From: Bradyrhizobium manausense | GTDB lineage: Bacteria > Pseudomonadota > Alphaproteobacteria > Rhizobiales > Xanthobacteraceae | DNA length: 64,000 nucleotides | Direction: 5' to 3' | NCBI RefSeq assembly: GCF_001440035.1 | Contig: NZ_LJYG01000112.1 | Coordinates: forward strand, 411,151 to 475,150 | Shown: positions 1-64,000 of the stretch, one piece after another | How the letters are laid out: each line of letters begins with the position of its first letter | Position numbering within the stretch: the first letter of the stretch is position 1 | Program-made: the position numbers and the translations under genes | Notes under the pieces: model-generated | Told to the model about the DNA's origin: nothing | Seen by the model: only the letters and a program-made list of their open reading frames with translations | Database searches by the model: none

Positions 1-70
1 GGTCGCCGCCGGCAGGTCTGCCGCTGGCGCCCCCGGATTTCGTCCTCTGTTCGTGCGAAGCTGTGCTCAT
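1..70 (-). CDS. N-terminal part of an unidentified protein, cut by the window edge
   Basis: An ATG on the minus strand at position 70 opens a frame that runs off the left edge without a stop. A purine-rich GAAGGGG stretch lies about eight bases upstream of this ATG, overlapping the end of the preceding TerB-like gene. The start falls three bases after that gene's TGA, so the two are probably co-transcribed. The visible 23 residues begin MSTASHEQRT and are rich in Gly, Ser and Arg, with no recognisable domain. The family cannot be named from this fragment. Confidence 0.45.
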   Translation of the reverse strand, partial: MSTASHEQRTKSGGASGRPAGGD

Positions 71-73
71 CGA

Positions 74-529
74 TCACCCCTTCGCGGCGGTGCTGGCCGC
101 TCCGACCGGCTTGGCGCGCGGCAGCACCAGCGTCAGCAGGCGCAACAACTTGATCGCCTGCACCTCGTGCGGATGCACGTCTTCGTCCGCCGCCGCGACA
201 CGCTCCGACAGCTCGATGAGATGGGACGACAGCGGCAGATCCGAGACCGGACGCAGTGTGTCGATGACGACATTGGCGAAGTCAGGCTCCTCGAGCCGTG
301 CGGCGAGCTCGTCGAACATGGACGACAAGCGATCATCACTGATGAGCGGCGCCAGACCGCGCTCCCTGATGAAGCGGATCACCTCGTCGCGCTCGACCGG
401 TGACACGCGGCGATCGGCGACGGCAACGAGCGCGCCTGATATCACCAGCGCCACTGCAGCCTGCTCGTTGAAGCGCGACGGCTCGGTGATCTCGGCTTCG
501 ATGGAATTGGTGTCGTTGGCGTCAGACAT
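74..529 (-). CDS. TerB-like tellurite-resistance family protein
   Basis: A 151-residue, mostly helical acidic protein. The pattern of a hydrophobic helix (AAVALVISGALVAVADRR) followed by a helix starting SPVERDEVIRFI is typical of the TerB fold. A second copy of the motif, with a DEDVHPHEVQAI-like acidic turn, appears near the C-terminus. TerB domains bind divalent metal through such acidic turns, and many bacterial members have no proven link to tellurite. The ATG at 529 is preferred over upstream in-frame starts because GGGAG lies just before it. It is followed closely by another minus-strand gene at the window edge. The family assignment rests on helix pattern alone. Confidence 0.6.
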   Translation of the reverse strand: MSDANDTNSIEAEITEPSRFNEQAAVALVISGALVAVADRRVSPVERDEVIRFIRERGLAPLISDDRLSSMFDELAARLEEPDFANVVIDTLRPVSDLPLSSHLIELSERVAAADEDVHPHEVQAIKLLRLLTLVLPRAKPVGAASTAAKG

Positions 530-802
530 CGTCGCTCCCAGTGCTTGCGAAATGGCCGCGCGGAGCTTGCGATGGGGACGATGAGGTCGGAGAGAGCTCA
601 AGAAGGCCCGACAATCGGCCGATCCATCGCATTCGCGCGGGGACAGGTCATCCGACATCGCGAGGTTTTGCTGAGAGGGTCAGCGTCCTCGCCAGAGGGG
701 CCCGGATTCTTGTTCGCTCGAGAGATAAAGACGAGGTGGAGGGAATCAAGCCGGCCGACGTGCGGCGAGCCGCCGCAGCGAGGTTCCATGTTGCCATATT
801 CC

Positions 803-908
803 TCGCCGTCCTCGCCCGCGTAGGCGGGCGATTCAGTATTCTGTGACAGCAGTGATCAGCCGATAAGCCGCGGCGTACTGGATCCCCCGCCTGCGCGGGG
901 AATGACAG
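803..908. repeat. Intergenic palindromic repeat block
   Basis: The 394-base gap between the TerB-like and SnoaL-like genes (530-923) has no convincing gene. Its right half carries two GC-rich hairpins: TCGCCCGCGTAGGCGGGCGA at 812-831, and a second one around CCCCCGCCTGCGCGGGG near 884-900, flanked by TACTGGAT and AATGACAG. This second form resembles short dispersed intergenic elements common in Bradyrhizobium genomes. The left half (530-800) shows nothing recognisable. Confidence 0.5.
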
Positions 909-923
909 CCGAGTGTTCGCGCG

Positions 924-1304
924 TCACCCCACATGCTCCACGAGATGCGCGCGCGATGGTGACGGATCGAACCGGTCGCCGAAATATTGCGTTTCGTGCG
1001 CCACCAATCCGTCACGGAGTTCCATGATGCTGACGACGTAGGATGGCACGCCGTCATAGGTCAGGACGAACTCGCTCACCCAGAAATCGCCGCCGCCGAC
1101 GATCCGCCGCACCGTAAAGCGCTTCTTGTTCGGCTGCATGAAACGGCTCTGCTGAATGTTCCGGCGTCCGCGGATGCGTTCGCCGGACTGCGGATAGTCG
1201 AGCACGGCATCGTCGCGATAGATGTCATGCTCGGCCTCGAAATCGTTTGCGTCCGAAGCGTCCCAATGACGCTGCAGCGCCGCGCGTGTGGCCAGGTCAT
1301 CCAT
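924..1304 (-). CDS. SnoaL/NTF2-like fold protein
   Basis: A 126-residue protein with the order expected of the SnoaL-like cone fold: an N-terminal helix (RAALQRHWDASDANDFEAE), then a DIYRDDAVLDYPQSGE segment, then beta strands ending in RDGLVAHETQYFGDRFDP. Members are small isomerases, dehydratases or ligand-binding proteins, and the substrate cannot be read from sequence. The ATG at 1304 has GGGAG upstream, whereas the longer frame (to 1376) has no ribosome site. It is divergent from the MOSC-reductase gene, with about 170 bases between starts. Confidence 0.7.
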   Translation of the reverse strand: MDDLATRAALQRHWDASDANDFEAEHDIYRDDAVLDYPQSGERIRGRRNIQQSRFMQPNKKRFTVRRIVGGGDFWVSEFVLTYDGVPSYVVSIMELRDGLVAHETQYFGDRFDPSPSRAHLVEHVG

Positions 1305-1477
1305 CGCGATCTCCCGCCTTGTCGCTTCCCGCTTTAAATCAGCGTGCAGGCGGGCGGCGGCAAGACCCTCTAGCAAAGTCTAACAACGCCTAACGCGCCA
1401 AAGCCACGATCTGGGTGCAGATTGATATTGCCTCGATCCGGAATCCGCCGGGTCGACGCGCGGCGCCGGAGACAGAA

Positions 1478-3229
1478 ATGGCACGATTGCTGTCCGTCAA
1501 TGTCGGCCTGCCGCGCGACGTCGCCTGGCAAGGCAGGACGGTCCATACCGGCATCTGGAAGGCTCCCATCGAAGGCCGGCGCACGGTGCGGCAGCTCAAC
1601 ATCGATGGCGATGGCCAGGGAGATACCGCGGGTCACGGCGGCGAACAGCGCGCGGTGTACGTCTATCAGGACGCATCCTATCGCTACTGGCAAAGTCACC
1701 TGGGGCGCTCGAACCTCGTCCCTGGTCAATTCGGCGAGAACTTCACGGTCGAAGGCCTCGCCGATACCGACGTCTGCATCGGAGATCGCTACAGGATCGG
1801 CTCTGCCCTGTTCGAAGTGACCCAGCCGCGCGTCACGTGCTACCGGCTCGGCATTCGCATGCAGGAGCCCGACATGGCCGCACTGCTGGTCAAGCACGGC
1901 CGGCCCGGTTTCTATTTTCGCGTGATCGAGGAAGGTGACGTCGGGGCCGGCGACGAGATCATTCAGGTCGCGCGCGGGCCTGAAAGCATGAGCGTGGCAG
2001 AGATCAATGCGCTGCTTTACCTGCCCCCTCACCCGCGCGACCGGCTCGAACGCGCGCTGAGGATTCCGGCGCTGAGCCGCGGCTGGCGTCATTCCTTCGA
2101 GGCCCTGCTTGGCCAGAATGCGCCAGCCGGCAATGCCGGGCTCGGCCCGGCGGCGGGCCCGCCTCCGGCATGGCGCGGATTCCGGCCGTTCCGCGTCGAG
2201 CGCAAGATCGTCGAAACCAACGACGTGACGTCGTTGGTCCTCGAACCTGCGGATGGACACGCCGGGGCCGCCGCCCTGCCCGGTCAGTTCGTCATCATCA
2301 GGTTCGGGCCTCCCGACACGGCGGCAATGACCCGCAGCTATTCGCTATCGAGCCAGGCTGATGCGGCGTCCTACCGACTCAGCATCAAACGGGAGCCGCA
2401 CGGCATCGCCAGCACCTACGTCGCCGACCAGCTCCGGCCCGGCGACGTCGTGCAACTCGGTGCGCCCCGCGGCAGCTTTACGCTACGACAAGACACGCAA
2501 CCCGTCGTCCTGCTGAGTGCCGGCATTGGCGTGACGCCGGTGCTAGCGATGCTTCACGCGCTCGCAGCAGAACCATCGCAACGAGATGTCTGGTGGCTGC
2601 ATGGTGCCCGCAACGGCCGCGAGCATGCCTTCGCGGTCGAGGTGCGCGAACTCCTGACCAGACTTCCCCACCATCATAGGCATATCTGCTACAGCAGGCC
2701 CGATCCCGGCGATCGGCTGGAAATCGATTTCGACAGAGTCGGACATCTGGATGCTGCCCTGCTCCGGCAACTTGATTTGCCAGGAGACGCCGACTTCTAT
2801 CTGTGCGGACCGCGCCCCTTCATGAGCGACCTCACCTCGGGGCTCCGCGCGTCGGGCGTGGCGCCCGATCGTATCCACACCGAGTTGTTTGGCGCCGGGC
2901 CGTCGCTGACGCCGGGCATCGTGACGTCGACGAAGAAGACGCCCCCGCATGTGCCGGAGGGAGCGGCGGGTCCCGGGCCCATGGTGACCTTTGCCCGTAG
3001 CGGCCTCAATGTCCGCTGGGCGCCGTCCTATGCCAGCCTGCTCGAGCTGGCCGAGGCCTGCGACATCCCCGTGCGCTGGTCATGCCGGACGGGAGTGTGC
3101 CACAACTGCGAGAGCGGCCTCAGTGCCGGTGACGTCAGCTATCAGCCCGATCCGCTCGACGCGCCGGCGGACGGAAACGTGCTGATCTGCTGCGCCCGGC
3201 CACACAGCGACATCGTGATCGATCTCTAA
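1478..3229 (+). CDS. MOSC domain fused to a ferredoxin-NAD(P)H reductase with C-terminal 2Fe-2S domain
   Basis: A 583-residue fusion. Residues 1 to about 165 form a MOSC domain (GHGGEQRAVYVY, PGQFGENFTV, a Cys in the VTCYRLG stretch), the fold that carries sulfurated molybdenum cofactor in mARC and YiiM-type enzymes. From about 225 there is an FNR-like flavin domain (TRSYSLSS near 285), then a nucleotide-binding motif SAGIGVTP near 346. The C-terminus is a plant-type 2Fe-2S domain with CRTGVCHNC near 535 and a last Cys in the LICCARP stretch. One polypeptide could thus pass electrons from NAD(P)H through flavin and 2Fe-2S to a molybdenum site. GGAG before ATG 1478 supports the start. A peroxiredoxin follows 16 bases downstream. 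Confidence 0.85.
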   Translation: MARLLSVNVGLPRDVAWQGRTVHTGIWKAPIEGRRTVRQLNIDGDGQGDTAGHGGEQRAVYVYQDASYRYWQSHLGRSNLVPGQFGENFTVEGLADTDVCIGDRYRIGSALFEVTQPRVTCYRLGIRMQEPDMAALLVKHGRPGFYFRVIEEGDVGAGDEIIQVARGPESMSVAEINALLYLPPHPRDRLERALRIPALSRGWRHSFEALLGQNAPAGNAGLGPAAGPPPAWRGFRPFRVERKIVETNDVTSLVLEPADGHAGAAALPGQFVIIRFGPPDTAAMTRSYSLSSQADAASYRLSIKREPHGIASTYVADQLRPGDVVQLGAPRGSFTLRQDTQPVVLLSAGIGVTPVLAMLHALAAEPSQRDVWWLHGARNGREHAFAVEVRELLTRLPHHHRHICYSRPDPGDRLEIDFDRVGHLDAALLRQLDLPGDADFYLCGPRPFMSDLTSGLRASGVAPDRIHTELFGAGPSLTPGIVTSTKKTPPHVPEGAAGPGPMVTFARSGLNVRWAPSYASLLELAEACDIPVRWSCRTGVCHNCESGLSAGDVSYQPDPLDAPADGNVLICCARPHSDIVIDL

Positions 3230-3245
3230 GACACAGGAGAGCCTC

Positions 3246-3836
3246 ATGCGACCCGACATGATGCCAGGAGCGACCTTCCCCGACTACGAGCTCAGCGACC
3301 ACACCGGCAAGCACCGCAAGCTCTCGGAACTGCAGGGCACCGATCCCATGATCGTCGTGCTTGGCCGCGGCGGCTTCTGTCCGAAGGACCGTCGCCAGAC
3401 CGAAGGTCTGCTGCAGCTCCATCGCGAGATGGAGGTCGGCTATTGCCGGCTCGTCACCATCACCACCGATACCATCATCCAGACCAACGAATACCGAACC
3501 GGCGCCGGAGCCCACTGGCCTTTCCTGTCCGATCCCAGGCGGATCGTGCAGAAGGACCTCGACATCGCCGAATACACCGATCCCGTCCACAATCCGATGA
3601 TTCCCCATGTCATCGTGCTGGCGCCCGGCTTGCGTATTCACAAGATTTATAACGGCTACTGGTTCTTCGGTCGCCCGACCGTCGAAGAGCTTCGCGGGGA
3701 TCTCAGAGCCGTCAGCATGAGCTGCCGACCGGATTGGGACATCACCGCGCCCGGGTTCAGGGCGCAGTGGGACCAGGGCCGCAAGGAGCACTTTTATCCC
3801 TACGGCAAGACTTACGCCGAAACGCTCGGCGAATAG
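3246..3836 (+). CDS. Peroxiredoxin-like (AhpC/TSA) redoxin
   Basis: A 196-residue thioredoxin-fold protein. It begins with the peroxiredoxin-type opening PGATFPDYELSDHTGK and has the candidate peroxidatic Cys45 in the RGGFCPKDR motif, in the place of the usual T-x-x-C motif. The Arg/Lys-rich surroundings resemble the redoxin branch that lacks the canonical Thr. A second cysteine (SMSCRPDWD) is near residue 160 and could resolve the sulfenate. It sits 16 bases after the MOSC-reductase gene and is probably co-transcribed, so that reductase may be its electron donor (inference). An AGGAG ribosome site precedes the ATG. Confidence 0.78.
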   Translation: MRPDMMPGATFPDYELSDHTGKHRKLSELQGTDPMIVVLGRGGFCPKDRRQTEGLLQLHREMEVGYCRLVTITTDTIIQTNEYRTGAGAHWPFLSDPRRIVQKDLDIAEYTDPVHNPMIPHVIVLAPGLRIHKIYNGYWFFGRPTVEELRGDLRAVSMSCRPDWDITAPGFRAQWDQGRKEHFYPYGKTYAETLGE

Positions 3837-3944
3837 GGGGAAAACGCAGGCGATTGCCGATCCGGCCCGATGAAATCATTGAGAACCGGCGGTTTATGAC
3901 TCGCCGGATTCCGGCTATCTCCGTGTCAGGAACGGAGACCCGCC

Positions 3945-4573
3945 ATGTACATCCCCCCGGCGTTCAGGGACGACGACATCGAGAGCATCCGCGCAACCAT
4001 TCGCGCCGCGCGCCTTGCAAGCCTCGTCACGGCGACCACGATGGTCCGGTCGCGACCCCGTTGCCGCTCCTCCTGGACGAGGCCGAAGGTGAGCGCGGCG
4101 TGCTGTACGGGCATGTCGCAAAGGCCAATCCGCAATGGAAGCTGCCGCCGATCGGCGATGCGCTCGCGATCTTCTCAGGTCCCGACGCCTATGTGACGCC
4201 GTCCTGGTACGCGACCAAGCAGGAGACCGGGAAGGTCGTACCGACCTGGAACTACGTGGCCGTGCATGCCTACGGCCCGGTGGAATTCTTCCAGGAGCCG
4301 GAGCGCCTGCTCGAGGTCGTGACACGGCTGACGCGCAAGCAAGAAGGCGCGCGTGCAAAGCCGTGGGCGGTCAGTGACGCGCCTGCCGATTTCATCGCCG
4401 CGCAGCTGCGCGGGATCGTCGGCGTGCGCATCCCCGTGGCGCGGTTCGAAGGCAAGCGCAAGATGAGCCAGAACCGGCCGGAGGCCGATCGCATCGGCGT
4501 CGCGCAAGGTCTTGCGGCGAGCGACAACCATGTTGATCGCGAAGTCGCGCCTCTGATCCCGCTTCCGACCTAA
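3945..4573 (+). pseudogene. PaiB-like FMN-binding negative transcriptional regulator, frameshifted
   Basis: The reading frame starts at 3945 with the family's typical MYIPPAFR opening. It stays on family only to about base 4036 (ARLASLVTAT), then goes off. The continuation (DGPVATPLPLLLDE, then GHVAKANPQW, then PTWNYVAVHAYG) lies in another frame through to 4573. Restoring one C in the ACCAC at 4035-4039 rejoins the halves as TATHDGP. The complete product would be about 209 residues, normal for PaiB, whose Bacillus member affects sporulation and protease genes. An AACGGAGACCCGCC ribosome site precedes the ATG. Genuine decay and a one-base sequence error cannot be told apart here. Confidence 0.8.
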
Positions 4574-4736
4574 GCGGCGCCTTACGTCACGAGCCCGAGC
4601 ATCCATTGATCGCGCCGCAGCCGAAGCTGCGAAAATGGTTCCGCTCGGCCTTGCAATTTCCAGCGGCTCCAATGCGGAACCGGCTCCCCATCCGGCGGAT
4701 TATCGCCCGCAGGTAGTACCATCGCCGGTGGCACGG

Positions 4737-5966
4737 ATGACAATTGCTTCGGATGTTTTGAAATTGCTGCGCCTCGATTCCTCCGACGACAAGCAGCATC
4801 TCGTCATTCGCTCCGCCGGCGCGCGTGGCAAGGCGGCCGACTATTCCTTCGGCATCGAGGAGGAGTATTTCCTCGCCGATCGTCGCACCCTCGAGGTCGC
4901 GATCCGGACTCCGAACGAGCTGTTCGAATCGGCGAACTGGTCGACCGGCGGCCAGGCCATGCGCGAGATGCTGCAATCCCAGCTCGAGGTCGCCACCAAT
5001 GTTCACGTCGACGTCAATGACGCCCGGGAAGAGCTGAGATTCCTGCGCCGCGAGGTCGCCAACGTTGCCGCACAATATGGCTTTGCCATCATGGCCTGCG
5101 GCACGCACCCCACGGCAGTGTGGCGCATGTCGCAGCCGAGCCCGAAGCCGCGCTATGCGGACATGATCGAGGATCTGCGCAGCATCGGCCATCGCAACCT
5201 GATGTGCGGCATGCATGTCCATGTTCAACTGCCGGATCCCGAGAAGCGGATGGCGGTGATGCAGGCCATGCTGCCACATCTGCCGCTGTTCATCGCGCTC
5301 GCGGCGTCCTCGCCGTTCTGGAATTCGCATAAGACGGGACTGAAGGGCTACCGGCTCGCGGCCTATTCCGAGCTGCCGCGCACCGGCCTGCCCGAGTTGT
5401 TCGAGAGCAAGCGCGACTACGACGACTATGTCGGCGCATTGCAGCGCTCGGGCGTGATCCCCGACGAGAGCCACATCTGGTGGGCGATGCGGCCATCGAT
5501 GAAGCATCCGACACTGGAGCTTCGCGCGCCCGACACCTGCACCTTCGTCGACGACGCCGTCGCCATCGCTTCGCTGTATCGCTGCCTGACGCGGCATCTC
5601 TATCTGCGGCCGCATCTGTCGAAGCAGGTCACCGCGGTCGAACGCGCCATTGCGGTCGAGAACAAATGGCGCGCCCAGCGCTACGGCACGGATTGCATCT
5701 TTGCATCAAGGGACGGTCCGGTGACGATCTCGGAGATGCTGTCGCGAATCATCGACGACACCACTGAGGATGCGGACGCCCTGGGATGCTCCGCCGAAAT
5801 CGCGCACTGCCGCACCATTGTTGACCGTGGCAGCTCGGCTGAATTCCAGCTTCGCGCCTATCGCGACGCCGGCGACGACATCGCAGCCGTGTCACGATGG
5901 ATCGCGACTTCGACGATATCAGGGACAAATGCACCGATCGGGCGTCGTGCTCAAGCGCCCTCATAG
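4737..5966 (+). CDS. YbdK-type carboxylate-amine ligase (glutamate-cysteine ligase 2 family)
   Basis: A 409-residue ATP-grasp-like ligase of the GCS2 family. The acidic substrate and metal motif SFGIEEEYFL is near residue 38. It is followed by TGGQAMREML, the ACGTHPTAVW motif, the GMHVHVQL segment, and TLELRAPDTC near 260. Family members show weak gamma-glutamyl-cysteine ligase activity, and their physiological substrate is not firmly established. The internal ATG at 4737 is chosen because conserved sequence begins just after it. The longer frame from 4635 adds unconserved residues. It stands alone, in convergent orientation to the small unknown gene at 5978-6286. Confidence 0.85.
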   Translation: MTIASDVLKLLRLDSSDDKQHLVIRSAGARGKAADYSFGIEEEYFLADRRTLEVAIRTPNELFESANWSTGGQAMREMLQSQLEVATNVHVDVNDAREELRFLRREVANVAAQYGFAIMACGTHPTAVWRMSQPSPKPRYADMIEDLRSIGHRNLMCGMHVHVQLPDPEKRMAVMQAMLPHLPLFIALAASSPFWNSHKTGLKGYRLAAYSELPRTGLPELFESKRDYDDYVGALQRSGVIPDESHIWWAMRPSMKHPTLELRAPDTCTFVDDAVAIASLYRCLTRHLYLRPHLSKQVTAVERAIAVENKWRAQRYGTDCIFASRDGPVTISEMLSRIIDDTTEDADALGCSAEIAHCRTIVDRGSSAEFQLRAYRDAGDDIAAVSRWIATSTISGTNAPIGRRAQAPS

Positions 5967-5977
5967 CGCCCTTCGCC

Positions 5978-6286
5978 TCAAGCCCGCGCCACGAGGCGTG
6001 GACGGAAGACCGACTGGATGGTCGGCGCCTGTGCAGCAGCCAGCTTTCGCGCAGACCTGCGCCGCGGAATGAAGAAGCTGCTCACGACGATCGGCTCGAA
6101 ATCGCCCAGCGCGGTCCGCTCCTTCACCAGCAGGCTCATGACCGAGCGCATCTTGATGACTTCCTGCGCCACGAAGCTGCAGTTCTCATCGCGGTTGATC
6201 TGCTCGTGCATGATCGCCTCAGCCTCGCGCATGCTGACGCGAAGCGCTCTGATGGTCTTGCGGATGTCGTTGATGCGGTTGTCCAT
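5978..6286 (-). CDS. Unknown 102-residue protein behind a LexA-type site
   Basis: The product is small, basic and helical. An N-terminal amphipathic stretch (NRINDIRKTIRALRVSMREAEAIM) is followed by HEQINRDENCSFVAQEVIKMRSV and a basic tail containing IPRRRSARK. No enzymatic motif is visible, and the single Cys sits in the RDENCSF segment. The Arg/Lys-rich C-terminus would suit nucleic-acid contact, but this is inference only. The ATG at 6286 has a strong GGGAGG ribosome site. The longer frame to 6433 would run across the regulatory site and is rejected. A GTTC-N7-GTTC element 29 bases upstream suggests control by the DNA-damage (SOS) repressor LexA. Confidence 0.7.
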   Translation of the reverse strand: MDNRINDIRKTIRALRVSMREAEAIMHEQINRDENCSFVAQEVIKMRSVMSLLVKERTALGDFEPIVVSSFFIPRRRSARKLAAAQAPTIQSVFRPRLVARA

Positions 6287-6640
6287 GGCTGCCTCCCTCT
6301 CGGTCAAAGCATAAGAACAAAACATGAACAAGATGTCAATCACCGCCGCGACCAGTTGCGGTGTCACGCGCGATCCGCCGACGGCGCCACTGCACGTGCA
6401 CTGAGATGCTTGCCGACAAATTAGACAAGTCACCCGCTATCCGGAAATCGCAGGGCTCGTGAGGAGCGCCCTGCGTTCGACCTCAGCTGCCGATCTAACC
6501 TCCCGTGCAGCCACCGGATTTCTTGCTGAACGGGCTCGCCGCACGGTGGCGCCGGGCGCGCTTGCTGCTGCGCAAATCAACTGGCCCAAAATTCGCAATG
6601 ACGTTGCAAGGCTTGGCAATGGCGCAGAGCGGAGAACGTC
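6287..6640. other. Divergent intergenic region
   Basis: This 354-base gap separates the LexA-boxed small gene (minus) from the bicupin gene (plus). Apart from the LexA-type site at 6315-6329, it contains a perfect ten-base palindrome TGCACGTGCA at 6391-6400, whose role is unknown. No coding frame of convincing composition and no RNA gene is seen. Confidence 0.5.
6315..6329 (-). promoter_or_regulatory. LexA-type SOS box (GTTC-N7-GTTC)
   Basis: On the minus strand this reads GTTCATGTTTTGTTC, an exact match to GTTC-N7-GTTC, the direct-repeat operator known for alphaproteobacterial LexA. It ends 29 bases before the ATG of the unknown 102-residue gene, where a repressor would overlap the promoter or leader. 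A direct repeat of this length can arise by chance in 64 kb, so its placement is the main support. Confidence 0.65.
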
Positions 6641-7780
6641 ATGAACGTGCATGCTGCGGGCGATCTCAAGACATCAGGCCTCACCCATCCGAACGGCGCG
6701 CCGCTCCGCCTCAACACGCAAGACTTCGTTGCGATCGATCGCGACAAGAATGCCAAGTTCGAAGCGACCTATCGGCCGCAAGCGCTCTACAACAGAGCCA
6801 ACGAGGGCTTTCACGCCAACAACGAGACCTTCCTGCTCCACGAGGTCGCGACCAATTTGCCGATCTATCGTCCCGACACCGGCCCCACCGACTTCCATCT
6901 GCATCTGCCGCCCGGCGGCTTTCAGCTCGTGCTGGTGACCTCCGGTGCGTTCACCTTCGACTATGACGGGCGCTGGTACAATGTCGGCCCCGGCGCGGTG
7001 ATGCTGCAAAGCGCCATCGTGCATCGCCAGCTGTTCTATACCTGGTCGGGCCTTTCGACCGAAGAGAATCTGAAGACGCCGCAGACGGTGGTGCCCGATC
7101 CGATCTCGATGGGCTATTCCGGCAAATTCCTCGAGGCCTTCATCACCGATCCAACGACCTTCCCGAACCCGACCATCGTCGGACCGGACCAGATCAACGA
7201 AGACGAAACGCCGCGCGTGGCCTGGAGCCACCCGCTGCATGACCGTCCCGCCGATGCCGGCTTCTGGCTGCAGGATCCCCTCGCGCTGGATGCGCTCTAC
7301 AAGCCGCTCACCGACGGTTCGGTCAAATCGGCCCTGCAGGTTTACGTGCGCGACATCGGCATCGAGATTCCGAGCGGCCATCTGGTCACCGGCCACGTCA
7401 TCGCAACCGACCCGCGTGGGCACGCGCTGTTGCCGAAGAGCACGTCGGCCGCCGCGGACGCGACGTGCTTTGCCAAGGGCGAGGTCGCGATCTATCGCGT
7501 CATTCGCGGCACCGCCGAATTCAAGAGGAAGTCCGGCGAGAGCTTTGAACTCTCTGCTGGCGATGTTGTGACGGCGGGCAAGGACTCGATCAGCCTCGTC
7601 GGCCTTGGCGAAAACACCCAGGTGCTGCGGCTCGGCCTGCTCAAGGGCATCAACGATCTTCGCAGCTGGACACCGACGCAGCGCGACGAGATCGACGGTC
7701 TCGCCGGCCAGATCATCACGCACAAGGACATTCGACCGCTGCGCACCGAAGGCAAGCCGGTCGGATATTTATACGGCTGA
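6641..7780 (+). CDS. Bicupin protein of unknown function
   Basis: The 379-residue product has two cupin-like halves. The first is around residues 85-135 (DFHLHLPPGGFQLVLVTSG, then WYNVGPGAVMLQSAIVHRQ) and contains His residues that could bind a metal. The second is around 275-335 (GEVAIYRVIRGTAEFKR, then SFELSAGDVVTAG) with fewer candidate ligands. It recalls gentisate/quercetin-type bicupin dioxygenases in layout only. The substrate is unknown, and there is no signal peptide. A GGAGAACG ribosome site precedes ATG 6641. The gene stands alone, convergent with the glutathione reductase gene across a perfect hairpin. Confidence 0.7.
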   Translation: MNVHAAGDLKTSGLTHPNGAPLRLNTQDFVAIDRDKNAKFEATYRPQALYNRANEGFHANNETFLLHEVATNLPIYRPDTGPTDFHLHLPPGGFQLVLVTSGAFTFDYDGRWYNVGPGAVMLQSAIVHRQLFYTWSGLSTEENLKTPQTVVPDPISMGYSGKFLEAFITDPTTFPNPTIVGPDQINEDETPRVAWSHPLHDRPADAGFWLQDPLALDALYKPLTDGSVKSALQVYVRDIGIEIPSGHLVTGHVIATDPRGHALLPKSTSAAADATCFAKGEVAIYRVIRGTAEFKRKSGESFELSAGDVVTAGKDSISLVGLGENTQVLRLGLLKGINDLRSWTPTQRDEIDGLAGQIITHKDIRPLRTEGKPVGYLYG

Positions 7781-7821
7781 GCGCATGCCGTATTTGGCAA
7801 GTCCGGTGGGTGGTCGGGTTC

Positions 7822-7848
7822 TTCACCTCTCCCGCAAGGAGAGGTGAA
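7822..7848. terminator. Hairpin between convergent genes
   Basis: TTCACCTCTCC, a five-base loop, then GGAGAGGTGAA forms a perfect 11-bp stem between the ends of the bicupin and glutathione reductase genes. No clear T-run follows on either strand, so it may work as a weak bidirectional terminator or 3' end protector. It may also simply be a copy of the CTCTCC-type intergenic palindromes common in these genomes. Confidence 0.45.
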
Positions 7849-7858
7849 CCAGACGCCC

Positions 7859-9247
7859 CTACTCCGCCGCCTGGCGCACGTGGCGCGCGATCGGCGTACG
7901 CATGGTCACGAGCTCCTCTGCCGCGGTCGGATGCAGCGCGATGGTCGCGTCGAAATCGGCTTTCGTCGCCTTCATCTTCACCGCGATCGCGACGGCTTGC
8001 GTCACCTCGGCGGCGCCATCGCCGACGATGTGACAGCCGAGCACGCGATCGGTCGAACCGTCGACCACGAGCTTCATCAGCACGCGGGTGTCGCGGCCCG
8101 ACATCGTCGCCTTGATCGGGCGGAACGTCGTCTTGTAGATGTCGACGTGGCTGAACTGCGCGCGCGCCTCGGTTTCGGTCAGGCCGACCGTGCCGACCTC
8201 CGGCTGCGAGAACACCGCCGTCGGGATGTTGGAATGATCGACCTGCACCTCGCGCTTGCCGAACACGGTGTCGGCGAAGGCATGGCCTTCGCGGATCGCG
8301 ACCGGCGTCAGGTTGAAGCGATGGGTGACGTCGCCGATCGCATAGATGCTGTCGACCGAGCTCTTGGAGAAATGATCGACCGCGATGCCGCCGTTCCTCG
8401 GATTGATGGCGACGCCGGCGTTCTCGAGGCCAAGATTGGCGACGTTGGGATGGCGGCCGATCGCGAACATGACCTGGTCGGAAGCGATGCTCGAGCCGTT
8501 CGACAGATGCGTGGTGAATTCCTCGCCGTGCCGATCGACCTTCGTCACCGTGCAGCCGGTGAGAATGGTGATGCCCTGCTTTTCCATTTCGCTGCGGACA
8601 TGGGCACGCACGTCTTCGTCGAAGCCACGCAGAATGTTGTCGCCGCGATAGATCACGGTGACGTCGGAGCCGAAGCCGGCAAAGATGCCGGCGAATTCCA
8701 GCGCGATGTAGCCGCCGCCCTGGATCACGATCCGCTTCGGCAGCTTCTTCAGATGAAACGCCTCGTTGGACGAGATCACATGCTCGATGCCGGGGATCGC
8801 GACGCCATGATTGGGCGCACCGCCGGTGGCGATCAGAATGTATTTCGCAGTGATCTTCTTGTCGTCCGCGAGCAGGCGGACGGTGTGCTTGTCCTCGATG
8901 ACAGCACGGCTTTTGACCACTTGCGCGCCCGACTTCTCGACATTGGCCGTGTAGGCCGCCTCCAGCCGCGCGATCTCCTTGTCCTTGTTGGCGATCAAGG
9001 TCGGCCAGTCGAAGCTCGCGGGCGGAACGGTCCAGCCGAAACCGGCGGCATCCTCGAGTTCGTGACGAAAGTGCGAGCCGATCACGAACAGCTTCTTCGG
9101 CACGCAGCCGCGGATCACGCAGGTGCCGCCCATACGGTACTCTTCCGCGATCATCACGCGAGCGCCGTACCCGGCCGCGATGCGGGCGGCACGCACGCCG
9201 CCCGAACCGCCACCGATGACAAAGAGGTCGACGTCGAATTCAGCCAT
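7859..9247 (-). CDS. gor: Glutathione-disulfide reductase
   Basis: This 462-residue flavoprotein disulfide reductase keeps glutathione reduced with NADPH in the cytoplasm. An FAD-binding GGGSGG motif lies at residues 12-17, and the redox-active pair is Cys43/Cys48 in GGTCVIRGC. A second dinucleotide motif (IQGGGYIALEFAG) near 175 is followed by Arg residues in the VIYRGDN region, typical of NADPH specificity. The C-terminal active-site His-Pro (ALHPTAAEE) is near 440. The length fits Gor rather than lipoamide dehydrogenase or mercuric reductase. It is probably monocistronic: a dispersed palindrome lies upstream, and the next gene in the same direction encodes a DUF2059 protein. Confidence 0.93.
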   Translation of the reverse strand: MAEFDVDLFVIGGGSGGVRAARIAAGYGARVMIAEEYRMGGTCVIRGCVPKKLFVIGSHFRHELEDAAGFGWTVPPASFDWPTLIANKDKEIARLEAAYTANVEKSGAQVVKSRAVIEDKHTVRLLADDKKITAKYILIATGGAPNHGVAIPGIEHVISSNEAFHLKKLPKRIVIQGGGYIALEFAGIFAGFGSDVTVIYRGDNILRGFDEDVRAHVRSEMEKQGITILTGCTVTKVDRHGEEFTTHLSNGSSIASDQVMFAIGRHPNVANLGLENAGVAINPRNGGIAVDHFSKSSVDSIYAIGDVTHRFNLTPVAIREGHAFADTVFGKREVQVDHSNIPTAVFSQPEVGTVGLTETEARAQFSHVDIYKTTFRPIKATMSGRDTRVLMKLVVDGSTDRVLGCHIVGDGAAEVTQAVAIAVKMKATKADFDATIALHPTAAEELVTMRTPIARHVRQAAE

Positions 9248-9268
9248 TGTCCACTCCGACCCCTTTCA

Positions 9269-9350
9269 GAGCATGATCCGGAAAAGTGTGAAGCGGTTTT
9301 CCGAAAGGATCATGCTCAAACAACAACCTAAAGCGCGATGCCGCGCTTTA
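9269..9350. repeat. Dispersed palindromic element
   Basis: Inverted arms GAGCATGATCC (9269-9279) and GGATCATGCTC (9307-9317) enclose a nested GGAAAA/TTTTCC pair. A second short hairpin, AAAGCGCG to CGCGCTTT, follows at 9330-9350. This GAGCATGATCCGGAAAAG-type unit is scattered through many Bradyrhizobium and Rhodopseudomonas genomes in intergenic DNA. Here it lies between gor and the DUF2059 gene. A role in transcript processing or termination is possible but unproven. Confidence 0.75.
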
Positions 9351-9375
9351 GGGATTCCCGATCAGATAGGTACGG

Positions 9376-9894
9376 TCAGATATCCTTGCCACGCTTCTTC
9401 ATCTCGGCCCGGAAGGCGCTGGCGACGACTTCCGAGAAGTGCTGCGCCCACTCGTTCATGACCTGCATGCTGAGGTTGATGGCCTTGGGTTCGGCGGTGA
9501 GCAGCTTCTGGCCGAGCGGCGACCTGTAGAAGGTGACGAGATCCTTGAGCTCCTGCTCGGTGAACATGCCGGCATAGACCCCCACCATGCCGTCGCCGAT
9601 CTCCTGCTCGCGGCCGGCCAGCTGCTTGGCGATAACGGGGGCGAGCTCGTTGAGGTCCTTCTGGTAGTTGAGGTTCTGCCCGATCAGCGTGGCCTTGACC
9701 TTCTCGACCATGCCGGGCACCGCGCCGGCGTACATCGCGCTGGCATTCTTCAGCGTCAAAATCTCCTTTGCTGCGGCAATGGCCGCCGGAGTCAATGGGG
9801 CCGGCTGCTGCTGTTGCGCGGTCGCGGGTACGGCCCCCAGCGCCAGCGCGAAGGCGAGGCACGCGGCGGGCACGATCTTCAAAACGCTCTTCAT
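9376..9894 (-). CDS. DUF2059 secreted protein
   Basis: A 172-residue exported protein. The signal peptide covers roughly residues 1-26 (MKSVLKIVPAACLAFALALG, cleavage near ATA-QQ). The mature part is helical, with the family pattern of AKEILTLKNASAMYAG, then QNLNYQKDLNELAP, then FTEQELKDLVTFYRSPLGQKLL. That last motif (ELKDLVTFYxSPxGQK) is the hallmark of DUF2059, a periplasmic family without a known activity. It lies 21 bases downstream of rpiA in the same direction and probably shares its transcript. Confidence 0.85.
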   Translation of the reverse strand: MKSVLKIVPAACLAFALALGAVPATAQQQQPAPLTPAAIAAAKEILTLKNASAMYAGAVPGMVEKVKATLIGQNLNYQKDLNELAPVIAKQLAGREQEIGDGMVGVYAGMFTEQELKDLVTFYRSPLGQKLLTAEPKAINLSMQVMNEWAQHFSEVVASAFRAEMKKRGKDI

Positions 9895-9915
9895 TCCTAG
9901 TCTCCTTTTGGCGGC

Positions 9916-10614
9916 TTATCGCCGTTCAATCACGCGGATTCCGTCGCCACCCGCCAAAACAGCCGAGCTGGCCAAGCCGATGAACAACCCATGCTCGACC
10001 ACGCCGGGGATCGCGCTCAGCGCCTTGGCGAGGCTCGCCGGATCGGCAATACGCCCGAGCTGGGCATCGACGATCCAGTGGCCGCCATCGGTGACGAAAA
10101 CGTGGCCATCTTTGGCCTTGCGGACCGCCATTTGCCCGGAAACGCCGCATTGCGCAAATGCCTTCTCGATGGCGCGGCGGGTCGCCCCGAGGCCAAACGG
10201 GATCACCTCGACCGGCAGCGGAAAGCGACCGAGCGTCGGCACCCACTTGGTATCATCGGCAATGACGATCATGCGATCCGAAGCGGCCGCCACGATCTTC
10301 TCGCGCAGCAATGCCCCACCGCCGCCCTTGATCAGATTAAGCTGCGGATCGATCTCGTCGGCGCCGTCGACGGTGAGGTCGAGGTGGTCGATCTCGTCGA
10401 GCGTGGTCAACGGCACGCCACAGCGCTCCGCATCCGCGCGGGTCGCTTCCGAGGTCGGCACACCGATCACATTGAGCCCGGCGGCAACGCGCTCTCCCAG
10501 CAGCTCGATGAAATGCTTGGCCGTCGAGCCGGTCCCGAGCCCGAGCTGCATCCCGTCACGCACCTCGTCCAGGGCGCGCGCCGCGGCCTGCCGCTTCAAC
10601 TGGTCCATGTTCAC
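9916..10614 (-). CDS. rpiA: Ribose-5-phosphate isomerase A
   Basis: A 232-residue enzyme interconverting ribose 5-phosphate and ribulose 5-phosphate in the pentose phosphate pathway and, where present, the Calvin cycle. Diagnostic motifs are present in order: [11 protein letters not shown] (phosphate loop, near 28), DGADEID (near 84, with the catalytic Asp residues), [11 protein letters not shown] (near 97) and the late [10 protein letters not shown] segment. The length matches RpiA exactly. The DUF2059 gene follows, and the phosphoglycolate phosphatase gene is divergent upstream. That pairing of carbon-metabolism genes may reflect shared control (inference). Confidence 0.95.
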
Positions 10615-10777
10615 GTCTGCGCCCGCCTCTCGAAATCAGGTGTGCCGCCGGTAGCCGCTTGCGGCGGCCTATGTAGCCTCGTTTTCTCCCCGAGAACAGG
10701 GCCCGGAACAGGCCTATAGGCTGATCTTACGGCCCTGCCCCTTGCGTCGGCCCGGGCGGACCGATAGCGCTTTTTGC

Positions 10778-11467
10778 ATGACCTCCAAAGACAAGATCGG
10801 CCCCTACACCCTCGTGTTCGATCTCGACGGCACGCTTGTGGATACGGCGCCAGACCTGATCACCGCCCTGAACTACGTGCTCGACCGTGAAGGCCTGCCG
10901 CCGGTGCCGATGGCCTCGGCCCGGAATATGATCGGCGCCGGCGCCCGCAAGCTGATCGAGCGGGGCCTGGAGGCGGAGGGGCGGACGGTCACGCCTGGCG
11001 ACATGGACCGCATGACGGCCGATTTCATCGCCTATTACGCCGACCATATTGCGATCGAATCCCGCCCCTTCGAGGGGCTGCTTGACGCGCTCGACCTGTT
11101 CGCCGCACAGGGCCATCGGCTTGCGGTCTGCACCAACAAGCTGGAATGGCTGTCGAAGCGGCTTTTGGACCAGCTCGATCTGAGCCGCCGCTTCGCGGCG
11201 ATCTGCGGGGCGGATACGTTCGGCGTCCAGAAGCCGGATCCGACCATTTTTCGCCAGACGGTGGCGCGGGCGGGCGGTGAGATCAGAGCCAGTATCATGG
11301 TGGGGGATGCCGGAACCGACGTCGGCGTGGCCCGGCGCGCCGGAGTGCCCGTCATCGGGGTCAGCTTCGGCTATACGGACGTGCCCATCGCCGAGCTGAA
11401 GCCGGACCGGCTGATCCATCACATGCGCGATCTGCCGGCTGCCGCCCGCAGCCTGATGACCGCCTAG
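10778..11467 (+). CDS. gph: Phosphoglycolate phosphatase (HAD family)
   Basis: A 229-residue HAD hydrolase. The nucleophile is Asp15 and the acid/base Asp17 in VFDLDGTLVDTAP. A cap domain follows, then the VCTNK motif (second HAD motif) near 120, a Lys in VQKPDP near 152, and the VGDAGTDVGVARRAG metal motif near 180. This fits phosphoglycolate phosphatase, which removes the 2-phosphoglycolate made by Rubisco oxygenation or DNA repair. Related phosphatases share these motifs, so the substrate is inferred. ATG 10778 is preferred because the conserved region begins right after it. It is divergent from rpiA. Confidence 0.85.
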   Translation: MTSKDKIGPYTLVFDLDGTLVDTAPDLITALNYVLDREGLPPVPMASARNMIGAGARKLIERGLEAEGRTVTPGDMDRMTADFIAYYADHIAIESRPFEGLLDALDLFAAQGHRLAVCTNKLEWLSKRLLDQLDLSRRFAAICGADTFGVQKPDPTIFRQTVARAGGEIRASIMVGDAGTDVGVARRAGVPVIGVSFGYTDVPIAELKPDRLIHHMRDLPAAARSLMTA

Positions 11468-11517
11468 CCGTCCGGCAAGCTCCTGAGATAGCTCGATTAT
11501 CCCGGCGGAACCCCGCG

Positions 11518-11533
11518 TTAACCATCTATTAAC
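11518..11533 (+). promoter_or_regulatory. CtrA-type binding site (TTAA-N7-TTAAC)
   Basis: TTAACCATCTATTAAC matches TTAA-N7-TTAAC, the site of the cell-cycle regulator CtrA in alphaproteobacteria. It lies about 94 bases before the start of the lipoprotein gene at 11627 and just after the gph stop, a plausible promoter position. The AT-rich match stands out in GC-rich DNA. Confidence 0.6.
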
Positions 11534-11626
11534 TATGCATTGTCCGCCGGTTGCTTGCCCGGAACGACGCCCCTAAGGTCCGCGCGGGGTTATGTGGCGG
11601 TTCGTCGCAGTAGAAGTGGATGGGTC

Positions 11627-12097
11627 ATGCGTCGTGTCATCGCGATTGCGTTAGCGGGAGCGAGCCTCGGTGGCTGCTCCTCGATGTCTTGGGACATGTT
11701 CAAATCGGCGCCGCCGACCCTTCAGGTCCGGCTGGAATCAAATCCCCCCGGGGCCGATGCGACGACCTCGCTGGGCGGAGGCTGCAAGACCCCCTGCTCC
11801 GTGTCGATTCCTGCCCCTGAGGCGCCGTTCACGGTCACCTACGCGCTGCCCAAATATCAGCCGACCACCGTGCCGGTGAACGTGATCAAGACTCCCGGCG
11901 ATCTCACCACCTCTGCGACTGTGGCCACCGACCCGAATCCGGTATTCGCGGAACTTCAGCCTGCAGTGCCGCTGAAGCCCGTGAAGAAGAAGCCGCACCG
12001 GCCGAAGACGCCGAAACCGGTCGCAGCCGCGCCCGCCGATGCTGCAGCGCCCGCAGCCGGCACGGCGTTCCCCGATCCGAACGCGGGCAAGCGCTGA
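11627..12097 (+). CDS. Small PEGA-like lipoprotein with Pro/Ala/Lys-rich tail
   Basis: A 156-residue protein with a lipoprotein signal: a short hydrophobic stretch (RRVIAIALAGASLGGC), with lipidation expected at Cys17. The centre has a PEGA-like pattern (LQVRLESNPPGADATTS, CKTPCSVSIP, then YALPKYQPTTVPVNV), a domain of cell-envelope proteins. A basic, Pro-rich stretch (VKKKPHRPKTPKP) and an Ala-rich tail follow, which could reach peptidoglycan. ATG 11627 is chosen because the lipobox follows directly. A CtrA-type site lies upstream, so expression may follow the cell cycle. The precise role is unknown. Confidence 0.75.
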   Translation: MRRVIAIALAGASLGGCSSMSWDMFKSAPPTLQVRLESNPPGADATTSLGGGCKTPCSVSIPAPEAPFTVTYALPKYQPTTVPVNVIKTPGDLTTSATVATDPNPVFAELQPAVPLKPVKKKPHRPKTPKPVAAAPADAAAPAAGTAFPDPNAGKR

Positions 12098-12219
12098 TCT
12101 TCCGTGCGCTGCACGATTGTCCTTGTGGCATACCATGCTTAGATTGGCCGCTGAGCATCGCTTGAAGCAGCGGTGCGCCCGTCGCCGTCAGTGACAAGGC
12201 ATTTGGCAAGGCATTTGGT

Positions 12220-13254
12220 ATGAACGGATCCACTGCGAGTCCCCTCGCCGCGCTGTCGAGCCCGATGACCGATCCGTTCGGTCGCACCATTTCCTACTTA
12301 CGCGTCTCCGTCACCGATCGCTGCGATTTGCGCTGCTTCTATTGCATGTCGGAAGACATGACGTTCCTGCCCAAGGCGGACCTCCTAACGCTCGAGGAAC
12401 TCGACCGGCTCTGTTCCGCCTTCATCGCCAAGGGCGTGAAAAAGCTGCGGCTCACCGGCGGCGAACCGCTGGTCCGGCGCAACGTGATGTCGCTGGTGCG
12501 CTCGCTGTCGCGGCACCTTGCGAGCGGCGCGCTGGGCGAGCTCACGCTGACCACCAACGGCACGCAACTGGCAAAATATGCGCAGGAGCTTGCCGGTTGC
12601 GGCGTCCGCCGCATCAACGTCTCGCTCGATACGCTCGATCCCCGGAAATTTCGCGAGATCACGCGCTGGGGCGAGATCGACAAGGTGCTGGAAGGCATCG
12701 AGGCCGCGCGCGCTGCGGGCCTTGCCGTGAAGATCAACGCAGTGGCGCTGAAGAACCTCAACGAGGACGAGCTGCCCGACCTGATGCGCTGGGCCCATGG
12801 CAAGGGTATGGGCCTGACCCTGATCGAGGTGATGCCGATGGGCGAGATCGGCGCGGGCCGCATCGACCAATATCTGCCGCTCTCGCTGGTGCGCGCGCGG
12901 CTTGCCCAGCAATTCACGCTGACGGATCTGGCCGAGAGCACCGGCGGGCCGGCGCGCTATGTCAGCGTCGCCGAGACCGGCGGCAAGCTCGGCTTCATCA
13001 CGCCGATGACCCACAATTTCTGTGAATCCTGCAACCGGGTGCGCATCACCTGCACCGGCACGCTGCACACCTGCCTCGGCCACGAGGATGCCTCGGACTT
13101 GCGCAAGCCGTTGCGCGCCTCCAGCGACGACATCCTGCTAGCGGATGCGATCGACCGCGCCATCGGGCTGAAGCCCAAGGGCCACGATTTCATTATCGAC
13201 CGCCGCCACGACCGCCCCAGCGTCTCCAGGCATATGAGCGTCACCGGCGGCTGA
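12220..13254 (+). CDS. moaA: GTP 3',8-cyclase, molybdenum cofactor synthesis
   Basis: A 344-residue radical-SAM enzyme that converts GTP to the cyclic intermediate of molybdopterin. The radical-SAM cluster cysteines are Cys35, Cys39 and Cys42 in [10 protein letters not shown]. The glycine-rich [15 protein letters not shown] motif follows near 75. The C-terminal second cluster is in [19 protein letters not shown]. The protein ends in Gly-Gly, which is required in MoaA for GTP turnover. No other moa gene is adjacent. The MOSC fusion protein 9 kb away is the only other gene here linked to molybdenum cofactor. Downstream is a gap of about 300 bases before the TRAP genes. Confidence 0.95.
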
Positions 13255-13562
13255 GAATTCGCCGCCGGCGCGGTTGCCTTAAGCTTTTGCGATCTTAAGC
13301 TTTTGAGCGGGCGTCAATTTGCCCATTTTCCGATTGACGGCACCGAACGCCGCTGATTTGGTGCGACCGCCTTTGCTTGCCCGGCAGCCATAAGCCGGCC
13401 CGCCCCTTTGGCGGTCGCGGTCAAGACAGCAAGGCACGAGGGACTGACGCCGCAATCGCTTTCGGTCTGCGATCCGTGCGGTCGCGTGCTTTTGCACGCC
13501 GGCCGGGCGTTGCGTGCTGAAGCCTCCCGTGAAGTGTTAGGCCGCGACGGAGAGAAGGTAAA
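13255..13562. other. Gap between moaA and the TRAP operon
   Basis: This 308-base gap has a direct repeat of TTAAGCTTTTG (near 13278 and 13295). On the minus strand it has a short frame (13279-13497) ending in GKLTPAQKLKIAKA, whose composition is ambiguous and which has no clear ribosome site. The right end must hold the promoter and leader of the TRAP genes, but no obvious promoter boxes were seen. Confidence 0.4.
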
Positions 13563-14102
13563 ATGCGTCCATTGCTGGCGATGAGTAACGCCATCGACGC
13601 CCTCAATGAGAAGATTGGGTACGTCTGTAACCTGCTCGTGCTCTTCGCATGCCTGGTCAGCGCGGCCAATGCCATGATCCGCTACGCGTTCAGCTACTCG
13701 TCCAACGGCTGGCTGGAGCTGCAATGGTACATGTTCGCGATCCTGGTGATGTTCGGCGCGTCCTACACCTTCAAGCGCAACGAGCATGTGCGGGTCGAGA
13801 TCCTCTATCTGATGCTGTCCGAGCGCGGCCAGCTCTGGCTCGACCTGATCGGCACGCTGTTCTTCCTGATCCCTTCCTGCCTCCTGCTCGCCTATCTGTC
13901 GTGGCCGTTCTTCATGCAGGCCTATGACGTCGGCGAGATGTCGGGCAATGCCGGCGGCCTGGTCCGCTGGCCCATCAAGTTCGTGATCCCCGCCGGCTTC
14001 GTGATGCTGGCGCTGCAGGGTGTTTCCGAAGTCATCAAGCGTATCGCGGCTCTCCAGGGCTATGTGACGATCGACGCCAAGTACGAGAGGCCGACCCAAT
14101 GA
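13563..14102 (+). CDS. TRAP transporter small membrane subunit (DctQ/TakQ-like)
   Basis: A 179-residue integral membrane protein with four hydrophobic segments (around residues 17-38, 50-72, 95-118 and 140-160). The family motif EL-Q-WYMFAILVMFGASYTFKRNEHVRVEI pattern is visible near 55-80. It is the small subunit that pairs with the large channel subunit in TRAP uptake of organic acids. GGAGAGAAGG precedes the ATG. Its last four bases overlap the start of the large-subunit gene (ATGA), so the two are translationally coupled. The binding protein is not adjacent: a TakP-like one lies near 25 kb. Confidence 0.88.
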   Translation: MRPLLAMSNAIDALNEKIGYVCNLLVLFACLVSAANAMIRYAFSYSSNGWLELQWYMFAILVMFGASYTFKRNEHVRVEILYLMLSERGQLWLDLIGTLFFLIPSCLLLAYLSWPFFMQAYDVGEMSGNAGGLVRWPIKFVIPAGFVMLALQGVSEVIKRIAALQGYVTIDAKYERPTQ

Positions 14103-15700
14103 TTACGCTGGAGATGATGCCGCCGTTGATGTTCGGCGGCCTGGTTCTGGCGATGCTGCTCGGCTTCCCCGTCGCGTTCACGCTTGCCGCGGTCGGCCTC
14201 TCCTTCGGCTTCCTCGCCATCCATCTCGGATTCTTCGACCTCAACTTCCTGCAGGCGATCCCGGGCCGCGTGTTCGGCAGCGTGCTCTCCAACGAGCTGC
14301 TGCTCGCGATCCCGTTCTTCACCTTCATGGGCGCCATATTGGAGAGATGCGGCCTCGCCGAGGACATGCTGGACTCGATGGGCCAGCTGTTCGGCCCTAT
14401 CAGAGGCGGCCTCGGCTATTCCGTCATCATCGTCGGCTTCATCCTCGGCGCCATCACCGGCACGGTGGCGGCGCAGGTCATCGCCATGGCGCTGATCTCG
14501 ATGCCGGTGATGATCCGCTACGGCTACAACATGCGCTACATCACCGGCGTGCTGGCGGCCTCCGGCACCATCACGCAGCTGGTGCCGCCCTCGCTGGTGC
14601 TGATCGTGCTCGCCGACCAGCTCGGCAAGTCGGTCGGCGACATGTATCTCGGCGCCTGGGGCCCCTCGGTGTTCCAGATCCTGCTGTTTGCCGGCTACAC
14701 CTTCATCCTCGGCCTGATCAAGCCCGAGCACGTTCCGCCGGTGCCGAAGGAAGCACGCACGCTGACCGGCTGGGCGCTGTGGAAGAAGTGCCTGATGGGC
14801 ATCATCCCCTCGGCCGTGCTGATCTTCGTCGTGCTCGGCACCATGATGATGGGCCTTGCGACGCCGACCGAAGCCGGCGCCATGGGCGCGGTCGGTGCCA
14901 TCGTGCTCGCCGCGATCCACCACAAGGATTTCACCTCGACCGACCGCAAGGTGCTGATCATAGGCGTGGTTGCTGCCGGCATCGGCACCATCATCGCGAT
15001 GTTGTTCACCGAGAACGTGATCTTCAAGATCGCGTTCGCCATCACCTATCTCGCGGTCGCCTGGATCTGCGTCCAGGCCGCGCGCATCCCCGACCTGCGC
15101 GACCTGATCAAGCAGGGCTACGAGACCACCATGCGCATCACCTGCATGGTCACCTTCATCCTGATCGGCTCGACCTGCTTCTCGGTGGTGTTTCTCGGCG
15201 TCTCCGGCGGCGTCTGGCTCGAGCACATGCTGACCTCGCTGCCCGGCGGCGTCTGGGGCTTCCTGATCTTCATCAACCTCTTCATCTTCTTCCTGGCGTT
15301 TTTCCTCGACTTCTTCGAGATCGCCTTCATCATCCTGCCGATGATCGCGCCGATCGCGCAGAAGATCCTGGGGCCCGTCGTCGGCGACGGACCTGCGCTG
15401 ATCTGGTTCGGCGTCATGCTCTGCGTCAACATGCAGACCTCGTTCCTGCATCCGCCGTTCGGCTTCGCGCTGTTCTACCTGCGCGGCGTCGCGCCGAAGG
15501 AAGTGAAGAGCTCCGACATCTATTGGGGCGCGATGCCCTGGATCGGCCTGCAGATGATCATGGTGCTGATCGTGATCGCGTTCCCGATCACGGTGACGGG
15601 CCTGCTCGACAAGCCCGTCAGTGTCGATCTCGACAAGGTCAAGATCGAGGTGCCGCAGATCGACCTGCCACCGTTGGATCTGGGACCACCGCAGAAGTAG
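14099..15700 (+). CDS. TRAP transporter large membrane subunit (DctM/TakM-like)
   Basis: A 533-residue polytopic channel subunit with about 13 hydrophobic segments. It shows the conserved NELLLAIPFFTFMGAILERCG region near 63, GGLGYSVIIVGFILGAITGTVAAQ near 103, and MRYITGVLAASGTITQLVPPS near 145. It is larger than the classic DctM (about 430 residues), with an inserted region near 260-370 and a short soluble tail of alternating Asp, Leu and Pro. These features match the FcbT3/TakM branch linked to 2-oxo acids, mannitol or chloroaromatic acids. It starts inside the small-subunit gene (ATGA). Dispersed repeats begin right after the stop. Confidence 0.9.
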   Translation: MITLEMMPPLMFGGLVLAMLLGFPVAFTLAAVGLSFGFLAIHLGFFDLNFLQAIPGRVFGSVLSNELLLAIPFFTFMGAILERCGLAEDMLDSMGQLFGPIRGGLGYSVIIVGFILGAITGTVAAQVIAMALISMPVMIRYGYNMRYITGVLAASGTITQLVPPSLVLIVLADQLGKSVGDMYLGAWGPSVFQILLFAGYTFILGLIKPEHVPPVPKEARTLTGWALWKKCLMGIIPSAVLIFVVLGTMMMGLATPTEAGAMGAVGAIVLAAIHHKDFTSTDRKVLIIGVVAAGIGTIIAMLFTENVIFKIAFAITYLAVAWICVQAARIPDLRDLIKQGYETTMRITCMVTFILIGSTCFSVVFLGVSGGVWLEHMLTSLPGGVWGFLIFINLFIFFLAFFLDFFEIAFIILPMIAPIAQKILGPVVGDGPALIWFGVMLCVNMQTSFLHPPFGFALFYLRGVAPKEVKSSDIYWGAMPWIGLQMIMVLIVIAFPITVTGLLDKPVSVDLDKVKIEVPQIDLPPLDLGPPQK

Positions 15701-15702
15701 CC

Positions 15703-15924
15703 TTCTTCCTTCTCCCTTTGTGGGAGAAAGTGGCATAGGCGGCCTTCGGCCGCCGTTCTTAACAAACGCCGAAGCGAAGCTTCGGCTGTGGCGCCGGATG
15801 AGGGGTTCTCTCCACGAGGGCAGATATCGTAGGGTGGGCAAAGCGAAGCGTGCCCACGCACTGCAAACTTGGGTTAGAGATGGTGGGCACGGCGCAAGTG
15901 CGCCTTTGCCCACCCTACGATTCC
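15703..15924 (+). repeat. Composite intergenic repeat, copy A
   Basis: This stretch begins TTCTTCCTTCTCCC, then TTGTGGGAGAA. It continues through GGTTCTCTCCACGAG, then GTAGGGTGGGCAAAGCG, and closes with GGGCACGGCGCAAGTGCGCC and TTGCCCACCCTACGATTCC. The GTAGGGTGGGCAAAG and CTTTGCCCACCCTAC arms pair, giving a long stem. A second, slightly longer copy of the core in the same direction lies at 17366-17547, on the other side of the peptidase gene. Copy A has an extra 60-base CGGCCTTCGGCCG-containing segment that copy B lacks. Confidence 0.7.
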
Positions 15925-16057
15925 GGATTCGCGGATAGACCCCCTCACCCGTCTCGCCGCTATCGCGGCGAGCCACCCTCTGCCGCAGGGCTAACAGACC
16001 GACCCGCGTGACACGCGTGGCAAACACGGGCATACCGGACGTTCCTCCAACTTGGGA

Positions 16058-17356
16058 ATGCCGCGTATGCCCCGATCGCGCCCTGCTCTCTCCTTTGTCA
16101 GTCCGCTGCTCGCCTCGCTCTGGCTCGCCTGCGCCGCAACCATCGCGCATGCCGAACCGATGGCCGACATCCACGGGCTGGCGCAGAAGGAGCGGCAGCC
16201 GCTGCTCGATACGCTGCGCGATCTCGTCAACATCGAAACCGGCAGCGGGGATGTCGAAGGCCTCAATGTGATCGCAGGCCGCGTCGCCGACCAGCTCAGG
16301 CAGATCGGCGGCGAGGTGGAGATCCTGCAACCCACCGACATCTATCGGCTCGATGACACGCCCGAGAAGATCGGGCCTGCCGTGCACGCCACCTTCAAGG
16401 GCAGCGGCACCAGGAAGATCATGCTGATCGCCCACATGGACACGGTGTATCTGCGGGGCATGCTGAAGGACCAGCCGTTCCGCATCGACGGCGACAAGGC
16501 CTATGGCCTCGGCATTGCCGATGACAAGCAGGGCGTCGCGCTCATTCTCCATACCGTCGCGATGCTGCAGAAGCTGAACTTCAAGGATTACGGCACGCTC
16601 ACCGTGCTCACCAACAGCGACGAGGAGATTTCCTCGCCCGGCTGGCGCAGCACCATCACCAGGTTCGCTTCCGATCAGGACGTGGTGTTCTCGTTCGAAG
16701 GCGGCGGCACCGACGGCTCGGTGCGGCTCGCCACCAGCGGCATCGGCTCGGCCTATCTGACGGTGACAGGCAAGTCGTCGCATGCCGGTTCCCGCCCCGA
16801 GGGCGGCATCAACGCGCTCTACGAGCTCTCGCACCAGGTGCTGCAGATGAAGGATCTGTCCAAGCCCGAGCAGGGCCTGAAGCTGAACTGGACCGTCGCG
16901 AAAGCCGGCACCAACCGCAACGTGATCCCGGCCGAAGCCACCGCGCAGGCCGATGCGCGCGCGCTGAAGGTTTCCGATTTCGACGAGCTGGAGAAGACTC
17001 TGCAGGAGAAGATCAGGAATCGCCTGCTGCCGGACTCCAAGGTCGAGCTGAAATTCGAAGTGCGGCGCCCGCCGCTCGAGGCCAACGACGCCTCGCGCCG
17101 CGTGGCGGCCTACGCCAGGACGATCTATCAAGAGCTCGGACTATCCATGAACGTTGCCGAGAAGGCGACCGGCGGCGGCACCGATGCCGCCTTTGCCGCG
17201 CTCAAGACCAAGGGCGCCGTGGTCGAAGGCATGGGGTTGTCAGGCTTCGGCGCGCATTCCAATGACGCCGAATATGTGAAGCTCGACACCATCGTGCCGC
17301 GCCTGTACCTCACCACGCGCATGATCATGGATCTGTCGGCCGGCAAGGTGAAATAG
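16058..17356 (+). CDS. Secreted M20-family metallopeptidase (glutamate carboxypeptidase-like)
   Basis: A 432-residue zinc peptidase with an N-terminal signal peptide (hydrophobic FVSPLLASLWLACAATIAHA, cleavage near AHA-EP). Metal motifs appear in order: IAHMDTVY near 125 (His and Asp ligand), GIADDKQG near 150, the catalytic NSDEEI near 185, and a late GAHSND near 405. A dimerisation domain fills the middle. The layout is that of periplasmic carboxypeptidase G2, which removes C-terminal glutamate from folates and peptides. Possible starts are TTG 16052, ATG 16058 and ATG 16067; the last has GGGA at good spacing. The gene is bracketed by two direct copies of a composite repeat. Confidence 0.85.
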   Translation: MPRMPRSRPALSFVSPLLASLWLACAATIAHAEPMADIHGLAQKERQPLLDTLRDLVNIETGSGDVEGLNVIAGRVADQLRQIGGEVEILQPTDIYRLDDTPEKIGPAVHATFKGSGTRKIMLIAHMDTVYLRGMLKDQPFRIDGDKAYGLGIADDKQGVALILHTVAMLQKLNFKDYGTLTVLTNSDEEISSPGWRSTITRFASDQDVVFSFEGGGTDGSVRLATSGIGSAYLTVTGKSSHAGSRPEGGINALYELSHQVLQMKDLSKPEQGLKLNWTVAKAGTNRNVIPAEATAQADARALKVSDFDELEKTLQEKIRNRLLPDSKVELKFEVRRPPLEANDASRRVAAYARTIYQELGLSMNVAEKATGGGTDAAFAALKTKGAVVEGMGLSGFGAHSNDAEYVKLDTIVPRLYLTTRMIMDLSAGKVK

Positions 17357-17365
17357 CGCTCAGCG

Positions 17366-17547
17366 TTCTTCCTTCTCCCCTTGTGGGAGAAGTGGTTCTC
17401 TCCACGAGCGCAGATAGCGTAGGGTGGGCAAAGCGACTTGTCCGCCGTAGCTCGAAGAGCGAAGGCGGAAGCCTGCCCACGTACTGCAAAATCCGGTTAG
17501 AGATGATGGGCACGGCGCAAGTGCGCCTTTGCCCACCGTCCGATTCC
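17366..17547 (+). repeat. Composite intergenic repeat, copy B
   Basis: This is the same modules and direction as copy A at 15703-15924: TTCTTCCTTCTCCC, GGTTCTCTCCACGAG, GTAGGGTGGGCAAAGCGA, GTTAGAGATG, GGGCACGGCGCAAGTGCGCC, TTTGCCCACCG. It carries an extra CTTGTCCGCCGTAGCTCG insert of about 35 bases after GCAAAGCGA that copy A lacks. It occupies nearly the whole gap between the peptidase gene and the convergent histidine kinase gene, and may serve as the end of both transcripts. Confidence 0.7.
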
Positions 17548-17566
17548 TGAAAGCAAGGGAAGAGGG

Positions 17567-18979
17567 CTAAGCCCCCTGCTCCGCCAGCCTGAAGCGCAGC
17601 GTGAACTCGGCGCCGCCGCCGGGGAGATTGTCCACCGCAACCGTTGCGGCATGATCGTCGGCGACGCCCCGCACGATCGAGAGGCCGAGGCCCGCACCGT
17701 CGCTGCGCTGGCGATCCCTGCGCCAGAAGCGCTGGAAGATCAGCTCGCGTTCGGCCTCGGTGACGCCGGGGCCGCAATCGCGCACCCGCACCGAACCGTC
17801 GTCGCCGACCTCGACGTCGACCGACGTCTCCTTCGCGGTGAACTTGATGGCGTTTTCGGCGAGGTTGAAGACCGCGCGCTGGAGCATCTCGGAATTGCCG
17901 TGGATCAGCACGGGCGCCTCGGCGCCCTTGAGCGCGATGTCCTTGTGCTGTGCAATCGCAAGGGGCGCGATCGCGCCGACCACCTCGGCGCAGACGGCGC
18001 GCAGATCGGCGGTCTCGCCGGGATCGAGCACCAAGGTGTCGAGCTCGGCGATCTCCAGCAGCTGGGCGACGATCCGGCTCATGCCCTCGATGTCGTCATG
18101 CAGCGCCTGCCGCACCGCATTGTTACCGAGCGTCTCGACCCGCGTGCGCAGGATCGCGAGCGGCGTGCGCAACTGATGGGCCGCGTCGGCGGTGAACTGG
18201 CGCTGCAGGCGAAAGCCGTCCTCGAGGCGATCGAGCGCCTGGTTCACCGCGGTGACGAGCGGCATGATCTCGCGCGGAATCTGCTCCGTCGGCAGACGGA
18301 CGTCGGTGCGAGCAGGGCCGATATTGCTGGCTTCTTCCGAGGCCTTCCAGAGCGGCGCAATGGCGCGGCGGAAGATGAAGATGTCGATGGCGAGCAGGAT
18401 CAGAAGAATGGGAATGGTGATCCAGCCGACCCGGCGGAAGAAGTTGGACACGATGTCGTCGGTGATGACGTCGCGATGGGACAAATCTTCCCCTACCCTG
18501 ATGCGAACGGTGGTGCCGTCGATCGTCTGCGTGACTTCCGCACCCGAGACCGTGTCCGACCGCGCATCTCCGGTCTTCTTGTGGGACGAGAACAGCAGGC
18601 GGCCGTCGACATCGCGGATATCGTACTGGTAGCGGCCATAGGCTTCCGAATAGAGACCGCGCAGGCTATCGGGCAGATTGAACGTGATCTTGCCGTCGGG
18701 CTGGACTGAGATGCGCTCGGCGAGCGTCTCGGCCTGGGCCCGCATCGCCGCCCGATGCAGCTGGTCGATCTCGGAGTTCAACAGCCAGAACAGCACCAGC
18801 GGCAGGAAGATCGCCACCACCGCGACCGCGATGATGTGCAGGAACACGATGCGCGAGATCAGCGATTTGAACGACGGGGCCCGGAGTCTGGATCCGGTCT
18901 TGTATCCGGCCCTGTCTCCGGTCCTGTCTCCGGTCCTGTCTCCAGTCCTGGACCCGATCTGGAATCCGCCCCAGGCCAC
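17567..18979 (-). CDS. Sensor histidine kinase (TctE-like)
   Basis: A 470-residue membrane kinase. An Arg/Gly/Thr-rich N-terminal tail (residues 8-31) encoded by 12-bp tandem repeats precedes a first membrane helix (VFLHIIAVAVVAIFLPLVLFW). A periplasmic loop of about 110 residues and a second helix (ITIPILLILLAIDIFIF) follow, then the dimerisation domain with the phospho-accepting His in AAHQLRTPLAILRT near 270. The ATPase domain has ENAIKFT, DCGPGVTEAER and GAGLGLSIV. It starts with GTG one base after the response-regulator stop, with GAGGAG upstream, so the pair is an operon. By analogy with TctDE it may sense carboxylates, but no target transporter is adjacent. Confidence 0.88.
   Translation of the reverse strand: MAWGGFQIGSRTGDRTGDRTGDRAGYKTGSRLRAPSFKSLISRIVFLHIIAVAVVAIFLPLVLFWLLNSEIDQLHRAAMRAQAETLAERISVQPDGKITFNLPDSLRGLYSEAYGRYQYDIRDVDGRLLFSSHKKTGDARSDTVSGAEVTQTIDGTTVRIRVGEDLSHRDVITDDIVSNFFRRVGWITIPILLILLAIDIFIFRRAIAPLWKASEEASNIGPARTDVRLPTEQIPREIMPLVTAVNQALDRLEDGFRLQRQFTADAAHQLRTPLAILRTRVETLGNNAVRQALHDDIEGMSRIVAQLLEIAELDTLVLDPGETADLRAVCAEVVGAIAPLAIAQHKDIALKGAEAPVLIHGNSEMLQRAVFNLAENAIKFTAKETSVDVEVGDDGSVRVRDCGPGVTEAERELIFQRFWRRDRQRSDGAGLGLSIVRGVADDHAATVAVDNLPGGGAEFTLRFRLAEQGA
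18900..18959. repeat. 12-bp tandem repeat inside the kinase N-terminus
   Basis: There are five consecutive 12-base units. The middle three read CTGTCTCCGGTC, CTGTCTCCGGTC and CTGTCTCCAGTC, and the outer two are degenerate. In the coding frame on the minus strand they give repeated Thr-Gly-Asp-Arg. Because the unit is a multiple of three, gain or loss of copies would leave the kinase in frame. Confidence 0.85.
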
Positions 18980-18980
18980 G

Positions 18981-19655
18981 CTATTTCTCCTCGGCCATCA
19001 TGTAGCCGACGCCACGGATCGTGTGGATCACGACCTTGGCGCCGTGTTCAGTGAGCTGCTTGCGCAACCGGGAGACATAGACCTCGACCGCATTGGAGGC
19101 GACCTCGCCCTCGAGCCCGAAGATGTGATCCTCGACATTCTTCTTCGGCACCACCCGGCCCTGCCGGCGCAGCAAGATCTCCAGCACGGAGGTTTCGCGC
19201 GAGGAGATGATCCGCGGCTTGTCGTCGACGAAGATCTGGCGGCTCTCGGTGTCGTAGACGAGATTGGCAAGCCGCAACGACCGGCCGAGCAATTGCCCCG
19301 GACGGCGCAGGATCGCTTCCAGCCGCGCCACCAGCTCCTCCATCGCGAACGGCTTGGCCAGATAGTCGTCCGCGCCGCTGCGCAGGCCGTTGACGCGATC
19401 CTGCAAGCCGCCGCGCGCGGTCAGCACCAGCACCGGCAGCGGCTCCATCTGCCGACGCAGCTCGCGCAGCACCATTAGGCCGTCGCCGTCGGGCAGGCCG
19501 AGGTCCAGGATCATCGCGGCGTAGGCCACGTTGTGCACCGCTTCACGCGCCTCCTCCGTGCTGCCGACGATATCGCTCTCATAGCCGGCCGCTGCCAGCC
19601 CGCTGGCAACGAGCCGCGACAGCTCGACATTATCCTCGACGATCAGAAGGCGCAT
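18981..19655 (-). CDS. OmpR-family response regulator (TctD-like)
   Basis: A 224-residue two-domain regulator. The receiver domain has the acidic pair in VEDN, the phospho-acceptor Asp51 in ILDLGLPDGDG, a Thr in VLTARGG and the conserved Lys in DDYLAKPF. The C-terminal winged helix (residues about 128-220) shows the ETSVLEILLRR helix and the VSRLRKQL recognition helix, ending in HTIRGVGYMM. It is followed directly by the TctE-like kinase, one base away. The 323-base region upstream (19656-19978) separates it from the divergent epoxide hydrolase gene. Confidence 0.92.
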   Translation of the reverse strand: MRLLIVEDNVELSRLVASGLAAAGYESDIVGSTEEAREAVHNVAYAAMILDLGLPDGDGLMVLRELRRQMEPLPVLVLTARGGLQDRVNGLRSGADDYLAKPFAMEELVARLEAILRRPGQLLGRSLRLANLVYDTESRQIFVDDKPRIISSRETSVLEILLRRQGRVVPKKNVEDHIFGLEGEVASNAVEVYVSRLRKQLTEHGAKVVIHTIRGVGYMMAEEK

Positions 19656-19900
19656 GCAGTAAACTCAAGCTTCCGGCATTCCCGAACCGCGCGCACGCGG
19701 CGATTGCCGATCTGTTCCACCATTCAGCGGATTGGGCCAGCGAAAAATGATGCGGTCGGGCGTTCTTCCGGGCGCATCTTTAGCGGCCTGGAACGGCGGG
19801 ACGCCGCCCGAAAGACGCCGACGCAACAAAGGCTAACGACCTCTCACAACTCATAACAGGCGCGTCCCGCGCTTGGCGGGATGATCCGGGACGAAACGCC

Positions 19901-19960
19901 AAAGTACATCCCAAGGCACATCCCAAGGCACATCCCAAGGCACATCCCAAGGCACATCCC
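19901..19960 (+). repeat. 12-bp tandem repeat before the epoxide hydrolase gene
   Basis: Five head-to-tail units are present: one variant, AAAGTACATCCC, then four identical AAGGCACATCCC copies, ending just before the GGAGGGG ribosome site of the gene starting at 19979. The rest of the 323-base gap (19656-19900) shows no gene or clear promoter. Copy-number change here would alter the leader length without touching the coding sequence. Confidence 0.9.
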
Positions 19961-19978
19961 AGGCAAAGGAGGGGTTCC

Positions 19979-21352
19979 ATGAGGACGTTCATCAGACCGC
20001 AGGCCGCCGCTACGGCGGCGATGTCCAGCAACGGAGCCATCGACCACGATAGGCGCAACCTCCTCAACACGGCCACTACCGGCATCATGGCGGCCGGCGT
20101 CGCAACCCTGCTTCCGGCCCGCCCGGCACCAGCCGCAACGAAGGACGCGATCCGCCCCTTCAAGATCAATATCACCGACAAGGCGCTCACCGATCTCCGA
20201 CACCGTCTCGCCATCACCCGCTGGCCCGACAAGGAGACCGTCGACGACGACTCGCAAGGCGTGCCTCAGGCCACGCAACAGGCGCTCATCCGCTATTGGC
20301 AGACCGACTACGACTGGCGAAAGGTCGAGGCGCGGCTCAACGTGTTGCCGCAATTTCTGACCGAGATCGACGGCCTCGACATTCATTTCCTGCACATCCG
20401 CTCGAAGCATCCGAACGCGCTGCCGATGATCGTGACGCATGGCTGGCCCGGGTCGGTGATCGAGCAGCTCAAGATCATCGATCCCCTGACCAATCCGACG
20501 GCGCATGGCGGCGGCGCCGACGACGCCTTTGATCTCGTCATCCCCTCGATGCCCGGCTATGGATTTTCGGGCAAGCCGACCACAACGGGCTGGGATCCGC
20601 AGCGCATCGCGCGGGCCTGGGTCGTGCTGATGAAGCGGCTCGGCTACAGCAGGTTCGTCGCGCAGGGCGGCGACTGGGGCTCGCCTGTTACGAATGAGAT
20701 GGCCAAGCTCGGCGCGCCGGAACTGATCGGCATTCACGTCAACCTGCCCGGCGTCGTGCCGCCGGAGATTTTCAAGGCCGTGGCCTCGGGCGACCCTGCA
20801 CCGGCCGACCTTACCGACGAGGAGAAGCACGTCTTCGCCCAGCTCAAGATTCAGTTCACGATGCGACGCGCCTATGCGCAGATCATGGGCACGCGGCCGC
20901 AGACGCTGTCGGGCCTTGCCGACTCCCCTGCCGGCCTTGCCGCCTGGCTGCTCGATCACGGCGACGGCTACGCCCAGCCGGCCGCGGCGATCGCCTCGGC
21001 CGTCGCAGGGCGTACCGTCAACGGGCATTCGGCGGGAGCGCTAACGCGCGACGACGTGCTCGACAACATCTCGCTGTACTGGCTGACCAACACCGCGATC
21101 TCCTCGGCGCGCCTCTATTGGGAGAACAAGACCAATCTCTATCTGCCGGCCAATGTCACCATCGCGGCCGCCGTGACGGCGTTCCCCGGCGAGAGCTTTG
21201 TGGCGCCGAAGAGCTGGGCCGAGCGGGCCTATCACAAGCTGATCTACTTCCATCAGGCCGAGGCCGGCGGGCACTTTGCGGCATGGGAGCAGCCCGCGAT
21301 TTTCAGCCGCGAGATTCGCGACGCCTTCCGGCCGCTGCGCAGTTCAACCTGA
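19979..21352 (+). CDS. Exported epoxide hydrolase (alpha/beta hydrolase with EHN domain)
   Basis: A 457-residue protein. A twin-arginine-type signal is suggested by DRRNLLNTA, followed by a hydrophobic stretch ending LLPARPAPAA. The EHN N-terminal domain of microsomal-type epoxide hydrolases covers about residues 57-160 (FKINITDKALTDLRHRLAITRW). The oxyanion motif HGWPG is near 154. The nucleophile Asp lies in the GGDWG elbow near 231, and the catalytic His in EAGGHFAAWEQP near 435. The set is complete, so hydrolysis of epoxides or a related ester is likely; the natural substrate is unknown. A GGAGGGG site supports the start. A tandem repeat abuts it upstream. Confidence 0.85.
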   Translation: MRTFIRPQAAATAAMSSNGAIDHDRRNLLNTATTGIMAAGVATLLPARPAPAATKDAIRPFKINITDKALTDLRHRLAITRWPDKETVDDDSQGVPQATQQALIRYWQTDYDWRKVEARLNVLPQFLTEIDGLDIHFLHIRSKHPNALPMIVTHGWPGSVIEQLKIIDPLTNPTAHGGGADDAFDLVIPSMPGYGFSGKPTTTGWDPQRIARAWVVLMKRLGYSRFVAQGGDWGSPVTNEMAKLGAPELIGIHVNLPGVVPPEIFKAVASGDPAPADLTDEEKHVFAQLKIQFTMRRAYAQIMGTRPQTLSGLADSPAGLAAWLLDHGDGYAQPAAAIASAVAGRTVNGHSAGALTRDDVLDNISLYWLTNTAISSARLYWENKTNLYLPANVTIAAAVTAFPGESFVAPKSWAERAYHKLIYFHQAEAGGHFAAWEQPAIFSREIRDAFRPLRSST

Positions 21353-21373
21353 CCGCTACGACGGTGCGGCCGC

Positions 21374-22132
21374 TCAGGCGAGATAGCCGGACACGCCGTC
21401 CCACAGCAGCTTCAGCGCCGTGACGACCAGCAGCCCGTAGCAAGCGCGGAAGACCTGCTGCTGGTCCAGCCGCCCGTGCAGGCGCCAGCCAAGCCAGACC
21501 CCGGCGGGAATGGCGAGAAGACAGATCGCCATCACGATCCATTCGTTGCCGCTGGGACGCGTCAGCAGCAGCCATGGCACCGCCTTGGTGGCATTGCCGA
21601 CGGTGAAGAACAGGCTGGTCGTTCCGGCATAGACCTCCTTGGTGAGGCCGAGCGGCAACAGATACATCGCCAGCGGTGGTCCGCCGGAATGCGCGACCAT
21701 GGTCGTGATACCCGAGGCGAGACCGGCAGCCACCGCCTTCGGCGTCGAGCGCGGGCGAATGGTCACCTTCGCGTCGCCAAAGAACCATAGGCCGACGAAA
21801 ATCAACGTCACGACCGCCATCACGATCGCGACGGCACGGTGGTCCAGAACGCGAAACAAGAGATAGCCAAGACCGATGCCGATCACGAGCCCGGGCAATA
21901 GCAGCACCAGATCCGGCTTCGACCAGGTCGACGGCTTCCAGTAGCGCAGCGCGAACAGGTCCATTGCGATGAAGAGCGGCGCGAGCAGGCCGCCGGCGGT
22001 CACCGGGTCCATCACAAAGGACAGCAGCGGAATGCCGACGATGGAAAAGCCGCCGCCGAATGCGCCCTTCATGAAGCAGATCAGGAATACGCCTGAGAAG
22101 GCGATGAGGATGGTGGTGAGCGTCAGATCCAT
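21374..22132 (-). CDS. TauE/SafE-family sulfite or small-anion exporter
   Basis: A 252-residue membrane protein with about eight hydrophobic segments. It has the typical two-fold TauE layout: an N-terminal segment LTTILIAFSGVFLICFMKGAFGGGFSIVG-like turn, and a repeat later at SGITTMVAHSGGPPLAMYLLPLG. Family members export sulfite, sulfoacetate or other organic anions, and the substrate cannot be read here. The start at 22132 has GGAGAG upstream. The frame extends to 22396, but that part is Cys/Arg-rich and unlike a membrane protein. It is convergent with the epoxide hydrolase gene. Confidence 0.85.
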   Translation of the reverse strand: MDLTLTTILIAFSGVFLICFMKGAFGGGFSIVGIPLLSFVMDPVTAGGLLAPLFIAMDLFALRYWKPSTWSKPDLVLLLPGLVIGIGLGYLLFRVLDHRAVAIVMAVVTLIFVGLWFFGDAKVTIRPRSTPKAVAAGLASGITTMVAHSGGPPLAMYLLPLGLTKEVYAGTTSLFFTVGNATKAVPWLLLTRPSGNEWIVMAICLLAIPAGVWLGWRLHGRLDQQQVFRACYGLLVVTALKLLWDGVSGYLA

Positions 22133-22166
22133 GCAACTCTCCGGGGCCACCTGACAATCCACTGCT

Positions 22167-22286
22167 CTATGAAGCCTTCCGGCGCGGTATGTCCTCATTC
22201 CGGAAAAACAGGCGCGGCAGCGCCGAAGGCACGCCGAACGACAATCCGATGAAGGCGAGAAACAGGTCGAAATAACTGGGGTGCAT
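22167..22286 (-). CDS. Possible 39-residue membrane protein upstream of tauE-like gene
   Basis: This short frame encodes one hydrophobic helix (FDLFLAFIGLSFGVPSALP) followed by a charged tail (RLFFRNEDIPRRKAS). It lies 34 bases upstream of the TauE-like gene in the same direction, with a GGAG stretch about 12 bases before its ATG. Its composition (one helix, then positively charged residues) suits a small inner-membrane protein. No family is recognised. It could be a partner or leader peptide of the exporter, or a chance frame. Confidence 0.4.
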   Translation of the reverse strand: MHPSYFDLFLAFIGLSFGVPSALPRLFFRNEDIPRRKAS

Positions 22287-22499
22287 GGTCGTGGCTCCGT
22301 ACTCCCGGTAAAGCCCGGTGCAATCCGATGATTGCCCTTAATATGATCCGACCCATATCTCAGGACAATAATTACATTGCCCTCGGTGCAATACAATCAG
22401 GCGCACGAACCTATTGTAACTCCCGTTGAAACCTGGGGAGGAGGCCCGATCTCACGGCAATGTCATCGTGCCCCCTGGGCGCGCCGCCGAGCTTCCCGT

Positions 22500-22620
22500 C
22501 CCCCAGGACCGCGCTCCGTCCACGCGTCATTGCGAGCGCAGCGAAGCAATCCAGAACCTTTGCGAAGAGCCAGCCTGGATTGCTTCGGGGAGCCTGTCAT
22601 CGGGCCGCGCTTCGCGCGGA
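22500..22620. repeat. Dispersed inverted-repeat element
   Basis: The gap 22287-22750 (464 bases) holds no convincing gene. Within it, CGTCATTGCGAGCGCAGCGAAGCAATCCAG (in parts, 22525-22554) pairs through GAAGCAATCCAG with CTGGATTGCTTC at 22575-22586. This GTCATTGCGAGCG/GAAGCAATCCAG arrangement is a familiar multi-copy intergenic element in bradyrhizobia. The tail CGCGCTTCGCGCG near 22608 is a further small hairpin. Confidence 0.7.
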
Positions 22621-22750
22621 CCCGGGCGTTGATCGAATTCGCAGCCGCGGTGGTCAAGGACGGGTGCGGTTAAGCAGCAATTCTCGGCGTAGTCGCCCGC
22701 CTTGCAAGCGCCGCGGCTCTACCTGCTTGATACTGCCAGTCGTCATTCCC

Positions 22751-23254
22751 TTATGTGTTGAGCCATGGCGGCAACCGCGGAATCCAGCGCGGCACACTCG
22801 TCTGAAAGTTCTCATACTCCGTGCCGAATGTTTGCTTCAGCGTCGGTTCTTCGATCATCACCACCCAGACATGAAAGAAAAGCCAGAGCAGCGCGCCGTA
22901 CCAGAGGAGACGCCAATCCCCAAACAAAAGGGCCTGCCCAAAAACGACAGCGACGACCGCGATGTAGATCGGATTACGCACATAGCGATAAAGGCCGGTC
23001 ACGACGAGCTTCTGTGGCGGCGCGATCGGAGCGGGCGTCCCCAGCCCCTCCAGTGCAAAACGGGCAAATGAATCCAGAATTCCGGGCACTCCGGCGATAA
23101 TCAATGTAACGCCAACGAAGCGGATTGGATCGACGCCGAGAAAAGCAGGCCCAAACTCCCAGCGGGTCATCGACCACGGGATCAGCCCTGCGAGCACACA
23201 CGGCGCAACCAGGAAGAAGAGTGCAGAGCCCAAGACCGCACTCACCCTTTGCAT
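22751..23254 (-). CDS. Isoprenylcysteine carboxyl methyltransferase-like membrane protein
   Basis: A 167-residue membrane protein with about four hydrophobic segments. It has the conserved C-terminal pattern of the ICMT/PEMT family: VVTGLYRYVRNPIYIAVV near 100-117, then an EEPTLKQTFGTEYENF segment near 140. In the family the Arg-Asn-Pro motif and the Glu/Tyr region bind S-adenosylmethionine and substrate. The substrate in bacteria is usually unknown. The GGGGA site before 23254 supports the start. Its first 13 bases overlap the end of the small membrane-protein gene upstream, making it the last gene of a four-gene operon with a sigma factor. Confidence 0.8.
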   Translation of the reverse strand: MQRVSAVLGSALFFLVAPCVLAGLIPWSMTRWEFGPAFLGVDPIRFVGVTLIIAGVPGILDSFARFALEGLGTPAPIAPPQKLVVTGLYRYVRNPIYIAVVAVVFGQALLFGDWRLLWYGALLWLFFHVWVVMIEEPTLKQTFGTEYENFQTSVPRWIPRLPPWLNT

Positions 23255-23535
23255 GGCGATCCCCTGATGCTTTCGCTGGCGGCACACTTTCTTGAAAGAG
23301 CATCCTTTGGTCCGCGACGGCCTTGCGCAAGCGTCTCGACCAGGCCCACAGTCCAGCACATCGGGCATCCCCGTAACGCGACGAAGGCGGCAACGCCCGC
23401 GCCCAAGGCTAGCCAGGGGTGCGCGGTCTGATCGACGATGGCCCAAGCGAGCAGCGCCGCCGCAGCTGCGCCGCGCATCAGGTGTGCGCCCAGGAAAGCG
23501 CTGCCGAACATGCCGATTCCACGAAGATAATTCAT
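23242..23535 (-). CDS. Small membrane protein with CPMC motif
   Basis: A 97-residue protein with two hydrophobic segments (MRGAAAAALLAWAIV and HPWLALGAGVAAFVALRG), then the motif RGCPMCWTVGLVETL with a Cys-x-x-Cys pair. A basic tail follows. The DUF2892/YgaP transmembrane family has a comparable Gly-x-Cys-Pro segment, so it may be a distant relative of the 68-residue protein upstream. It overlaps the sigma-factor stop by four bases (ATGA) and the methyltransferase start by 13 bases. This is strong evidence of one transcript. A redox or metal role for the CxxC pair is inference only. Confidence 0.65.
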   Translation of the reverse strand: MNYLRGIGMFGSAFLGAHLMRGAAAAALLAWAIVDQTAHPWLALGAGVAAFVALRGCPMCWTVGLVETLAQGRRGPKDALSRKCAASESIRGSPCKG

Positions 23536-24086
23536 GTGCTCTCTCGTCCGCTGTCCTTTGTGTCGAGCAGATACTCACGCACCAATGTGCGGGCGCGGCG
23601 CAGGCGGCTCTTGGCCGCTTCGCGCGTCACGCCGAGGCGCCGGGCGATTTCGCCAATCGTCAGATCTTCGAGATCGCGCAGCAGCAGCACTTCGCGATGC
23701 GACGGCGAAAGCGACTCGATCGCGTCGACCAAGTCTATGCGCAACTCGTCCGATGGGACCTTTGCGAGCTCGCGCGACTCCTCCTGGCTGGCGAGTTCCT
23801 CGACTCCGCGCATCAGCATCAGCGCCGGCAGCATGCAAAGGCGCGCAATCACGGTCAGCAGCCAGCCCGCGAGTGCGGCTGGAGTGCGGATCGTGCCCAC
23901 GCGCCGGTACACGACGATGAGTGCCTCTTGCACCACGTCTTCGATCAGCGAGGCGCGGTAGCAAAGGCGCCGGGCGTAGCGTCGAATGTCCGGCTGCAGC
24001 ACCACCAACAGCTGTGTGAGCGCACGCCGGTCGCCCGACTGTGCCGCGAGCAAGAGATCGTCTGATACGCGCGCCAAGGCGGTCAC
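23532..24086 (-). CDS. ECF-type RNA polymerase sigma factor
   Basis: A 184-residue sigma-70-family protein. Region 2 spans residues 8-75, with LQPDIRRYARRLCYRASLIEDVVQEALIVVY showing the core-binding and -10-reading helices. Region 4 (about 125-175) has LSPSHREVLLLRDLEDLTIGEIARRLGVTREAAKSRLRRAR, a clear helix-turn-helix. The start is either GTG at 24086, which makes a GTGA overlap with the upstream gene, or TTG at 24077, which is better spaced from GGAGGGG. No anti-sigma gene is obvious. The neighbouring small membrane proteins are candidates for that role (inference). Confidence 0.88.
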   Translation of the reverse strand: MTALARVSDDLLLAAQSGDRRALTQLLVVLQPDIRRYARRLCYRASLIEDVVQEALIVVYRRVGTIRTPAALAGWLLTVIARLCMLPALMLMRGVEELASQEESRELAKVPSDELRIDLVDAIESLSPSHREVLLLRDLEDLTIGEIARRLGVTREAAKSRLRRARTLVREYLLDTKDSGREST

Positions 24087-24289
24087 CCCTCCAGTGGCTC
24101 GCGCCCGGCGACGGCGCAAGCAGGACAATAGCCGAACACGCCAGTGACCAGCGTCACCATACCCGCACCGCTGAGCAGTAGCCCGAGGGGCGAAGCGTGC
24201 AGCGCAACCATGCCGCAGATGAGCATCAAGCCACCGCCGATCAGCCTGGCTGCGCGCTCCCACCCGCCAACGTTCTTCCTGTACCACAT
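24083..24289 (-). CDS. DUF2892 / YgaP-like small transmembrane protein
   Basis: A 68-residue protein with the family's compact form: an N-terminal NVGGWERAARLIGGGLML segment, a second hydrophobic helix (PLGLLLSGAGMVTLVTGVFG), and the terminal YCPACAVAG motif. DUF2892 proteins are two-helix membrane proteins often linked to rhodanese or sulfur-stress genes, and their activity is not defined. GGAG precedes the ATG. It is the first gene of the operon leading into the sigma factor, with a four-base overlap. Confidence 0.82.
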   Translation of the reverse strand: MWYRKNVGGWERAARLIGGGLMLICGMVALHASPLGLLLSGAGMVTLVTGVFGYCPACAVAGREPLEG

Positions 24290-24645
24290 GGTTCTGTGCT
24301 CCGGTTGTGACGCGCCGCTATGGCGTCCTCATCCAGACAAGAGGGTGCAAACGCGGCGCCGGGGTCACGGCCCAGAAAATAATTTTTGAGGGGTGCGAGC
24401 TTCGGCAGGTAGGCGCGGGCGTCGGGCGCAGCCCCCGGGCCATCTTCAAATGGTCTGGCTGTCGAACCTCTATGAGCCGACTTGAGCCACACGCGGATTT
24501 CGGATTATTCGATTATCGCTTTATGCCACTGTTTTGCCCGACGGGTCAAGCCCAACGCCATCCGCGCGTCATTGCGCCCTCACCGGCTTCTACTGTGCAT
24601 GGGGTTGTTTTGCAGATTTTGAATAAGCCTGCCGCCTCGCCCACG
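24290..24645. other. Intergenic region before the sigma-factor operon
   Basis: This region of about 350 bases must contain the promoter of the DUF2892-sigma operon, reading leftwards from near 24400. An AT-rich patch (AAAATTATTTTCT, minus strand, near 24376-24390) stands out, but I cannot assign promoter boxes with confidence. Near 24531-24550, TTTGCCCGACGGGTCAA resembles a dispersed intergenic motif of bradyrhizobia. No gene was recognised. Confidence 0.4.
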
Positions 24646-24677
24646 AAAAAGCCCGGCCTCGCGAACGAGGCCGGGCT
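24646..24677 (-). terminator. Rho-independent terminator of the TRAP binding-protein gene
   Basis: On the minus strand, AGCCCGGCCTCG, a four-base loop and CGAGGCCGGGCT form a perfect 12-bp GC-rich stem followed at once by TTTTT. It lies 27 bases after the TakP-like gene stop, the textbook arrangement for an intrinsic terminator. Confidence 0.92.
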
Positions 24678-24703
24678 ATTCAGTCCGGCAGACTGGTCGA
24701 GGA

Positions 24704-27131
<2,428 letters not shown>

Positions 27132-27191
27132 AGCGCATCTCCTGGAAGTTCAAGATGCCCCATTAGAGCGGAAACGGCCAAAAGGCTACTG

Positions 27192-27629
27192 CTACCGCCT
27201 GCCGATATCGTCAGCCATCTCCTTGGGCGCGGTCCCCTGCTCCAGGGCCGCCTCGTAATTGAGCTCGATCATGACCCCGTTGGGGTCATGGACGAAGATC
27301 TGCCAGAGCTCGCCGCCGGGCACCTGGCGGGAGTCGAATTTCATGCCTTTGGAAGCCAGCCGCTGCTTCATGCCGTCGAAGCCCCGGCTGACGAAGGCGA
27401 CGTGGTGGACCACGCCGGAATCCGGCTTTTGCGGCTCGGAGGTCGGGGAAATATCGACGAGGTGCACGACCGGCTTGCCCTCGCTGTACATCCAGGCCCC
27501 CGGGAAGGCGAAATTCGGTCGGGGTCCTTTTTCGAGGCCCAGCACATCCTCGTAGAAGCGTACCGTGTCGGCCAGATGCCGGGTCCGAATATTGAAATGA
27601 TCGAGGACGCCAACGCTCACGCTGCCCAT
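27192..27629 (-). CDS. VOC-family (glyoxalase/dioxygenase superfamily) protein
   Basis: A 145-residue single-domain protein with the two beta-alpha-beta-beta-beta modules of the vicinal oxygen chelate fold. The first begins LDHFNIRTRHLADTVRFYEDVLGL; the second has VVHHVAFVSRGFDGMKQRL, then WQIFVHDPNGVMIELNYE. Candidate metal ligands are His in LDHF, His in VHHVAF and Glu in MIELN, as in glyoxalase-like enzymes. The substrate is unknown. It is divergent from the hydroxyisobutyrate-dehydrogenase-like gene and precedes mrp on the same strand. Confidence 0.82.
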   Translation of the reverse strand: MGSVSVGVLDHFNIRTRHLADTVRFYEDVLGLEKGPRPNFAFPGAWMYSEGKPVVHLVDISPTSEPQKPDSGVVHHVAFVSRGFDGMKQRLASKGMKFDSRQVPGGELWQIFVHDPNGVMIELNYEAALEQGTAPKEMADDIGRR

Positions 27630-27822
27630 GCCTTTGCTCCCTTTTTTTATGCAGGTCCTTGAGGCCCGTCATCCTAGCACAGGAGGCCGCCAAACGAAGC
27701 CGTTGCCCTCCGCCCCTAACGGTTTATGGTGCGCCCGTTCCCCCTCAGGCGGAACCTTAGGGATCCTCGGCTGGCGCCCCTCGCCCGGCTGCAACCGTAA
27801 AACTCGAGCTACGGACACACAT

Positions 27823-28695
27823 ATGGCTAAAGTCGCTTTCCTCGGTCTCGGCGTGATGGGTTTCCCCATGGCCGGACACCTCGTGAAAAAAGGAGGCCAT
27901 GAGGTCACCGTCTACAACCGCACCGCGGCCAAGGCGAAGGAGTGGGCGGACAAGTTCGGCGGCAAGACGGCGCCGACCCCGAAGGCTGCCGCCGAGGGCC
28001 AGGATTTCGTGATGTGCTGCGTCGGCAATGACAACGATCTGCGCGCCGTCACGATCGGCCCCGACGGCGCATTCGCCGGCATGAAGAAGGGCGCGACCTT
28101 CGTCGATCACACCACCGCCTCAGCAGAAGTCGCGCGCGAGCTCGACGCGGCGGCGACCAAGGCCGGCTTCAAGTTCATCGACGCGCCCGTCTCCGGCGGT
28201 CAGGCCGGCGCCGAGAACGGCGTGCTGACGGTGATGTGCGGCGGCGCGCAGGATGCCTATGCCGGCGCCGAGCCGATCATCACGGGCGCGTATGCACGGA
28301 TGTGCAAGCTGCTCGGGCCCGCCGGAAGCGGCCAGCTGACCAAGATGGTCAACCAGATCTGCATCGCCGGCCTCGTGCAGGGCCTCTCGGAAGGTATCCA
28401 CTTCGCCAAGAAGAGCGGCCTCGACGTCGCGGCCGTGATCGAGACCATCTCCAAGGGCGCGGCGCAGTCCTGGCAGATGGAGAACCGCTACAAGACCATG
28501 AACGAGGGCAAGTACGATTTCGGCTTCGCGGTCGAATGGATGCGCAAGGATCTCTCGATCGCGCTCGCCGAAGCCCGCCGCAACGGCGCCAGCCTGCCGG
28601 TCACCGCGCTGGTCGACCAGTTCTATGCCGAGGTCGAGAAGATGGGCGGCAAGCGCTGGGATACGTCGAGCCTGCTCGCGCGCCTCAATCGCTGA
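27823..28695 (+). CDS. 3-hydroxyisobutyrate dehydrogenase-family NAD(P) oxidoreductase
   Basis: A 290-residue beta-hydroxyacid dehydrogenase. The nucleotide motif FLGLGVMGFPMAGHL is at residues 6-20. The substrate-binding segment DAPVSGGQAGAENGVLTVMCGG is near 120, and the catalytic Lys is in GQLTKMVNQ near 171. Family members reduce or oxidise 3-hydroxyisobutyrate, tartronate semialdehyde or related acids, and sequence alone does not choose between them. The internal ATG at 27823 is taken because the dinucleotide fold begins at once. The longer frame to 27628 is unconserved. The NhaD gene follows after 12 bases. Confidence 0.88.
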   Translation: MAKVAFLGLGVMGFPMAGHLVKKGGHEVTVYNRTAAKAKEWADKFGGKTAPTPKAAAEGQDFVMCCVGNDNDLRAVTIGPDGAFAGMKKGATFVDHTTASAEVARELDAAATKAGFKFIDAPVSGGQAGAENGVLTVMCGGAQDAYAGAEPIITGAYARMCKLLGPAGSGQLTKMVNQICIAGLVQGLSEGIHFAKKSGLDVAAVIETISKGAAQSWQMENRYKTMNEGKYDFGFAVEWMRKDLSIALAEARRNGASLPVTALVDQFYAEVEKMGGKRWDTSSLLARLNR

Positions 28696-28707
28696 CCTGA
28701 TACTGCC

Positions 28708-29985
28708 TTGCTGACCGCGATCGCAGCAATCTTCGTCGTGACCTATGCGGCGATCGCGCTCGAGCATCCCCTCGGGATCAGCAAGACCGCGACCGCGCTT
28801 CTCGGCGCGGGTCTGCTCTGGACCATCTACGCGGTCACGATCAGGGATCACGCGCTGGTCAGTCATCAGCTCGACGAGTCCGTCGCGGCCACCGCGCAGA
28901 TCGTGTTCTTCCTGATCGGAGCGATGACGATCGTCGAGGTGGTCGACGCCCATGACGGCTTCGAGGTCATCACCTCCCGCATCAACACGACGAGCCAGGT
29001 CACGTTGGTATGGGTGGTCGGCTTCGTGTCCTTTGTCCTCAGCGCGATCCTGGACAATCTGACGACCACCATCGTCATGATCTCGCTCATCCAGCGCCTG
29101 ATCGCCCGGCGCGACGACCGCTTGCTATTCGCCTCCCTCATCGTCATCGCGGCGAATGCCGGCGGCGCATGGACCGTGATCGGCGACGTCACCACCACCA
29201 TGCTGTGGATCGGCGGCCAGATCACGCCGTTGAAGATCATGCGCGCGCTGTTCCTGCCCTCGCTGGTTAACCTGCTCGTGCCGCTCACCTTCATCAGCCT
29301 GTCGCTCAGGGGCAAGACCATCGCGGCACCGCAATCGGAGGATGGAGTGCTCGCCGTTGACCGGTTCGAACGTAACCTGATGTTCTATCTCGGGCTCGGC
29401 GTGCTGATTGCGGTGCCGGCCTTCAAGACGCTCACGCATCTGCCTCCCTTCATGGGCGTGCTGATCGGCCTCGGTATCGTCTGGCTGGTCGGCGAGGTCC
29501 TTCACCGCAACAAGGATGAGCACGTGCGCCAGCCCCTCTCGCTCGGGCATGCGCTGACCCGGATCGACATGGGCTCGATTGTGTTCTTCACGGGCATTCT
29601 GCTCGCGGTCGCCTGCCTCGAACACGCCGGCCTCCTGACGATGCTGGCCAGATGGCTGGAGGCGACGATCGGCCGCCAGGACGTCATCGTCGTGGTGCTT
29701 GGCCTGTTCAGCGCGATCATCGACAACGTGCCGCTGGTCGCGGCGACCATGGGCATGTACGACCTCGGCCACTACCCGACGGACAGCTTCCTTTGGGAGT
29801 TCATCGCCTATTGCGCCGGCACCGGTGGCTCGATCCTGATCATCGGCTCGGCGGCGGGCGTGGCCGCGATGGGGCTGGAGCGGATCGAGTTCCTCTGGTA
29901 CGCCCGACGCATCGCGGGCGCGGCGCTTGCGGGCTATCTGGCTGGCGCCGTGGTCTATGTCGCGCAGCATGCGTGGCTGCACTGA
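28708..29985 (+). CDS. nhaD: NhaD-type sodium/proton antiporter
   Basis: A 425-residue polytopic membrane protein with about 11-12 hydrophobic segments. Characteristic motifs are IVEVVDAHDGFEVITSRI near 75, SFVLSAILDNLTTTIVMISL near 110, and NAGGAWTVIGDVTTTMLWI near 150. The second half repeats the IDNVPLVAATMGMYDL and GTGGSILIIGSAAGVAAMG elements. This double IxDN arrangement defines the NhaD branch of the ion transporter superfamily, which expels sodium or lithium in exchange for protons. The frame begins with TTG at 28708, twelve bases after the preceding stop. Co-transcription is likely, though the functions are unrelated. Confidence 0.88.
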   Translation: MLTAIAAIFVVTYAAIALEHPLGISKTATALLGAGLLWTIYAVTIRDHALVSHQLDESVAATAQIVFFLIGAMTIVEVVDAHDGFEVITSRINTTSQVTLVWVVGFVSFVLSAILDNLTTTIVMISLIQRLIARRDDRLLFASLIVIAANAGGAWTVIGDVTTTMLWIGGQITPLKIMRALFLPSLVNLLVPLTFISLSLRGKTIAAPQSEDGVLAVDRFERNLMFYLGLGVLIAVPAFKTLTHLPPFMGVLIGLGIVWLVGEVLHRNKDEHVRQPLSLGHALTRIDMGSIVFFTGILLAVACLEHAGLLTMLARWLEATIGRQDVIVVVLGLFSAIIDNVPLVAATMGMYDLGHYPTDSFLWEFIAYCAGTGGSILIIGSAAGVAAMGLERIEFLWYARRIAGAALAGYLAGAVVYVAQHAWLH

Positions 29986-30003
29986 GCGGCGGCCCGACCC
30001 AAA

Positions 30004-30019
30004 TTAATGCCCCGTTAAC
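30004..30019 (+). promoter_or_regulatory. CtrA-type binding site before the PleC/DivJ-like kinase gene
   Basis: TTAATGCCCCGTTAAC matches TTAA-N7-TTAAC, the alphaproteobacterial CtrA consensus. It lies about 100 bases before the ATG at 30121 and shortly after the nhaD stop. It is the second perfect match found in non-coding DNA of this window. Confidence 0.6.
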
Positions 30020-30033
30020 GTAATTCTTTAGCT

Positions 30034-30053
30034 CCTTAAGTCACCTCTTAAGG
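30034..30053. other. Inverted repeat in the nhaD-kinase gap
   Basis: CCTTAAG, six bases, then CTTAAGG make a seven-base inverted repeat followed by ATTTCTT. It could be a weak terminator for nhaD or an operator of the kinase gene. The TTAA half-sites are spaced by eight bases, not the seven of the CtrA consensus. Confidence 0.4.
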
Positions 30054-30120
30054 ATTTCTTGCCAGAGATAGACAATGCAGAAGGCGCGCGTCCGACGCGG
30101 GCAGGAATCGTTGTTGCTTG

Positions 30121-31716
<1,596 letters not shown>

Positions 31717-31761
31717 AACACATGCTTGCCGACATGCCCGATATTCCTTCACTATGTCCGT

Positions 31762-31965
31762 ATGAGCAAAGAAACTCCGTGCGTCGCCGTCTGCATGATC
31801 GATCCCAAAACCAAGCTGTGCTTCGGCTGCGGCCGGACCTTGCCGGAGATCGCGCGCTGGCACGCCATGGAGAGCGTCGAACGGCTCGCCGTCATGGCGC
31901 TGTTGCCGGCGCGCATGGCGGACGCCGGCCTTTTGCCGATCGCGGGATTGCCGAAACGCGCCTGA
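31762..31965 (+). CDS. DUF1289 Cys-rich small protein
   Basis: A 67-residue protein with the family pattern CVAVCMIDPKTKLCFGCGRT: four cysteines in a C-x3-C-x8-C-x2-C layout likely to bind zinc or an Fe-S cluster. It is followed by the helix LPEIARWHAMESVERLAVM. DUF1289 proteins are common, short and of unknown function. ATG 31762 is chosen because the motif begins directly after it. It lies 45 bases after the kinase gene and 28 bases before the aspartic-protease gene, on the same strand. Confidence 0.88.
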   Translation: MSKETPCVAVCMIDPKTKLCFGCGRTLPEIARWHAMESVERLAVMALLPARMADAGLLPIAGLPKRA

Positions 31966-31993
31966 CCGGCGTCCGGGCCATCGGAGGCGTGCG

Positions 31994-32548
31994 ATGATCC
32001 GCCTCCTGCTCGTTCTCATCCTGCTGGCAGGAACCGCGGGCGCTGTCGTCGCGTATGGCGATCCCGACCAGATCGCGCGCGCAAGCCACACGGTCTCACA
32101 CATTTTCCGCGCGCAGACCGCGATGCCCGCCCCCGCCGTGCAGATCCAGCGCGGTCAGGGTGGAGAATTTGCGCTGCGCGCCAAGATCAACGGCGTCGCC
32201 GCGCCGATGGTGATCGACACCGGCGCCACCTCCGTGGTGCTGACCTGGGAGACCGCAAAGGCGATCGGCCTGCCACTCGAGATGCTCGAATACGACGTCG
32301 ACCTCGAAACGGCCGGCGGCCACACCAAGGCAGCCCGGCTGACGCTCGATCGTCTCGCCGTCGGCCATCTCGTCGAGAAATCGGTGCCGGCCCTCGTCGT
32401 GCAGCGCGGGCAGATGAAGACCAATTTGCTCGGCATGAGCTTCCTCGATCGCCTCGAGAGCTGGGGCGTGCGCTCCGACACGCTGATGCTCACGGGCTAT
32501 CCGGAACTGCAAAGTAGCCATCGCCGCGCCCGCACGGCAGTGGATTGA
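31994..32548 (+). CDS. Retropepsin-like aspartic protease (TIGR02281 type)
   Basis: A 184-residue protein with one N-terminal hydrophobic helix (IRLLLVLILLAGTAGAVVAY) acting as signal anchor. A retropepsin-type domain follows with the catalytic Asp in MVIDTGATSVVLT near residue 74, strands LRAKINGVAAPM and LLGMSFLDRLESW, and the hydrophobic-Gly element of such enzymes. One catalytic Asp per chain implies a homodimer. Members of this clan sit in the periplasm, and their targets are generally unknown. It is close behind the DUF1289 gene and convergent with dusA, with only four bases between stops. Confidence 0.85.
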   Translation: MIRLLLVLILLAGTAGAVVAYGDPDQIARASHTVSHIFRAQTAMPAPAVQIQRGQGGEFALRAKINGVAAPMVIDTGATSVVLTWETAKAIGLPLEMLEYDVDLETAGGHTKAARLTLDRLAVGHLVEKSVPALVVQRGQMKTNLLGMSFLDRLESWGVRSDTLMLTGYPELQSSHRRARTAVD

Positions 32549-32552
32549 GGAC

Positions 32553-33581
32553 CTAGGCTGCCGCCTCCGCCGGCGCGCGTGCCCCAACACGCGCGATCGC
32601 ATCGCGCAGCACATCAACCCCAGCTCCCGGCCTGACGCCTTGTTCGGCAAGATGGCGACGGAAGGCCCGCGCGCCGGGCACTGCGTGGAAGGCGCCGACG
32701 AAATGCCGCGTGATGGCGTGCAGGCGCGTACCGCGCGCGAGCTGCGTCTCGATATAAGGCATCATCGCCTCGAACGCGTCCTGCATCGTCGCACGCGGCG
32801 CAACTTCGCCGAAGATGTCGCTATCGACGGCGAGCAGCCGCCACGGCTCCTGATAGGCGGCCCGGCCGAGCATGACGCCATCGACATGCGCAAGATGCGC
32901 TTTCGCCTCCTCGATACCGAGAACGCCGCCATTGATGATGACAGGCACATCCGGCATCGCGCGCTTGAGCCGATAGACACGATCATAATCGAGCGGCGGG
33001 ATGTCGCGGTTTTCCTTCGGCGACAGACCGTTCAGCCACGCTTTTCGCGCATGCACGATCAGCGCGTCGCTGCCTGCAGCCACGACGGCGCGCGCCAGCG
33101 TATCCAGCGCGACTTCCGGATCCTGGTCATCGATGCCGATGCGGCACTTTACCGTAACGGGAACGGAGACCGCGCCCTTCATCGCGTCGACACATCTCGC
33201 GACGAGATCCGGCTCCGCCATCAGGCAGGCACCGAAGCGACCATCCTTTACGCGGTCGGACGGACAGCCGACATTGAGATTGATCTCGTCATAGCCGAAC
33301 TGTTCGCCGATCCGCGCAGCTTTCGCGAGCTCACCAGGATCCGATCCGCCAAGCTGAAGCGCTACCGGGTGCTCCACCGCGTCAAAGCCGAGCAGCCGCT
33401 CCCGATCGCCATGAATGATGGCGCCGGTGGTCAGCATCTCCGTGTACAGCAACGCCCGCCGAGTCAGATGGCGGTGGAACACCCGGCAATGCCGGTCGGT
33501 CCAATCCATCATTGGAGCCACGGAAAAGAGATAGCTTTGCGATTTCAAAAACTTACACCCCACTCCAATCGGCTGGGCCAT
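32553..33581 (-). CDS. dusA: tRNA-dihydrouridine synthase A
   Basis: A 342-residue flavin enzyme reducing uridines in the tRNA D-loop. The TIM-barrel opens with FSVAPMMDWTDRHCRVFHR. The catalytic Cys is in NLNVGCPSDRV near 105. The FMN-binding Lys/Arg stretch VTVKCRIGIDDQD is near 140, then HARKAWLNGLSPKENRDIPPLDY near 175, and NGGVLGIEEA near 220. The HARKAWLxGLSPKENR stretch is diagnostic of the DusA branch. Starts at 33608 and 33581 are both possible, and neither has a strong ribosome site. The shorter is chosen by comparison with the family's usual length. Confidence 0.92.
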   Translation of the reverse strand: MAQPIGVGCKFLKSQSYLFSVAPMMDWTDRHCRVFHRHLTRRALLYTEMLTTGAIIHGDRERLLGFDAVEHPVALQLGGSDPGELAKAARIGEQFGYDEINLNVGCPSDRVKDGRFGACLMAEPDLVARCVDAMKGAVSVPVTVKCRIGIDDQDPEVALDTLARAVVAAGSDALIVHARKAWLNGLSPKENRDIPPLDYDRVYRLKRAMPDVPVIINGGVLGIEEAKAHLAHVDGVMLGRAAYQEPWRLLAVDSDIFGEVAPRATMQDAFEAMMPYIETQLARGTRLHAITRHFVGAFHAVPGARAFRRHLAEQGVRPGAGVDVLRDAIARVGARAPAEAAA

Positions 33582-33695
33582 TAAAAGCGGGCATTCGCCG
33601 CTGGCCATTTGAAGCGCGCATATCCTTTGCCTGAACGCACTTCCGGTTCAACTGGAATAAAGAGGCCGCGATCTGTTCCATCAGCGGCCGGATCG

Positions 33696-35018
33696 TCAGA
33701 TCGCGGCGATGTCCAGCTTCGAGCCGTCGACCAAACGCGAGAGCCGGAACGGTGTGGGATCGACGCAAGGCGTGTCGTTAACCACAAGCTCTGCGGCCAG
33801 ATAGCCGAGCCCCGGGCCCAAACCGAAGCCGTGACCCGAGCAGCCCGCTGCGAGGACGAGGCCCTGCACCCCGTCCACCTGCGACACCACAGGAACTGCA
33901 TCCGGCGTGCAATCGACGAAGCCGCCCCACGCGCTATTGATCTTGATTTCGCCGAGTTGGGGGAAGGTTTTCCGGACACTCTCCACCACTTGGCTCACCA
34001 GCCATTTCAAGGGCGCAGGATCCAGCACGCGATTCCGCTCGAAGATCCTGTTGTCGTTGGTCAGCAGCGCCGCCATTGAATCCGGCCCCGAAACGAACGA
34101 TTGGCCGACGCCGAGCCTGACGTTCTTCAGGCGACGCATGAACTGCGGCATGAATTCCCGGCTATACCGGATAGCCTGAGGCGTGATTTCGAGGTTCGCC
34201 TTGCCGCTGATCGCAAGCGTATAGCTGCCGTCCAGGCGGCGCGTGATCGTGCAGTAGGGAGTGGAGACCGCCTCGCCTATGTTGATTGTCGGGGTAGAGC
34301 GCAGCGCGGTCTGACGGATGCTCGCTTGAGGGAAACTGATCCCGAGCGGCCGAAGCAGGCGCGAGGACCAGGCGCCGGCCGCGCACAGCACCGCGCTGGT
34401 TCTGATATAGCCCTTCTCCGTCTGCACGCCCACGATCCTGCCATTGGCCAAGTCGAGCGCCCGCGCGGCGCATCCCTGGTGGATTGTGGCGCCCAGAGTT
34501 CTGGCCCCCTCGGCGATACCAGGTGCGGCAAGCGCAGGTTCGGCCTTGCCGTCCCGAGCCGAATAGGTGCCGCCGACCCATTTGTCGCGCGCTTCGGGGA
34601 CGCGCTCGGCCACCTCCGCCCGGCTCAGCACGCGGGTGTCGACGTCGTACTCCCTGGCGACCTCGCGCCACCTTTCCCAGCCGGCGAGCACGGCCTCGTC
34701 GTGGGTCGCATAGACGAGACCGCAGCGTCGAAATCCGAGATCCCGATTGATATCGCGCGTGAGCTCGTCCCACAGCCGCATGGAGATCACCGAGAGCGGC
34801 AATTCGCGGCGATCGCGGTTCTGCTGGCGGCACCAACCCCAGTTTCGGCTCGATTGTTCACAGGCGACGTGGCCCTTCTCGAGGAGCGCCACGGAGAGGC
34901 CGCGCTTCGCCAGGTAATAGGCGGCCGTAGAGCCGAGGATGCCGCCGCCGACAATGACGACGTCGGCCTCGGCTGGGAGACGCTCATCGCTGTGAATGCG
35001 CGCGACTTGGGGCGACAT
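33696..35018 (-). CDS. DadA-like FAD-dependent amine/amino-acid oxidoreductase 1
   Basis: A 440-residue member of the D-amino-acid oxidase (DAO) superfamily. The FAD motif VVIVGGGILGSTAAYYLAKRG is at about 20-40. The SSRNWGWCRQQNRDRRELPL segment, near 57, is shared with the paralogue at 45091-46416. The C-terminal FAD-contact region SGHGFGLGPGLGYLAAELV is near 395. Such enzymes oxidise D-amino acids, N-methyl amino acids or amines to imines, which hydrolyse to ketones or aldehydes. No twin-arginine or signal peptide is present. It is the last gene of the minus-strand operon that begins with an ABC ATPase at 44436. An aldehyde dehydrogenase is encoded just upstream. Confidence 0.85.
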   Translation of the reverse strand: MSPQVARIHSDERLPAEADVVIVGGGILGSTAAYYLAKRGLSVALLEKGHVACEQSSRNWGWCRQQNRDRRELPLSVISMRLWDELTRDINRDLGFRRCGLVYATHDEAVLAGWERWREVAREYDVDTRVLSRAEVAERVPEARDKWVGGTYSARDGKAEPALAAPGIAEGARTLGATIHQGCAARALDLANGRIVGVQTEKGYIRTSAVLCAAGAWSSRLLRPLGISFPQASIRQTALRSTPTINIGEAVSTPYCTITRRLDGSYTLAISGKANLEITPQAIRYSREFMPQFMRRLKNVRLGVGQSFVSGPDSMAALLTNDNRIFERNRVLDPAPLKWLVSQVVESVRKTFPQLGEIKINSAWGGFVDCTPDAVPVVSQVDGVQGLVLAAGCSGHGFGLGPGLGYLAAELVVNDTPCVDPTPFRLSRLVDGSKLDIAAI

Positions 35019-35286
35019 GTTTCAACGAACCTCGGCTGCCGGGAATGCGGAAGCAAAATCCCGATCTGCCTTCATCGCATCAGGCGCGCGATAGAATGTG
35101 CTGAAATCATCTCGGACTTCGCAAGATGTACGGATTTTTGACCGCTTGATCGAACGATGCTGCTCAAGCCCCGGCCGAGTCCCAATTCGGCGAAGGGCGG
35201 CGCGACATGCTCGTCCGTTGGATCGCGCATGTAGCCCTCGGAAATTCCCCCGATCTCAATCGATTGCCCCGGTAGATCGCTCGCCT

Positions 35287-36750
35287 TCATCGATAAAATC
35301 CGAGGACGGCCTTGGTCTCCAGATACTCCTCCATGCCCTCAACGCCGTATTCCCGGCCGTTGCCGGAGCGCTTGTAGCCGCCGAAAGGTGCGTTGGGGTC
35401 CCAGTCGGGATAGTTGAGATGGACTTGGCCCGAACGGATCTGCCCGGCGACGGTCCGCACCCTCTCCATGTCAGTGCCCTGCACATGGGCGCCGAGGCCG
35501 TAGACGGTGTCGTTGGCGATCGCGATCGCTTCGTCCACCGAGTCGTAGGGAATGATCGCCAGCACCGGGCCGAAGATCTCCTCCTGCGCGATCCTCATGT
35601 CGCGATGGACGTCCGAGAAGATGGTCGGTCGCGCATACAAGCCGGTCTGAAGGTCCTCAGGCCGCCCCGGCCCGCCTATGACGAGCCTGGCGCCTTCCTT
35701 CAGACCGATATCGATCATGGTCTGCACGCGCTCGAACTGCGGCCGGTTAGCAATCGGACCATGAGTCGTGCTTTCCACAAGGGGATCGCCCACAACCAGT
35801 TCTGAAGCAGCCGCGGCCGCCAAGGTCTCGACCCCTTCCATGTGTGAGCGAGGCACGAGCATGCGGGTCGGTGCGCTGCAGGATTGACCGAGATTGCGGA
35901 AGGCGGCGCCGACGCCGAGCGGAACAACGCGGCTGAGATCGGCGTCCGGCAAGATGATATTCGGCGACTTGCCGCCGAGCTCCTGGGCAACGCGCTTGAC
36001 GGTGGGCGCTGCCGCTTGCGCGACGAGAACGCCAGCGCGCGTCGAGCCGGTAATCGAGATCATGTCCACCTGCGGATGCGACGCCAGACGAGCGCCCACG
36101 ATCGGACCTGTTCCATTGACGAGGTTGAAGACGCCGGGCGGACAACCGGCATCGTCCATCACCTCGGCGAACAGCAAGGCGCTCAGGGGCGACAATTCGC
36201 TCGGCTTCAACACCACCGTGCAACCGGCCGCGAGCGCGGGGCCGACCTTGGCTGTGATCTGGTAGAGAGGCCAATTCCAGGGGGTGATGAGACCGCAGAC
36301 CCCAATCGCCTCTCGCATGATCGCGGTGCTGCCGCGTGGGGTCACGAACGGATAGTTCGCGAGATTGTCGCGTGCGACACGGATATGTTCGGCGGCCAGC
36401 GGCACCTGGGCTCGGCGCGCATAGGTGATGGCAGCTCCCATCTCGCACGTCAGCGCCTGCGCGAACAGTTCCAGCCGCTCAAGGAGCAAGGCGTGAATCC
36501 GGTCGAGCAGCGCCGCCCTGTCAGTAGGCGGTGTCATGGACCAGCCGGCGAAGGCTCGCCTGGCGGCTGCGATGGCGCAGTCCACGTCATCGTCATCGCC
36601 GAGCGCGACGTCAGCGATCGGCTGCTCCGTCGCCGGATTGACGACGGTTGCTGCTGCCGCGACTGATCCGATCGGATTCCGCCATTCTCCGTCGATGTAG
36701 AATTTTCCGAGGAAGCCGGCTTCCGTCAGATGTCGAAGGGGCGAGGTCAT
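35287..36750 (-). CDS. NAD(P)-dependent aldehyde dehydrogenase
   Basis: A 487-residue enzyme oxidising an aldehyde to the acid. The motifs are TPWNWPLYQITAKVGPALAAG near 155, QELGGKSPNIIL near 255 with the base Glu, and the nucleophile Cys in FRNLGQSCSAPTRML near 290. EEIFGPVLAI follows near 385. The paralogous semialdehyde dehydrogenase at 49561 has the same layout but differs at the active site (GGQTCVCC). AAGGATCG precedes the ATG. It lies between the frameshifted D-threonine-aldolase-like gene (22 bases) and the DadA-like oxidase gene, so its substrate is probably the aldehyde made in that route (inference). Confidence 0.9.
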   Translation of the reverse strand: MTSPLRHLTEAGFLGKFYIDGEWRNPIGSVAAAATVVNPATEQPIADVALGDDDDVDCAIAAARRAFAGWSMTPPTDRAALLDRIHALLLERLELFAQALTCEMGAAITYARRAQVPLAAEHIRVARDNLANYPFVTPRGSTAIMREAIGVCGLITPWNWPLYQITAKVGPALAAGCTVVLKPSELSPLSALLFAEVMDDAGCPPGVFNLVNGTGPIVGARLASHPQVDMISITGSTRAGVLVAQAAAPTVKRVAQELGGKSPNIILPDADLSRVVPLGVGAAFRNLGQSCSAPTRMLVPRSHMEGVETLAAAAASELVVGDPLVESTTHGPIANRPQFERVQTMIDIGLKEGARLVIGGPGRPEDLQTGLYARPTIFSDVHRDMRIAQEEIFGPVLAIIPYDSVDEAIAIANDTVYGLGAHVQGTDMERVRTVAGQIRSGQVHLNYPDWDPNAPFGGYKRSGNGREYGVEGMEEYLETKAVLGFYR

Positions 36751-36772
36751 TGGAAGCGATCCTTTCGACGGC

Positions 36773-37962
36773 CTACCAGCCGCGCATCCGGGGCCATCGC
36801 GCTTCGATCGCGTCGCTGCCGGCGGAGACGACGTTGTACAATTCGTGTTGCGAGGCCGTTGCGCAGGCATGGTTGGGAAGGATGCGGACCTTCGCGCCGA
36901 TCGAAAGGTCAGGTAAAGACTGCGCTGACCCGGGCCTGATGGCGAGGATGCCGTGCTCCTGGCTCGCTTGCGAAACGATCAGGTCGGGATAAATCTTGCC
37001 GGCCACATCGCAGACCAGACCGTAGCCCTGGTCGACCCGCTGTGCCGCGGTGCGCGGTCGCGTGACAGCGCCATCCAGCCTGCATCGACCAAAATCCAGC
37101 CCTTCTCGGGCTTCGTGCCGATCACGGTGGCGAGCACCGAGATGGCGATGTCGTCGGTGGTGCAGACGCCGACGCCGTGCATGACCAGATCGAAGAACAT
37201 GTAGACGCCGCAGCGCATTTCCGTGACGCCGGTCAGGTCTTCGGCGAAATGGGCGGTGGGCGTGGAGCCGACGCTCACGACAGGGCATTCATGCCCCGCC
37301 GCGCGCAATGTCGTTGCGGCGGCGACGGCCACGGCCCTTTCGTTCTCCGCAGCCGCGACAAGGGCCGCGGGCCTGCTGAGGCCGTAGGATTCGCCGGCAT
37401 GGGTGAGAATGCCGGCGATCTTGACGCCAGCCTCGGCGAGCGCCGCCGCGACGGCGATGAGCTTGGAATCGGTCGCCGTCAGCCCGCCGCGGTGACCGTC
37501 GCAGTCGATCTCGATGAAGGCGGATGGTGTCACACCGGCTGCGCGACCGGTCGCGCCAAGCATGGCCGCCTGCTCCGGCGAATCGAGCAGCACCTTGAGG
37601 TCGACGCCTGCTTTCCGCAGGCGCATTGCTCTGTCGGCGGTGTGAGGAGAAAGTCCCACGGCATAGGTGATATCCCGGAATCCATGCTGCGCGAAATACT
37701 CCGCCTCCGCCAAGGTTGAGACGGTGATTGGTCCCGCCCCCGATGGATAGACGCGTTGGGCGACGTCAATGGATTTCGCCGTCTTCATATGGGGACGCAG
37801 CACGACGCCTTGCCCTGCCATACGAGAGGACAGGCGCACGAGATTGCGGTCCAGGCGGTCCTTGTCGAGCAGGAGAGCCGGTGTTGCCAACGCACCGACC
37901 GTTGCGACCGTCTCGCCCGGACCGGCATCTGGGATATCAGTTCTGTCCTCGACGCGCAGCAT
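36773..37962 (-). pseudogene. D-threonine aldolase/D-serine dehydratase-like PLP enzyme, frameshifted
   Basis: The frame opens at ATG 37962, with GGGGA upstream, and shows TPALLLDKDRLDRN and the PLP-lysine motif LRPHMKTAKS, then GVYMFFDLVM and DAGWMALSRDR. At about 37050-37055 it leaves the family. The remainder, VDQGYGLVCDVAGKIYPD and the zinc-binding LPNHACAT, is in another frame ending at 36773. Adding one G after GACCGCG rejoins them as SRDRGTAAQRVDQGYG. The whole would be about 396 residues, normal for the family that splits D-threonine or deaminates D-serine. As read, the product lacks the metal site and is inactive. A one-base sequence error would give the same picture. Confidence 0.82.
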
Positions 37963-37973
37963 CCCGATGTCCC

Positions 37974-38846
37974 CTATCCGAATGACTGGTTGGCGAGCCC
38001 GAACATGCGGGCCGGTCCAGTCCATGGAGCCGGTGTCCCCAGCACCATGGTGGTGGCATCACTGACCCGTTGCAGCCCGATGCTATCGAGCCATTCCCCG
38101 AGTTGCGAGGAGGCCGGAGTATCGATCCGGACGAAGACAGGGCCGAGCCGCGCAATCGCGGATTCGATCAGCGCGCGTGCATCGGTCGGGCTTTCGGCCA
38201 CCACGGGGCCGATGACGTGCCCGCGGCCGAAAAGACGAGAGATGGCGTAGCCGCAAAGTATGCCGTCACGCAGCAGGACATAACAGTCACCACTATCGAA
38301 CAGCCGATTCAGCAACTGCCGCCGCTCCAACCCCGTAGCAATGCGGTCGAGCCGCGCGATCGCTCCGAACTCCGATGCGGCCATCGGCCTGAGGAGGCCA
38401 GGTCGCGGCGTCTCGTGGCTTGGGCGTGGAATTCCCTGATGCTGATGGATGATCCCGGTCGGCACAAAGCCGCGGCGGCGATAAAGCGTGACGCCTTCGG
38501 CGGTCGAGTTCAGCGAGATGATCCGCGGCCGCGCGGACGTCAGCAACGCATCCATCAGCCGCGCCCCATAGCCGCGGCCCTGAGCGGCCTTCGCGACGAT
38601 GATCATGCCGGCGGACGCATGCGTCTCCCCGTACGGCCACCACGCCGCGGTGCCGATCACCGTCCCACCGCGCTGCAGAACAAAGCCATAGCCCAACTGC
38701 AGCGCAACGTCCCAATCCTCGATCCGGTAGGGCCAGGACATCTCCTGCGAGAGCTTCAGCGCGCCTTCCAGATGCGATCTGGAGAAAGGAAGCAGGGCCA
38801 CGTCCGCATTGTCGCGACCTTCGGCCTGGTAAGCTGCGGTTGTCAT
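37974..38846 (-). CDS. Two-domain GNAT N-acetyltransferase 1
   Basis: A 290-residue protein. The N-terminal GNAT domain has AAWWPYGETHASAGMIIVAKAAQGRGYGARLMDALL, with the acetyl-CoA motif QGRGYG near 90, then LNSTAEGVTLYRRRGF near 115. The C-terminal half is a second, degenerate acetyltransferase-like domain (CYVLLRDGILCGYAISR, then GHVIGPVVAES). The gene at 52844-53722 is a clear paralogue with the same two halves (SAMWFPYG, LNSTDAAYHLYLSLGF, GRGHVIGPIVAS). Both sit next to amine-oxidation genes, so they may acetylate an amine substrate or intermediate (inference). It lies 11 bases upstream of the frameshifted aldolase-like gene. Confidence 0.85.
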   Translation of the reverse strand: MTTAAYQAEGRDNADVALLPFSRSHLEGALKLSQEMSWPYRIEDWDVALQLGYGFVLQRGGTVIGTAAWWPYGETHASAGMIIVAKAAQGRGYGARLMDALLTSARPRIISLNSTAEGVTLYRRRGFVPTGIIHQHQGIPRPSHETPRPGLLRPMAASEFGAIARLDRIATGLERRQLLNRLFDSGDCYVLLRDGILCGYAISRLFGRGHVIGPVVAESPTDARALIESAIARLGPVFVRIDTPASSQLGEWLDSIGLQRVSDATTMVLGTPAPWTGPARMFGLANQSFG

Positions 38847-39018
38847 ATTGAGTCGACGTCTCTTGCGGGGTTTGCCGGCCTCATCGCCAATGCCTGATAG
38901 CGCGAGGCCACCTCATGATCCCCGCGCAGTTCGCAGCGTAACTTGGGTCCGACGGCATTACGCCGCCGGGCTGGCGCAAAGTTCGGCATAGAATTTCATT
39001 GATGATGCGGCAACAGGA

Positions 39019-39093
39019 TCAATCTGCTGGCATCGGCGGTGAGGCGTCCCACCAATAGGGCGTCGCCTTCTCGTCAACTCTCGGCGCGTGCAT
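39019..39093 (-). pseudogene. Possible N-terminal remnant of a DadA-like oxidase
   Basis: This 24-codon frame reads MHAPRVDEKATPYWWDASPP and stops four codons later. Segments such as PYWWDxxPP are familiar from the extreme N-termini of DAO-family oxidoreductases, where a Rossmann motif follows. Here a stop intervenes and no such motif is found downstream. It could be the stump of a deleted oxidase in the 290-base gap (38847-39136), or chance. Nothing else is recognised in that gap. Confidence 0.2.
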
Positions 39094-39136
39094 GGCGTTT
39101 GCGTCTCGTATGATCAGCGTGGCTCGGCTCGACGTA

Positions 39137-40015
39137 TCAAATGTGGTCGTCTCGAACGTCGAGGGCATCTCGCAGACCGTCGCCGATGAAGTTGAAGCTC
39201 GTCACCGCAATCGTAATTGCGGCACCGGGAATGATCGCGAGCCATGGAGCGCTCGCCAGATATTGCTGGGCGCCGTTGAGCATGTTGCCCCAGCTCGGCA
39301 GCGGCGGCTGGATGCCGTAGCCGAGGAAGCTGATATAGGCTTCCAGCAGAATCGCGCGGGCGACCGCCAGGCTTGCGGCCACGATGATGGGACCCATGGC
39401 GTTGGGCAAGATCTCGCGGAACATGATATGCTTCCCGCTGAGCCCCACCATGCGTGCAGCCTGGACAAACTCGCGCTCGCGCAGCGAACGGACTTCGGCC
39501 TCGACGATCCTGGCAGTTTCCATCCAGCTCGTGACGGCAATGATGACGGTGATCATGACGGGACTCGGCCGCAGCGTCGCGGCCAGCGCCAGGACGAGGA
39601 AGATCGAGGGATAGGACAGGAAGCCGTCCACGGTACGCATCAGCGCCACCCCGACCCAGCCACCGCGATAGCCGGCCGTCACGCCCACCAAGGTGCCGAT
39701 CAGCGTTGACAGCAACATCGCGGAGAAACCAACCAGCAGCGAGATGCGCCCGGCCATCAAGAGCCGTGCGGCCAGGTCACGTCCCAAGGGGTCGGTGCCC
39801 AAATAGTGCTGACCGCTGAGAGGTGGAGCAAAGCGCGCGCGCAGGTCGATCTGGAGGGTATCGTAAGGCAAGGTATAGGGACCGAGGACGCACGCCAGCA
39901 CGAGCAGGCTGATCATCGCGATCCCAACGAGCGCCAGATGATGACGCGTGAAGCGGGACACCGCACGGCTGTGCCACCAGCGAGTCGGAGTAGCGGGCGC
40001 GGCGATGACGGTCAT
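39137..40015 (-). CDS. ABC transporter permease, dipeptide/opine type (DppC-like)
   Basis: A 292-residue membrane protein with six hydrophobic segments. An N-terminal segment has LALVGIAMISLLVLACVLG. The LGTDPLGRDLAARLLMAGRISLLVG motif, typical of DppC/OppC, is near 72-97. The permease-ATPase coupling loop EVRSLREREFVQAARMVGLSGKHIMFREILPNAMGP is near 175-210. It pairs with the DppB-like subunit encoded 38 bases upstream. It is part of a minus-strand operon encoding a complete uptake system plus amine-oxidation enzymes. Confidence 0.92.
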   Translation of the reverse strand: MTVIAAPATPTRWWHSRAVSRFTRHHLALVGIAMISLLVLACVLGPYTLPYDTLQIDLRARFAPPLSGQHYLGTDPLGRDLAARLLMAGRISLLVGFSAMLLSTLIGTLVGVTAGYRGGWVGVALMRTVDGFLSYPSIFLVLALAATLRPSPVMITVIIAVTSWMETARIVEAEVRSLREREFVQAARMVGLSGKHIMFREILPNAMGPIIVAASLAVARAILLEAYISFLGYGIQPPLPSWGNMLNGAQQYLASAPWLAIIPGAAITIAVTSFNFIGDGLRDALDVRDDHI

Positions 40016-40053
40016 ATCTGCTGCCTCCTGTTATCAGGCGTCACGCCGCGGCC

Positions 40054-41016
40054 TCAGCCCAGGCGAATGCGCGGGTCGACGGTGGCGATGATGATGTCTG
40101 CGATCAGGTTGCCCAACACGACCAGGATGGCCGAGAATATCAACAGCCCCATCACGACGGGATAGTCGCTGTAACCGAGACTATCGAGAAACAGCCGACC
40201 CATTCCCGGCCACGTAAAGACCGTCTCGGTGACCAATGCGCCGGTCAGGATGCTGGGCAGCTGCATCCCTGCCAGCGTGATCATCGGCAGCAATGCATTG
40301 CCGACGACATGCTTCAGCAGGATGCGGCGTTCGCTGACGCCCTTGGCGCGCGCCGTCTTGACGAAATCCTGGCTCAGTGCATCCAGTGTCGCCGTGCGCA
40401 TGTAGCGGCTCCAGATCGCGACGTGAACGAGCGACAGCACCAGGCTCGGCAGAATCAGGTGGTGCAGATAGTCCAGCACCGAGCCGTCGCCGATCGTGTA
40501 CATGTTGCCTGCAGGAACCCACCCGAGCTTCAGGGTGAAGATGTAGATGCCAATGAGGCCGAACCAGAAAGTCGGAACCGACAGGGCGACCATGGCGCCG
40601 ACGGTCGCGCAGTAGTCAAACAGGGAATAGCGGTGAGTGGCGCCGCGGATTCCGACCCAGGCGCCGAGCGCGATCGCAAATGCGGTGGACGTGCCCATGA
40701 GCAGCAGCGTCGCCAGCAGGTGCCGACCAATCACCGCCAGCACCGAAGAGCCGTCGCGGAATGAGTGTCCCCAATCGCCCTGGAGCAGCCGCCAGGCCCA
40801 ATCGAGATACTGAATCCATAGCGGTCGGTTTAGCCCGAGCTGCGCCGCGAGCCGCTCCACATCCTTCTGCGTCATGCCCGGATCGAGCCCGAACTGCGCG
40901 AGAGGACCGCCTGGCATGAGGTTGAGAACGGTGAAGCCGATGATCGAGACGATCACCAGCAGCACGATGCTCTGCGAGAGACGATTGAGCAGGAACCCGG
41001 ACATTCGAGTCACCAT
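40054..41016 (-). CDS. ABC transporter permease, dipeptide/opine type (DppB-like)
   Basis: A 320-residue membrane protein with six hydrophobic segments. It shows the DppB hallmarks: an N-terminal LLNRLSQSIVLLVIVSIIGFTVLNLMPGG segment, PLWIQYLDWAWRLLQGDWGHSF near 75, and the coupling loop RYMRTATLDALSQDFVKTARAKGVSERRILLKHVVGNALLP near 210. The start may be 41016 or the next ATG at 41004. It lies 61 bases downstream of the binding-protein gene. Confidence 0.92.
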   Translation of the reverse strand: MVTRMSGFLLNRLSQSIVLLVIVSIIGFTVLNLMPGGPLAQFGLDPGMTQKDVERLAAQLGLNRPLWIQYLDWAWRLLQGDWGHSFRDGSSVLAVIGRHLLATLLLMGTSTAFAIALGAWVGIRGATHRYSLFDYCATVGAMVALSVPTFWFGLIGIYIFTLKLGWVPAGNMYTIGDGSVLDYLHHLILPSLVLSLVHVAIWSRYMRTATLDALSQDFVKTARAKGVSERRILLKHVVGNALLPMITLAGMQLPSILTGALVTETVFTWPGMGRLFLDSLGYSDYPVVMGLLIFSAILVVLGNLIADIIIATVDPRIRLG

Positions 41017-41077
41017 GTTGGCGTTGCAGCATCACTCCAGCGCCGATCTCGGCCACAGGGCCTCGGCCGGCAGCACA

Positions 41078-42748
41078 TCAGCTTGCCCAATACCAAGCCA
41101 GCGCGTTCCACGATTCCGTGCGCGTATTGCCGTTCGGCACGAAGCCGTTGATCCCTTTCTTGAGGCCTTCGACCGCATTGCTCTGGTACAACGGAAGGAA
41201 GGGCAGGTCGCGACGGACCAGTTCCTGGACGCGAGCGTAGATCGCGCGCCGGGCTTCAGGATCGAAGGTGCGCGCGCCCTTGTCGAGCAGCGCATCGACC
41301 TCCGGATTCGCATACTGCGCATTATTCGAGCCGCGGCCGCCCTTCGCGGCGATCGACCGCGAGTGCAAGCGATTGGTTACGTCGGGGTCTGCGCCGATCA
41401 AGTAGGTGCTGCCGACGATGACGGAATCGAATTTTGATTGCCCCCAGAACTCGCCCCACATCACGGCGGCGGGCAGGTTCGATATCTTCATCTCGACCCC
41501 CAGCTGAGCAAACGTCTGCTGCAGGTACTGCTGCACCTGTTCGCGCAAGGGATCGCCGGACGTGGTCGAATTGGTAAAGGACAGACGAACGCCGTTCTTG
41601 GTGCGAATGCCGTCGCCTCCCGGCGCCCAGCCGGCTTGATCGAGGATCTTGCGCGCGCGATTGAGATCGAACTGGTGCAGCGGCAGATTGGCGTTGAAGA
41701 AGAAGGACTGCCGCGGCATGAAGGTCTCTGTCGGGGCCGGCACTCCATAGTAGAGCCCCTGGATGATGGCCTCCTTGTCGATCGCCGCGTAAAGCGCCTC
41801 GCGGACCGCAAGCTCCTTGAACTGCGGCCGCTCGAGGTTCAGGTAGAAGGACTCGAATGAGGTCCTCGGGACAAGGGTCACGACGCGGTTCGGCAGCGTT
41901 TTGGCTTCCCCGTAGTGATCAGGTGTGATGTAGGGCTGCCCCACCAGATCGATGTCGCCGCTCTTGAATTGGGTGTAGAGGACGGTGAGATCGGGAATGT
42001 ATTTGAAGACCAGCCTCTCGATGTGAGGGCCTTCACCGAAATAGTCGGGGTTAGCCACAAGCTCGAGATGATCGCCGGCGACGCGCTGTCCCCACTTGAA
42101 CGGACCGGTGCCGACCGGGGCCTGGTTAAAGGCGGCGTTGTTCGGATTGGCCTCCGCCCCGAGAATGTGCTTGGGGACGATGAAGGTCTCGGTCAGGAAC
42201 GACAAATACGGCGCAAAGGCCTCTTCCATTCGCCACGAGATCTCCGTCGGTGAGATCACGGTGATGTCGCGCACGAGAGCATGTCCGGCGGTACGCCAGG
42301 CCCGGAAGTCGGGATTCGTGATCAGCTCGAGCGTGAACTTCACGTCCTCGGCACCGAAAGGCCTGCCATCGTGCCAGCGAACGTCGTCACGCAGACGAAT
42401 GCGCCACTGGAGACCGTCCTGCGAGATGCCCCCATTCTTCTGGTCCGGCACTTCCACCGCAAGGTTGGGCTGAATGGCGCCTTGAGGATCGATGCGGAAG
42501 AGCGCGTCGAAAACCGAGAAATGCACGCCGTCATCGACTTCGATGTGGGCCATCAGCGGATTGAATACGGTCGGCTCTTGTCCGAGCCCGACGATCACGC
42601 GGCCGCTCGGCTTTGCCGCAGAGCTACGAGCGAAGGCGGGCTCGCCAAGGAGGTTCGGCGTGATGAAGGCAGCAGCTCCGCCGAACGCCACCATTCGCAG
42701 GGCATCGCGCCGCGAGTAGTTCGATGTATCCGCAGACCGCTTGATCAT
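41078..42748 (-). CDS. ABC transporter substrate-binding protein, peptide/opine family (SBP_bac_5)
   Basis: A 556-residue periplasmic protein. A twin-arginine signal is visible (YSRRDALRMVAFGGAAAF), unusual but not rare for this family. The mature part shows LGQEPTVFNPLMAHIEVDDGVHFSVFDALFR, then RDDVRWHDGRPFGAEDVKFTLE near 125, and VGTGPFKWGQRVAGDHLELV near 215, all diagnostic of family 5 binding proteins. Ligands range over peptides, nickel, opines and polyols; the actual ligand cannot be read. Its start overlaps the stop of the ATPase gene (ATGA), with AAGGAGAG upstream. Confidence 0.92.
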   Translation of the reverse strand: MIKRSADTSNYSRRDALRMVAFGGAAAFITPNLLGEPAFARSSAAKPSGRVIVGLGQEPTVFNPLMAHIEVDDGVHFSVFDALFRIDPQGAIQPNLAVEVPDQKNGGISQDGLQWRIRLRDDVRWHDGRPFGAEDVKFTLELITNPDFRAWRTAGHALVRDITVISPTEISWRMEEAFAPYLSFLTETFIVPKHILGAEANPNNAAFNQAPVGTGPFKWGQRVAGDHLELVANPDYFGEGPHIERLVFKYIPDLTVLYTQFKSGDIDLVGQPYITPDHYGEAKTLPNRVVTLVPRTSFESFYLNLERPQFKELAVREALYAAIDKEAIIQGLYYGVPAPTETFMPRQSFFFNANLPLHQFDLNRARKILDQAGWAPGGDGIRTKNGVRLSFTNSTTSGDPLREQVQQYLQQTFAQLGVEMKISNLPAAVMWGEFWGQSKFDSVIVGSTYLIGADPDVTNRLHSRSIAAKGGRGSNNAQYANPEVDALLDKGARTFDPEARRAIYARVQELVRRDLPFLPLYQSNAVEGLKKGINGFVPNGNTRTESWNALAWYWAS

Positions 42749-44436
42749 AACGACTCTCCTTGCTTGGGGTTCTCGACGTAGCCTTCATGTTGGGGCATGC
42801 TTCCGGGCTGCTCGCCCGGGATCGCCGCCACCAGCTCTCGCGTGTAACCGGATTTCGGGGCGAGAAAGATCTGGGACGGCGGACCGCGTTCCACGATTTG
42901 TCCTCGATGCATGACGGCGATTTCGTCGCAGATCTGGCTGGCGACGCGCAGATCATGCGTGATGAAGATCATCGAGACGCCCGTCTCGCGCTGAATCTGG
43001 TCCAGCAGTTTCAGGATCTGGGCCTGGATCGATACGTCGAGCGCAGAGACCGCTTCGTCGGCAATCAGCAGCTTTGGCTTGAACATCAGCGCCCGGGCGA
43101 TGCCGATGCGTTGGCGCTGCCCGCCGGAGAACTCGTGTGGATAGCGGTCGAAGGCTCCTGAATCGAGGCCGACATGGGTCAGAAGCTCCCGCGCCCGCTC
43201 GTCGGCTTCACTGTAGCGCATCCCATGCGCGACGGGACCAACTGTCAGAATTTGCCCGACCGTCGATCGCGGATTGAGCGAAGCAAAAGGATCCTGGAAG
43301 ATCATCTGGATTTTTGGCCGCAACGGCCGAAACTTGGCTTCAGAAAGCCCAGCCAGGTCGCGGCCCTCGAACCGAATCGAGCCGCTGTCGCTCTCCATAA
43401 GCTTGATCAGCAGCCGGCCGAGCGACGATTTCCCCGAGCCGCTTTCGCCGACGACGCCCAGCGTGCGCCCCGACGAGAGATCGAAAGTGACGCCATTGAC
43501 CGCGGGCACGATGCGCTGCGTACGGAAAAGTGCGCTGCCGCTACGATAGGTCTTTACGAGGCTTTCAACCTTCAGGATGGGTTCCCTGTCGGCAGCGTCC
43601 AAGGCAACACGGTCCTTACCGGTCAGGTGCGGCACGGCCGCGATCAGGCGCCGCGTATAGAGGTGGCTGGGCGACTTCAGGACTTGCGCGGCACCGCCCT
43701 GCTCCACGCAATGGCCTTTCTCCATCACCACGACGTAATCGGCGATCTCGGCCACGACGCCGAAATCGTGGGTGATGAACATGACGCTCATCCCCTTGCG
43801 GCGCTGTATGTCGCGGATCAATTGCAGGATCTGCGCCTGGGTCGTGACATCAAGTGCGGTGGTCGGCTCGTCCGCAATCAGGATCGCAGGCTCGAGGGCC
43901 AGAGCCATGGCGATCATGACCCGCTGCCGCTGTCCGCCCGAAAGCCGGAAGGGATATTGGTGATACATGAGTTGCGGGTCGGGCAAACCCACTTCAATCA
44001 ACAGGTCGATGGCCCGGCTGCGACGGGACGCCGGCGTGCCGACATCGTGCGCGGCCATCACCTCCTCGATCTGCGCACCCACGGTCATCAGCGGGTTGAG
44101 CGCCGAGAGAGGGTCTTGAAAGATCATCGACACGACGCGGCCGCGCAGGCTGCGAAGCTTGTCGGCCGAGAGGCCTACGATATTCATCCCATCCAGGCGG
44201 ATCTCACCCGAGGAGACCCGGATCGCCTTCGGGAGAAGACCCATGATCGCGTTGGCGGTGACCGACTTGCCCGATCCGGATTCTCCGATGATACAGAGAA
44301 TCTGTCCGCGTTTCAGATCGAAAGAGATGTTCTCGACGGCGTAGGCCCGCTCCATTCCTTCCGGCAGACTCACGGTCAGCTCGCGCACCGACAGCGCGAC
44401 ATCGACGGGGCTTGCCGCCTGGATGCCAGAGGCCAT
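42745..44436 (-). CDS. Fused dual ABC ATPase for dipeptide/opine uptake (DppD-DppF type)
   Basis: A 563-residue protein joining two nucleotide-binding domains, as in GsiA. The first domain has Walker [13 protein letters not shown], signature [12 protein letters not shown] and Walker [13 protein letters not shown]. The second has [24 protein letters not shown] and [12 protein letters not shown]. Each ends with the C-terminal oligopeptide-transporter extension ([33 protein letters not shown]). The ATG at 44436 is chosen for the GAGGAGG stretch upstream; the frame back to 44574 is Arg-rich and unconserved. It is the first gene of the operon and overlaps the binding-protein gene by four bases. 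The promoter should lie in 44437-45090. Confidence 0.93.
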
Positions 44437-45090
44437 GCGAGCATCCTCCTCTTTCAAGCCAGTGCCGTCATCTTGCTGCGGCCGGCGCCTTCGGCTCCTT
44501 GCGCCTCCACGCTCCTGGGACAAGTCAATAATTCGCCGCTCAACTTGCCATTCCTTCGTTGGAGGCTGCGACATGATTCAGGCCTCTTCGCGCAAGAAGC
44601 AAGAGCAGATGCCCAGAACGCAGCGCCACCCAATTTGGCCAACTCGATCGAAGCGAAGCTCAGATGGCATCCGCGTCACGACTTGATCACTTCCGAAGGC
44701 CTGCTCCTGGACAAGGCTCATGCAAGTTGCCTCTATGGACCTCGACCCATCGATCGGTTGGTTCTGCCGATCTTGACGATTTCGATCACCCCGGAGTCGC
44801 CGAAAGCCGGCGTCGAAGCAGCAGGAACTTCTGAAAACGAAGTCTGATTTGGCATTTCAGTCTGCGCGGCCAAGCCCGCTGTGGCGCCCTGCCAAGAGAG
44901 CGCGCGATGGATTGCAGGGTCACCCGCATCGGCCTCGTCCTGCAAACTGCGGCGCATGCAAAGAATTGTCGCAATAATTGCCTGTGTCAAAGGCAGCAAA
45001 CCGCAGGATATTCGGTCCCATGACCAAAGTCCGCCGGGCCTGCCGCAACTCCTCGGTTACGCTACGGCAACCACTGGAGATCACCGTCCG
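44437..45090. other. Divergent control region between the ABC operon and oxidase 2
   Basis: This 654-base gap has divergent genes on both sides and so must hold two promoters. I see no coding frame with family resemblance and no clean promoter box. Short open frames on both strands have poor composition and no ribosome sites. The length is unusual for this compact genome, so it could contain a decayed gene or an unrecognised small RNA. Confidence 0.4.
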
Positions 45091-46416
45091 ATGAGCGCAC
45101 CGCTCCTGCATATCGAATCCAGTCCGTCCTTGCCTCGTGAGGCAGACGTCGTGGTCATCGGCGGCGGCGTGGTGGGCGTATTCACGAGCTACTATCTCGC
45201 CCGTCGCGGCCTCAAGGTCGCTCTGCTTGAAAAGGGCCGCGTCGCCGCCGAACAATCAAGCCGCAACTGGGGATGGTGCCGCCAGCAGAACCGCGACGCT
45301 CGCGAGCTGCCGCTTGCAACCAAGAGCCTCGCGCTCTGGGAGCGAGTTGCCGAGGAGACGGGTGAGGATATCGGTTTTCGCTGTTGCGGTCTGCTGTACT
45401 TGTCGAACGACGAAAATGAGCTGGCCGGCTGGGCCAAGTGGCGCGACTTCGCCAGGACCGTCGGCGTTACGACGCACATGTTGAGCGCCGAGGAGGCGAA
45501 CGCGAGAGGCAAGATGACCGGTCGCAAGTGGAAAGGAGGCGTATTCTCGCCAACCGATGGGACGGCGGACACCTCAAAGGCCGTGCCCATCGCGGCGCGT
45601 GCGATCATGGCGGCGGGCGGCACCGTGCACCAGCATTGCGCGGCGCGCGGCATAGAGCTCACTGCCGGCCGGGTCAGCGGAGTGGTGACCGAAGCCGGCA
45701 CGATCCGGACGAAAACGGTGGTCATGGCAGGAGGCGCGTGGGCGTCTTCGTTTTGCAACCAGCTTGGTATTCGCTTTCCGCAGGCATCCGTGCGCTCTTC
45801 CATTCTCGCCCTGGCTCCCGGCGCGGCCGGGCTGCCTGATGCCCTGTACGCCGGGCTGGTATCGGCCACGCGACGCGGCAATGGCGGATACACGCTGGCA
45901 ATCAGCGGGCGTGCGCGGGTCGATCCGACGCCGCAGCAGTTCAGGTTCGGCCGCGAATTCCTGCCCATGTTCGCGCGCCGGTGGCGAAGTCTCAGCCCCG
46001 GGGCTTTCGAGGGCCTGAGGCAGGGCCATGAATCCCTGGCGAAATGGCGTCTCGATGCGGTGACCCCGATGGAGCTGAACCGGACGCTCGATCCGCGCCC
46101 TGACATGAGGCAGATTCGGCTGACGCACCGAAGAGCCTGCAGGCTCGTGCCGGAACTCCGGCACGTCGCGATCTCGAACGTCTGGGCCGGCTACATCGAC
46201 AGCACGCCGGACGGCATTCCCGCAATCGGTGAAGTTGAATCGATTCCAGGTTTCATTCTTGCGGCGGGGTTCAGCGGCCACGGTTTTGGAATTGGCCCAG
46301 GCGCGGGGCATATGATCGCCGACATCATCACGGGCAGTCCTCCCATTGTCGATCCGCGCCCCTACAGGCCGGAGCGGCTGAAAATGAGCGCCTGGGGCAA
46401 GGTCAGCGAGTTCTAA
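45091..46416 (+). CDS. DadA-like FAD-dependent amine/amino-acid oxidoreductase 2
   Basis: A 441-residue DAO-superfamily enzyme, paralogous to the one at 33696-35018. The FAD motif VVVIGGGVVGVFTSYYLARRG is near 22-42, and SSRNWGWCRQQNRDARELPL near 57 is almost identical in the paralogue. The C-terminal SGHGFGIGPGAGHMIAD is near 395. Between them the two proteins agree on many substrate-cavity landmarks (RFPQASVR, YTLAISGRA, REFLPMF), so substrates may be related. ATG 45091 is chosen for family fit; GGAG lies 13 bases upstream. The Lrp-family regulator gene follows, and the ABC operon is divergent. Confidence 0.85.
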   Translation: MSAPLLHIESSPSLPREADVVVIGGGVVGVFTSYYLARRGLKVALLEKGRVAAEQSSRNWGWCRQQNRDARELPLATKSLALWERVAEETGEDIGFRCCGLLYLSNDENELAGWAKWRDFARTVGVTTHMLSAEEANARGKMTGRKWKGGVFSPTDGTADTSKAVPIAARAIMAAGGTVHQHCAARGIELTAGRVSGVVTEAGTIRTKTVVMAGGAWASSFCNQLGIRFPQASVRSSILALAPGAAGLPDALYAGLVSATRRGNGGYTLAISGRARVDPTPQQFRFGREFLPMFARRWRSLSPGAFEGLRQGHESLAKWRLDAVTPMELNRTLDPRPDMRQIRLTHRRACRLVPELRHVAISNVWAGYIDSTPDGIPAIGEVESIPGFILAAGFSGHGFGIGPGAGHMIADIITGSPPIVDPRPYRPERLKMSAWGKVSEF

Positions 46417-46422
46417 AGGCAG

Positions 46423-46443
46423 TTTCCACCGTCCGGTGGGAAA
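46423..46443. other. Inverted repeat between oxidase 2 and the Lrp gene
   Basis: TTTCCACCG, three bases, then CGGTGGGAAA form an imperfect inverted repeat six bases after the oxidase stop. No T-run follows on the plus strand, so it is a poor terminator. It may instead be an operator for the adjacent Lrp-family regulator. Confidence 0.35.
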
Positions 46444-46530
46444 ACACGCTGGTTGATGTTATGACAATATGTATGACGCAGAAGTCTCAGATCCTTGACG
46501 CCGTTGTCGCCCCCATTTCATGGCATTGCG

Positions 46531-47007
46531 ATGAAGCTTGATAAGATCGACATCAGGATTTTATGCGAACTGCAGAAGAACGGGCGGATTTCCAACGTCG
46601 AGCTCGCAGAGCTGATCAACCTTTCTCCGAGCCCGTGCCTGATGCGCGTGAAGAGGCTCCAGACGGAAGGTTTCATCACCGGCTATTCCGCCCAGATTGA
46701 CGTTTCCAAGCTCGGCCAAACTCTGACTGTCTTCGCCGAAATCACCCTCAAGAATCATCGTCAGATCGATTTCGCGCGCTTTCTCACGACGATCGAGAAG
46801 ATCGATTCCGTGGTCGAGTGCCATCTCGTTTCGGGCGGATACGACTATCTCGTCAAATTCATCACGGCCGGGATCAGCGAGTACCAGGCGGTCATGGAAC
46901 GCCTGGTCGAGATGGATATCGGCATCGACAAATATTTCAGTTTCGTCGTGCTGAAATCGCCGATCGTGAAGTCCCATTTGCCGCTCGAAAGCATCTTCAA
47001 TAGCTGA
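46531..47007 (+). CDS. Lrp/AsnC-family transcriptional regulator
   Basis: A 158-residue regulator. The N-terminal helix-turn-helix is LDKIDIRILCELQKNGRISNVELAELINLSPSPCLMRVKRLQTEG at residues 2-50. The C-terminal RAM ligand domain includes FAEITLKNHRQIDFARFL and CHLVSGGYDYLVKFIT. Lrp-type proteins usually respond to an amino acid and control its catabolic genes. Embedded between oxidase and aminotransferase genes, this one is the likely regulator of the block (inference). It is convergent with the aminotransferase gene, with 16 bases between stops. Confidence 0.93.
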   Translation: MKLDKIDIRILCELQKNGRISNVELAELINLSPSPCLMRVKRLQTEGFITGYSAQIDVSKLGQTLTVFAEITLKNHRQIDFARFLTTIEKIDSVVECHLVSGGYDYLVKFITAGISEYQAVMERLVEMDIGIDKYFSFVVLKSPIVKSHLPLESIFNS

Positions 47008-47023
47008 CAAGCAGGCGCAGCGA

Positions 47024-48400
47024 TCAACCTTTCATCGCTGCGCGGACGTCCTTGTCTTCGAGCGTCTGGTCGAGCGTGACCCTTGTCCGTTCGATGATGC
47101 CGTCGATATCCGCATCCGTGCAGCAGAGCGGCGGCGCATAGCCCAGCACGCCCTGCGCGAAGGCGCGGATGACGAGGCCGTTGTCCCATGCGCGATCGAA
47201 GATACGGCGCGCCGCGTCGGCTTCCGCCGGCAGCGGCGTCTTGCGGTGCTTGTCCGTGACGAGCTCGATTGCGCCCAGCATACCACGACCCCTGACATCG
47301 CCGACGAGCGGATGATCGGCAAGCCCGCGAAGTCCTTCCATCAGACGATGCCCGGCCTTACGGCCGTTCTCCAGCAGGCCGTTTTCGTAAAGATCCAGGC
47401 ACGCGAGCCCGACGGCTGCGCTGACGGGGTGTGCGGAATAGGTGTAGCCGTGGCCGACGGCCGCCTTGCCGGCGCCGTCTGCAATGGTGTTGTAGACGCG
47501 GTCGGACACCAGAACGGCCCCCATCGGCACATAGCCCGACGTCAGGCCCTTGGCCGTGGTCATGAGATCCGGCACGACATCGTCCTCTTCACAAGCGAAC
47601 AGCGGACCGACACGGCCGAAGCCGGTGATGACCTCATCGGCAACGAACAGAACATCGTGCTCCCTGCAAACGGCATGCATCGCCTTCAGCCAAGACGGCG
47701 GCGGAACGAGGACGCCTCCTGACCCCTGTATCGGCTCGACATAGAAGGCGGCAACGCGTTCGGCACCGAGTTCGGCGATCTTGGCTCGCAACGCCGCGAC
47801 CGAGGCCGCAATGATGGCCTGTGGATGGGGACCGACAGGATTGCGATAGGCGTAGTGCGACGGAATCTTGTGCTGCCAGTTGTATGGCACTCCAAATCCC
47901 GCATGAAAGGCCGGCAGAGCAGTCAGGCCGGATCCGGCGGTCGACGATCCATGGTAGCCATGCTCGAGCGAAATGAACTGGTCCTTCTGCGGCCTACTCT
48001 TGGCGTGATAATAGTACCGGATGAACCGGATCGTGCTGTCGACGGCATCTGAGCCGCCCAAGGTGAAATAGACATGGTTCAGATCGCCAGGCGCCAATTC
48101 AGCCAGCCTGGCCGCCAGCCGGATCGCCGGGTCGGAGCCCAACCCGAAATAGCCCGTTGCATAAGGCAGCTCGCGGAGCTGCCTCAAGGCTGCCTCGACG
48201 ATGCTGTCCTGTCCGTAGCCGGCATTGACACACCACAGGCCCGCAAAACCGTCCAGCAATTGACGTCCCGAGACGTCGGTCAGCGTCGCGCCCTTCCCCG
48301 ACTTCAGCACACGAACGCCTGTCGCCTCGTGGCCGCGATAGGATGAGACCGGGTGAATCAGATGCGCGCGATCGAGCTCAATCAGCGAGTTGCTCAACAT
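47024..48400 (-). CDS. Class III PLP-dependent aminotransferase
   Basis: A 458-residue omega-aminotransferase-type enzyme. The PLP lysine is Lys284 in TTAKGLTSGYVPMGAV. The cofactor Asp is in LFVADEVITGFGRVG near 255, with GGSDAVDSTIRFIRYYY near 120 and EHGYHGSSTAG near 152. Family members move the terminal amino group of diamines, beta-alanine, taurine or GABA to pyruvate or 2-oxoglutarate. It resembles the polyamine-type and the uncharacterised rhizobial y4uB group. The semialdehyde product would suit the dehydrogenase encoded at 49561. GGAGG precedes ATG 48400. Confidence 0.9.
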   Translation of the reverse strand: MLSNSLIELDRAHLIHPVSSYRGHEATGVRVLKSGKGATLTDVSGRQLLDGFAGLWCVNAGYGQDSIVEAALRQLRELPYATGYFGLGSDPAIRLAARLAELAPGDLNHVYFTLGGSDAVDSTIRFIRYYYHAKSRPQKDQFISLEHGYHGSSTAGSGLTALPAFHAGFGVPYNWQHKIPSHYAYRNPVGPHPQAIIAASVAALRAKIAELGAERVAAFYVEPIQGSGGVLVPPPSWLKAMHAVCREHDVLFVADEVITGFGRVGPLFACEEDDVVPDLMTTAKGLTSGYVPMGAVLVSDRVYNTIADGAGKAAVGHGYTYSAHPVSAAVGLACLDLYENGLLENGRKAGHRLMEGLRGLADHPLVGDVRGRGMLGAIELVTDKHRKTPLPAEADAARRIFDRAWDNGLVIRAFAQGVLGYAPPLCCTDADIDGIIERTRVTLDQTLEDKDVRAAMKG

Positions 48401-48734
48401 GTCGTCCTCCAGATCAGCCGCAATGCTCGTGCGGCCCGCTCCGATGTCTTCGGAGCTCAACGTAAGACGCCCAGGACAGCACTTGCTCCCAGGCTGGACA
48501 TCGACGAAGGGCATTTTGACTGTCATTGACGATCTGCGCCGCATCTTATGCCGGCATCGGCCTGCGCCAGGCATTGGTGCTCAAGTCGTTCGCACAACTC
48601 TCTGCCATGCCTCCGATCCGATACGACACAATCTGCTTCCGGCCGCCGCGACAGCGGTGCTTTATCCGGTCGGCTGCCCGCTATGATTCCTGTCGTACCG
48701 GAACGCGGTGCGTGAGACCGAAAAGGATCGAGCC
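48401..48734. other. Divergent region between aminotransferase and dehalogenase genes
   Basis: This 334-base gap must carry promoters for both directions. No coding frame of good composition and no clear operator was seen. It is a sensible place to look for sites of the nearby Lrp-family regulator. Confidence 0.35.
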
Positions 48735-49424
48735 ATGGCAACGTTTAGACCCAAATACATCACCTTCGACTGTTACGGCACGCTGACCAATTTCGACATG
48801 GCCGGCGCGGCAAGGAGAGTCTATGGCTCCGAGCTCTCGTCGACGGCTATGGCAAAGCTGATCAAGGATTTTTCGGCGTACCGCCTCGACGAGGTTCTCG
48901 GCGCCTGGAAGCCGTACTTCGAGGTGGTGCACAATGCGCTGGAGCGCGCGTGCAAGCGCAACGGCATCGCATTTCGTCCGGAGCATGCCCAGCGCATCAA
49001 TGAGGAGATCCACACATGGGGTCCACATCCCGATGTCCCGGCGGGCCTGGCCAAAGTTGCCCGGGAGATTCCGCTGGTCATCCTGTCGAACTCCATGAAG
49101 AACCTCATCATGTCGAATGTGGAAAAGCTTGGCGCTCCGTTCCACATGGTCATCACTGCGGAGGAGACCGGCGCTTACAAGCCGCAGATGAAGGGCTTCG
49201 AATATATGCTCGACAAGCTGGGTTGCGGCCCGGAGGATATCACCCACGTTTCCTCCTCCTTCCGCTACGACCTGATGACCGCCTACGACCTCGGCATCAA
49301 GGGCAAGGTCTGGGTGAACCGCGGTCACGAGCCTGCAAACCCCTTCTATGAATACACCGAGGTCGCCGGCATCGACGGGCTCGCCGCAGCAGTCGGCCTG
49401 GAGCCCTTGCGCAAGAGCGCATGA
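48735..49424 (+). CDS. Type II haloacid dehalogenase (HAD superfamily)
   Basis: A 229-residue HAD hydrolase of the L-2-haloacid dehalogenase type. The nucleophile Asp12 is in ITFDCYGTLTNFD, with the aromatic/Thr context of dehalogenases. The second motif is ILSNSMKN near 120, Lys is in GAYKPQMKGF near 150, and the late acidic segment is HVSSSFRYDLMTAYDLG near 175. True L-2-haloacid dehalogenases have SSND in that last position, whereas here it reads SSSF, so the substrate may differ. AAAAGGATCG precedes the ATG. It is located among amine-catabolic genes and convergent with the semialdehyde dehydrogenase gene over a strong terminator. Confidence 0.85.
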   Translation: MATFRPKYITFDCYGTLTNFDMAGAARRVYGSELSSTAMAKLIKDFSAYRLDEVLGAWKPYFEVVHNALERACKRNGIAFRPEHAQRINEEIHTWGPHPDVPAGLAKVAREIPLVILSNSMKNLIMSNVEKLGAPFHMVITAEETGAYKPQMKGFEYMLDKLGCGPEDITHVSSSFRYDLMTAYDLGIKGKVWVNRGHEPANPFYEYTEVAGIDGLAAAVGLEPLRKSA

Positions 49425-49496
49425 GCGCAGTTCCTTCGGGTTCTCTCGCTGCGCTTCCATCCTTCAAAAGCTTCAATCGAAATCAGTGCGCCGTGA

Positions 49497-49537
49497 AACA
49501 AGAAAAGGGGGCGGTTCGACCGTCCCCTTTTCTTGTT
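49497..49537. terminator. Bidirectional rho-independent terminator
   Basis: AACAAGAAAAGGGG and CCCCTTTTCTTGTT flank a GCGGT/ACCG inner stem with a TCGA loop, giving a near-perfect 41-base palindrome. It has a GC core and A/T outer arms, so it provides a T-run for transcripts from either side. It sits exactly between the convergent dehalogenase and semialdehyde dehydrogenase genes. Confidence 0.92.
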
Positions 49538-49560
49538 CAGATACTGATCCGATAGGCCGC

Positions 49561-51018
49561 TCAGTACAGGCCGCCGACATGAAGCGCCTTGATCTCGAGA
49601 TATTCTTCCATCCCAAGCTGGGATCCCTCGCGTCCGAGGCCCGACTGCTTGACGCCGCCGAACGGCGCCACCTCAGTCGAGATCAGGCCGGTGTTCAGGC
49701 CGACCATGCCGAACTCGAGCGCCTCGGCAACACGCCATGAGCGTTTGAGGTTTTCAGTATAGAAATAGGCGGCAAGGCCGAATGGCGTGCCATTTGCGAT
49801 CGCAATCGCCTCGTCCTCGGTCTCGAAGCGGAAAAGCGGTGCGACCGGCCCGAAGGTCTCCTCTGAAGCCAGCAGCATCTCGGTGGTTGCGCCGCCGAGT
49901 ACGACAGGGCGGGCATATTGCCGACCCTCCGGCACCGCCCCACTCTCCGCGATGATCTTTGCGCCCTTGTTCAGGGCGTCCGTGACGTGCCGCTTGATCT
50001 TCTCGATCGCCGCGCCATTGATCATCGGCCCAATCGCAACGTCGTCTGCCGTGCCGGGACCGACCTTCATTTTTGCGACCTGGCTGGCAAGCTTCCGGGC
50101 GAAGGCGTCGTAAATGCCGGATTGAACCAGAATGCGATTGCAGCAGACGCACGTTTGCCCGCCATTGCGGAATTTTGACGCAATCGCTCCCTCGACCGCC
50201 CGGTCGATATCGGCATCGTCAAAAACGATGAACGGCGCGTTGCCACCGAGCTCAAGGCTCAGTCTCTTGATGTTGTCGGCGGCGCCTTTCATCAGCAAAG
50301 CGCCGACGCGGGTCGATCCGGTGAACGAGATCTTGCGGACGGTTTCGTTGGCCATCAGCTCCGCGCCAATGTCTGCCGGCATGCCCGTCACGATGTTGAT
50401 CACGCCCGCCGGAATTCCGGCCCGCTCAGCCAGAACAGCAATGGCGAGAGCTGAAAAAGGCGTAAATTCGGAAGGTTTGATGACGACTGTGCAGCCCGCG
50501 GCAAGCGCTGGTGCCACCTTGCGCGTGATCATCGCGTTGGGGAAATTCCAGGGCGTGATGATCCCGCAGACGCCGACGGGCTCTTTCAGCACCAGAATGC
50601 GACGATCGGCTGTGGGCGCCGGGATAGTCGATCCGTTGATGCGGCGGGCCTCTTCGGCAAACCATTTGACGAAGGATGCGCCATAACGGATTTCTCCGAG
50701 CGATTCCGCCAATGGCTTGCCCTGTTCCAGCGTGAGCAGAAGCGCCAAATCCTGCTCATGGCGTCGCATGAGCTCATACCAATGCTCCAGCAGCGCGGCA
50801 CGCTCTGCATGAGCCTTTGCCTTCCAGTGCTTGAACGCAGCGGCCGCAGCCTCGATTGCCGCCCTGGTCTCGTCTCGGCCCATGTCGGGGATGGTGCCAA
50901 GGACTTTCTGGCTGGCAGGATCGATGACATCAACGGTGGCTTTCGTGCTCGCATCTCGCCAGTTGCCGCTAATCAGCGCTTGCTGGCGAAACAGATCCTT
51001 GTCCTTCAACGCAATCAT
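49561..51018 (-). CDS. gabD: NAD(P)-dependent succinate-semialdehyde dehydrogenase
   Basis: A 485-residue aldehyde dehydrogenase of the GabD branch. Conserved segments include ITPWNFPNAMITRKVAPALAAG near 145, LELGGNAPFIVFDDADID near 250 with the base Glu, and the catalytic Cys in FRNGGQTCVCCNR near 287. The adjacent cysteine pair is typical of GabD, where it can act as a redox switch. EETFGPVAPLF is near 385. It would oxidise the semialdehyde released by the aminotransferase next door. AAGGAG precedes ATG 51018. The gap to the cupin gene (51019-51223) has no recognised feature. Confidence 0.9.
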   Translation of the reverse strand: MIALKDKDLFRQQALISGNWRDASTKATVDVIDPASQKVLGTIPDMGRDETRAAIEAAAAAFKHWKAKAHAERAALLEHWYELMRRHEQDLALLLTLEQGKPLAESLGEIRYGASFVKWFAEEARRINGSTIPAPTADRRILVLKEPVGVCGIITPWNFPNAMITRKVAPALAAGCTVVIKPSEFTPFSALAIAVLAERAGIPAGVINIVTGMPADIGAELMANETVRKISFTGSTRVGALLMKGAADNIKRLSLELGGNAPFIVFDDADIDRAVEGAIASKFRNGGQTCVCCNRILVQSGIYDAFARKLASQVAKMKVGPGTADDVAIGPMINGAAIEKIKRHVTDALNKGAKIIAESGAVPEGRQYARPVVLGGATTEMLLASEETFGPVAPLFRFETEDEAIAIANGTPFGLAAYFYTENLKRSWRVAEALEFGMVGLNTGLISTEVAPFGGVKQSGLGREGSQLGMEEYLEIKALHVGGLY

Positions 51019-51223
51019 GGGCTTGCTCCTTGGCTTCAGGCCCGGCCTCACCATCACCGTCTGATTTGCGGGTGGCGAGACGAAGCCGTCTCATGCGAGC
51101 AGTACAGGACGGAACGCCGCATTTTTCATCGAGAATGAAGTGTCTTGCCGCGTTGAATCTGGTTAGGCGCGGTCCCGGAGGTCGAATATTCTGAAGGCTG
51201 CTAGTGCTGCCCTCAACGTTGTC

Positions 51224-51580
51224 TCAATCATAATGGCAGACGTAGATCTTTCGCACGGTCTCGATCGTCCGCCAGACCCCGACGAAGCCGGGCTTCATCA
51301 CAAAGCTGTCGCCGGCGCGGTACCTCCTGGTCTCACCCCCCTTTTCCTCGATTTCGATGACGCCCGAGAGAATGTGGCAGAACTCGAAGGTGGTGCCCTT
51401 GATGGAATGGGTCTCGCCCGGCGTTGCTTCCCAGACGCCGGTCAGCACCTTCTCGCCTTTCGAGGCGTCCTGAGCCCAGGTCTTGAACGATGGATTGCCG
51501 GAAATGAGCCGTTCCGGGGCGGGCAATGCGTTCTTCGGTGCGAAGTCCGGATTGGTGTCGATGGTGATCAGAAGTGACAT
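51224..51580 (-). CDS. Single-domain cupin (DUF861/EutQ-like)
   Basis: A 118-residue beta-barrel protein. Conserved segments are VLTGVWEATPGETH, then FEFCHILSGVIEIEEKGG and YRAGDSFVMKPGFVGVWRTIETVRKIYV. The last is the signature of the cupin_3/DUF861 family, whose members often accompany amine or purine catabolism genes. The usual metal-binding His set is incomplete: the His in HSIKG and CHILSG remain, so catalytic ability is uncertain. AGGAAA precedes ATG 51580. It lies 13 bases downstream of the hydroxyacid dehydrogenase gene, so they are probably co-transcribed. Confidence 0.82.
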   Translation of the reverse strand: MSLLITIDTNPDFAPKNALPAPERLISGNPSFKTWAQDASKGEKVLTGVWEATPGETHSIKGTTFEFCHILSGVIEIEEKGGETRRYRAGDSFVMKPGFVGVWRTIETVRKIYVCHYD

Positions 51581-51593
51581 GGCGCGTTTCCTG

Positions 51594-52517
51594 TTAGTAG
51601 CCAAGTGCTCGATCGACAAGGCCGATCGGATTTTGTCCAGCACGGTGCAGCCGGATGTTCTCTATGACGGCTTGTGCTGCCGAATGCGGTTGCGTCACGG
51701 ACGCGATATGCGGCGTGATGATCACCTTCGGATGAGACCAGAGTGGATGGCTTTCCGGCAGCGGCTCGGGATCGGTGACGTCAAGCATCGCTGCTGCCAA
51801 ATGCCCGCTGTCGAGCGCCTCGATCAATGCACCCTGGTCCAGCTGCGGGCCGCGGCCGACGTGTAGCAGCCTCGCTCCCGCTGGCAAAAGCGAGAAGAGC
51901 CTTGCGTTCAGGATACCGCTTGTTTGCTCCGTCAGGGGAAGAAGACAGACGAGGATATCGGTTCCTCGCAGGAAATCGCCAAGCTGGTCGTCCCCATGAA
52001 AGCAGGCGACTCCCTCGACCACCTTCTTGCTGCGGCTCCACGTGGCAAGGGAAAATCGAAACGGTTTCAAGCGGTCGATCGCGGCTTGCGCCAGCATGCC
52101 AAGGCCGAGGAAGCCAATACGCCGATCGGTCGCCTGGGACGTGGCTAGCGCTTGCCAAACGCCCCTGCTCTGCTGCTCCCGGTAGGCCACCATCTCGCGA
52201 TGCAGCGTCAGCACGCCAAGGACGACGTACTCCTGCATCATGCGAACGATGCCATCCTCGACCATGCGCACGAGCTTTACATGACCAGGTATGGTCTCCG
52301 GCTTGAACTGGTCGACCCCAGCCCCTATGGAAAAGAGCAACTCCAGATTACAAAAGCGCGAGAGATCGTCGGGCGCGCTCCAGGTCAGCAGGTAGCGCAC
52401 CTTTTCCGGGTCGAAATTTTCGCTGCAATGGTAAAATTCCAGATCGGGGAGCTCGCACGCAAAAGCCTTCCGGAAGATTGCCCCCCTGGCAGCATCAGAA
52501 TTGAAAAGAAATGCCAT
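51594..52517 (-). CDS. D-2-hydroxyacid dehydrogenase (glyoxylate/hydroxypyruvate reductase A-like)
   Basis: A 307-residue NAD(P) enzyme. The dinucleotide motif IGFLGLGMLAQAAIDRL is near 133. ILVCLLPLTEQTSGILNARLFSLLPAGARLLHVGRGPQLDQGAL near 190-235 holds the substrate Arg-region equivalent. The catalytic His is in LWSHPKVIITPHIAS near 270, with Glu in DVTDPEPLPESHPLW before it. This fits GhrA, which reduces glyoxylate and hydroxypyruvate. In this setting it may reduce a 2-oxo acid made by amine catabolism (inference). It is divergent from the second GNAT gene. Confidence 0.88.
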   Translation of the reverse strand: MAFLFNSDAARGAIFRKAFACELPDLEFYHCSENFDPEKVRYLLTWSAPDDLSRFCNLELLFSIGAGVDQFKPETIPGHVKLVRMVEDGIVRMMQEYVVLGVLTLHREMVAYREQQSRGVWQALATSQATDRRIGFLGLGMLAQAAIDRLKPFRFSLATWSRSKKVVEGVACFHGDDQLGDFLRGTDILVCLLPLTEQTSGILNARLFSLLPAGARLLHVGRGPQLDQGALIEALDSGHLAAAMLDVTDPEPLPESHPLWSHPKVIITPHIASVTQPHSAAQAVIENIRLHRAGQNPIGLVDRALGY

Positions 52518-52843
52518 CGATGCACGCCCCTGCCCCGCCCGGCATGTCGACGACGCCGGGAAAAGCGATTAGCCTTGCAAGACTCTCTTGGGGATTCACG
52601 GCGATCCGCTCTGCCTGCACAGTTCTTGCCGAACACCGAGAGGGTAGCTGCAAGCCGGAGCTTTCCCTGCCGAATTACGTTGCAAGACAGGCCGAAGATT
52701 TCGAAAAGAAGGCCCAAACAGGCGAAACCTGCTGGCTTTCCGTGCGATAGTGCGGCGAAATGCGCCCGCTGTCCATTTTGGCGGGAGAGAAAAGGCGCGA
52801 TGTGCGAGAGATTGGCATCCCGCGAAGGAATGGACGAGTCGAG
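52518..52843. other. Divergent region before GNAT 2
   Basis: This 326-base gap lies between the start of the hydroxyacid dehydrogenase gene and the chosen start of the GNAT gene. No conserved element is seen. The GNAT frame extends back to 52760, but residues before 52844 do not resemble the paralogue. Both promoters must lie here. Confidence 0.35.
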
Positions 52844-53722
52844 ATGGGACGAACGGTACGCGTGAAGTCCTTTGAACTGGCTGCGAAAGACGTCAACGAC
52901 GTTGATGTGAAGCTGCTCCACGCGCTCTCGGCTGGGGTCGGCTGGCCGCATCGGCCCAAGGATTGGGATTTCTTGCGCCGCGCAGGCCACGGGATCGTAG
53001 CCGTTGATGGCATAGGACGCGTCTTCGGCAGCGCGATGTGGTTTCCATATGGCCGTGAATTCGCGACCATTGGCCTCGTGATCACATCGCCTCGAACCCA
53101 GGCTCAGGGTACTGGCCGTTGGCTTATGGAGCAGGTGTTCGAGCGGTGCGGCAACCGGAATTTGAGCCTCAACTCGACCGATGCCGCGTATCACCTATAT
53201 CTTTCGCTGGGCTTCACGAAGGAGGCCACGGTGTATCAGTGGCAAGGCGAGGTCGTGTCACCACTTCCGCCAGTGCCGGCGCTGGATGGTGAATTGAGCC
53301 CGCTGTCCACCGACGATATCGAAGCGATCGCGGCACTGGACGAGCGCGCATTCGGAGCCAACCGTCACAAGCTGCTTGCACTGCTTTCCGAAGGCGCGTC
53401 AATCTTCGTCCTGCGCCGCGGCGGTGAGACCGTCGGTTATTCCATGAAGCGCGAATTCGGGCGCGGTCATGTGATCGGCCCGATCGTCGCCAGCAATGAT
53501 TGTGACGCGATCCATCTTACGGCCGTCCATCTCAAGGATCTCGCCGGAAGGTTCGCCCGCGTGGATACGCGGGAGCAAACGGGCCTGTTTGCGGACTTCC
53601 TTCAACAGAGCCGCCTCGGGATGCAGGACACCGTTACGACCATGTCCAAGGGACGGCGATTCCTGAACCGAAAGGAAAACGAGCCGTGGGTCTACGGATT
53701 GGCCGGTCACGCCTTGAGCTGA
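52844..53722 (+). CDS. Two-domain GNAT N-acetyltransferase 2
   Basis: A 292-residue paralogue of the protein at 37974-38846, with the same two-half plan. The N-terminal half has FGSAMWFPYGREFATIGLVITSPRTQAQGTGRWLMEQV, where the acetyl-CoA loop QAQGTG is near 92, then LNSTDAAYHLYLSLGF. The C-terminal half has IFVLRRGGETVGYSMKREFGRGHVIGPIVAS. It ends the second amine-catabolic gene set, mirroring the position of GNAT 1 next to the first. Substrate unknown; an acylated-amine intermediate is a plausible guess. The start is chosen to match the paralogue's length. Confidence 0.82.
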   Translation: MGRTVRVKSFELAAKDVNDVDVKLLHALSAGVGWPHRPKDWDFLRRAGHGIVAVDGIGRVFGSAMWFPYGREFATIGLVITSPRTQAQGTGRWLMEQVFERCGNRNLSLNSTDAAYHLYLSLGFTKEATVYQWQGEVVSPLPPVPALDGELSPLSTDDIEAIAALDERAFGANRHKLLALLSEGASIFVLRRGGETVGYSMKREFGRGHVIGPIVASNDCDAIHLTAVHLKDLAGRFARVDTREQTGLFADFLQQSRLGMQDTVTTMSKGRRFLNRKENEPWVYGLAGHALS

Positions 53723-53774
53723 AGCTGTGAAGCGCTTCGTCAATTGAAGGTTGGCGCGCAGCGTTCTTCGTTTC

Positions 53775-54728
53775 CTAGAGTACGCCGGTGATCCGCAGCG
53801 CCTGTTCGAGTGCTCGCAACTCGTTTGGCGTGGCCGAGGGCTGCGGCGGTCGTACTGCGTCACACGAAAGACGTCCAAGCAATTTCAGGCACGCCTTGAG
53901 CCGCGCCGTCGCCCGTCCTCCCGGCGCATTGCGATAGATCGCGACAGCAAGGGGATAGAGCTTCTCATGCGCGGCGCGCGCCCGCGGCCAGTCGCCTGCC
54001 TCGGCCGCATCCCAGAGGCTGACGACAAGTTCCGGCACCACGCAGGCGAGGCTGACCTGGCTGCCGGCCGAGCCGACGAGATAGCTCGTCAGCAGATGTT
54101 CGTCGCCGGAGCCGAGCACGACGAAGTCCGGACGCAGCCGGCGGATCAGCCGCGAGTTCTGCTCGTACGTCGCAACCTCCCAGCTGCCCTCCTTGATCGC
54201 AACGAAGCGAGGATCTACGACGAGCCGTTCCAGCAGCGACGGGACGTAGGCCATCGCGCCCGCGCCGACGGGCGCGGCATAGAGCATCAGTGGTGCGGCC
54301 GTCGCATCGCGGATCCGGCGGTGATGCTCGATCACGCAGTCATTGGCATGGCCGAGCGCCCAGCTGTTGGGAGGAAACACCAGCAGCCCATCCGCGCCGG
54401 CCCTCTCCAGCGCAGCCGCCTCGCGCGCGGCCTCGAGGCTCGATTCATGATTGACCCCCGAAACAATCAGGCAGTCCTCCGGCGCGTGTCGGCGCGCCAG
54501 CTCCACGACTCGCAGTTTCTCGACCAGCGACAGAACGAAATTCTCGCCGGCATGACCGTTGACCAGGAGCCCATTTATGCCGGGCGTGCAGGCGACTGCG
54601 GCGAGATGGGCTGAGAGTTGCGCCTCATCCACGGCGAAATCGGCCGTCATCGGGACGATCGTGGCGGCGTGGATGCCGCGCAGGCGCGCGCCAAATGTTT
54701 GCGTCATGTCGCCGGATACGGCCGCCAT
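53775..54728 (-). CDS. DapA-family aldolase/lyase 1
   Basis: A 317-residue TIM-barrel enzyme of the dihydrodipicolinate synthase (DapA) superfamily. The Schiff-base Lys is in FVAIKEGSWEV near 175, and the catalytic Tyr is retained in PLMLYAAP near 147. The usual G-T-T-G-E motif reads NGHAGE (near 55), and the Arg of the P-x-R-T motif is absent, so it is not a lysine-pathway DapA. Such paralogues split or dehydrate 2-oxo acids derived from sugars or aromatics. It begins immediately after the stop of the ABC ATPase gene and is the last gene of the eleven-gene operon. Confidence 0.85.
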   Translation of the reverse strand: MAAVSGDMTQTFGARLRGIHAATIVPMTADFAVDEAQLSAHLAAVACTPGINGLLVNGHAGENFVLSLVEKLRVVELARRHAPEDCLIVSGVNHESSLEAAREAAALERAGADGLLVFPPNSWALGHANDCVIEHHRRIRDATAAPLMLYAAPVGAGAMAYVPSLLERLVVDPRFVAIKEGSWEVATYEQNSRLIRRLRPDFVVLGSGDEHLLTSYLVGSAGSQVSLACVVPELVVSLWDAAEAGDWPRARAAHEKLYPLAVAIYRNAPGGRATARLKACLKLLGRLSCDAVRPPQPSATPNELRALEQALRITGVL

Positions 54729-55517
54729 CTAGTGAATGATCTGGTCGAGGAATGTCCGCGCCCGCTCCGACTTCGGATGCTTGAAGAATTCCTCAGGCGC
54801 GGCCTGCTCGACCACCTTGCCCTCGTTCATGAACACGATGCGGTCGGCAACCTCACGGGCAAAGCCCATTTCATGGGTCACGCACAGCATGGTCATGCCC
54901 TCTTCGGCGAGCTTCTTCATCGTCTCCAGCACCTCCTTGACCATCTCAGGATCGAGCGCCGAGGTCGGCTCGTCGAACAGCATGATCTTGGGACGCATGC
55001 AGAGTGCCCGCGCGATGGCGACGCGCTGCTGCTGGCCGCCCGAGAGCTGCCCAGGATATTTCTCGGCCTGGTCCGGAATCCGGACCTTCGTCAGGAAATG
55101 CATGGCGAGGTCCTCGGCCTCCGCCTCGCTCATGCCGTTCGCGGTCATTGGCGCCAGAGTGCAATTCTCCAGCACCGTCATGTGCGGGAACAGATTGAAG
55201 CTCTGGAATACCATGCCGGTGTCGCGTCTGACCGCATCGATGTTCTTGCGCTGATAGTCGAGTTCGACGCCGTTGACGTAGATCAGCCCCTCGTCGTGCT
55301 TCTCGATGTGGTTGATGCAGCGGATGAGCGTCGACTTGCCCGAGCCGGAGGGACCACAGACAACGATCTTCTCGCCCTTGGCGACCTTGAGATCGATCTC
55401 GTTCAACGCCGTGAAGTCACCATAGTGCTTGTAGACCGCCTCCATGCGCACCGCAGGTACCTCGCGGAGCTGCGGCTGCACTGTTGCACGTTCCGTCATC
55501 ATCGGTGTCTGGCTCAT
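54729..55517 (-). CDS. Polar amino-acid-type ABC transporter ATPase
   Basis: A 262-residue nucleotide-binding protein of the GlnQ/HisP type. Walker A is [12 protein letters not shown] near 63, the Q-loop region is [21 protein letters not shown], the signature [15 protein letters not shown] near 160, and Walker [17 protein letters not shown] near 180. The switch His is in [18 protein letters not shown]. The start overlaps the permease stop (ATGA), and the stop touches the ATG of the DapA-like gene, so translation is coupled on both sides. Confidence 0.95.
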
Positions 55518-56245
55518 GCCCGGGCCTCCGCGCTCGCCCGCGTGACCGGCGCCGCCGTCGCGACCTTCCTGGATTTCGCAACGCTCGACCGTCCGAAATG
55601 CTTCTCGAGCCGGCGCTGCACCGCATCCCAGACGGATGTGAGGATCAGGTAATAGGCGGTCGCGGCCGCATAGACTTCGAGGATCTGGAAATGCTCCTGC
55701 ATCAGCATGTCACTGCGGCGCATCAGCTCCTCGACCGAGATCACCGAAGCAAGCGAGGTCGCCTTCAACAGCGAGTTGATGGAGTTGCCGAGCGGCGGGA
55801 TCATCAGCCGGAATGCCTGCGGCAGGGTGACGCGACGGAACGTCACCCATGGCGACAGGCTGAGTGCCCAGGCCGCTTCGCGTTGCCCCGCCGAGACGGC
55901 CATGAAGCCGCTGCGCACGATCTCGGCGAGATAGGCCGCCTCGTTGAGGATCAGGCCGACGAGTGCGCAGGTGATCACGGAGAACTTGATCCCGAGCTGC
56001 GGCAGCCCGCTGTAGATCACCACCAGCTGGATCAAGAGCGGCGTGCCGCGGAAGAACCAGATGTAGAGGCGCGCGGCACCCGCGAGCACCGGATTGGACG
56101 ACATGCGCAATAGCGCGATGCCCATGCCGAGGATCAATCCGCCGACGACCGCCGCTACCGTCAAGCCGATGGTGACGAGCACTCCCTTCATCAGGAAGTA
56201 GTTGAAGAAGTAGTTGACGGCGGCCGTCAAACTGAAATGGCTCAT
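55514..56245 (-). CDS. Polar amino-acid-type ABC transporter permease
   Basis: A 243-residue membrane protein of the HisM/GlnP family with about five helices. It starts with [29 protein letters not shown], followed by [22 protein letters not shown] near 75 and the coupling loop [46 protein letters not shown] near 110-150. Only one permease gene is present, so it probably works as a homodimer. GGAGACGAG precedes ATG 56245. It is encoded 19 bases downstream of the binding-protein gene. Confidence 0.93.
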
Positions 56246-56264
56246 CGGCTCGTCTCCGTTGATA

Positions 56265-57101
56265 TCAGGCCGGACCGGGGCCGGCGATCGCAAGCGGCTG
56301 GTCGGCCGGCATGGCAGTCAGGCCGAACTTGTCGAACAGTGCCTGATAAAAGCCGTCAGCCCGCATCGCGTTGAGCGCCTTGACGACTGCGTCAACCACC
56401 ACCTTGTTGCGGAAGCCTAGCGTCGTACGCGCGGTGCCGAGGCCGCTCAGCACTTCCTTGACGCGGCCCCGGCTGGTGAGATCGCGCGCGACACTATCGA
56501 CCAGCAGCGCGTTATCCACTTGGCCCGCAAGCAGCGCGCTGACGACGTTGGTCGCGGTGGGGAACGTCCGCATCTCGACGGCGGCTCCACCCTTCGCAAC
56601 GCTGGCGTCGCTGAGTTTCTTGAGCCAGTTCATCTGGTAGCTGCTGACCTCGACCGCGGATGATTTTCCGATCAGATCGTTTTCAGTAGCAATTTTTGTG
56701 CCGCTCTCGGGCGCAACCACGACCGAAATCGCCTGAATGGCGTAGGGCACCATGTACATCAGCTTGGAGCGCTCCTCGGTCCAGAACATGCCGGTGTCGA
56801 TGCCATCGATGCGGGCGGCGTTGAGCGCAGGAATCATCGCCGGAAAATCCATCCGGACGAGTTCGACCGGAAGACACAACCGCTTGCCGAGCTCGGCGGC
56901 GAGTTCCACGTTGAGCCCCTGCAACTGCCCGTCCTTGTCGACGAATTGCTGCGGCGGATTGGTCGGGTTGATGGAGAGCTGCAGTTTACCGGGCGCGATC
57001 AGATTGTCATCGGTGATCGCGGGCGTACACGCGGCATGCGCGGACGCGGATGCGAGAACGAGTACGGCAGCAGCACCGAAGCGAAGCAGTGTCGAGATCA
57101 T
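56265..57101 (-). CDS. Periplasmic binding protein, family 3 (amino-acid type)
   Basis: A 278-residue protein with a Sec signal peptide (RFGAAAVLVLASASAHA-AC). The mature part shows LQLSINPTNPPQQFVDKDGQLQGLNVELAAELGKRLCLP and DGIDTGMFWTEER, then VSSYQMNWLKKL, all family 3 landmarks. The ligand Arg commonly seen with amino acids is not obvious: the stretch after the second lobe reads VEVSSYQ. The ligand might therefore be a carboxylate other than a standard amino acid (inference). It forms a transporter with the next two genes. The 120-base gap upstream contains no clear promoter. Confidence 0.9.
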   Translation of the reverse strand: MISTLLRFGAAAVLVLASASAHAACTPAITDDNLIAPGKLQLSINPTNPPQQFVDKDGQLQGLNVELAAELGKRLCLPVELVRMDFPAMIPALNAARIDGIDTGMFWTEERSKLMYMVPYAIQAISVVVAPESGTKIATENDLIGKSSAVEVSSYQMNWLKKLSDASVAKGGAAVEMRTFPTATNVVSALLAGQVDNALLVDSVARDLTSRGRVKEVLSGLGTARTTLGFRNKVVVDAVVKALNAMRADGFYQALFDKFGLTAMPADQPLAIAGPGPA

Positions 57102-57221
57102 GAATACCTCCAGTAAGACGCCAATAACCGATGCAGTCCCTCTTCCGGAATTCCCTCAACGTTTCTTGGATGCGGCCGGCCGGATCTTGCGATCCAACAG
57201 GCAGCATCGTCTTCGATCTGC

Positions 57222-57524
57222 TCAGGCCGGTCCCGACATCGGCCTCAGCTGGATGCGCATGAAATTCTTCACCAGAGATTCAAACGGACCAAAACCTTTC
57301 ACCTTCAGGAACTCCGGTGTCTCGAATGCCCATCGTCCCGCGACTTCGTACATCGCGGCGTATTTCGGCCCGTCGCCGATAGAGACGAAGCGCCTTGCCG
57401 AGAGCCAGCCGGGACAGGCGAGCAGATCGGGAAAGTGCTTCTGCTCGTACCAGGTGTTGAACGCGGCCTCGTGCTCCGGATCGATGTCGACCCGCACGAT
57501 ATGGATGAAGGCTTCGTCCGGCAT
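57222..57524 (-). CDS. Small ferredoxin-like-fold (dimeric alpha/beta barrel-type) protein, unknown role
   Basis: A 100-residue protein with the pattern of the dimeric alpha/beta-barrel families. IHIVRVDIDPEHEAAFNTWYEQKHFPDLLACPGWLSARRFVSI is followed by KYAAMYEVAGRWAFETPEF. The NTWYExxHFPDLL segment recalls EthD- and DUF4286-like proteins. These are often small enzymes or monooxygenase helpers, and no activity can be assigned. GAGGGACG precedes ATG 57524, ten bases after the DapA-like 2 stop. Confidence 0.75.
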   Translation of the reverse strand: MPDEAFIHIVRVDIDPEHEAAFNTWYEQKHFPDLLACPGWLSARRFVSIGDGPKYAAMYEVAGRWAFETPEFLKVKGFGPFESLVKNFMRIQLRPMSGPA

Positions 57525-57534
57525 GCACCGTCCC

Positions 57535-58488
57535 TCATGCCAGACGAATGTCGTCGGCCGCGCGCGCGGCACCGACGGTGGTTGCGATGGCGTCGCACAG
57601 CGCTGGTAGAACCGGCAGCAGCGGCGGACGCGGATCGGCGTTGCGGATCAGGCCGAGCGCCTTCAGCCCGACCTTCATGCGCGTGTGCATGTCCATGATC
57701 GGCGCAGGCCCATAGATCGACCGCACGATCGGATAGAGCCGCTCGTTGACGGCGCGCATCGCCTTGAGGTCGTCGGCGAGCGCAGCCTGCCACAGCTCTG
57801 CGAACAAATGCGGTGCGAGGCTGACCAGGCCGGAGAGAACGCCGTCGCCGCCGACGGCGAGTTGCGGCAGGAACCAGTTGAAGTTCGACGGCAGGATGGC
57901 GACAGTAGCGTCGGCCTGCTTCACCGCCCGCCGGTTCTCGTCATAGGCCAGCATGGTATCGCTGCCTTCCTTGACGGCGATGACGCTGTCGAGCGCTGCG
58001 ATCTTCGCCAGCGTCTCCGGCGAATAGCCGAAGCCGGACGCTAGCGGATACTGGAAGATGGAGACCGGAATTCCGATCGCGGAGCTCACCGCCTGCACGA
58101 AAGCCAGCGGCGCGCGTGAGGTCGCCGATGCTCCGCCGCCCAGCGGCGCCGGTGGGAACAGCACGGCGCAATCGGCGCCGGCAGCTTCCGCGAGTTGCGC
58201 CTGATGGATCGCCTCCGCCGTGGAATGCGCGATGATGCCCGAAAGCAGCGGCTTGCCGCCGATCTGCCGGCGCGTCCGCGCGATCACCGCCTGCCGTTCA
58301 TCATCCGAAAGCGACCCGCCCTCGCCCGCATGTCCATTGACGAACACTGCCGCGATTCCGTCCGGACAGGCGCAATAGTCGAGCAGGCGGGCATAACCGT
58401 CCCAGTCGATGGACAGATTATCCTTAAAGGGCAGCACGGTTGCGACGGTGACGCCACGTAAGTCGGGTTTCTTCATCGGCTTGCTCAT
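57535..58488 (-). CDS. DapA-family aldolase/lyase 2, atypical active site
   Basis: A 317-residue DapA-superfamily protein. The Schiff-base Lys is kept in VIAVKEGSDTM near 172, and NGHAGE replaces G-T-T-G-E near 51, as in DapA-like 1. At the position of the catalytic Tyr (P-x-x-x-Y-N-x-P in classic enzymes) it reads IPVSIFQYP: Phe stands in the usual place, with a Tyr two residues on. The proton relay must therefore differ. It overlaps the MaoC-like 1 stop by four bases (ATGA). It is similar to DapA-like 1 in length and motif, less so to DapA-like 3. Confidence 0.85.
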   Translation of the reverse strand: MSKPMKKPDLRGVTVATVLPFKDNLSIDWDGYARLLDYCACPDGIAAVFVNGHAGEGGSLSDDERQAVIARTRRQIGGKPLLSGIIAHSTAEAIHQAQLAEAAGADCAVLFPPAPLGGGASATSRAPLAFVQAVSSAIGIPVSIFQYPLASGFGYSPETLAKIAALDSVIAVKEGSDTMLAYDENRRAVKQADATVAILPSNFNWFLPQLAVGGDGVLSGLVSLAPHLFAELWQAALADDLKAMRAVNERLYPIVRSIYGPAPIMDMHTRMKVGLKALGLIRNADPRPPLLPVLPALCDAIATTVGAARAADDIRLA

Positions 58489-58916
58489 GACGATTTGCGC
58501 CGCGGGAATTTCAGGCTCGCCCGCGCCTTCAGCACTTCCAGGCCGTTCTCGTTGCGCGCGCTCGCCTCCCAGATGATGGTGCGGGTCTCATCGAGTTGCT
58601 CGGCGATCCAGACGTCGAAGGTGAGCGTGTCGCCGTAGAACACGGGACCAGTGAACCAGAAGCGGTCCTCTACCGAGACCCCGATGGTGCCAACCAGTTC
58701 AGAGGTGAGGATGCTGGTGCAGAGGCCCGCGACCATGATCCCTGGCGCCAGCCGGCGACCGAAGCGCGTCGCGCCGGCATAGACCTCATCGACGTGAACC
58801 GGGCCAAAATCGCCGGTGGCGGCGATATAGAGCGCGCCGTCGGCCTCGGTGATGGTCTTGCTCAGGCTGACCCTGTCATTCACCTTGAGATCATCAAAGG
58901 ATTTTGGCTCGTACAT
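58485..58916 (-). CDS. MaoC-like enoyl-CoA hydratase, catalytic subunit
   Basis: A 143-residue hot-dog-fold protein. The hydratase motif is intact as ATGDFGPVHVDEVYA near 31-46, with the Asp and His that activate water. ApGIMVAGLCTSIL-like helix and DRFWFTGPVFYGDTLTFDVWI follow. Such proteins add water to enoyl-CoA (R-specific) or act as mesaconyl-/itaconyl-CoA hydratases. It is encoded three bases after a second, motif-degenerate MaoC-fold gene, which suggests a two-subunit enzyme. Confidence 0.88.
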   Translation of the reverse strand: MYEPKSFDDLKVNDRVSLSKTITEADGALYIAATGDFGPVHVDEVYAGATRFGRRLAPGIMVAGLCTSILTSELVGTIGVSVEDRFWFTGPVFYGDTLTFDVWIAEQLDETRTIIWEASARNENGLEVLKARASLKFPRRKSS

Positions 58917-58919
58917 GGC

Positions 58920-59327
58920 TCAGCCCTTGGCAAAGGGAACCAGTGTCGCGGTGCCGTCCACCACGGTCGCGCCTGAGGGTGACAGCGTGCAGGTAACGCG
59001 ACAGACCGCATCATCGCCATCAACGGAGACGATCTCGGCCCTGGCCTCGACGGACTCGCCGACGATCACCGGCGCGGCAAAGTTCAGCGCGATGCTGCCG
59101 ATCCGCCGTGTCGGTCCGCCGAGCTGGCTGAGACAGGTGGAAGCGAGACCGCCGACGGCGAGCTCGAAGGCAACCATGTTGGCGGCGCCGACCTTCCTGG
59201 CGCGAACGGCATCGACGTAGAGACCGCCGAGATTGCCGCTGATTCCCGTGAACATCGCCTGTTCGGCAACGGTCATAGTCTTGCGGAACGCGAACGCAGC
59301 GCCGGGCTTGAGAGGTGCGTGAGCCAT
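58920..59327 (-). CDS. MaoC-fold protein lacking the catalytic Asp-His pair
   Basis: A 135-residue hot-dog-fold protein. At the place of the hydratase motif it reads ISGNLGGLYVDAVRA: Asn stands for the catalytic Asp and Tyr for the His. The rest of the fold (VAFELAVGGLASTCLSQLGG, SIALNFAAPVIVGESVEARAEIV) is intact. This pattern is known from heteromeric MaoC hydratases, where one subunit is structural. The partner is likely the intact gene directly downstream. ATG 59327 is chosen because the fold begins at once. It lies 10 bases after the acyl-CoA dehydrogenase stop. Confidence 0.82.
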   Translation of the reverse strand: MAHAPLKPGAAFAFRKTMTVAEQAMFTGISGNLGGLYVDAVRARKVGAANMVAFELAVGGLASTCLSQLGGPTRRIGSIALNFAAPVIVGESVEARAEIVSVDGDDAVCRVTCTLSPSGATVVDGTATLVPFAKG

Positions 59328-59337
59328 GAAACGCTTC

Positions 59338-60504
59338 CTAGAGCTGCAAGCCGTTCTTGATGGTGCTGCGCGCAACCAGCATGCGGTGGACTTCGGAGGT
59401 GCCGTCATAGATGCGGGTGACGCGGGCGTCGCGATACATGCGCTCCAAAGGCAGATCCTTGCTGAATCCCATGCCGCCGAACACCTGGATGGCGCGGTCG
59501 ACCACGCGGCCTTGCATCTCGGAGGCCGCGACCTTGATCATCGAGACCTTGTCGCGCGCATCCCGGCCCTGGTCGATGTCCCAGGCGGCGTTCAGCACCA
59601 TCATCTTGGCGCCAAAGATCTCGGTGGCGGAATCGGCAATCAGCTTCTGCACCATCTGGAAGTCGCCGATGAGCTGGCCGAACTGGCGACGCTCGCCGGC
59701 GTGCTTGCGCATCATCTCCAGCGCGCGCTGCGCCATGCCGACGGCGCGGGCGCCGATATGGGCGAGCCGGATCTGCAGCACGCTCTGCATGATCAGCTTG
59801 AAGCCGCCGCCGATCTCGCCGAGCACGGCCGCCTTGGGAATGCGGCAGTTCTCGAAGCTCAGCTCGGCATGGCCATAGCCCCGATGGCCCATCATCGGCT
59901 GGGTGCGCGCGACCTTGAAGCCGGCCGTAGCTCGGTCGACCAGGAACAGCGTGATGCCGCCCCGCGCCCGCTTCTCCTTGTCGGTCAGCGCCATCAGGAT
60001 CACGTAGTCGGCAATGTCGCCGTCGCTGATGAAATGCTTGGTGCCGTTGAGGACCCACTGATCGCCGTCGAGCTGAGCGCTCGTGCTGATCGACGCCGCG
60101 TCTGAGCCGGCGCCCGGCTCGGTGATCGCCATGGCGCAGATCTTGTCGCCCTTCACCGTCGGCAGCAGATAGCGCTCGACCTGATCGCCCTTGCACGCCA
60201 TCAGCATCGGATAGACCTGGCCGAACACCCGGCGGATCAGCGCGTCCGAGGTCTTGCCGAATTCCTCCTCGACCAGGCAATGCTCGACGCAAGACAGCCC
60301 GCCGCCGCCGACATCGGCCGGCATGTTCATGGCGTAAAGGCCGAGCTTCTGCGCCTTGGCCTTGGTCACCGCCAGCGCATCCGCCGGCACTTTGGCTGTC
60401 TGTTCGACAATATCTTCGAGCGGCTGCACCTCCGTCTCGACGAAACGCCGGACGGTGTCGACCAACAGGCGGGTCTCCTCGGGCAGCGAGAAATCGATCA
60501 TCAC
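59338..60504 (-). CDS. Acyl-CoA dehydrogenase with Asp in the catalytic-base position
   Basis: A 388-residue flavoprotein. The segments CAMAITEPGAGSDAASI near 125, WVLNGTKHFISDGDIADYVI near 150 and RRQFGQLIGDFQMVQKLIAD near 270 are typical. At the C-terminus the usual Y-E-G-T segment reads RIYDGTSEVHRMLVAR. Asp stands where medium-chain enzymes have their Glu base, as in the ACAD10/11-like branch. It would desaturate a CoA thioester, here the one made by the CoA transferase encoded next to it with a four-base overlap. Electron acceptor genes (etf) are not in the window. Confidence 0.9.
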   Translation of the reverse strand: MMIDFSLPEETRLLVDTVRRFVETEVQPLEDIVEQTAKVPADALAVTKAKAQKLGLYAMNMPADVGGGGLSCVEHCLVEEEFGKTSDALIRRVFGQVYPMLMACKGDQVERYLLPTVKGDKICAMAITEPGAGSDAASISTSAQLDGDQWVLNGTKHFISDGDIADYVILMALTDKEKRARGGITLFLVDRATAGFKVARTQPMMGHRGYGHAELSFENCRIPKAAVLGEIGGGFKLIMQSVLQIRLAHIGARAVGMAQRALEMMRKHAGERRQFGQLIGDFQMVQKLIADSATEIFGAKMMVLNAAWDIDQGRDARDKVSMIKVAASEMQGRVVDRAIQVFGGMGFSKDLPLERMYRDARVTRIYDGTSEVHRMLVARSTIKNGLQL

Positions 60505-61688
60505 GCCACTCCCACAGCTTTGCTGATGACCATCGCGTCGATCTCCGCCGCGCCGTAGCCGATCTCGCCAAGCACCTCGCGGGTCTGGGCGCCCAGTCGC
60601 TGCGGCACTAATCTCACCTCCGGCGTTTCGCCGTCATATCGCGCAGGATGCGCGACCATTCGGATCGGCGCGCCCCCTGAACTCTCGGCGCTCTTGAACG
60701 CGCCGAGATGGTTGAGCTGGGGATCGGAGACGAGGTCGCGATAATCCTGCACGGGCGCGTGCCAAACCCGCGCGGCTTCCAGCGCGGGCAGCCATTCCGC
60801 CGTCGGCTTCCGCTTCAACCGCGCGGCAACGATCCGCGTGATCTCCTCGCGCTTCGAGAAACTGTCACTCTCCCCGAACTGCTTCAGCTCTTCGCTGTCG
60901 AGCGCGACCGCGAGCGCCTTGGGCGACGCCATCGAGATTGCCATATGGCCGTCTGCCGTCGCGTGAATGCCATAGGGACCGGGGCTGAACCACGCCGCGA
61001 TGCCGGCCGGCCCGCGGGGCGTCGGCGACGGCGCACCATTCAGCCAGGCGGTCAGCGGCTCGACCTGGAGATCGAGCGCGGCCTGATAGAGGTTGACCTC
61101 GACGAGCTGCCCCTTGCCGGACTTCGTCCGCGCGAACAGCGCCGCGAGAATACTCATCGCATAGAGCGAGGCGGCATGCTGATCGACAATGACGGCACCG
61201 ACCGCCGTCGGTTCGCCATCGGCACGCCCCGTCCGCATTGCAAGGCCCGACATTGCCTGAAGTAGCAGGTCCTGGCCGGGACGATCCTTGTACGGCCCCT
61301 CCGATCCGAAGCCGGTGGCGACTGCATAGATCAAACCGGGGTTGATCGCCTTGAGTGTGTCGTAGCCGAGGCCGAGCTTGGCCATCGTGCCTGGCCTGAA
61401 ATTCTCCATCACGACATCGGCGGTGGCGACCAGCTTCTTCACCGCGGCTATGCCATCGGGATGCTTGAGATCGACGGCGAGGCTGCGCTTGTTACGCCCC
61501 GTGGCCAGATGATTGACGCTGTCGCCCGCGACGAAGTGGTTGGCGACCGCCCAGTTGCGCTGGAACGCGCCCTCGATCGGCTCGACTGCGATGACGTCGG
61601 CGCCGAGATCGGCCAAGGTCTGCGCCGCCAACGGGCCTGCGAGATAGTGATTGAAGCTGAGGATCTTGACGCCGTCGAGCAGGTTCAT
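60501..61688 (-). CDS. CaiB/BaiF-family (class III) CoA transferase
   Basis: A 395-residue enzyme that moves CoA between acids. Motifs are ILSFNHYLAGPLAAQTLADLGADVIAVEPI at the N-terminus, RNKRSLAVDLKHPDG near 68, ADVVMENFRPGTMAKLGLGYDTL near 90, and the catalytic Asp in AVGAVIVDQHAASLYAM near 165. The C-terminus is the usual small domain. With the dehydrogenase and hydratases downstream, it probably activates an imported acid by taking CoA from succinyl-CoA or a similar donor (inference). It overlaps the dehydrogenase gene by four bases. Confidence 0.92.
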   Translation of the reverse strand: MNLLDGVKILSFNHYLAGPLAAQTLADLGADVIAVEPIEGAFQRNWAVANHFVAGDSVNHLATGRNKRSLAVDLKHPDGIAAVKKLVATADVVMENFRPGTMAKLGLGYDTLKAINPGLIYAVATGFGSEGPYKDRPGQDLLLQAMSGLAMRTGRADGEPTAVGAVIVDQHAASLYAMSILAALFARTKSGKGQLVEVNLYQAALDLQVEPLTAWLNGAPSPTPRGPAGIAAWFSPGPYGIHATADGHMAISMASPKALAVALDSEELKQFGESDSFSKREEITRIVAARLKRKPTAEWLPALEAARVWHAPVQDYRDLVSDPQLNHLGAFKSAESSGGAPIRMVAHPARYDGETPEVRLVPQRLGAQTREVLGEIGYGAAEIDAMVISKAVGVA

Positions 61689-61701
61689 CCGTTCACCTCA
61701 T

Positions 61702-62607
61702 TCAAGCAGCCGCAACCGGCGCGCCGCGCCACGCGAGATCGAACGTCTTGACTAGGGCGCGCGCGGCCGCATCCTGTGCTGCCGGCAGCGGCAGACGCGG
61801 GGGGCGCGGGTTGCCGGCTGCAAAACCCATGTGGTTGAGCAGCGCCTTGCTGCCGGCGACGTAGGCCTGGCCGCCGACGAATTCGATTACCGGCAGGTAC
61901 TTGAGATAGAGCTCGTGCGCCTCCTTAATCGCGCCGTGGTCGGCGACAAGGCTGAAGATGCGGGCCATTTCCGTCGGGACCACGTTGGAGGCCACCGCCA
62001 CCCAGCCCTGCGCGCCCTCGACGAAGGATTCGAAGCCGAGGATGCCGCCGAACACGGTCATCCTGTCACCGCAGAGGCGGACGATGTCGCGCACGCGCGT
62101 TACCTCCAGCGTCGACTCCTTGATATAGAGACAGTTGTCGATCTCGGCGATGCGCGCCACCAGCTGCGGCTTGAGATCGACATTGGCGGTCGCCGGATTG
62201 TTGTAGACCATGATCGGCAGCGAGATCGCATCCGCCACCGTCTTGTAGTGGTGCACGAGCTCGTCGTCGGTCGGCGTCGAATAGAACGGCGGAATGATCA
62301 TCACGCCGTCGGCGCCCAGTTTTTCGGCACGGCGGCTGAGGCGCACCACTTCGCGCGTATCTTCTGCCCCGGTGCCGATCAGTACCGGCACCCGGCCCCC
62401 GGCCTGGCGGATGACGACCTCCGCAACCAGCGTCTTCTCGTCATCGTCCATGGACAGGAACTCGCCGGTCGAGCCGAGCGGGATCAACCCATGAATGCCC
62501 GCCGCAATCTGCCAGTCGACGAAGGCGCGCAGTGCCGTCACGTCGACCTCGCCCGCTGCGGTGAACGGCGTGATCATAACGTTGTAGGTGCCGCGGAACG
62601 TCTTCAT
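61702..62607 (-). CDS. DapA-family aldolase/lyase 3
   Basis: A 301-residue DapA-superfamily enzyme and the first gene of the operon. It has the near-classic PLGSTGEFLSMDDDE motif near 42, the catalytic Tyr in LPIMVYNNPATAN near 135, and the Schiff-base Lys in LYIKESTLEV near 164. The Arg of the P-x-R-T motif that binds the dipicolinate precursor is lacking, so a role in lysine synthesis is unlikely. It resembles 2-oxo-acid lyases such as 4-hydroxy-2-oxoglutarate-type aldolases or dehydratases. It is separated from the divergent LacI-family gene by 186 bases holding two operator-like sites. Confidence 0.88.
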   Translation of the reverse strand: MKTFRGTYNVMITPFTAAGEVDVTALRAFVDWQIAAGIHGLIPLGSTGEFLSMDDDEKTLVAEVVIRQAGGRVPVLIGTGAEDTREVVRLSRRAEKLGADGVMIIPPFYSTPTDDELVHHYKTVADAISLPIMVYNNPATANVDLKPQLVARIAEIDNCLYIKESTLEVTRVRDIVRLCGDRMTVFGGILGFESFVEGAQGWVAVASNVVPTEMARIFSLVADHGAIKEAHELYLKYLPVIEFVGGQAYVAGSKALLNHMGFAAGNPRPPRLPLPAAQDAAARALVKTFDLAWRGAPVAAA

Positions 62608-62676
62608 CAGGGAGCTGCCGGGTGCTCAGCTGGATTCGGAGGACAGGCGCCGTCTGCTGAATATCCGCACGATTTG

Positions 62677-62690
62677 TGCAATCGTTTGCA
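62677..62690. promoter_or_regulatory. LacI-family operator-like site 1
   Basis: TGCAATCGTTTGCA is a near-perfect inverted repeat around a central CG, the form typical of LacI-family operators. It lies about 70 bases upstream of the DapA-like 3 start (62607), where it would overlap the operon promoter. The identical sequence recurs at 62763-62776. Confidence 0.8.
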
Positions 62691-62762
62691 TAATTGGCTC
62701 TGCATTGAGCAACACCATCCATTTTTTGAGCTTGATTGGCGAGGAATAAGCTCATAGCGTTT

Positions 62763-62776
62763 TGCAATCGTTTGCA
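62763..62776. promoter_or_regulatory. LacI-family operator-like site 2
   Basis: This is a second exact copy of TGCAATCGTTTGCA, 17 bases before the ATG of the LacI-family gene itself. Its position suggests autorepression. The 86-base spacing from site 1, close to eight helical turns, would allow looping by a dimer-of-dimers. Confidence 0.8.
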
Positions 62777-62793
62777 GTCTATCGGCAGGTTTG

Positions 62794-63879
62794 ATGAGCG
62801 TCACGCTCAAAGATGTGGCACTGGCGGCCCGCGTTTCAGTCAGCACTGCTTCCCGAGCGCTGACAGGAACCGGCCTGACCAGCGAACGCACGCAGGAGCG
62901 TCTGGCGCGCATCGCGCGCGAGCTCGGCTACCGGCCGAACCCGATTGCGCGCGGCCTCAAGACCGGACAGTCGCGGCTGGTCGCTCTTCTCGTCCACAAT
63001 CTCACCAACGCCTCGTTCCAGGTGATGGCCGAAGTGGTGCAAGCACGTCTGAAGGCGCTGGGTTATCAGATGCTTCTGTGCATCGGCGGCGACGATCCGC
63101 AAGCCGAGAGCGACACCCTCACCACGCTGGTCGATCACCGCATCGACGGGCTGATCGTGGTGCCCACGGGCAAGAACGGCGCGCAGCTCAAGACGCTCTC
63201 CAAGGACGTGCCCATCGTCTGCCTGGTGCGGCGCGACGACGCGACCGATCTCGAGACCGTGCTCGCCGACGATCCGCAAGGCGCCTATCTGGGCACCCGC
63301 CACCTGATCGAGCTCGGGCACAAGCGGATCGGGCTGATCGTCGGCCGCCAGGACACCACGTCGGGCCGCGAACGATTGTCCGGCTATGTCCGCGCCCTGC
63401 GTGAGGCCGGCATCGCCAGGGACGACACATTGATTCATGCCGGCCACTACGTCCCGGAGACTGGCGCGACCTACGCCCGCAAGCTGCTCGATCTCCCCCG
63501 GCCGCCGAGCGCGATCTTCGTTGCCAATCATGAGGCAACGCTCGGCGTGCTGCGGGTGACGGCGGAGCGAAACATCGCTATTCCCGACGATCTCTCGCTG
63601 CTCTGTTATGAAGACATGCCGTGGTTCGAATGGCATCGCCCGGCGATCAGCATTGTCGACAACGGCGCGCGGGATCTTGCCAATCTCGCCGTCGACCGGC
63701 TGTTGCATCGCATGGACGTCAAGGGCAACGGCAATGACGGGGTGCGCGAATATCGCGTCGGCGCCCGACTGATCAAGCGCGATTCCTGCCGCCAGATCGA
63801 CGCCCCCGCCCCTGCTAGATCCGGCAAGTCCAAATCCTCTTCATCCAAACCGTCTGCGGCCAAATCCGCGAAGGCCTGA
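62794..63879 (+). CDS. LacI-family transcriptional regulator
   Basis: A 361-residue repressor-type protein. The N-terminal DNA-binding region is VTLKDVALAARVSVSTASRALTGTG, followed by the hinge helix YRPNPIARGLKTGQ. The ligand domain resembles periplasmic binding proteins, with LVALLVHNLTNASFQVMAEVVQ, DHRIDGLIVVPTG and NHEATLGVLRV. A low-complexity Ser/Lys/Ala tail ends the protein. Two identical palindromic sites precede it, one near each divergent start, so it probably represses both itself and the eleven-gene operon until an inducer, likely a sugar-acid-like intermediate, binds. The tautomerase gene follows at once. Confidence 0.93.
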   Translation: MSVTLKDVALAARVSVSTASRALTGTGLTSERTQERLARIARELGYRPNPIARGLKTGQSRLVALLVHNLTNASFQVMAEVVQARLKALGYQMLLCIGGDDPQAESDTLTTLVDHRIDGLIVVPTGKNGAQLKTLSKDVPIVCLVRRDDATDLETVLADDPQGAYLGTRHLIELGHKRIGLIVGRQDTTSGRERLSGYVRALREAGIARDDTLIHAGHYVPETGATYARKLLDLPRPPSAIFVANHEATLGVLRVTAERNIAIPDDLSLLCYEDMPWFEWHRPAISIVDNGARDLANLAVDRLLHRMDVKGNGNDGVREYRVGARLIKRDSCRQIDAPAPARSGKSKSSSSKPSAAKSAKA

Positions 63880-63882
63880 CCG

Positions 63883-64000
63883 ATGCCCTATGTCGAAGTA
63901 CTCGCCCCGCAAGTTCCAAACCAGCGCAAGGCCGCGCTGGCGCGGTCGGTGACGGACGGCCTGATGTCGGCGTTCGGCGTCACCGCGGATACGGTCACGC
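63883..64000 (+). CDS. Tautomerase-family protein (4-oxalocrotonate tautomerase-like), cut by window edge
   Basis: The visible 39 residues begin Met-Pro-Tyr-Val-Glu-Val. Removal of Met would expose the N-terminal Pro1 that is the catalytic base of the tautomerase superfamily. The spacing LAPQVPNQRKAALARSVTDGL matches the first strand and helix of these small enzymes. It starts three bases after the LacI-family gene stop and is probably on the same transcript. A keto-enol tautomerase would suit 2-oxo-acid chemistry by the DapA-like enzymes of the divergent operon (inference). The C-terminus lies outside the window. Confidence 0.75.
   Translation, partial: MPYVEVLAPQVPNQRKAALARSVTDGLMSAFGVTADTVT

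Follow-up and report, generated by a model that had tools for sequence, protein, structure and literature searches.

Bradyrhizobium is a genus of soybean symbionts, and the locus considered here lies in a 64,000-nucleotide stretch of Bradyrhizobium manausense DNA (the window, analysed at its full length). A small gene in it follows a sequence of the form GTTC-N7-GTTC, raising two questions: whether the gene belongs to the DNA-damage response governed by LexA, and what kind of protein it would then contribute. A preliminary description made from the letters of the sequence had reported a 102-residue protein with this box 29 bases before its start. The reading frame is as described there and the box is indeed present upstream, but 28 bases, not 29, separate it from the ATG. 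The elements of the locus are as follows:

5978..6286, minus strand: gene for the 102-residue protein, with its ATG at 6286 and its stop ending at 5978 (open reading frame and translation)
6315..6329, minus strand: candidate LexA/SOS box GTTCATGTTTTGTTC (GTTCN7GTTC), a motif match kept in relatives
6334..6339, minus strand: TTGACA, −35-like, assigned by eye, conserved in at least 90% of 28 syntenic sequences
6311..6316, minus strand: TCTTAT, −10-like hexamer overlapping the 3' edge of the box, assigned by eye, conserved in the syntenic sequences
6292..6298, minus strand: AGGGAGG, ribosome-binding-site-like, assigned by eye, its GGAGG conserved in the 28 syntenic sequences

The two hexamers are 17 nt apart and, as judged by eye, bracket the box. 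Upstream DNA is variable among the 28 syntenic sequences, except for the block that contains TTGACA, the box, TTATG and GGAGG. A formal σ70 scan of the region upstream of the gene called no promoter, because the rule of the scan requires the second hexamer to have A as its second base.

The bare motif GTTCN7GTTC is found twice in the window against 1.5 sites expected (at least two were obtained in 46 of 100 shuffles), and genome-wide it occurs at 180 sites, compared with 263 for the reversed control. The second match in the window, GTTCTTCTGCAGTTC at 46567-46581, falls within open reading frames; by eye, the one at 46495-47007 (plus strand) resembles an Lrp/AsnC-type regulator, and the motif match is probably due to chance. 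It is the conservation and placement of the box, not the frequency of the bare motif, that exceed chance. A pattern scan of a species-genome collection, covering close relatives only, yielded 54 loci of the window gene's own kind (A-type) within what we call the hairpin family, after the fold predicted for its product. The box starts 43-47 nt before the start codon in all 54 Bradyrhizobium loci; in three of them the match as reported opened only at residue 14, and the start was placed 39 bases ahead of it. The background in the same loci is 10 boxes per 861,978 strand-bases, or about 0.001 per 90-nt window, a comparison in which the 54 loci do not count as independent trials because their sequences are related.

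Retention of the box extends beyond these loci. It is found upstream in 19 of the 20 more distant copies that were chosen and fetched, 13 of the 19 reading GTTCTTATTTTGTTC at −24, and only GTTCACGTTTTGTAC lies upstream of the exception, L148. Homologues in two other genera of the same taxonomic family have it in five of five cases, 10-56 bases before a plausible ATG, and an order-wide search added seven further loci, all with a box, checked out of 16 matching rows. Counted over distinct genes with the N-terminal pattern of the protein family, 97 of 98 carry a box within 70 bases, L148 again being the exception. The preliminary description had made its proposal depend on orthologues keeping the box, and nearly all of them do. 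Given this near-universal retention in relatives, the window gene is therefore very probably a DNA-damage response gene.

Several features of the genome connect this operator class to LexA. GTTCN7GTTC is the published LexA motif of Caulobacter (PMC12700426). LexA scores above the cut-off in the window's genome (G000) and in 31 of 31 genomes of the genus, and GTTCATGATTTGTTT, together with a GAAC-N7-GAAC site, is present upstream of lexA in all 30 loci read, one of the 31 genomes having given no locus. The window's box, GTTCATGTTTTGTTC, differs from the lexA-upstream GTTCATGATTTGTTT at two bases, while GTTCATGATTTGTTC, which precedes 20 distinct hairpin-family genes, differs from it at one; the recA gene of the window's genome has GAACATATTGCGAAC upstream. 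A refined motif, GTTCNNNTTWTGTTC, picked after the sites had been inspected, has 14 sites in this genome compared with none for the reversed control. Three of the 14 adjoin Ku genes (one assigned by Pfam, two by likeness), one lies between two SRAP genes, two precede hairpin-family genes (the window copy and the C104 copy) and two precede genes of a second small-protein family, the L079 type; no known SOS gene was assigned to the remaining six. The Ku-adjacent sites suggest that LexA may also control end-joining genes. Box conservation and likeness to the lexA-upstream site both support the LexA control that had been proposed for the window gene, making it highly likely at the level of sequence.

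Other observations were made at sites of this kind. The Ku genes at L068, L176 and L177 (G000:C16:100646, C32:55194 and C47:215464) diverge from their GTTCNNNTTWTGTTC sites, and opposite Ku at L068 and L176 lies a gene for a small protein (MxDRPASWRMPxPKQMEKL...), present also at L178 and partly at L058, for which no significant Pfam match was found. At L175 (G000:C32:50727-50741) two SRAP (SOS response associated peptidase) genes diverge from either side of the box GTTCTTGTTATGTTC. At L123 (G000:C108:59051-59065) a 46-residue reading frame (MTVEKQREVIRLWNQLRK...), with no Pfam match, begins 31 bases past a GTTCTCATTTTGTTC box. Small proteins matching only the DNA-binding part of LexA were seen at L151 and, in several copies, in G017, G025 and G028.

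The product of the window gene is conserved to about residue 66, beyond which it continues as a basic, disordered tail that varies in sequence and length across the family. Purifying selection is evident over codons 1-66 (median dN 0.048 and dS 0.328 against 26 syntenic loci; 19, 11 and 46 variable columns at the three codon positions), with a median pairwise dN/dS of 0.11 over 1,423 pairs. Among 21 family members M1, D2, R9, L15, R16, M19, E23, R47, L53 and G61 are invariant, and D33, D35 and C36 nearly so. AlphaFold2, supplied with a 21-row alignment, predicts helices at residues 2-31 and 37-59 that form a two-helix hairpin, with 60 residues at a pLDDT of at least 90 and residues 77-102 below 50; the helical character attributed to the protein earlier is thus borne out in the model. 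That it has no recognised domain also holds, there being no match in Pfam, NCBIfam or PADLOC and a best PHROG match, to a PHROG of unknown function, at E 0.01. When the 21 members were compared with Pfam at E values up to 10, six families were returned, each by one member of the 21 and the best at E 0.05, and a structure search with the predicted hairpin gave no match at E 0.001 or better.

The protein had further been called basic, with a charge suited to nucleic-acid binding. This is true of the tail (net charge +8 for residues 67-102) but not of residues 1-66, whose net charge is 0, and in 64 A-type sequences the hairpin averages −1.5 and the tail +7.0, with a minimum of +4. Because the hairpin is neutral to slightly acidic and the basic charge resides only in the disordered tail, the hint of nucleic-acid binding is weak.

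Homologues are widespread in the genus and sparse beyond it. Of 98 genus genomes, 94 have a homologue, 51 have two or more and four have none, and only 53 contain a copy that shares 52% identity or more with the window protein; the second, more distant copies share 31-47% identity over roughly the first 60-90 residues. A search of the taxonomic family found homologues in 10 of 119 genomes, five of these in two other genera, and the order-wide search found matches in 10 of 297 genomes, none outside the family. Records titled Bradyrhizobium account for 53 of the 54 A-type loci. The other, L012 (JAUEPE010000050.1), is titled Frankia sp. RB7, probably a mislabelling of the organism, since the locus on it is that of a Bradyrhizobium. 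The A-type loci divide into 27 of type A1 (L001-L026 and L052), which have at least one neighbour gene in common with the window, a cupin gene in 26 of them, and 27 of type A2, which have none. One A-type copy is on plasmid pNK6c with a LigD-like gene annotated beside it, and apart from that gene no DNA-repair neighbour of the A2 copies was recognised by eye in the gene clusters inspected. No relative of the hairpin protein was found in phage records or viral contigs. The occurrence of paralogues under the same kind of operator suggests several variants of one SOS effector design.

Many of these genes have a partner. P2, a conserved gene of about 75 codons with the motif EGWCxxHVQAIxVAIDQYAEAALGNRxxFLNKPxSIG, lies directly downstream of the hairpin gene in 20 of 27 A2 loci, in three of five C-type loci (L140, L141 and L147, of L140-L142, L144 and L147) and in none of the 27 A1 (window-type) loci; 17 of the 30 L079-type loci also have it. 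Across the taxonomic family it was found in seven of 149 genomes, which belong to two genera, and matches reach nine per genome, some of them fragments. P2 has no Pfam or PADLOC match, and its model shows helices at moderate confidence (mean pLDDT 72) with no significant fold match.

The proteins of the L079-type family (L079, L120 and L208-L237) are small and show a hairpin-like pattern, MPTLEFIRSEIEHMR...LQRAGI.... A box precedes 13 of the 30 loci when starts are picked automatically; when they are chosen individually, 10 of 19 loci have one, and of the nine that lack it six belong to a [MD]-GLDHVR-like subgroup. Homology between this family and the hairpin family is not claimed: a profile comparison aligned 62 co-linear columns at a probability of 7.3% and an E value of 0.0049. 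At the B locus of G000 (L130, C104) the hairpin gene and a gene of the Pfam family DUF3072, on which a literature search found no paper, are divergent, with the box between them. A DUF3072-like gene is likewise divergent over an SOS-type box at L130 and L167-L170, and a second small hairpin-like frame follows downstream. Such a second frame comes after the first in eight of 20 loci examined, and in genus g26 it occurs in four of four loci, where a similar divergent gene is also present. The layout suggests an SOS cassette that recurs, although it is unproven that the small-protein families are akin. It is an even call whether Bradyrhizobium and its close relatives possess an unrecognised SOS effector system of this design, in which several paralogous or analogous hairpins, each with its own LexA operator and often in a two-gene operon with the partner of about 75 residues, would be different hairpins in one conserved arrangement, and the window copy a partnerless member between the same neighbours.

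For the window gene itself we favour, with considerable confidence, the reading that it is a LexA-repressed SOS gene of Bradyrhizobium for a small hairpin protein. LexA bound to GTTCN7GTTC between the −35-like and −10-like elements would block transcription. On DNA damage, RecA-stimulated cleavage of LexA would free the promoter, and derepression would allow a small, soluble hairpin protein to accumulate. The hairpin, perhaps dimeric, might then dock on some component of the replication, division or repair machinery and modulate it while the SOS response is under way, and the basic tail could make weak contact with nucleic acid or with an acidic surface. We hold this picture of the protein's action tentatively, as one possibility that we would not bet on; that the window protein is an SOS effector binding another protein is a guess.

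Two other accounts concern the box. A chance motif before an ordinary hypothetical gene would agree with the motif frequency in the window, which equals chance; conservation at one position in 54 of 54 loci, set against a background of 0.001 per window, rules this out, and its probability is next to nil. Alternatively, the box could be real and yet be bound by another repressor, for example a small protein matching only the DNA-binding domain of LexA. Matches below the cut-off that cover just the N-terminal portion of the LexA model do occur in nine of the 31 genus genomes, G000 included, but LexA itself is above the cut-off in all 31, the same operator class lies upstream of lexA in 30 of 30 loci, and there are motif sites at recA, Ku and SRAP genes. 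We consider a different repressor very improbable.

The remaining accounts accept SOS control and differ on the protein. An SOS-induced nucleic-acid-binding protein, in which tail and hairpin would bind DNA or RNA as a small nucleoid or RNA-chaperone factor, would suit the positive charge of the tail in the window protein and throughout the 64 A-type proteins. The helical arm of seryl-tRNA synthetase, which binds tRNA, is among the structural look-alikes as well. These points are offset by a conserved hairpin that is neutral to slightly acidic, by a disordered tail whose sequence and length vary, and by hairpin matches that are generic, so that we judge the account unlikely, if still worth weighing. 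Division inhibitors are a usual class of small SOS proteins, and the SOS-type promoter predicted at the window gene would fit a soluble inhibitor of cell division, functionally equivalent to SidA/DidA of Caulobacter or SulA of E. coli. Against this, the protein lacks any segment of membrane-spanning length, and the DivIC match is at chance level (E 0.078, in one of 21 members); we regard such an inhibitor as rather improbable. Hairpin and P2 could instead form a toxin-antitoxin-like or selfish two-gene cassette. The adjacency of P2 to most A2 genes, its presence in over half of the loci of the second small-protein family, the number of P2 matches per genome with fragments among them, and the copy on plasmid pNK6c are all in keeping with this. 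Yet P2, the sole partner sought, adjoins none of the 27 A1 genes, whose neighbours are nevertheless kept; the window copy is a single gene, which therefore counts against a toxin-antitoxin-like role; and PADLOC, phage records and viral contigs gave neither a match nor a relative. A cassette of this kind is decidedly improbable. The LexA-repressed gene for a small hairpin protein thus stays our preferred reading.

The predicted hairpin can be set beside known structures. SSV1 D-63 shares its two-helix arrangement (Z 9.1, rmsd 1.1 over 58), as does the seryl-tRNA synthetase arm (Z up to 9.0), and Tsi2 and DUF683 are generic antiparallel helical hairpins of the same arrangement. Their Foldseek E values are 1.1 or worse, Z scores of 8-9 are usual for helical hairpins, and many unrelated proteins resemble a hairpin this small. 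The CsoR/FrmR helical regulators (DUF156) are of similar size, and FrmR (Z 7.5) and CsoR (Z 7.3) match the predicted hairpin within the range expected for any helical hairpin. A weak likeness to CsoR around 'D-x-D-C' appeared in a profile search of PDB sequences at E 0.38; this is not significant, and no metal-repressor family was among the Pfam matches of the 21 members at E values up to 10. The metal ligands of CsoR/FrmR proteins are Cys-His-Cys, with His and Cys 25 and 29 residues after the first Cys, whereas the window protein (P0001) has Gly61 and Pro65 at these distances from Cys36.

SidA, DidA, SulA and SosA are, like the window protein, tiny, and the genes of SidA, SulA and SosA have a LexA-controlled promoter. 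Inhibitors of the SidA/DidA type have a membrane-spanning segment, whereas the window protein is a charged hairpin without one, its longest run free of K, R, D and E, as counted by eye, spanning residues 82-94 of the disordered tail, 13 in all; no sequence relation to these proteins was shown. DidA is reported to be SOS-independent.

The closest comparison is with the alphaproteobacterial LexA/SOS regulon. The literature searched, which took in few subscription papers, described neither the Bradyrhizobium SOS regulon nor the hairpin family, a negative that extends no further than those papers. A family of small proteins that is strongly conserved, operated by LexA and accompanied by paralogues and a recurrent partner would be a concrete, testable addition, and Bradyrhizobium would answer DNA damage with effectors unnamed in the catalogues searched. 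The regulon as published for Caulobacter (PMC12700426) uses the same GTTCN7GTTC operator, and sites of this motif in the window's genome precede lexA and recA and accompany Ku and SRAP genes. The product of the window gene differs in matching no curated family. The regulatory kind, a LexA operator, is well known, while the protein family and the design of the cassette appear to be new.
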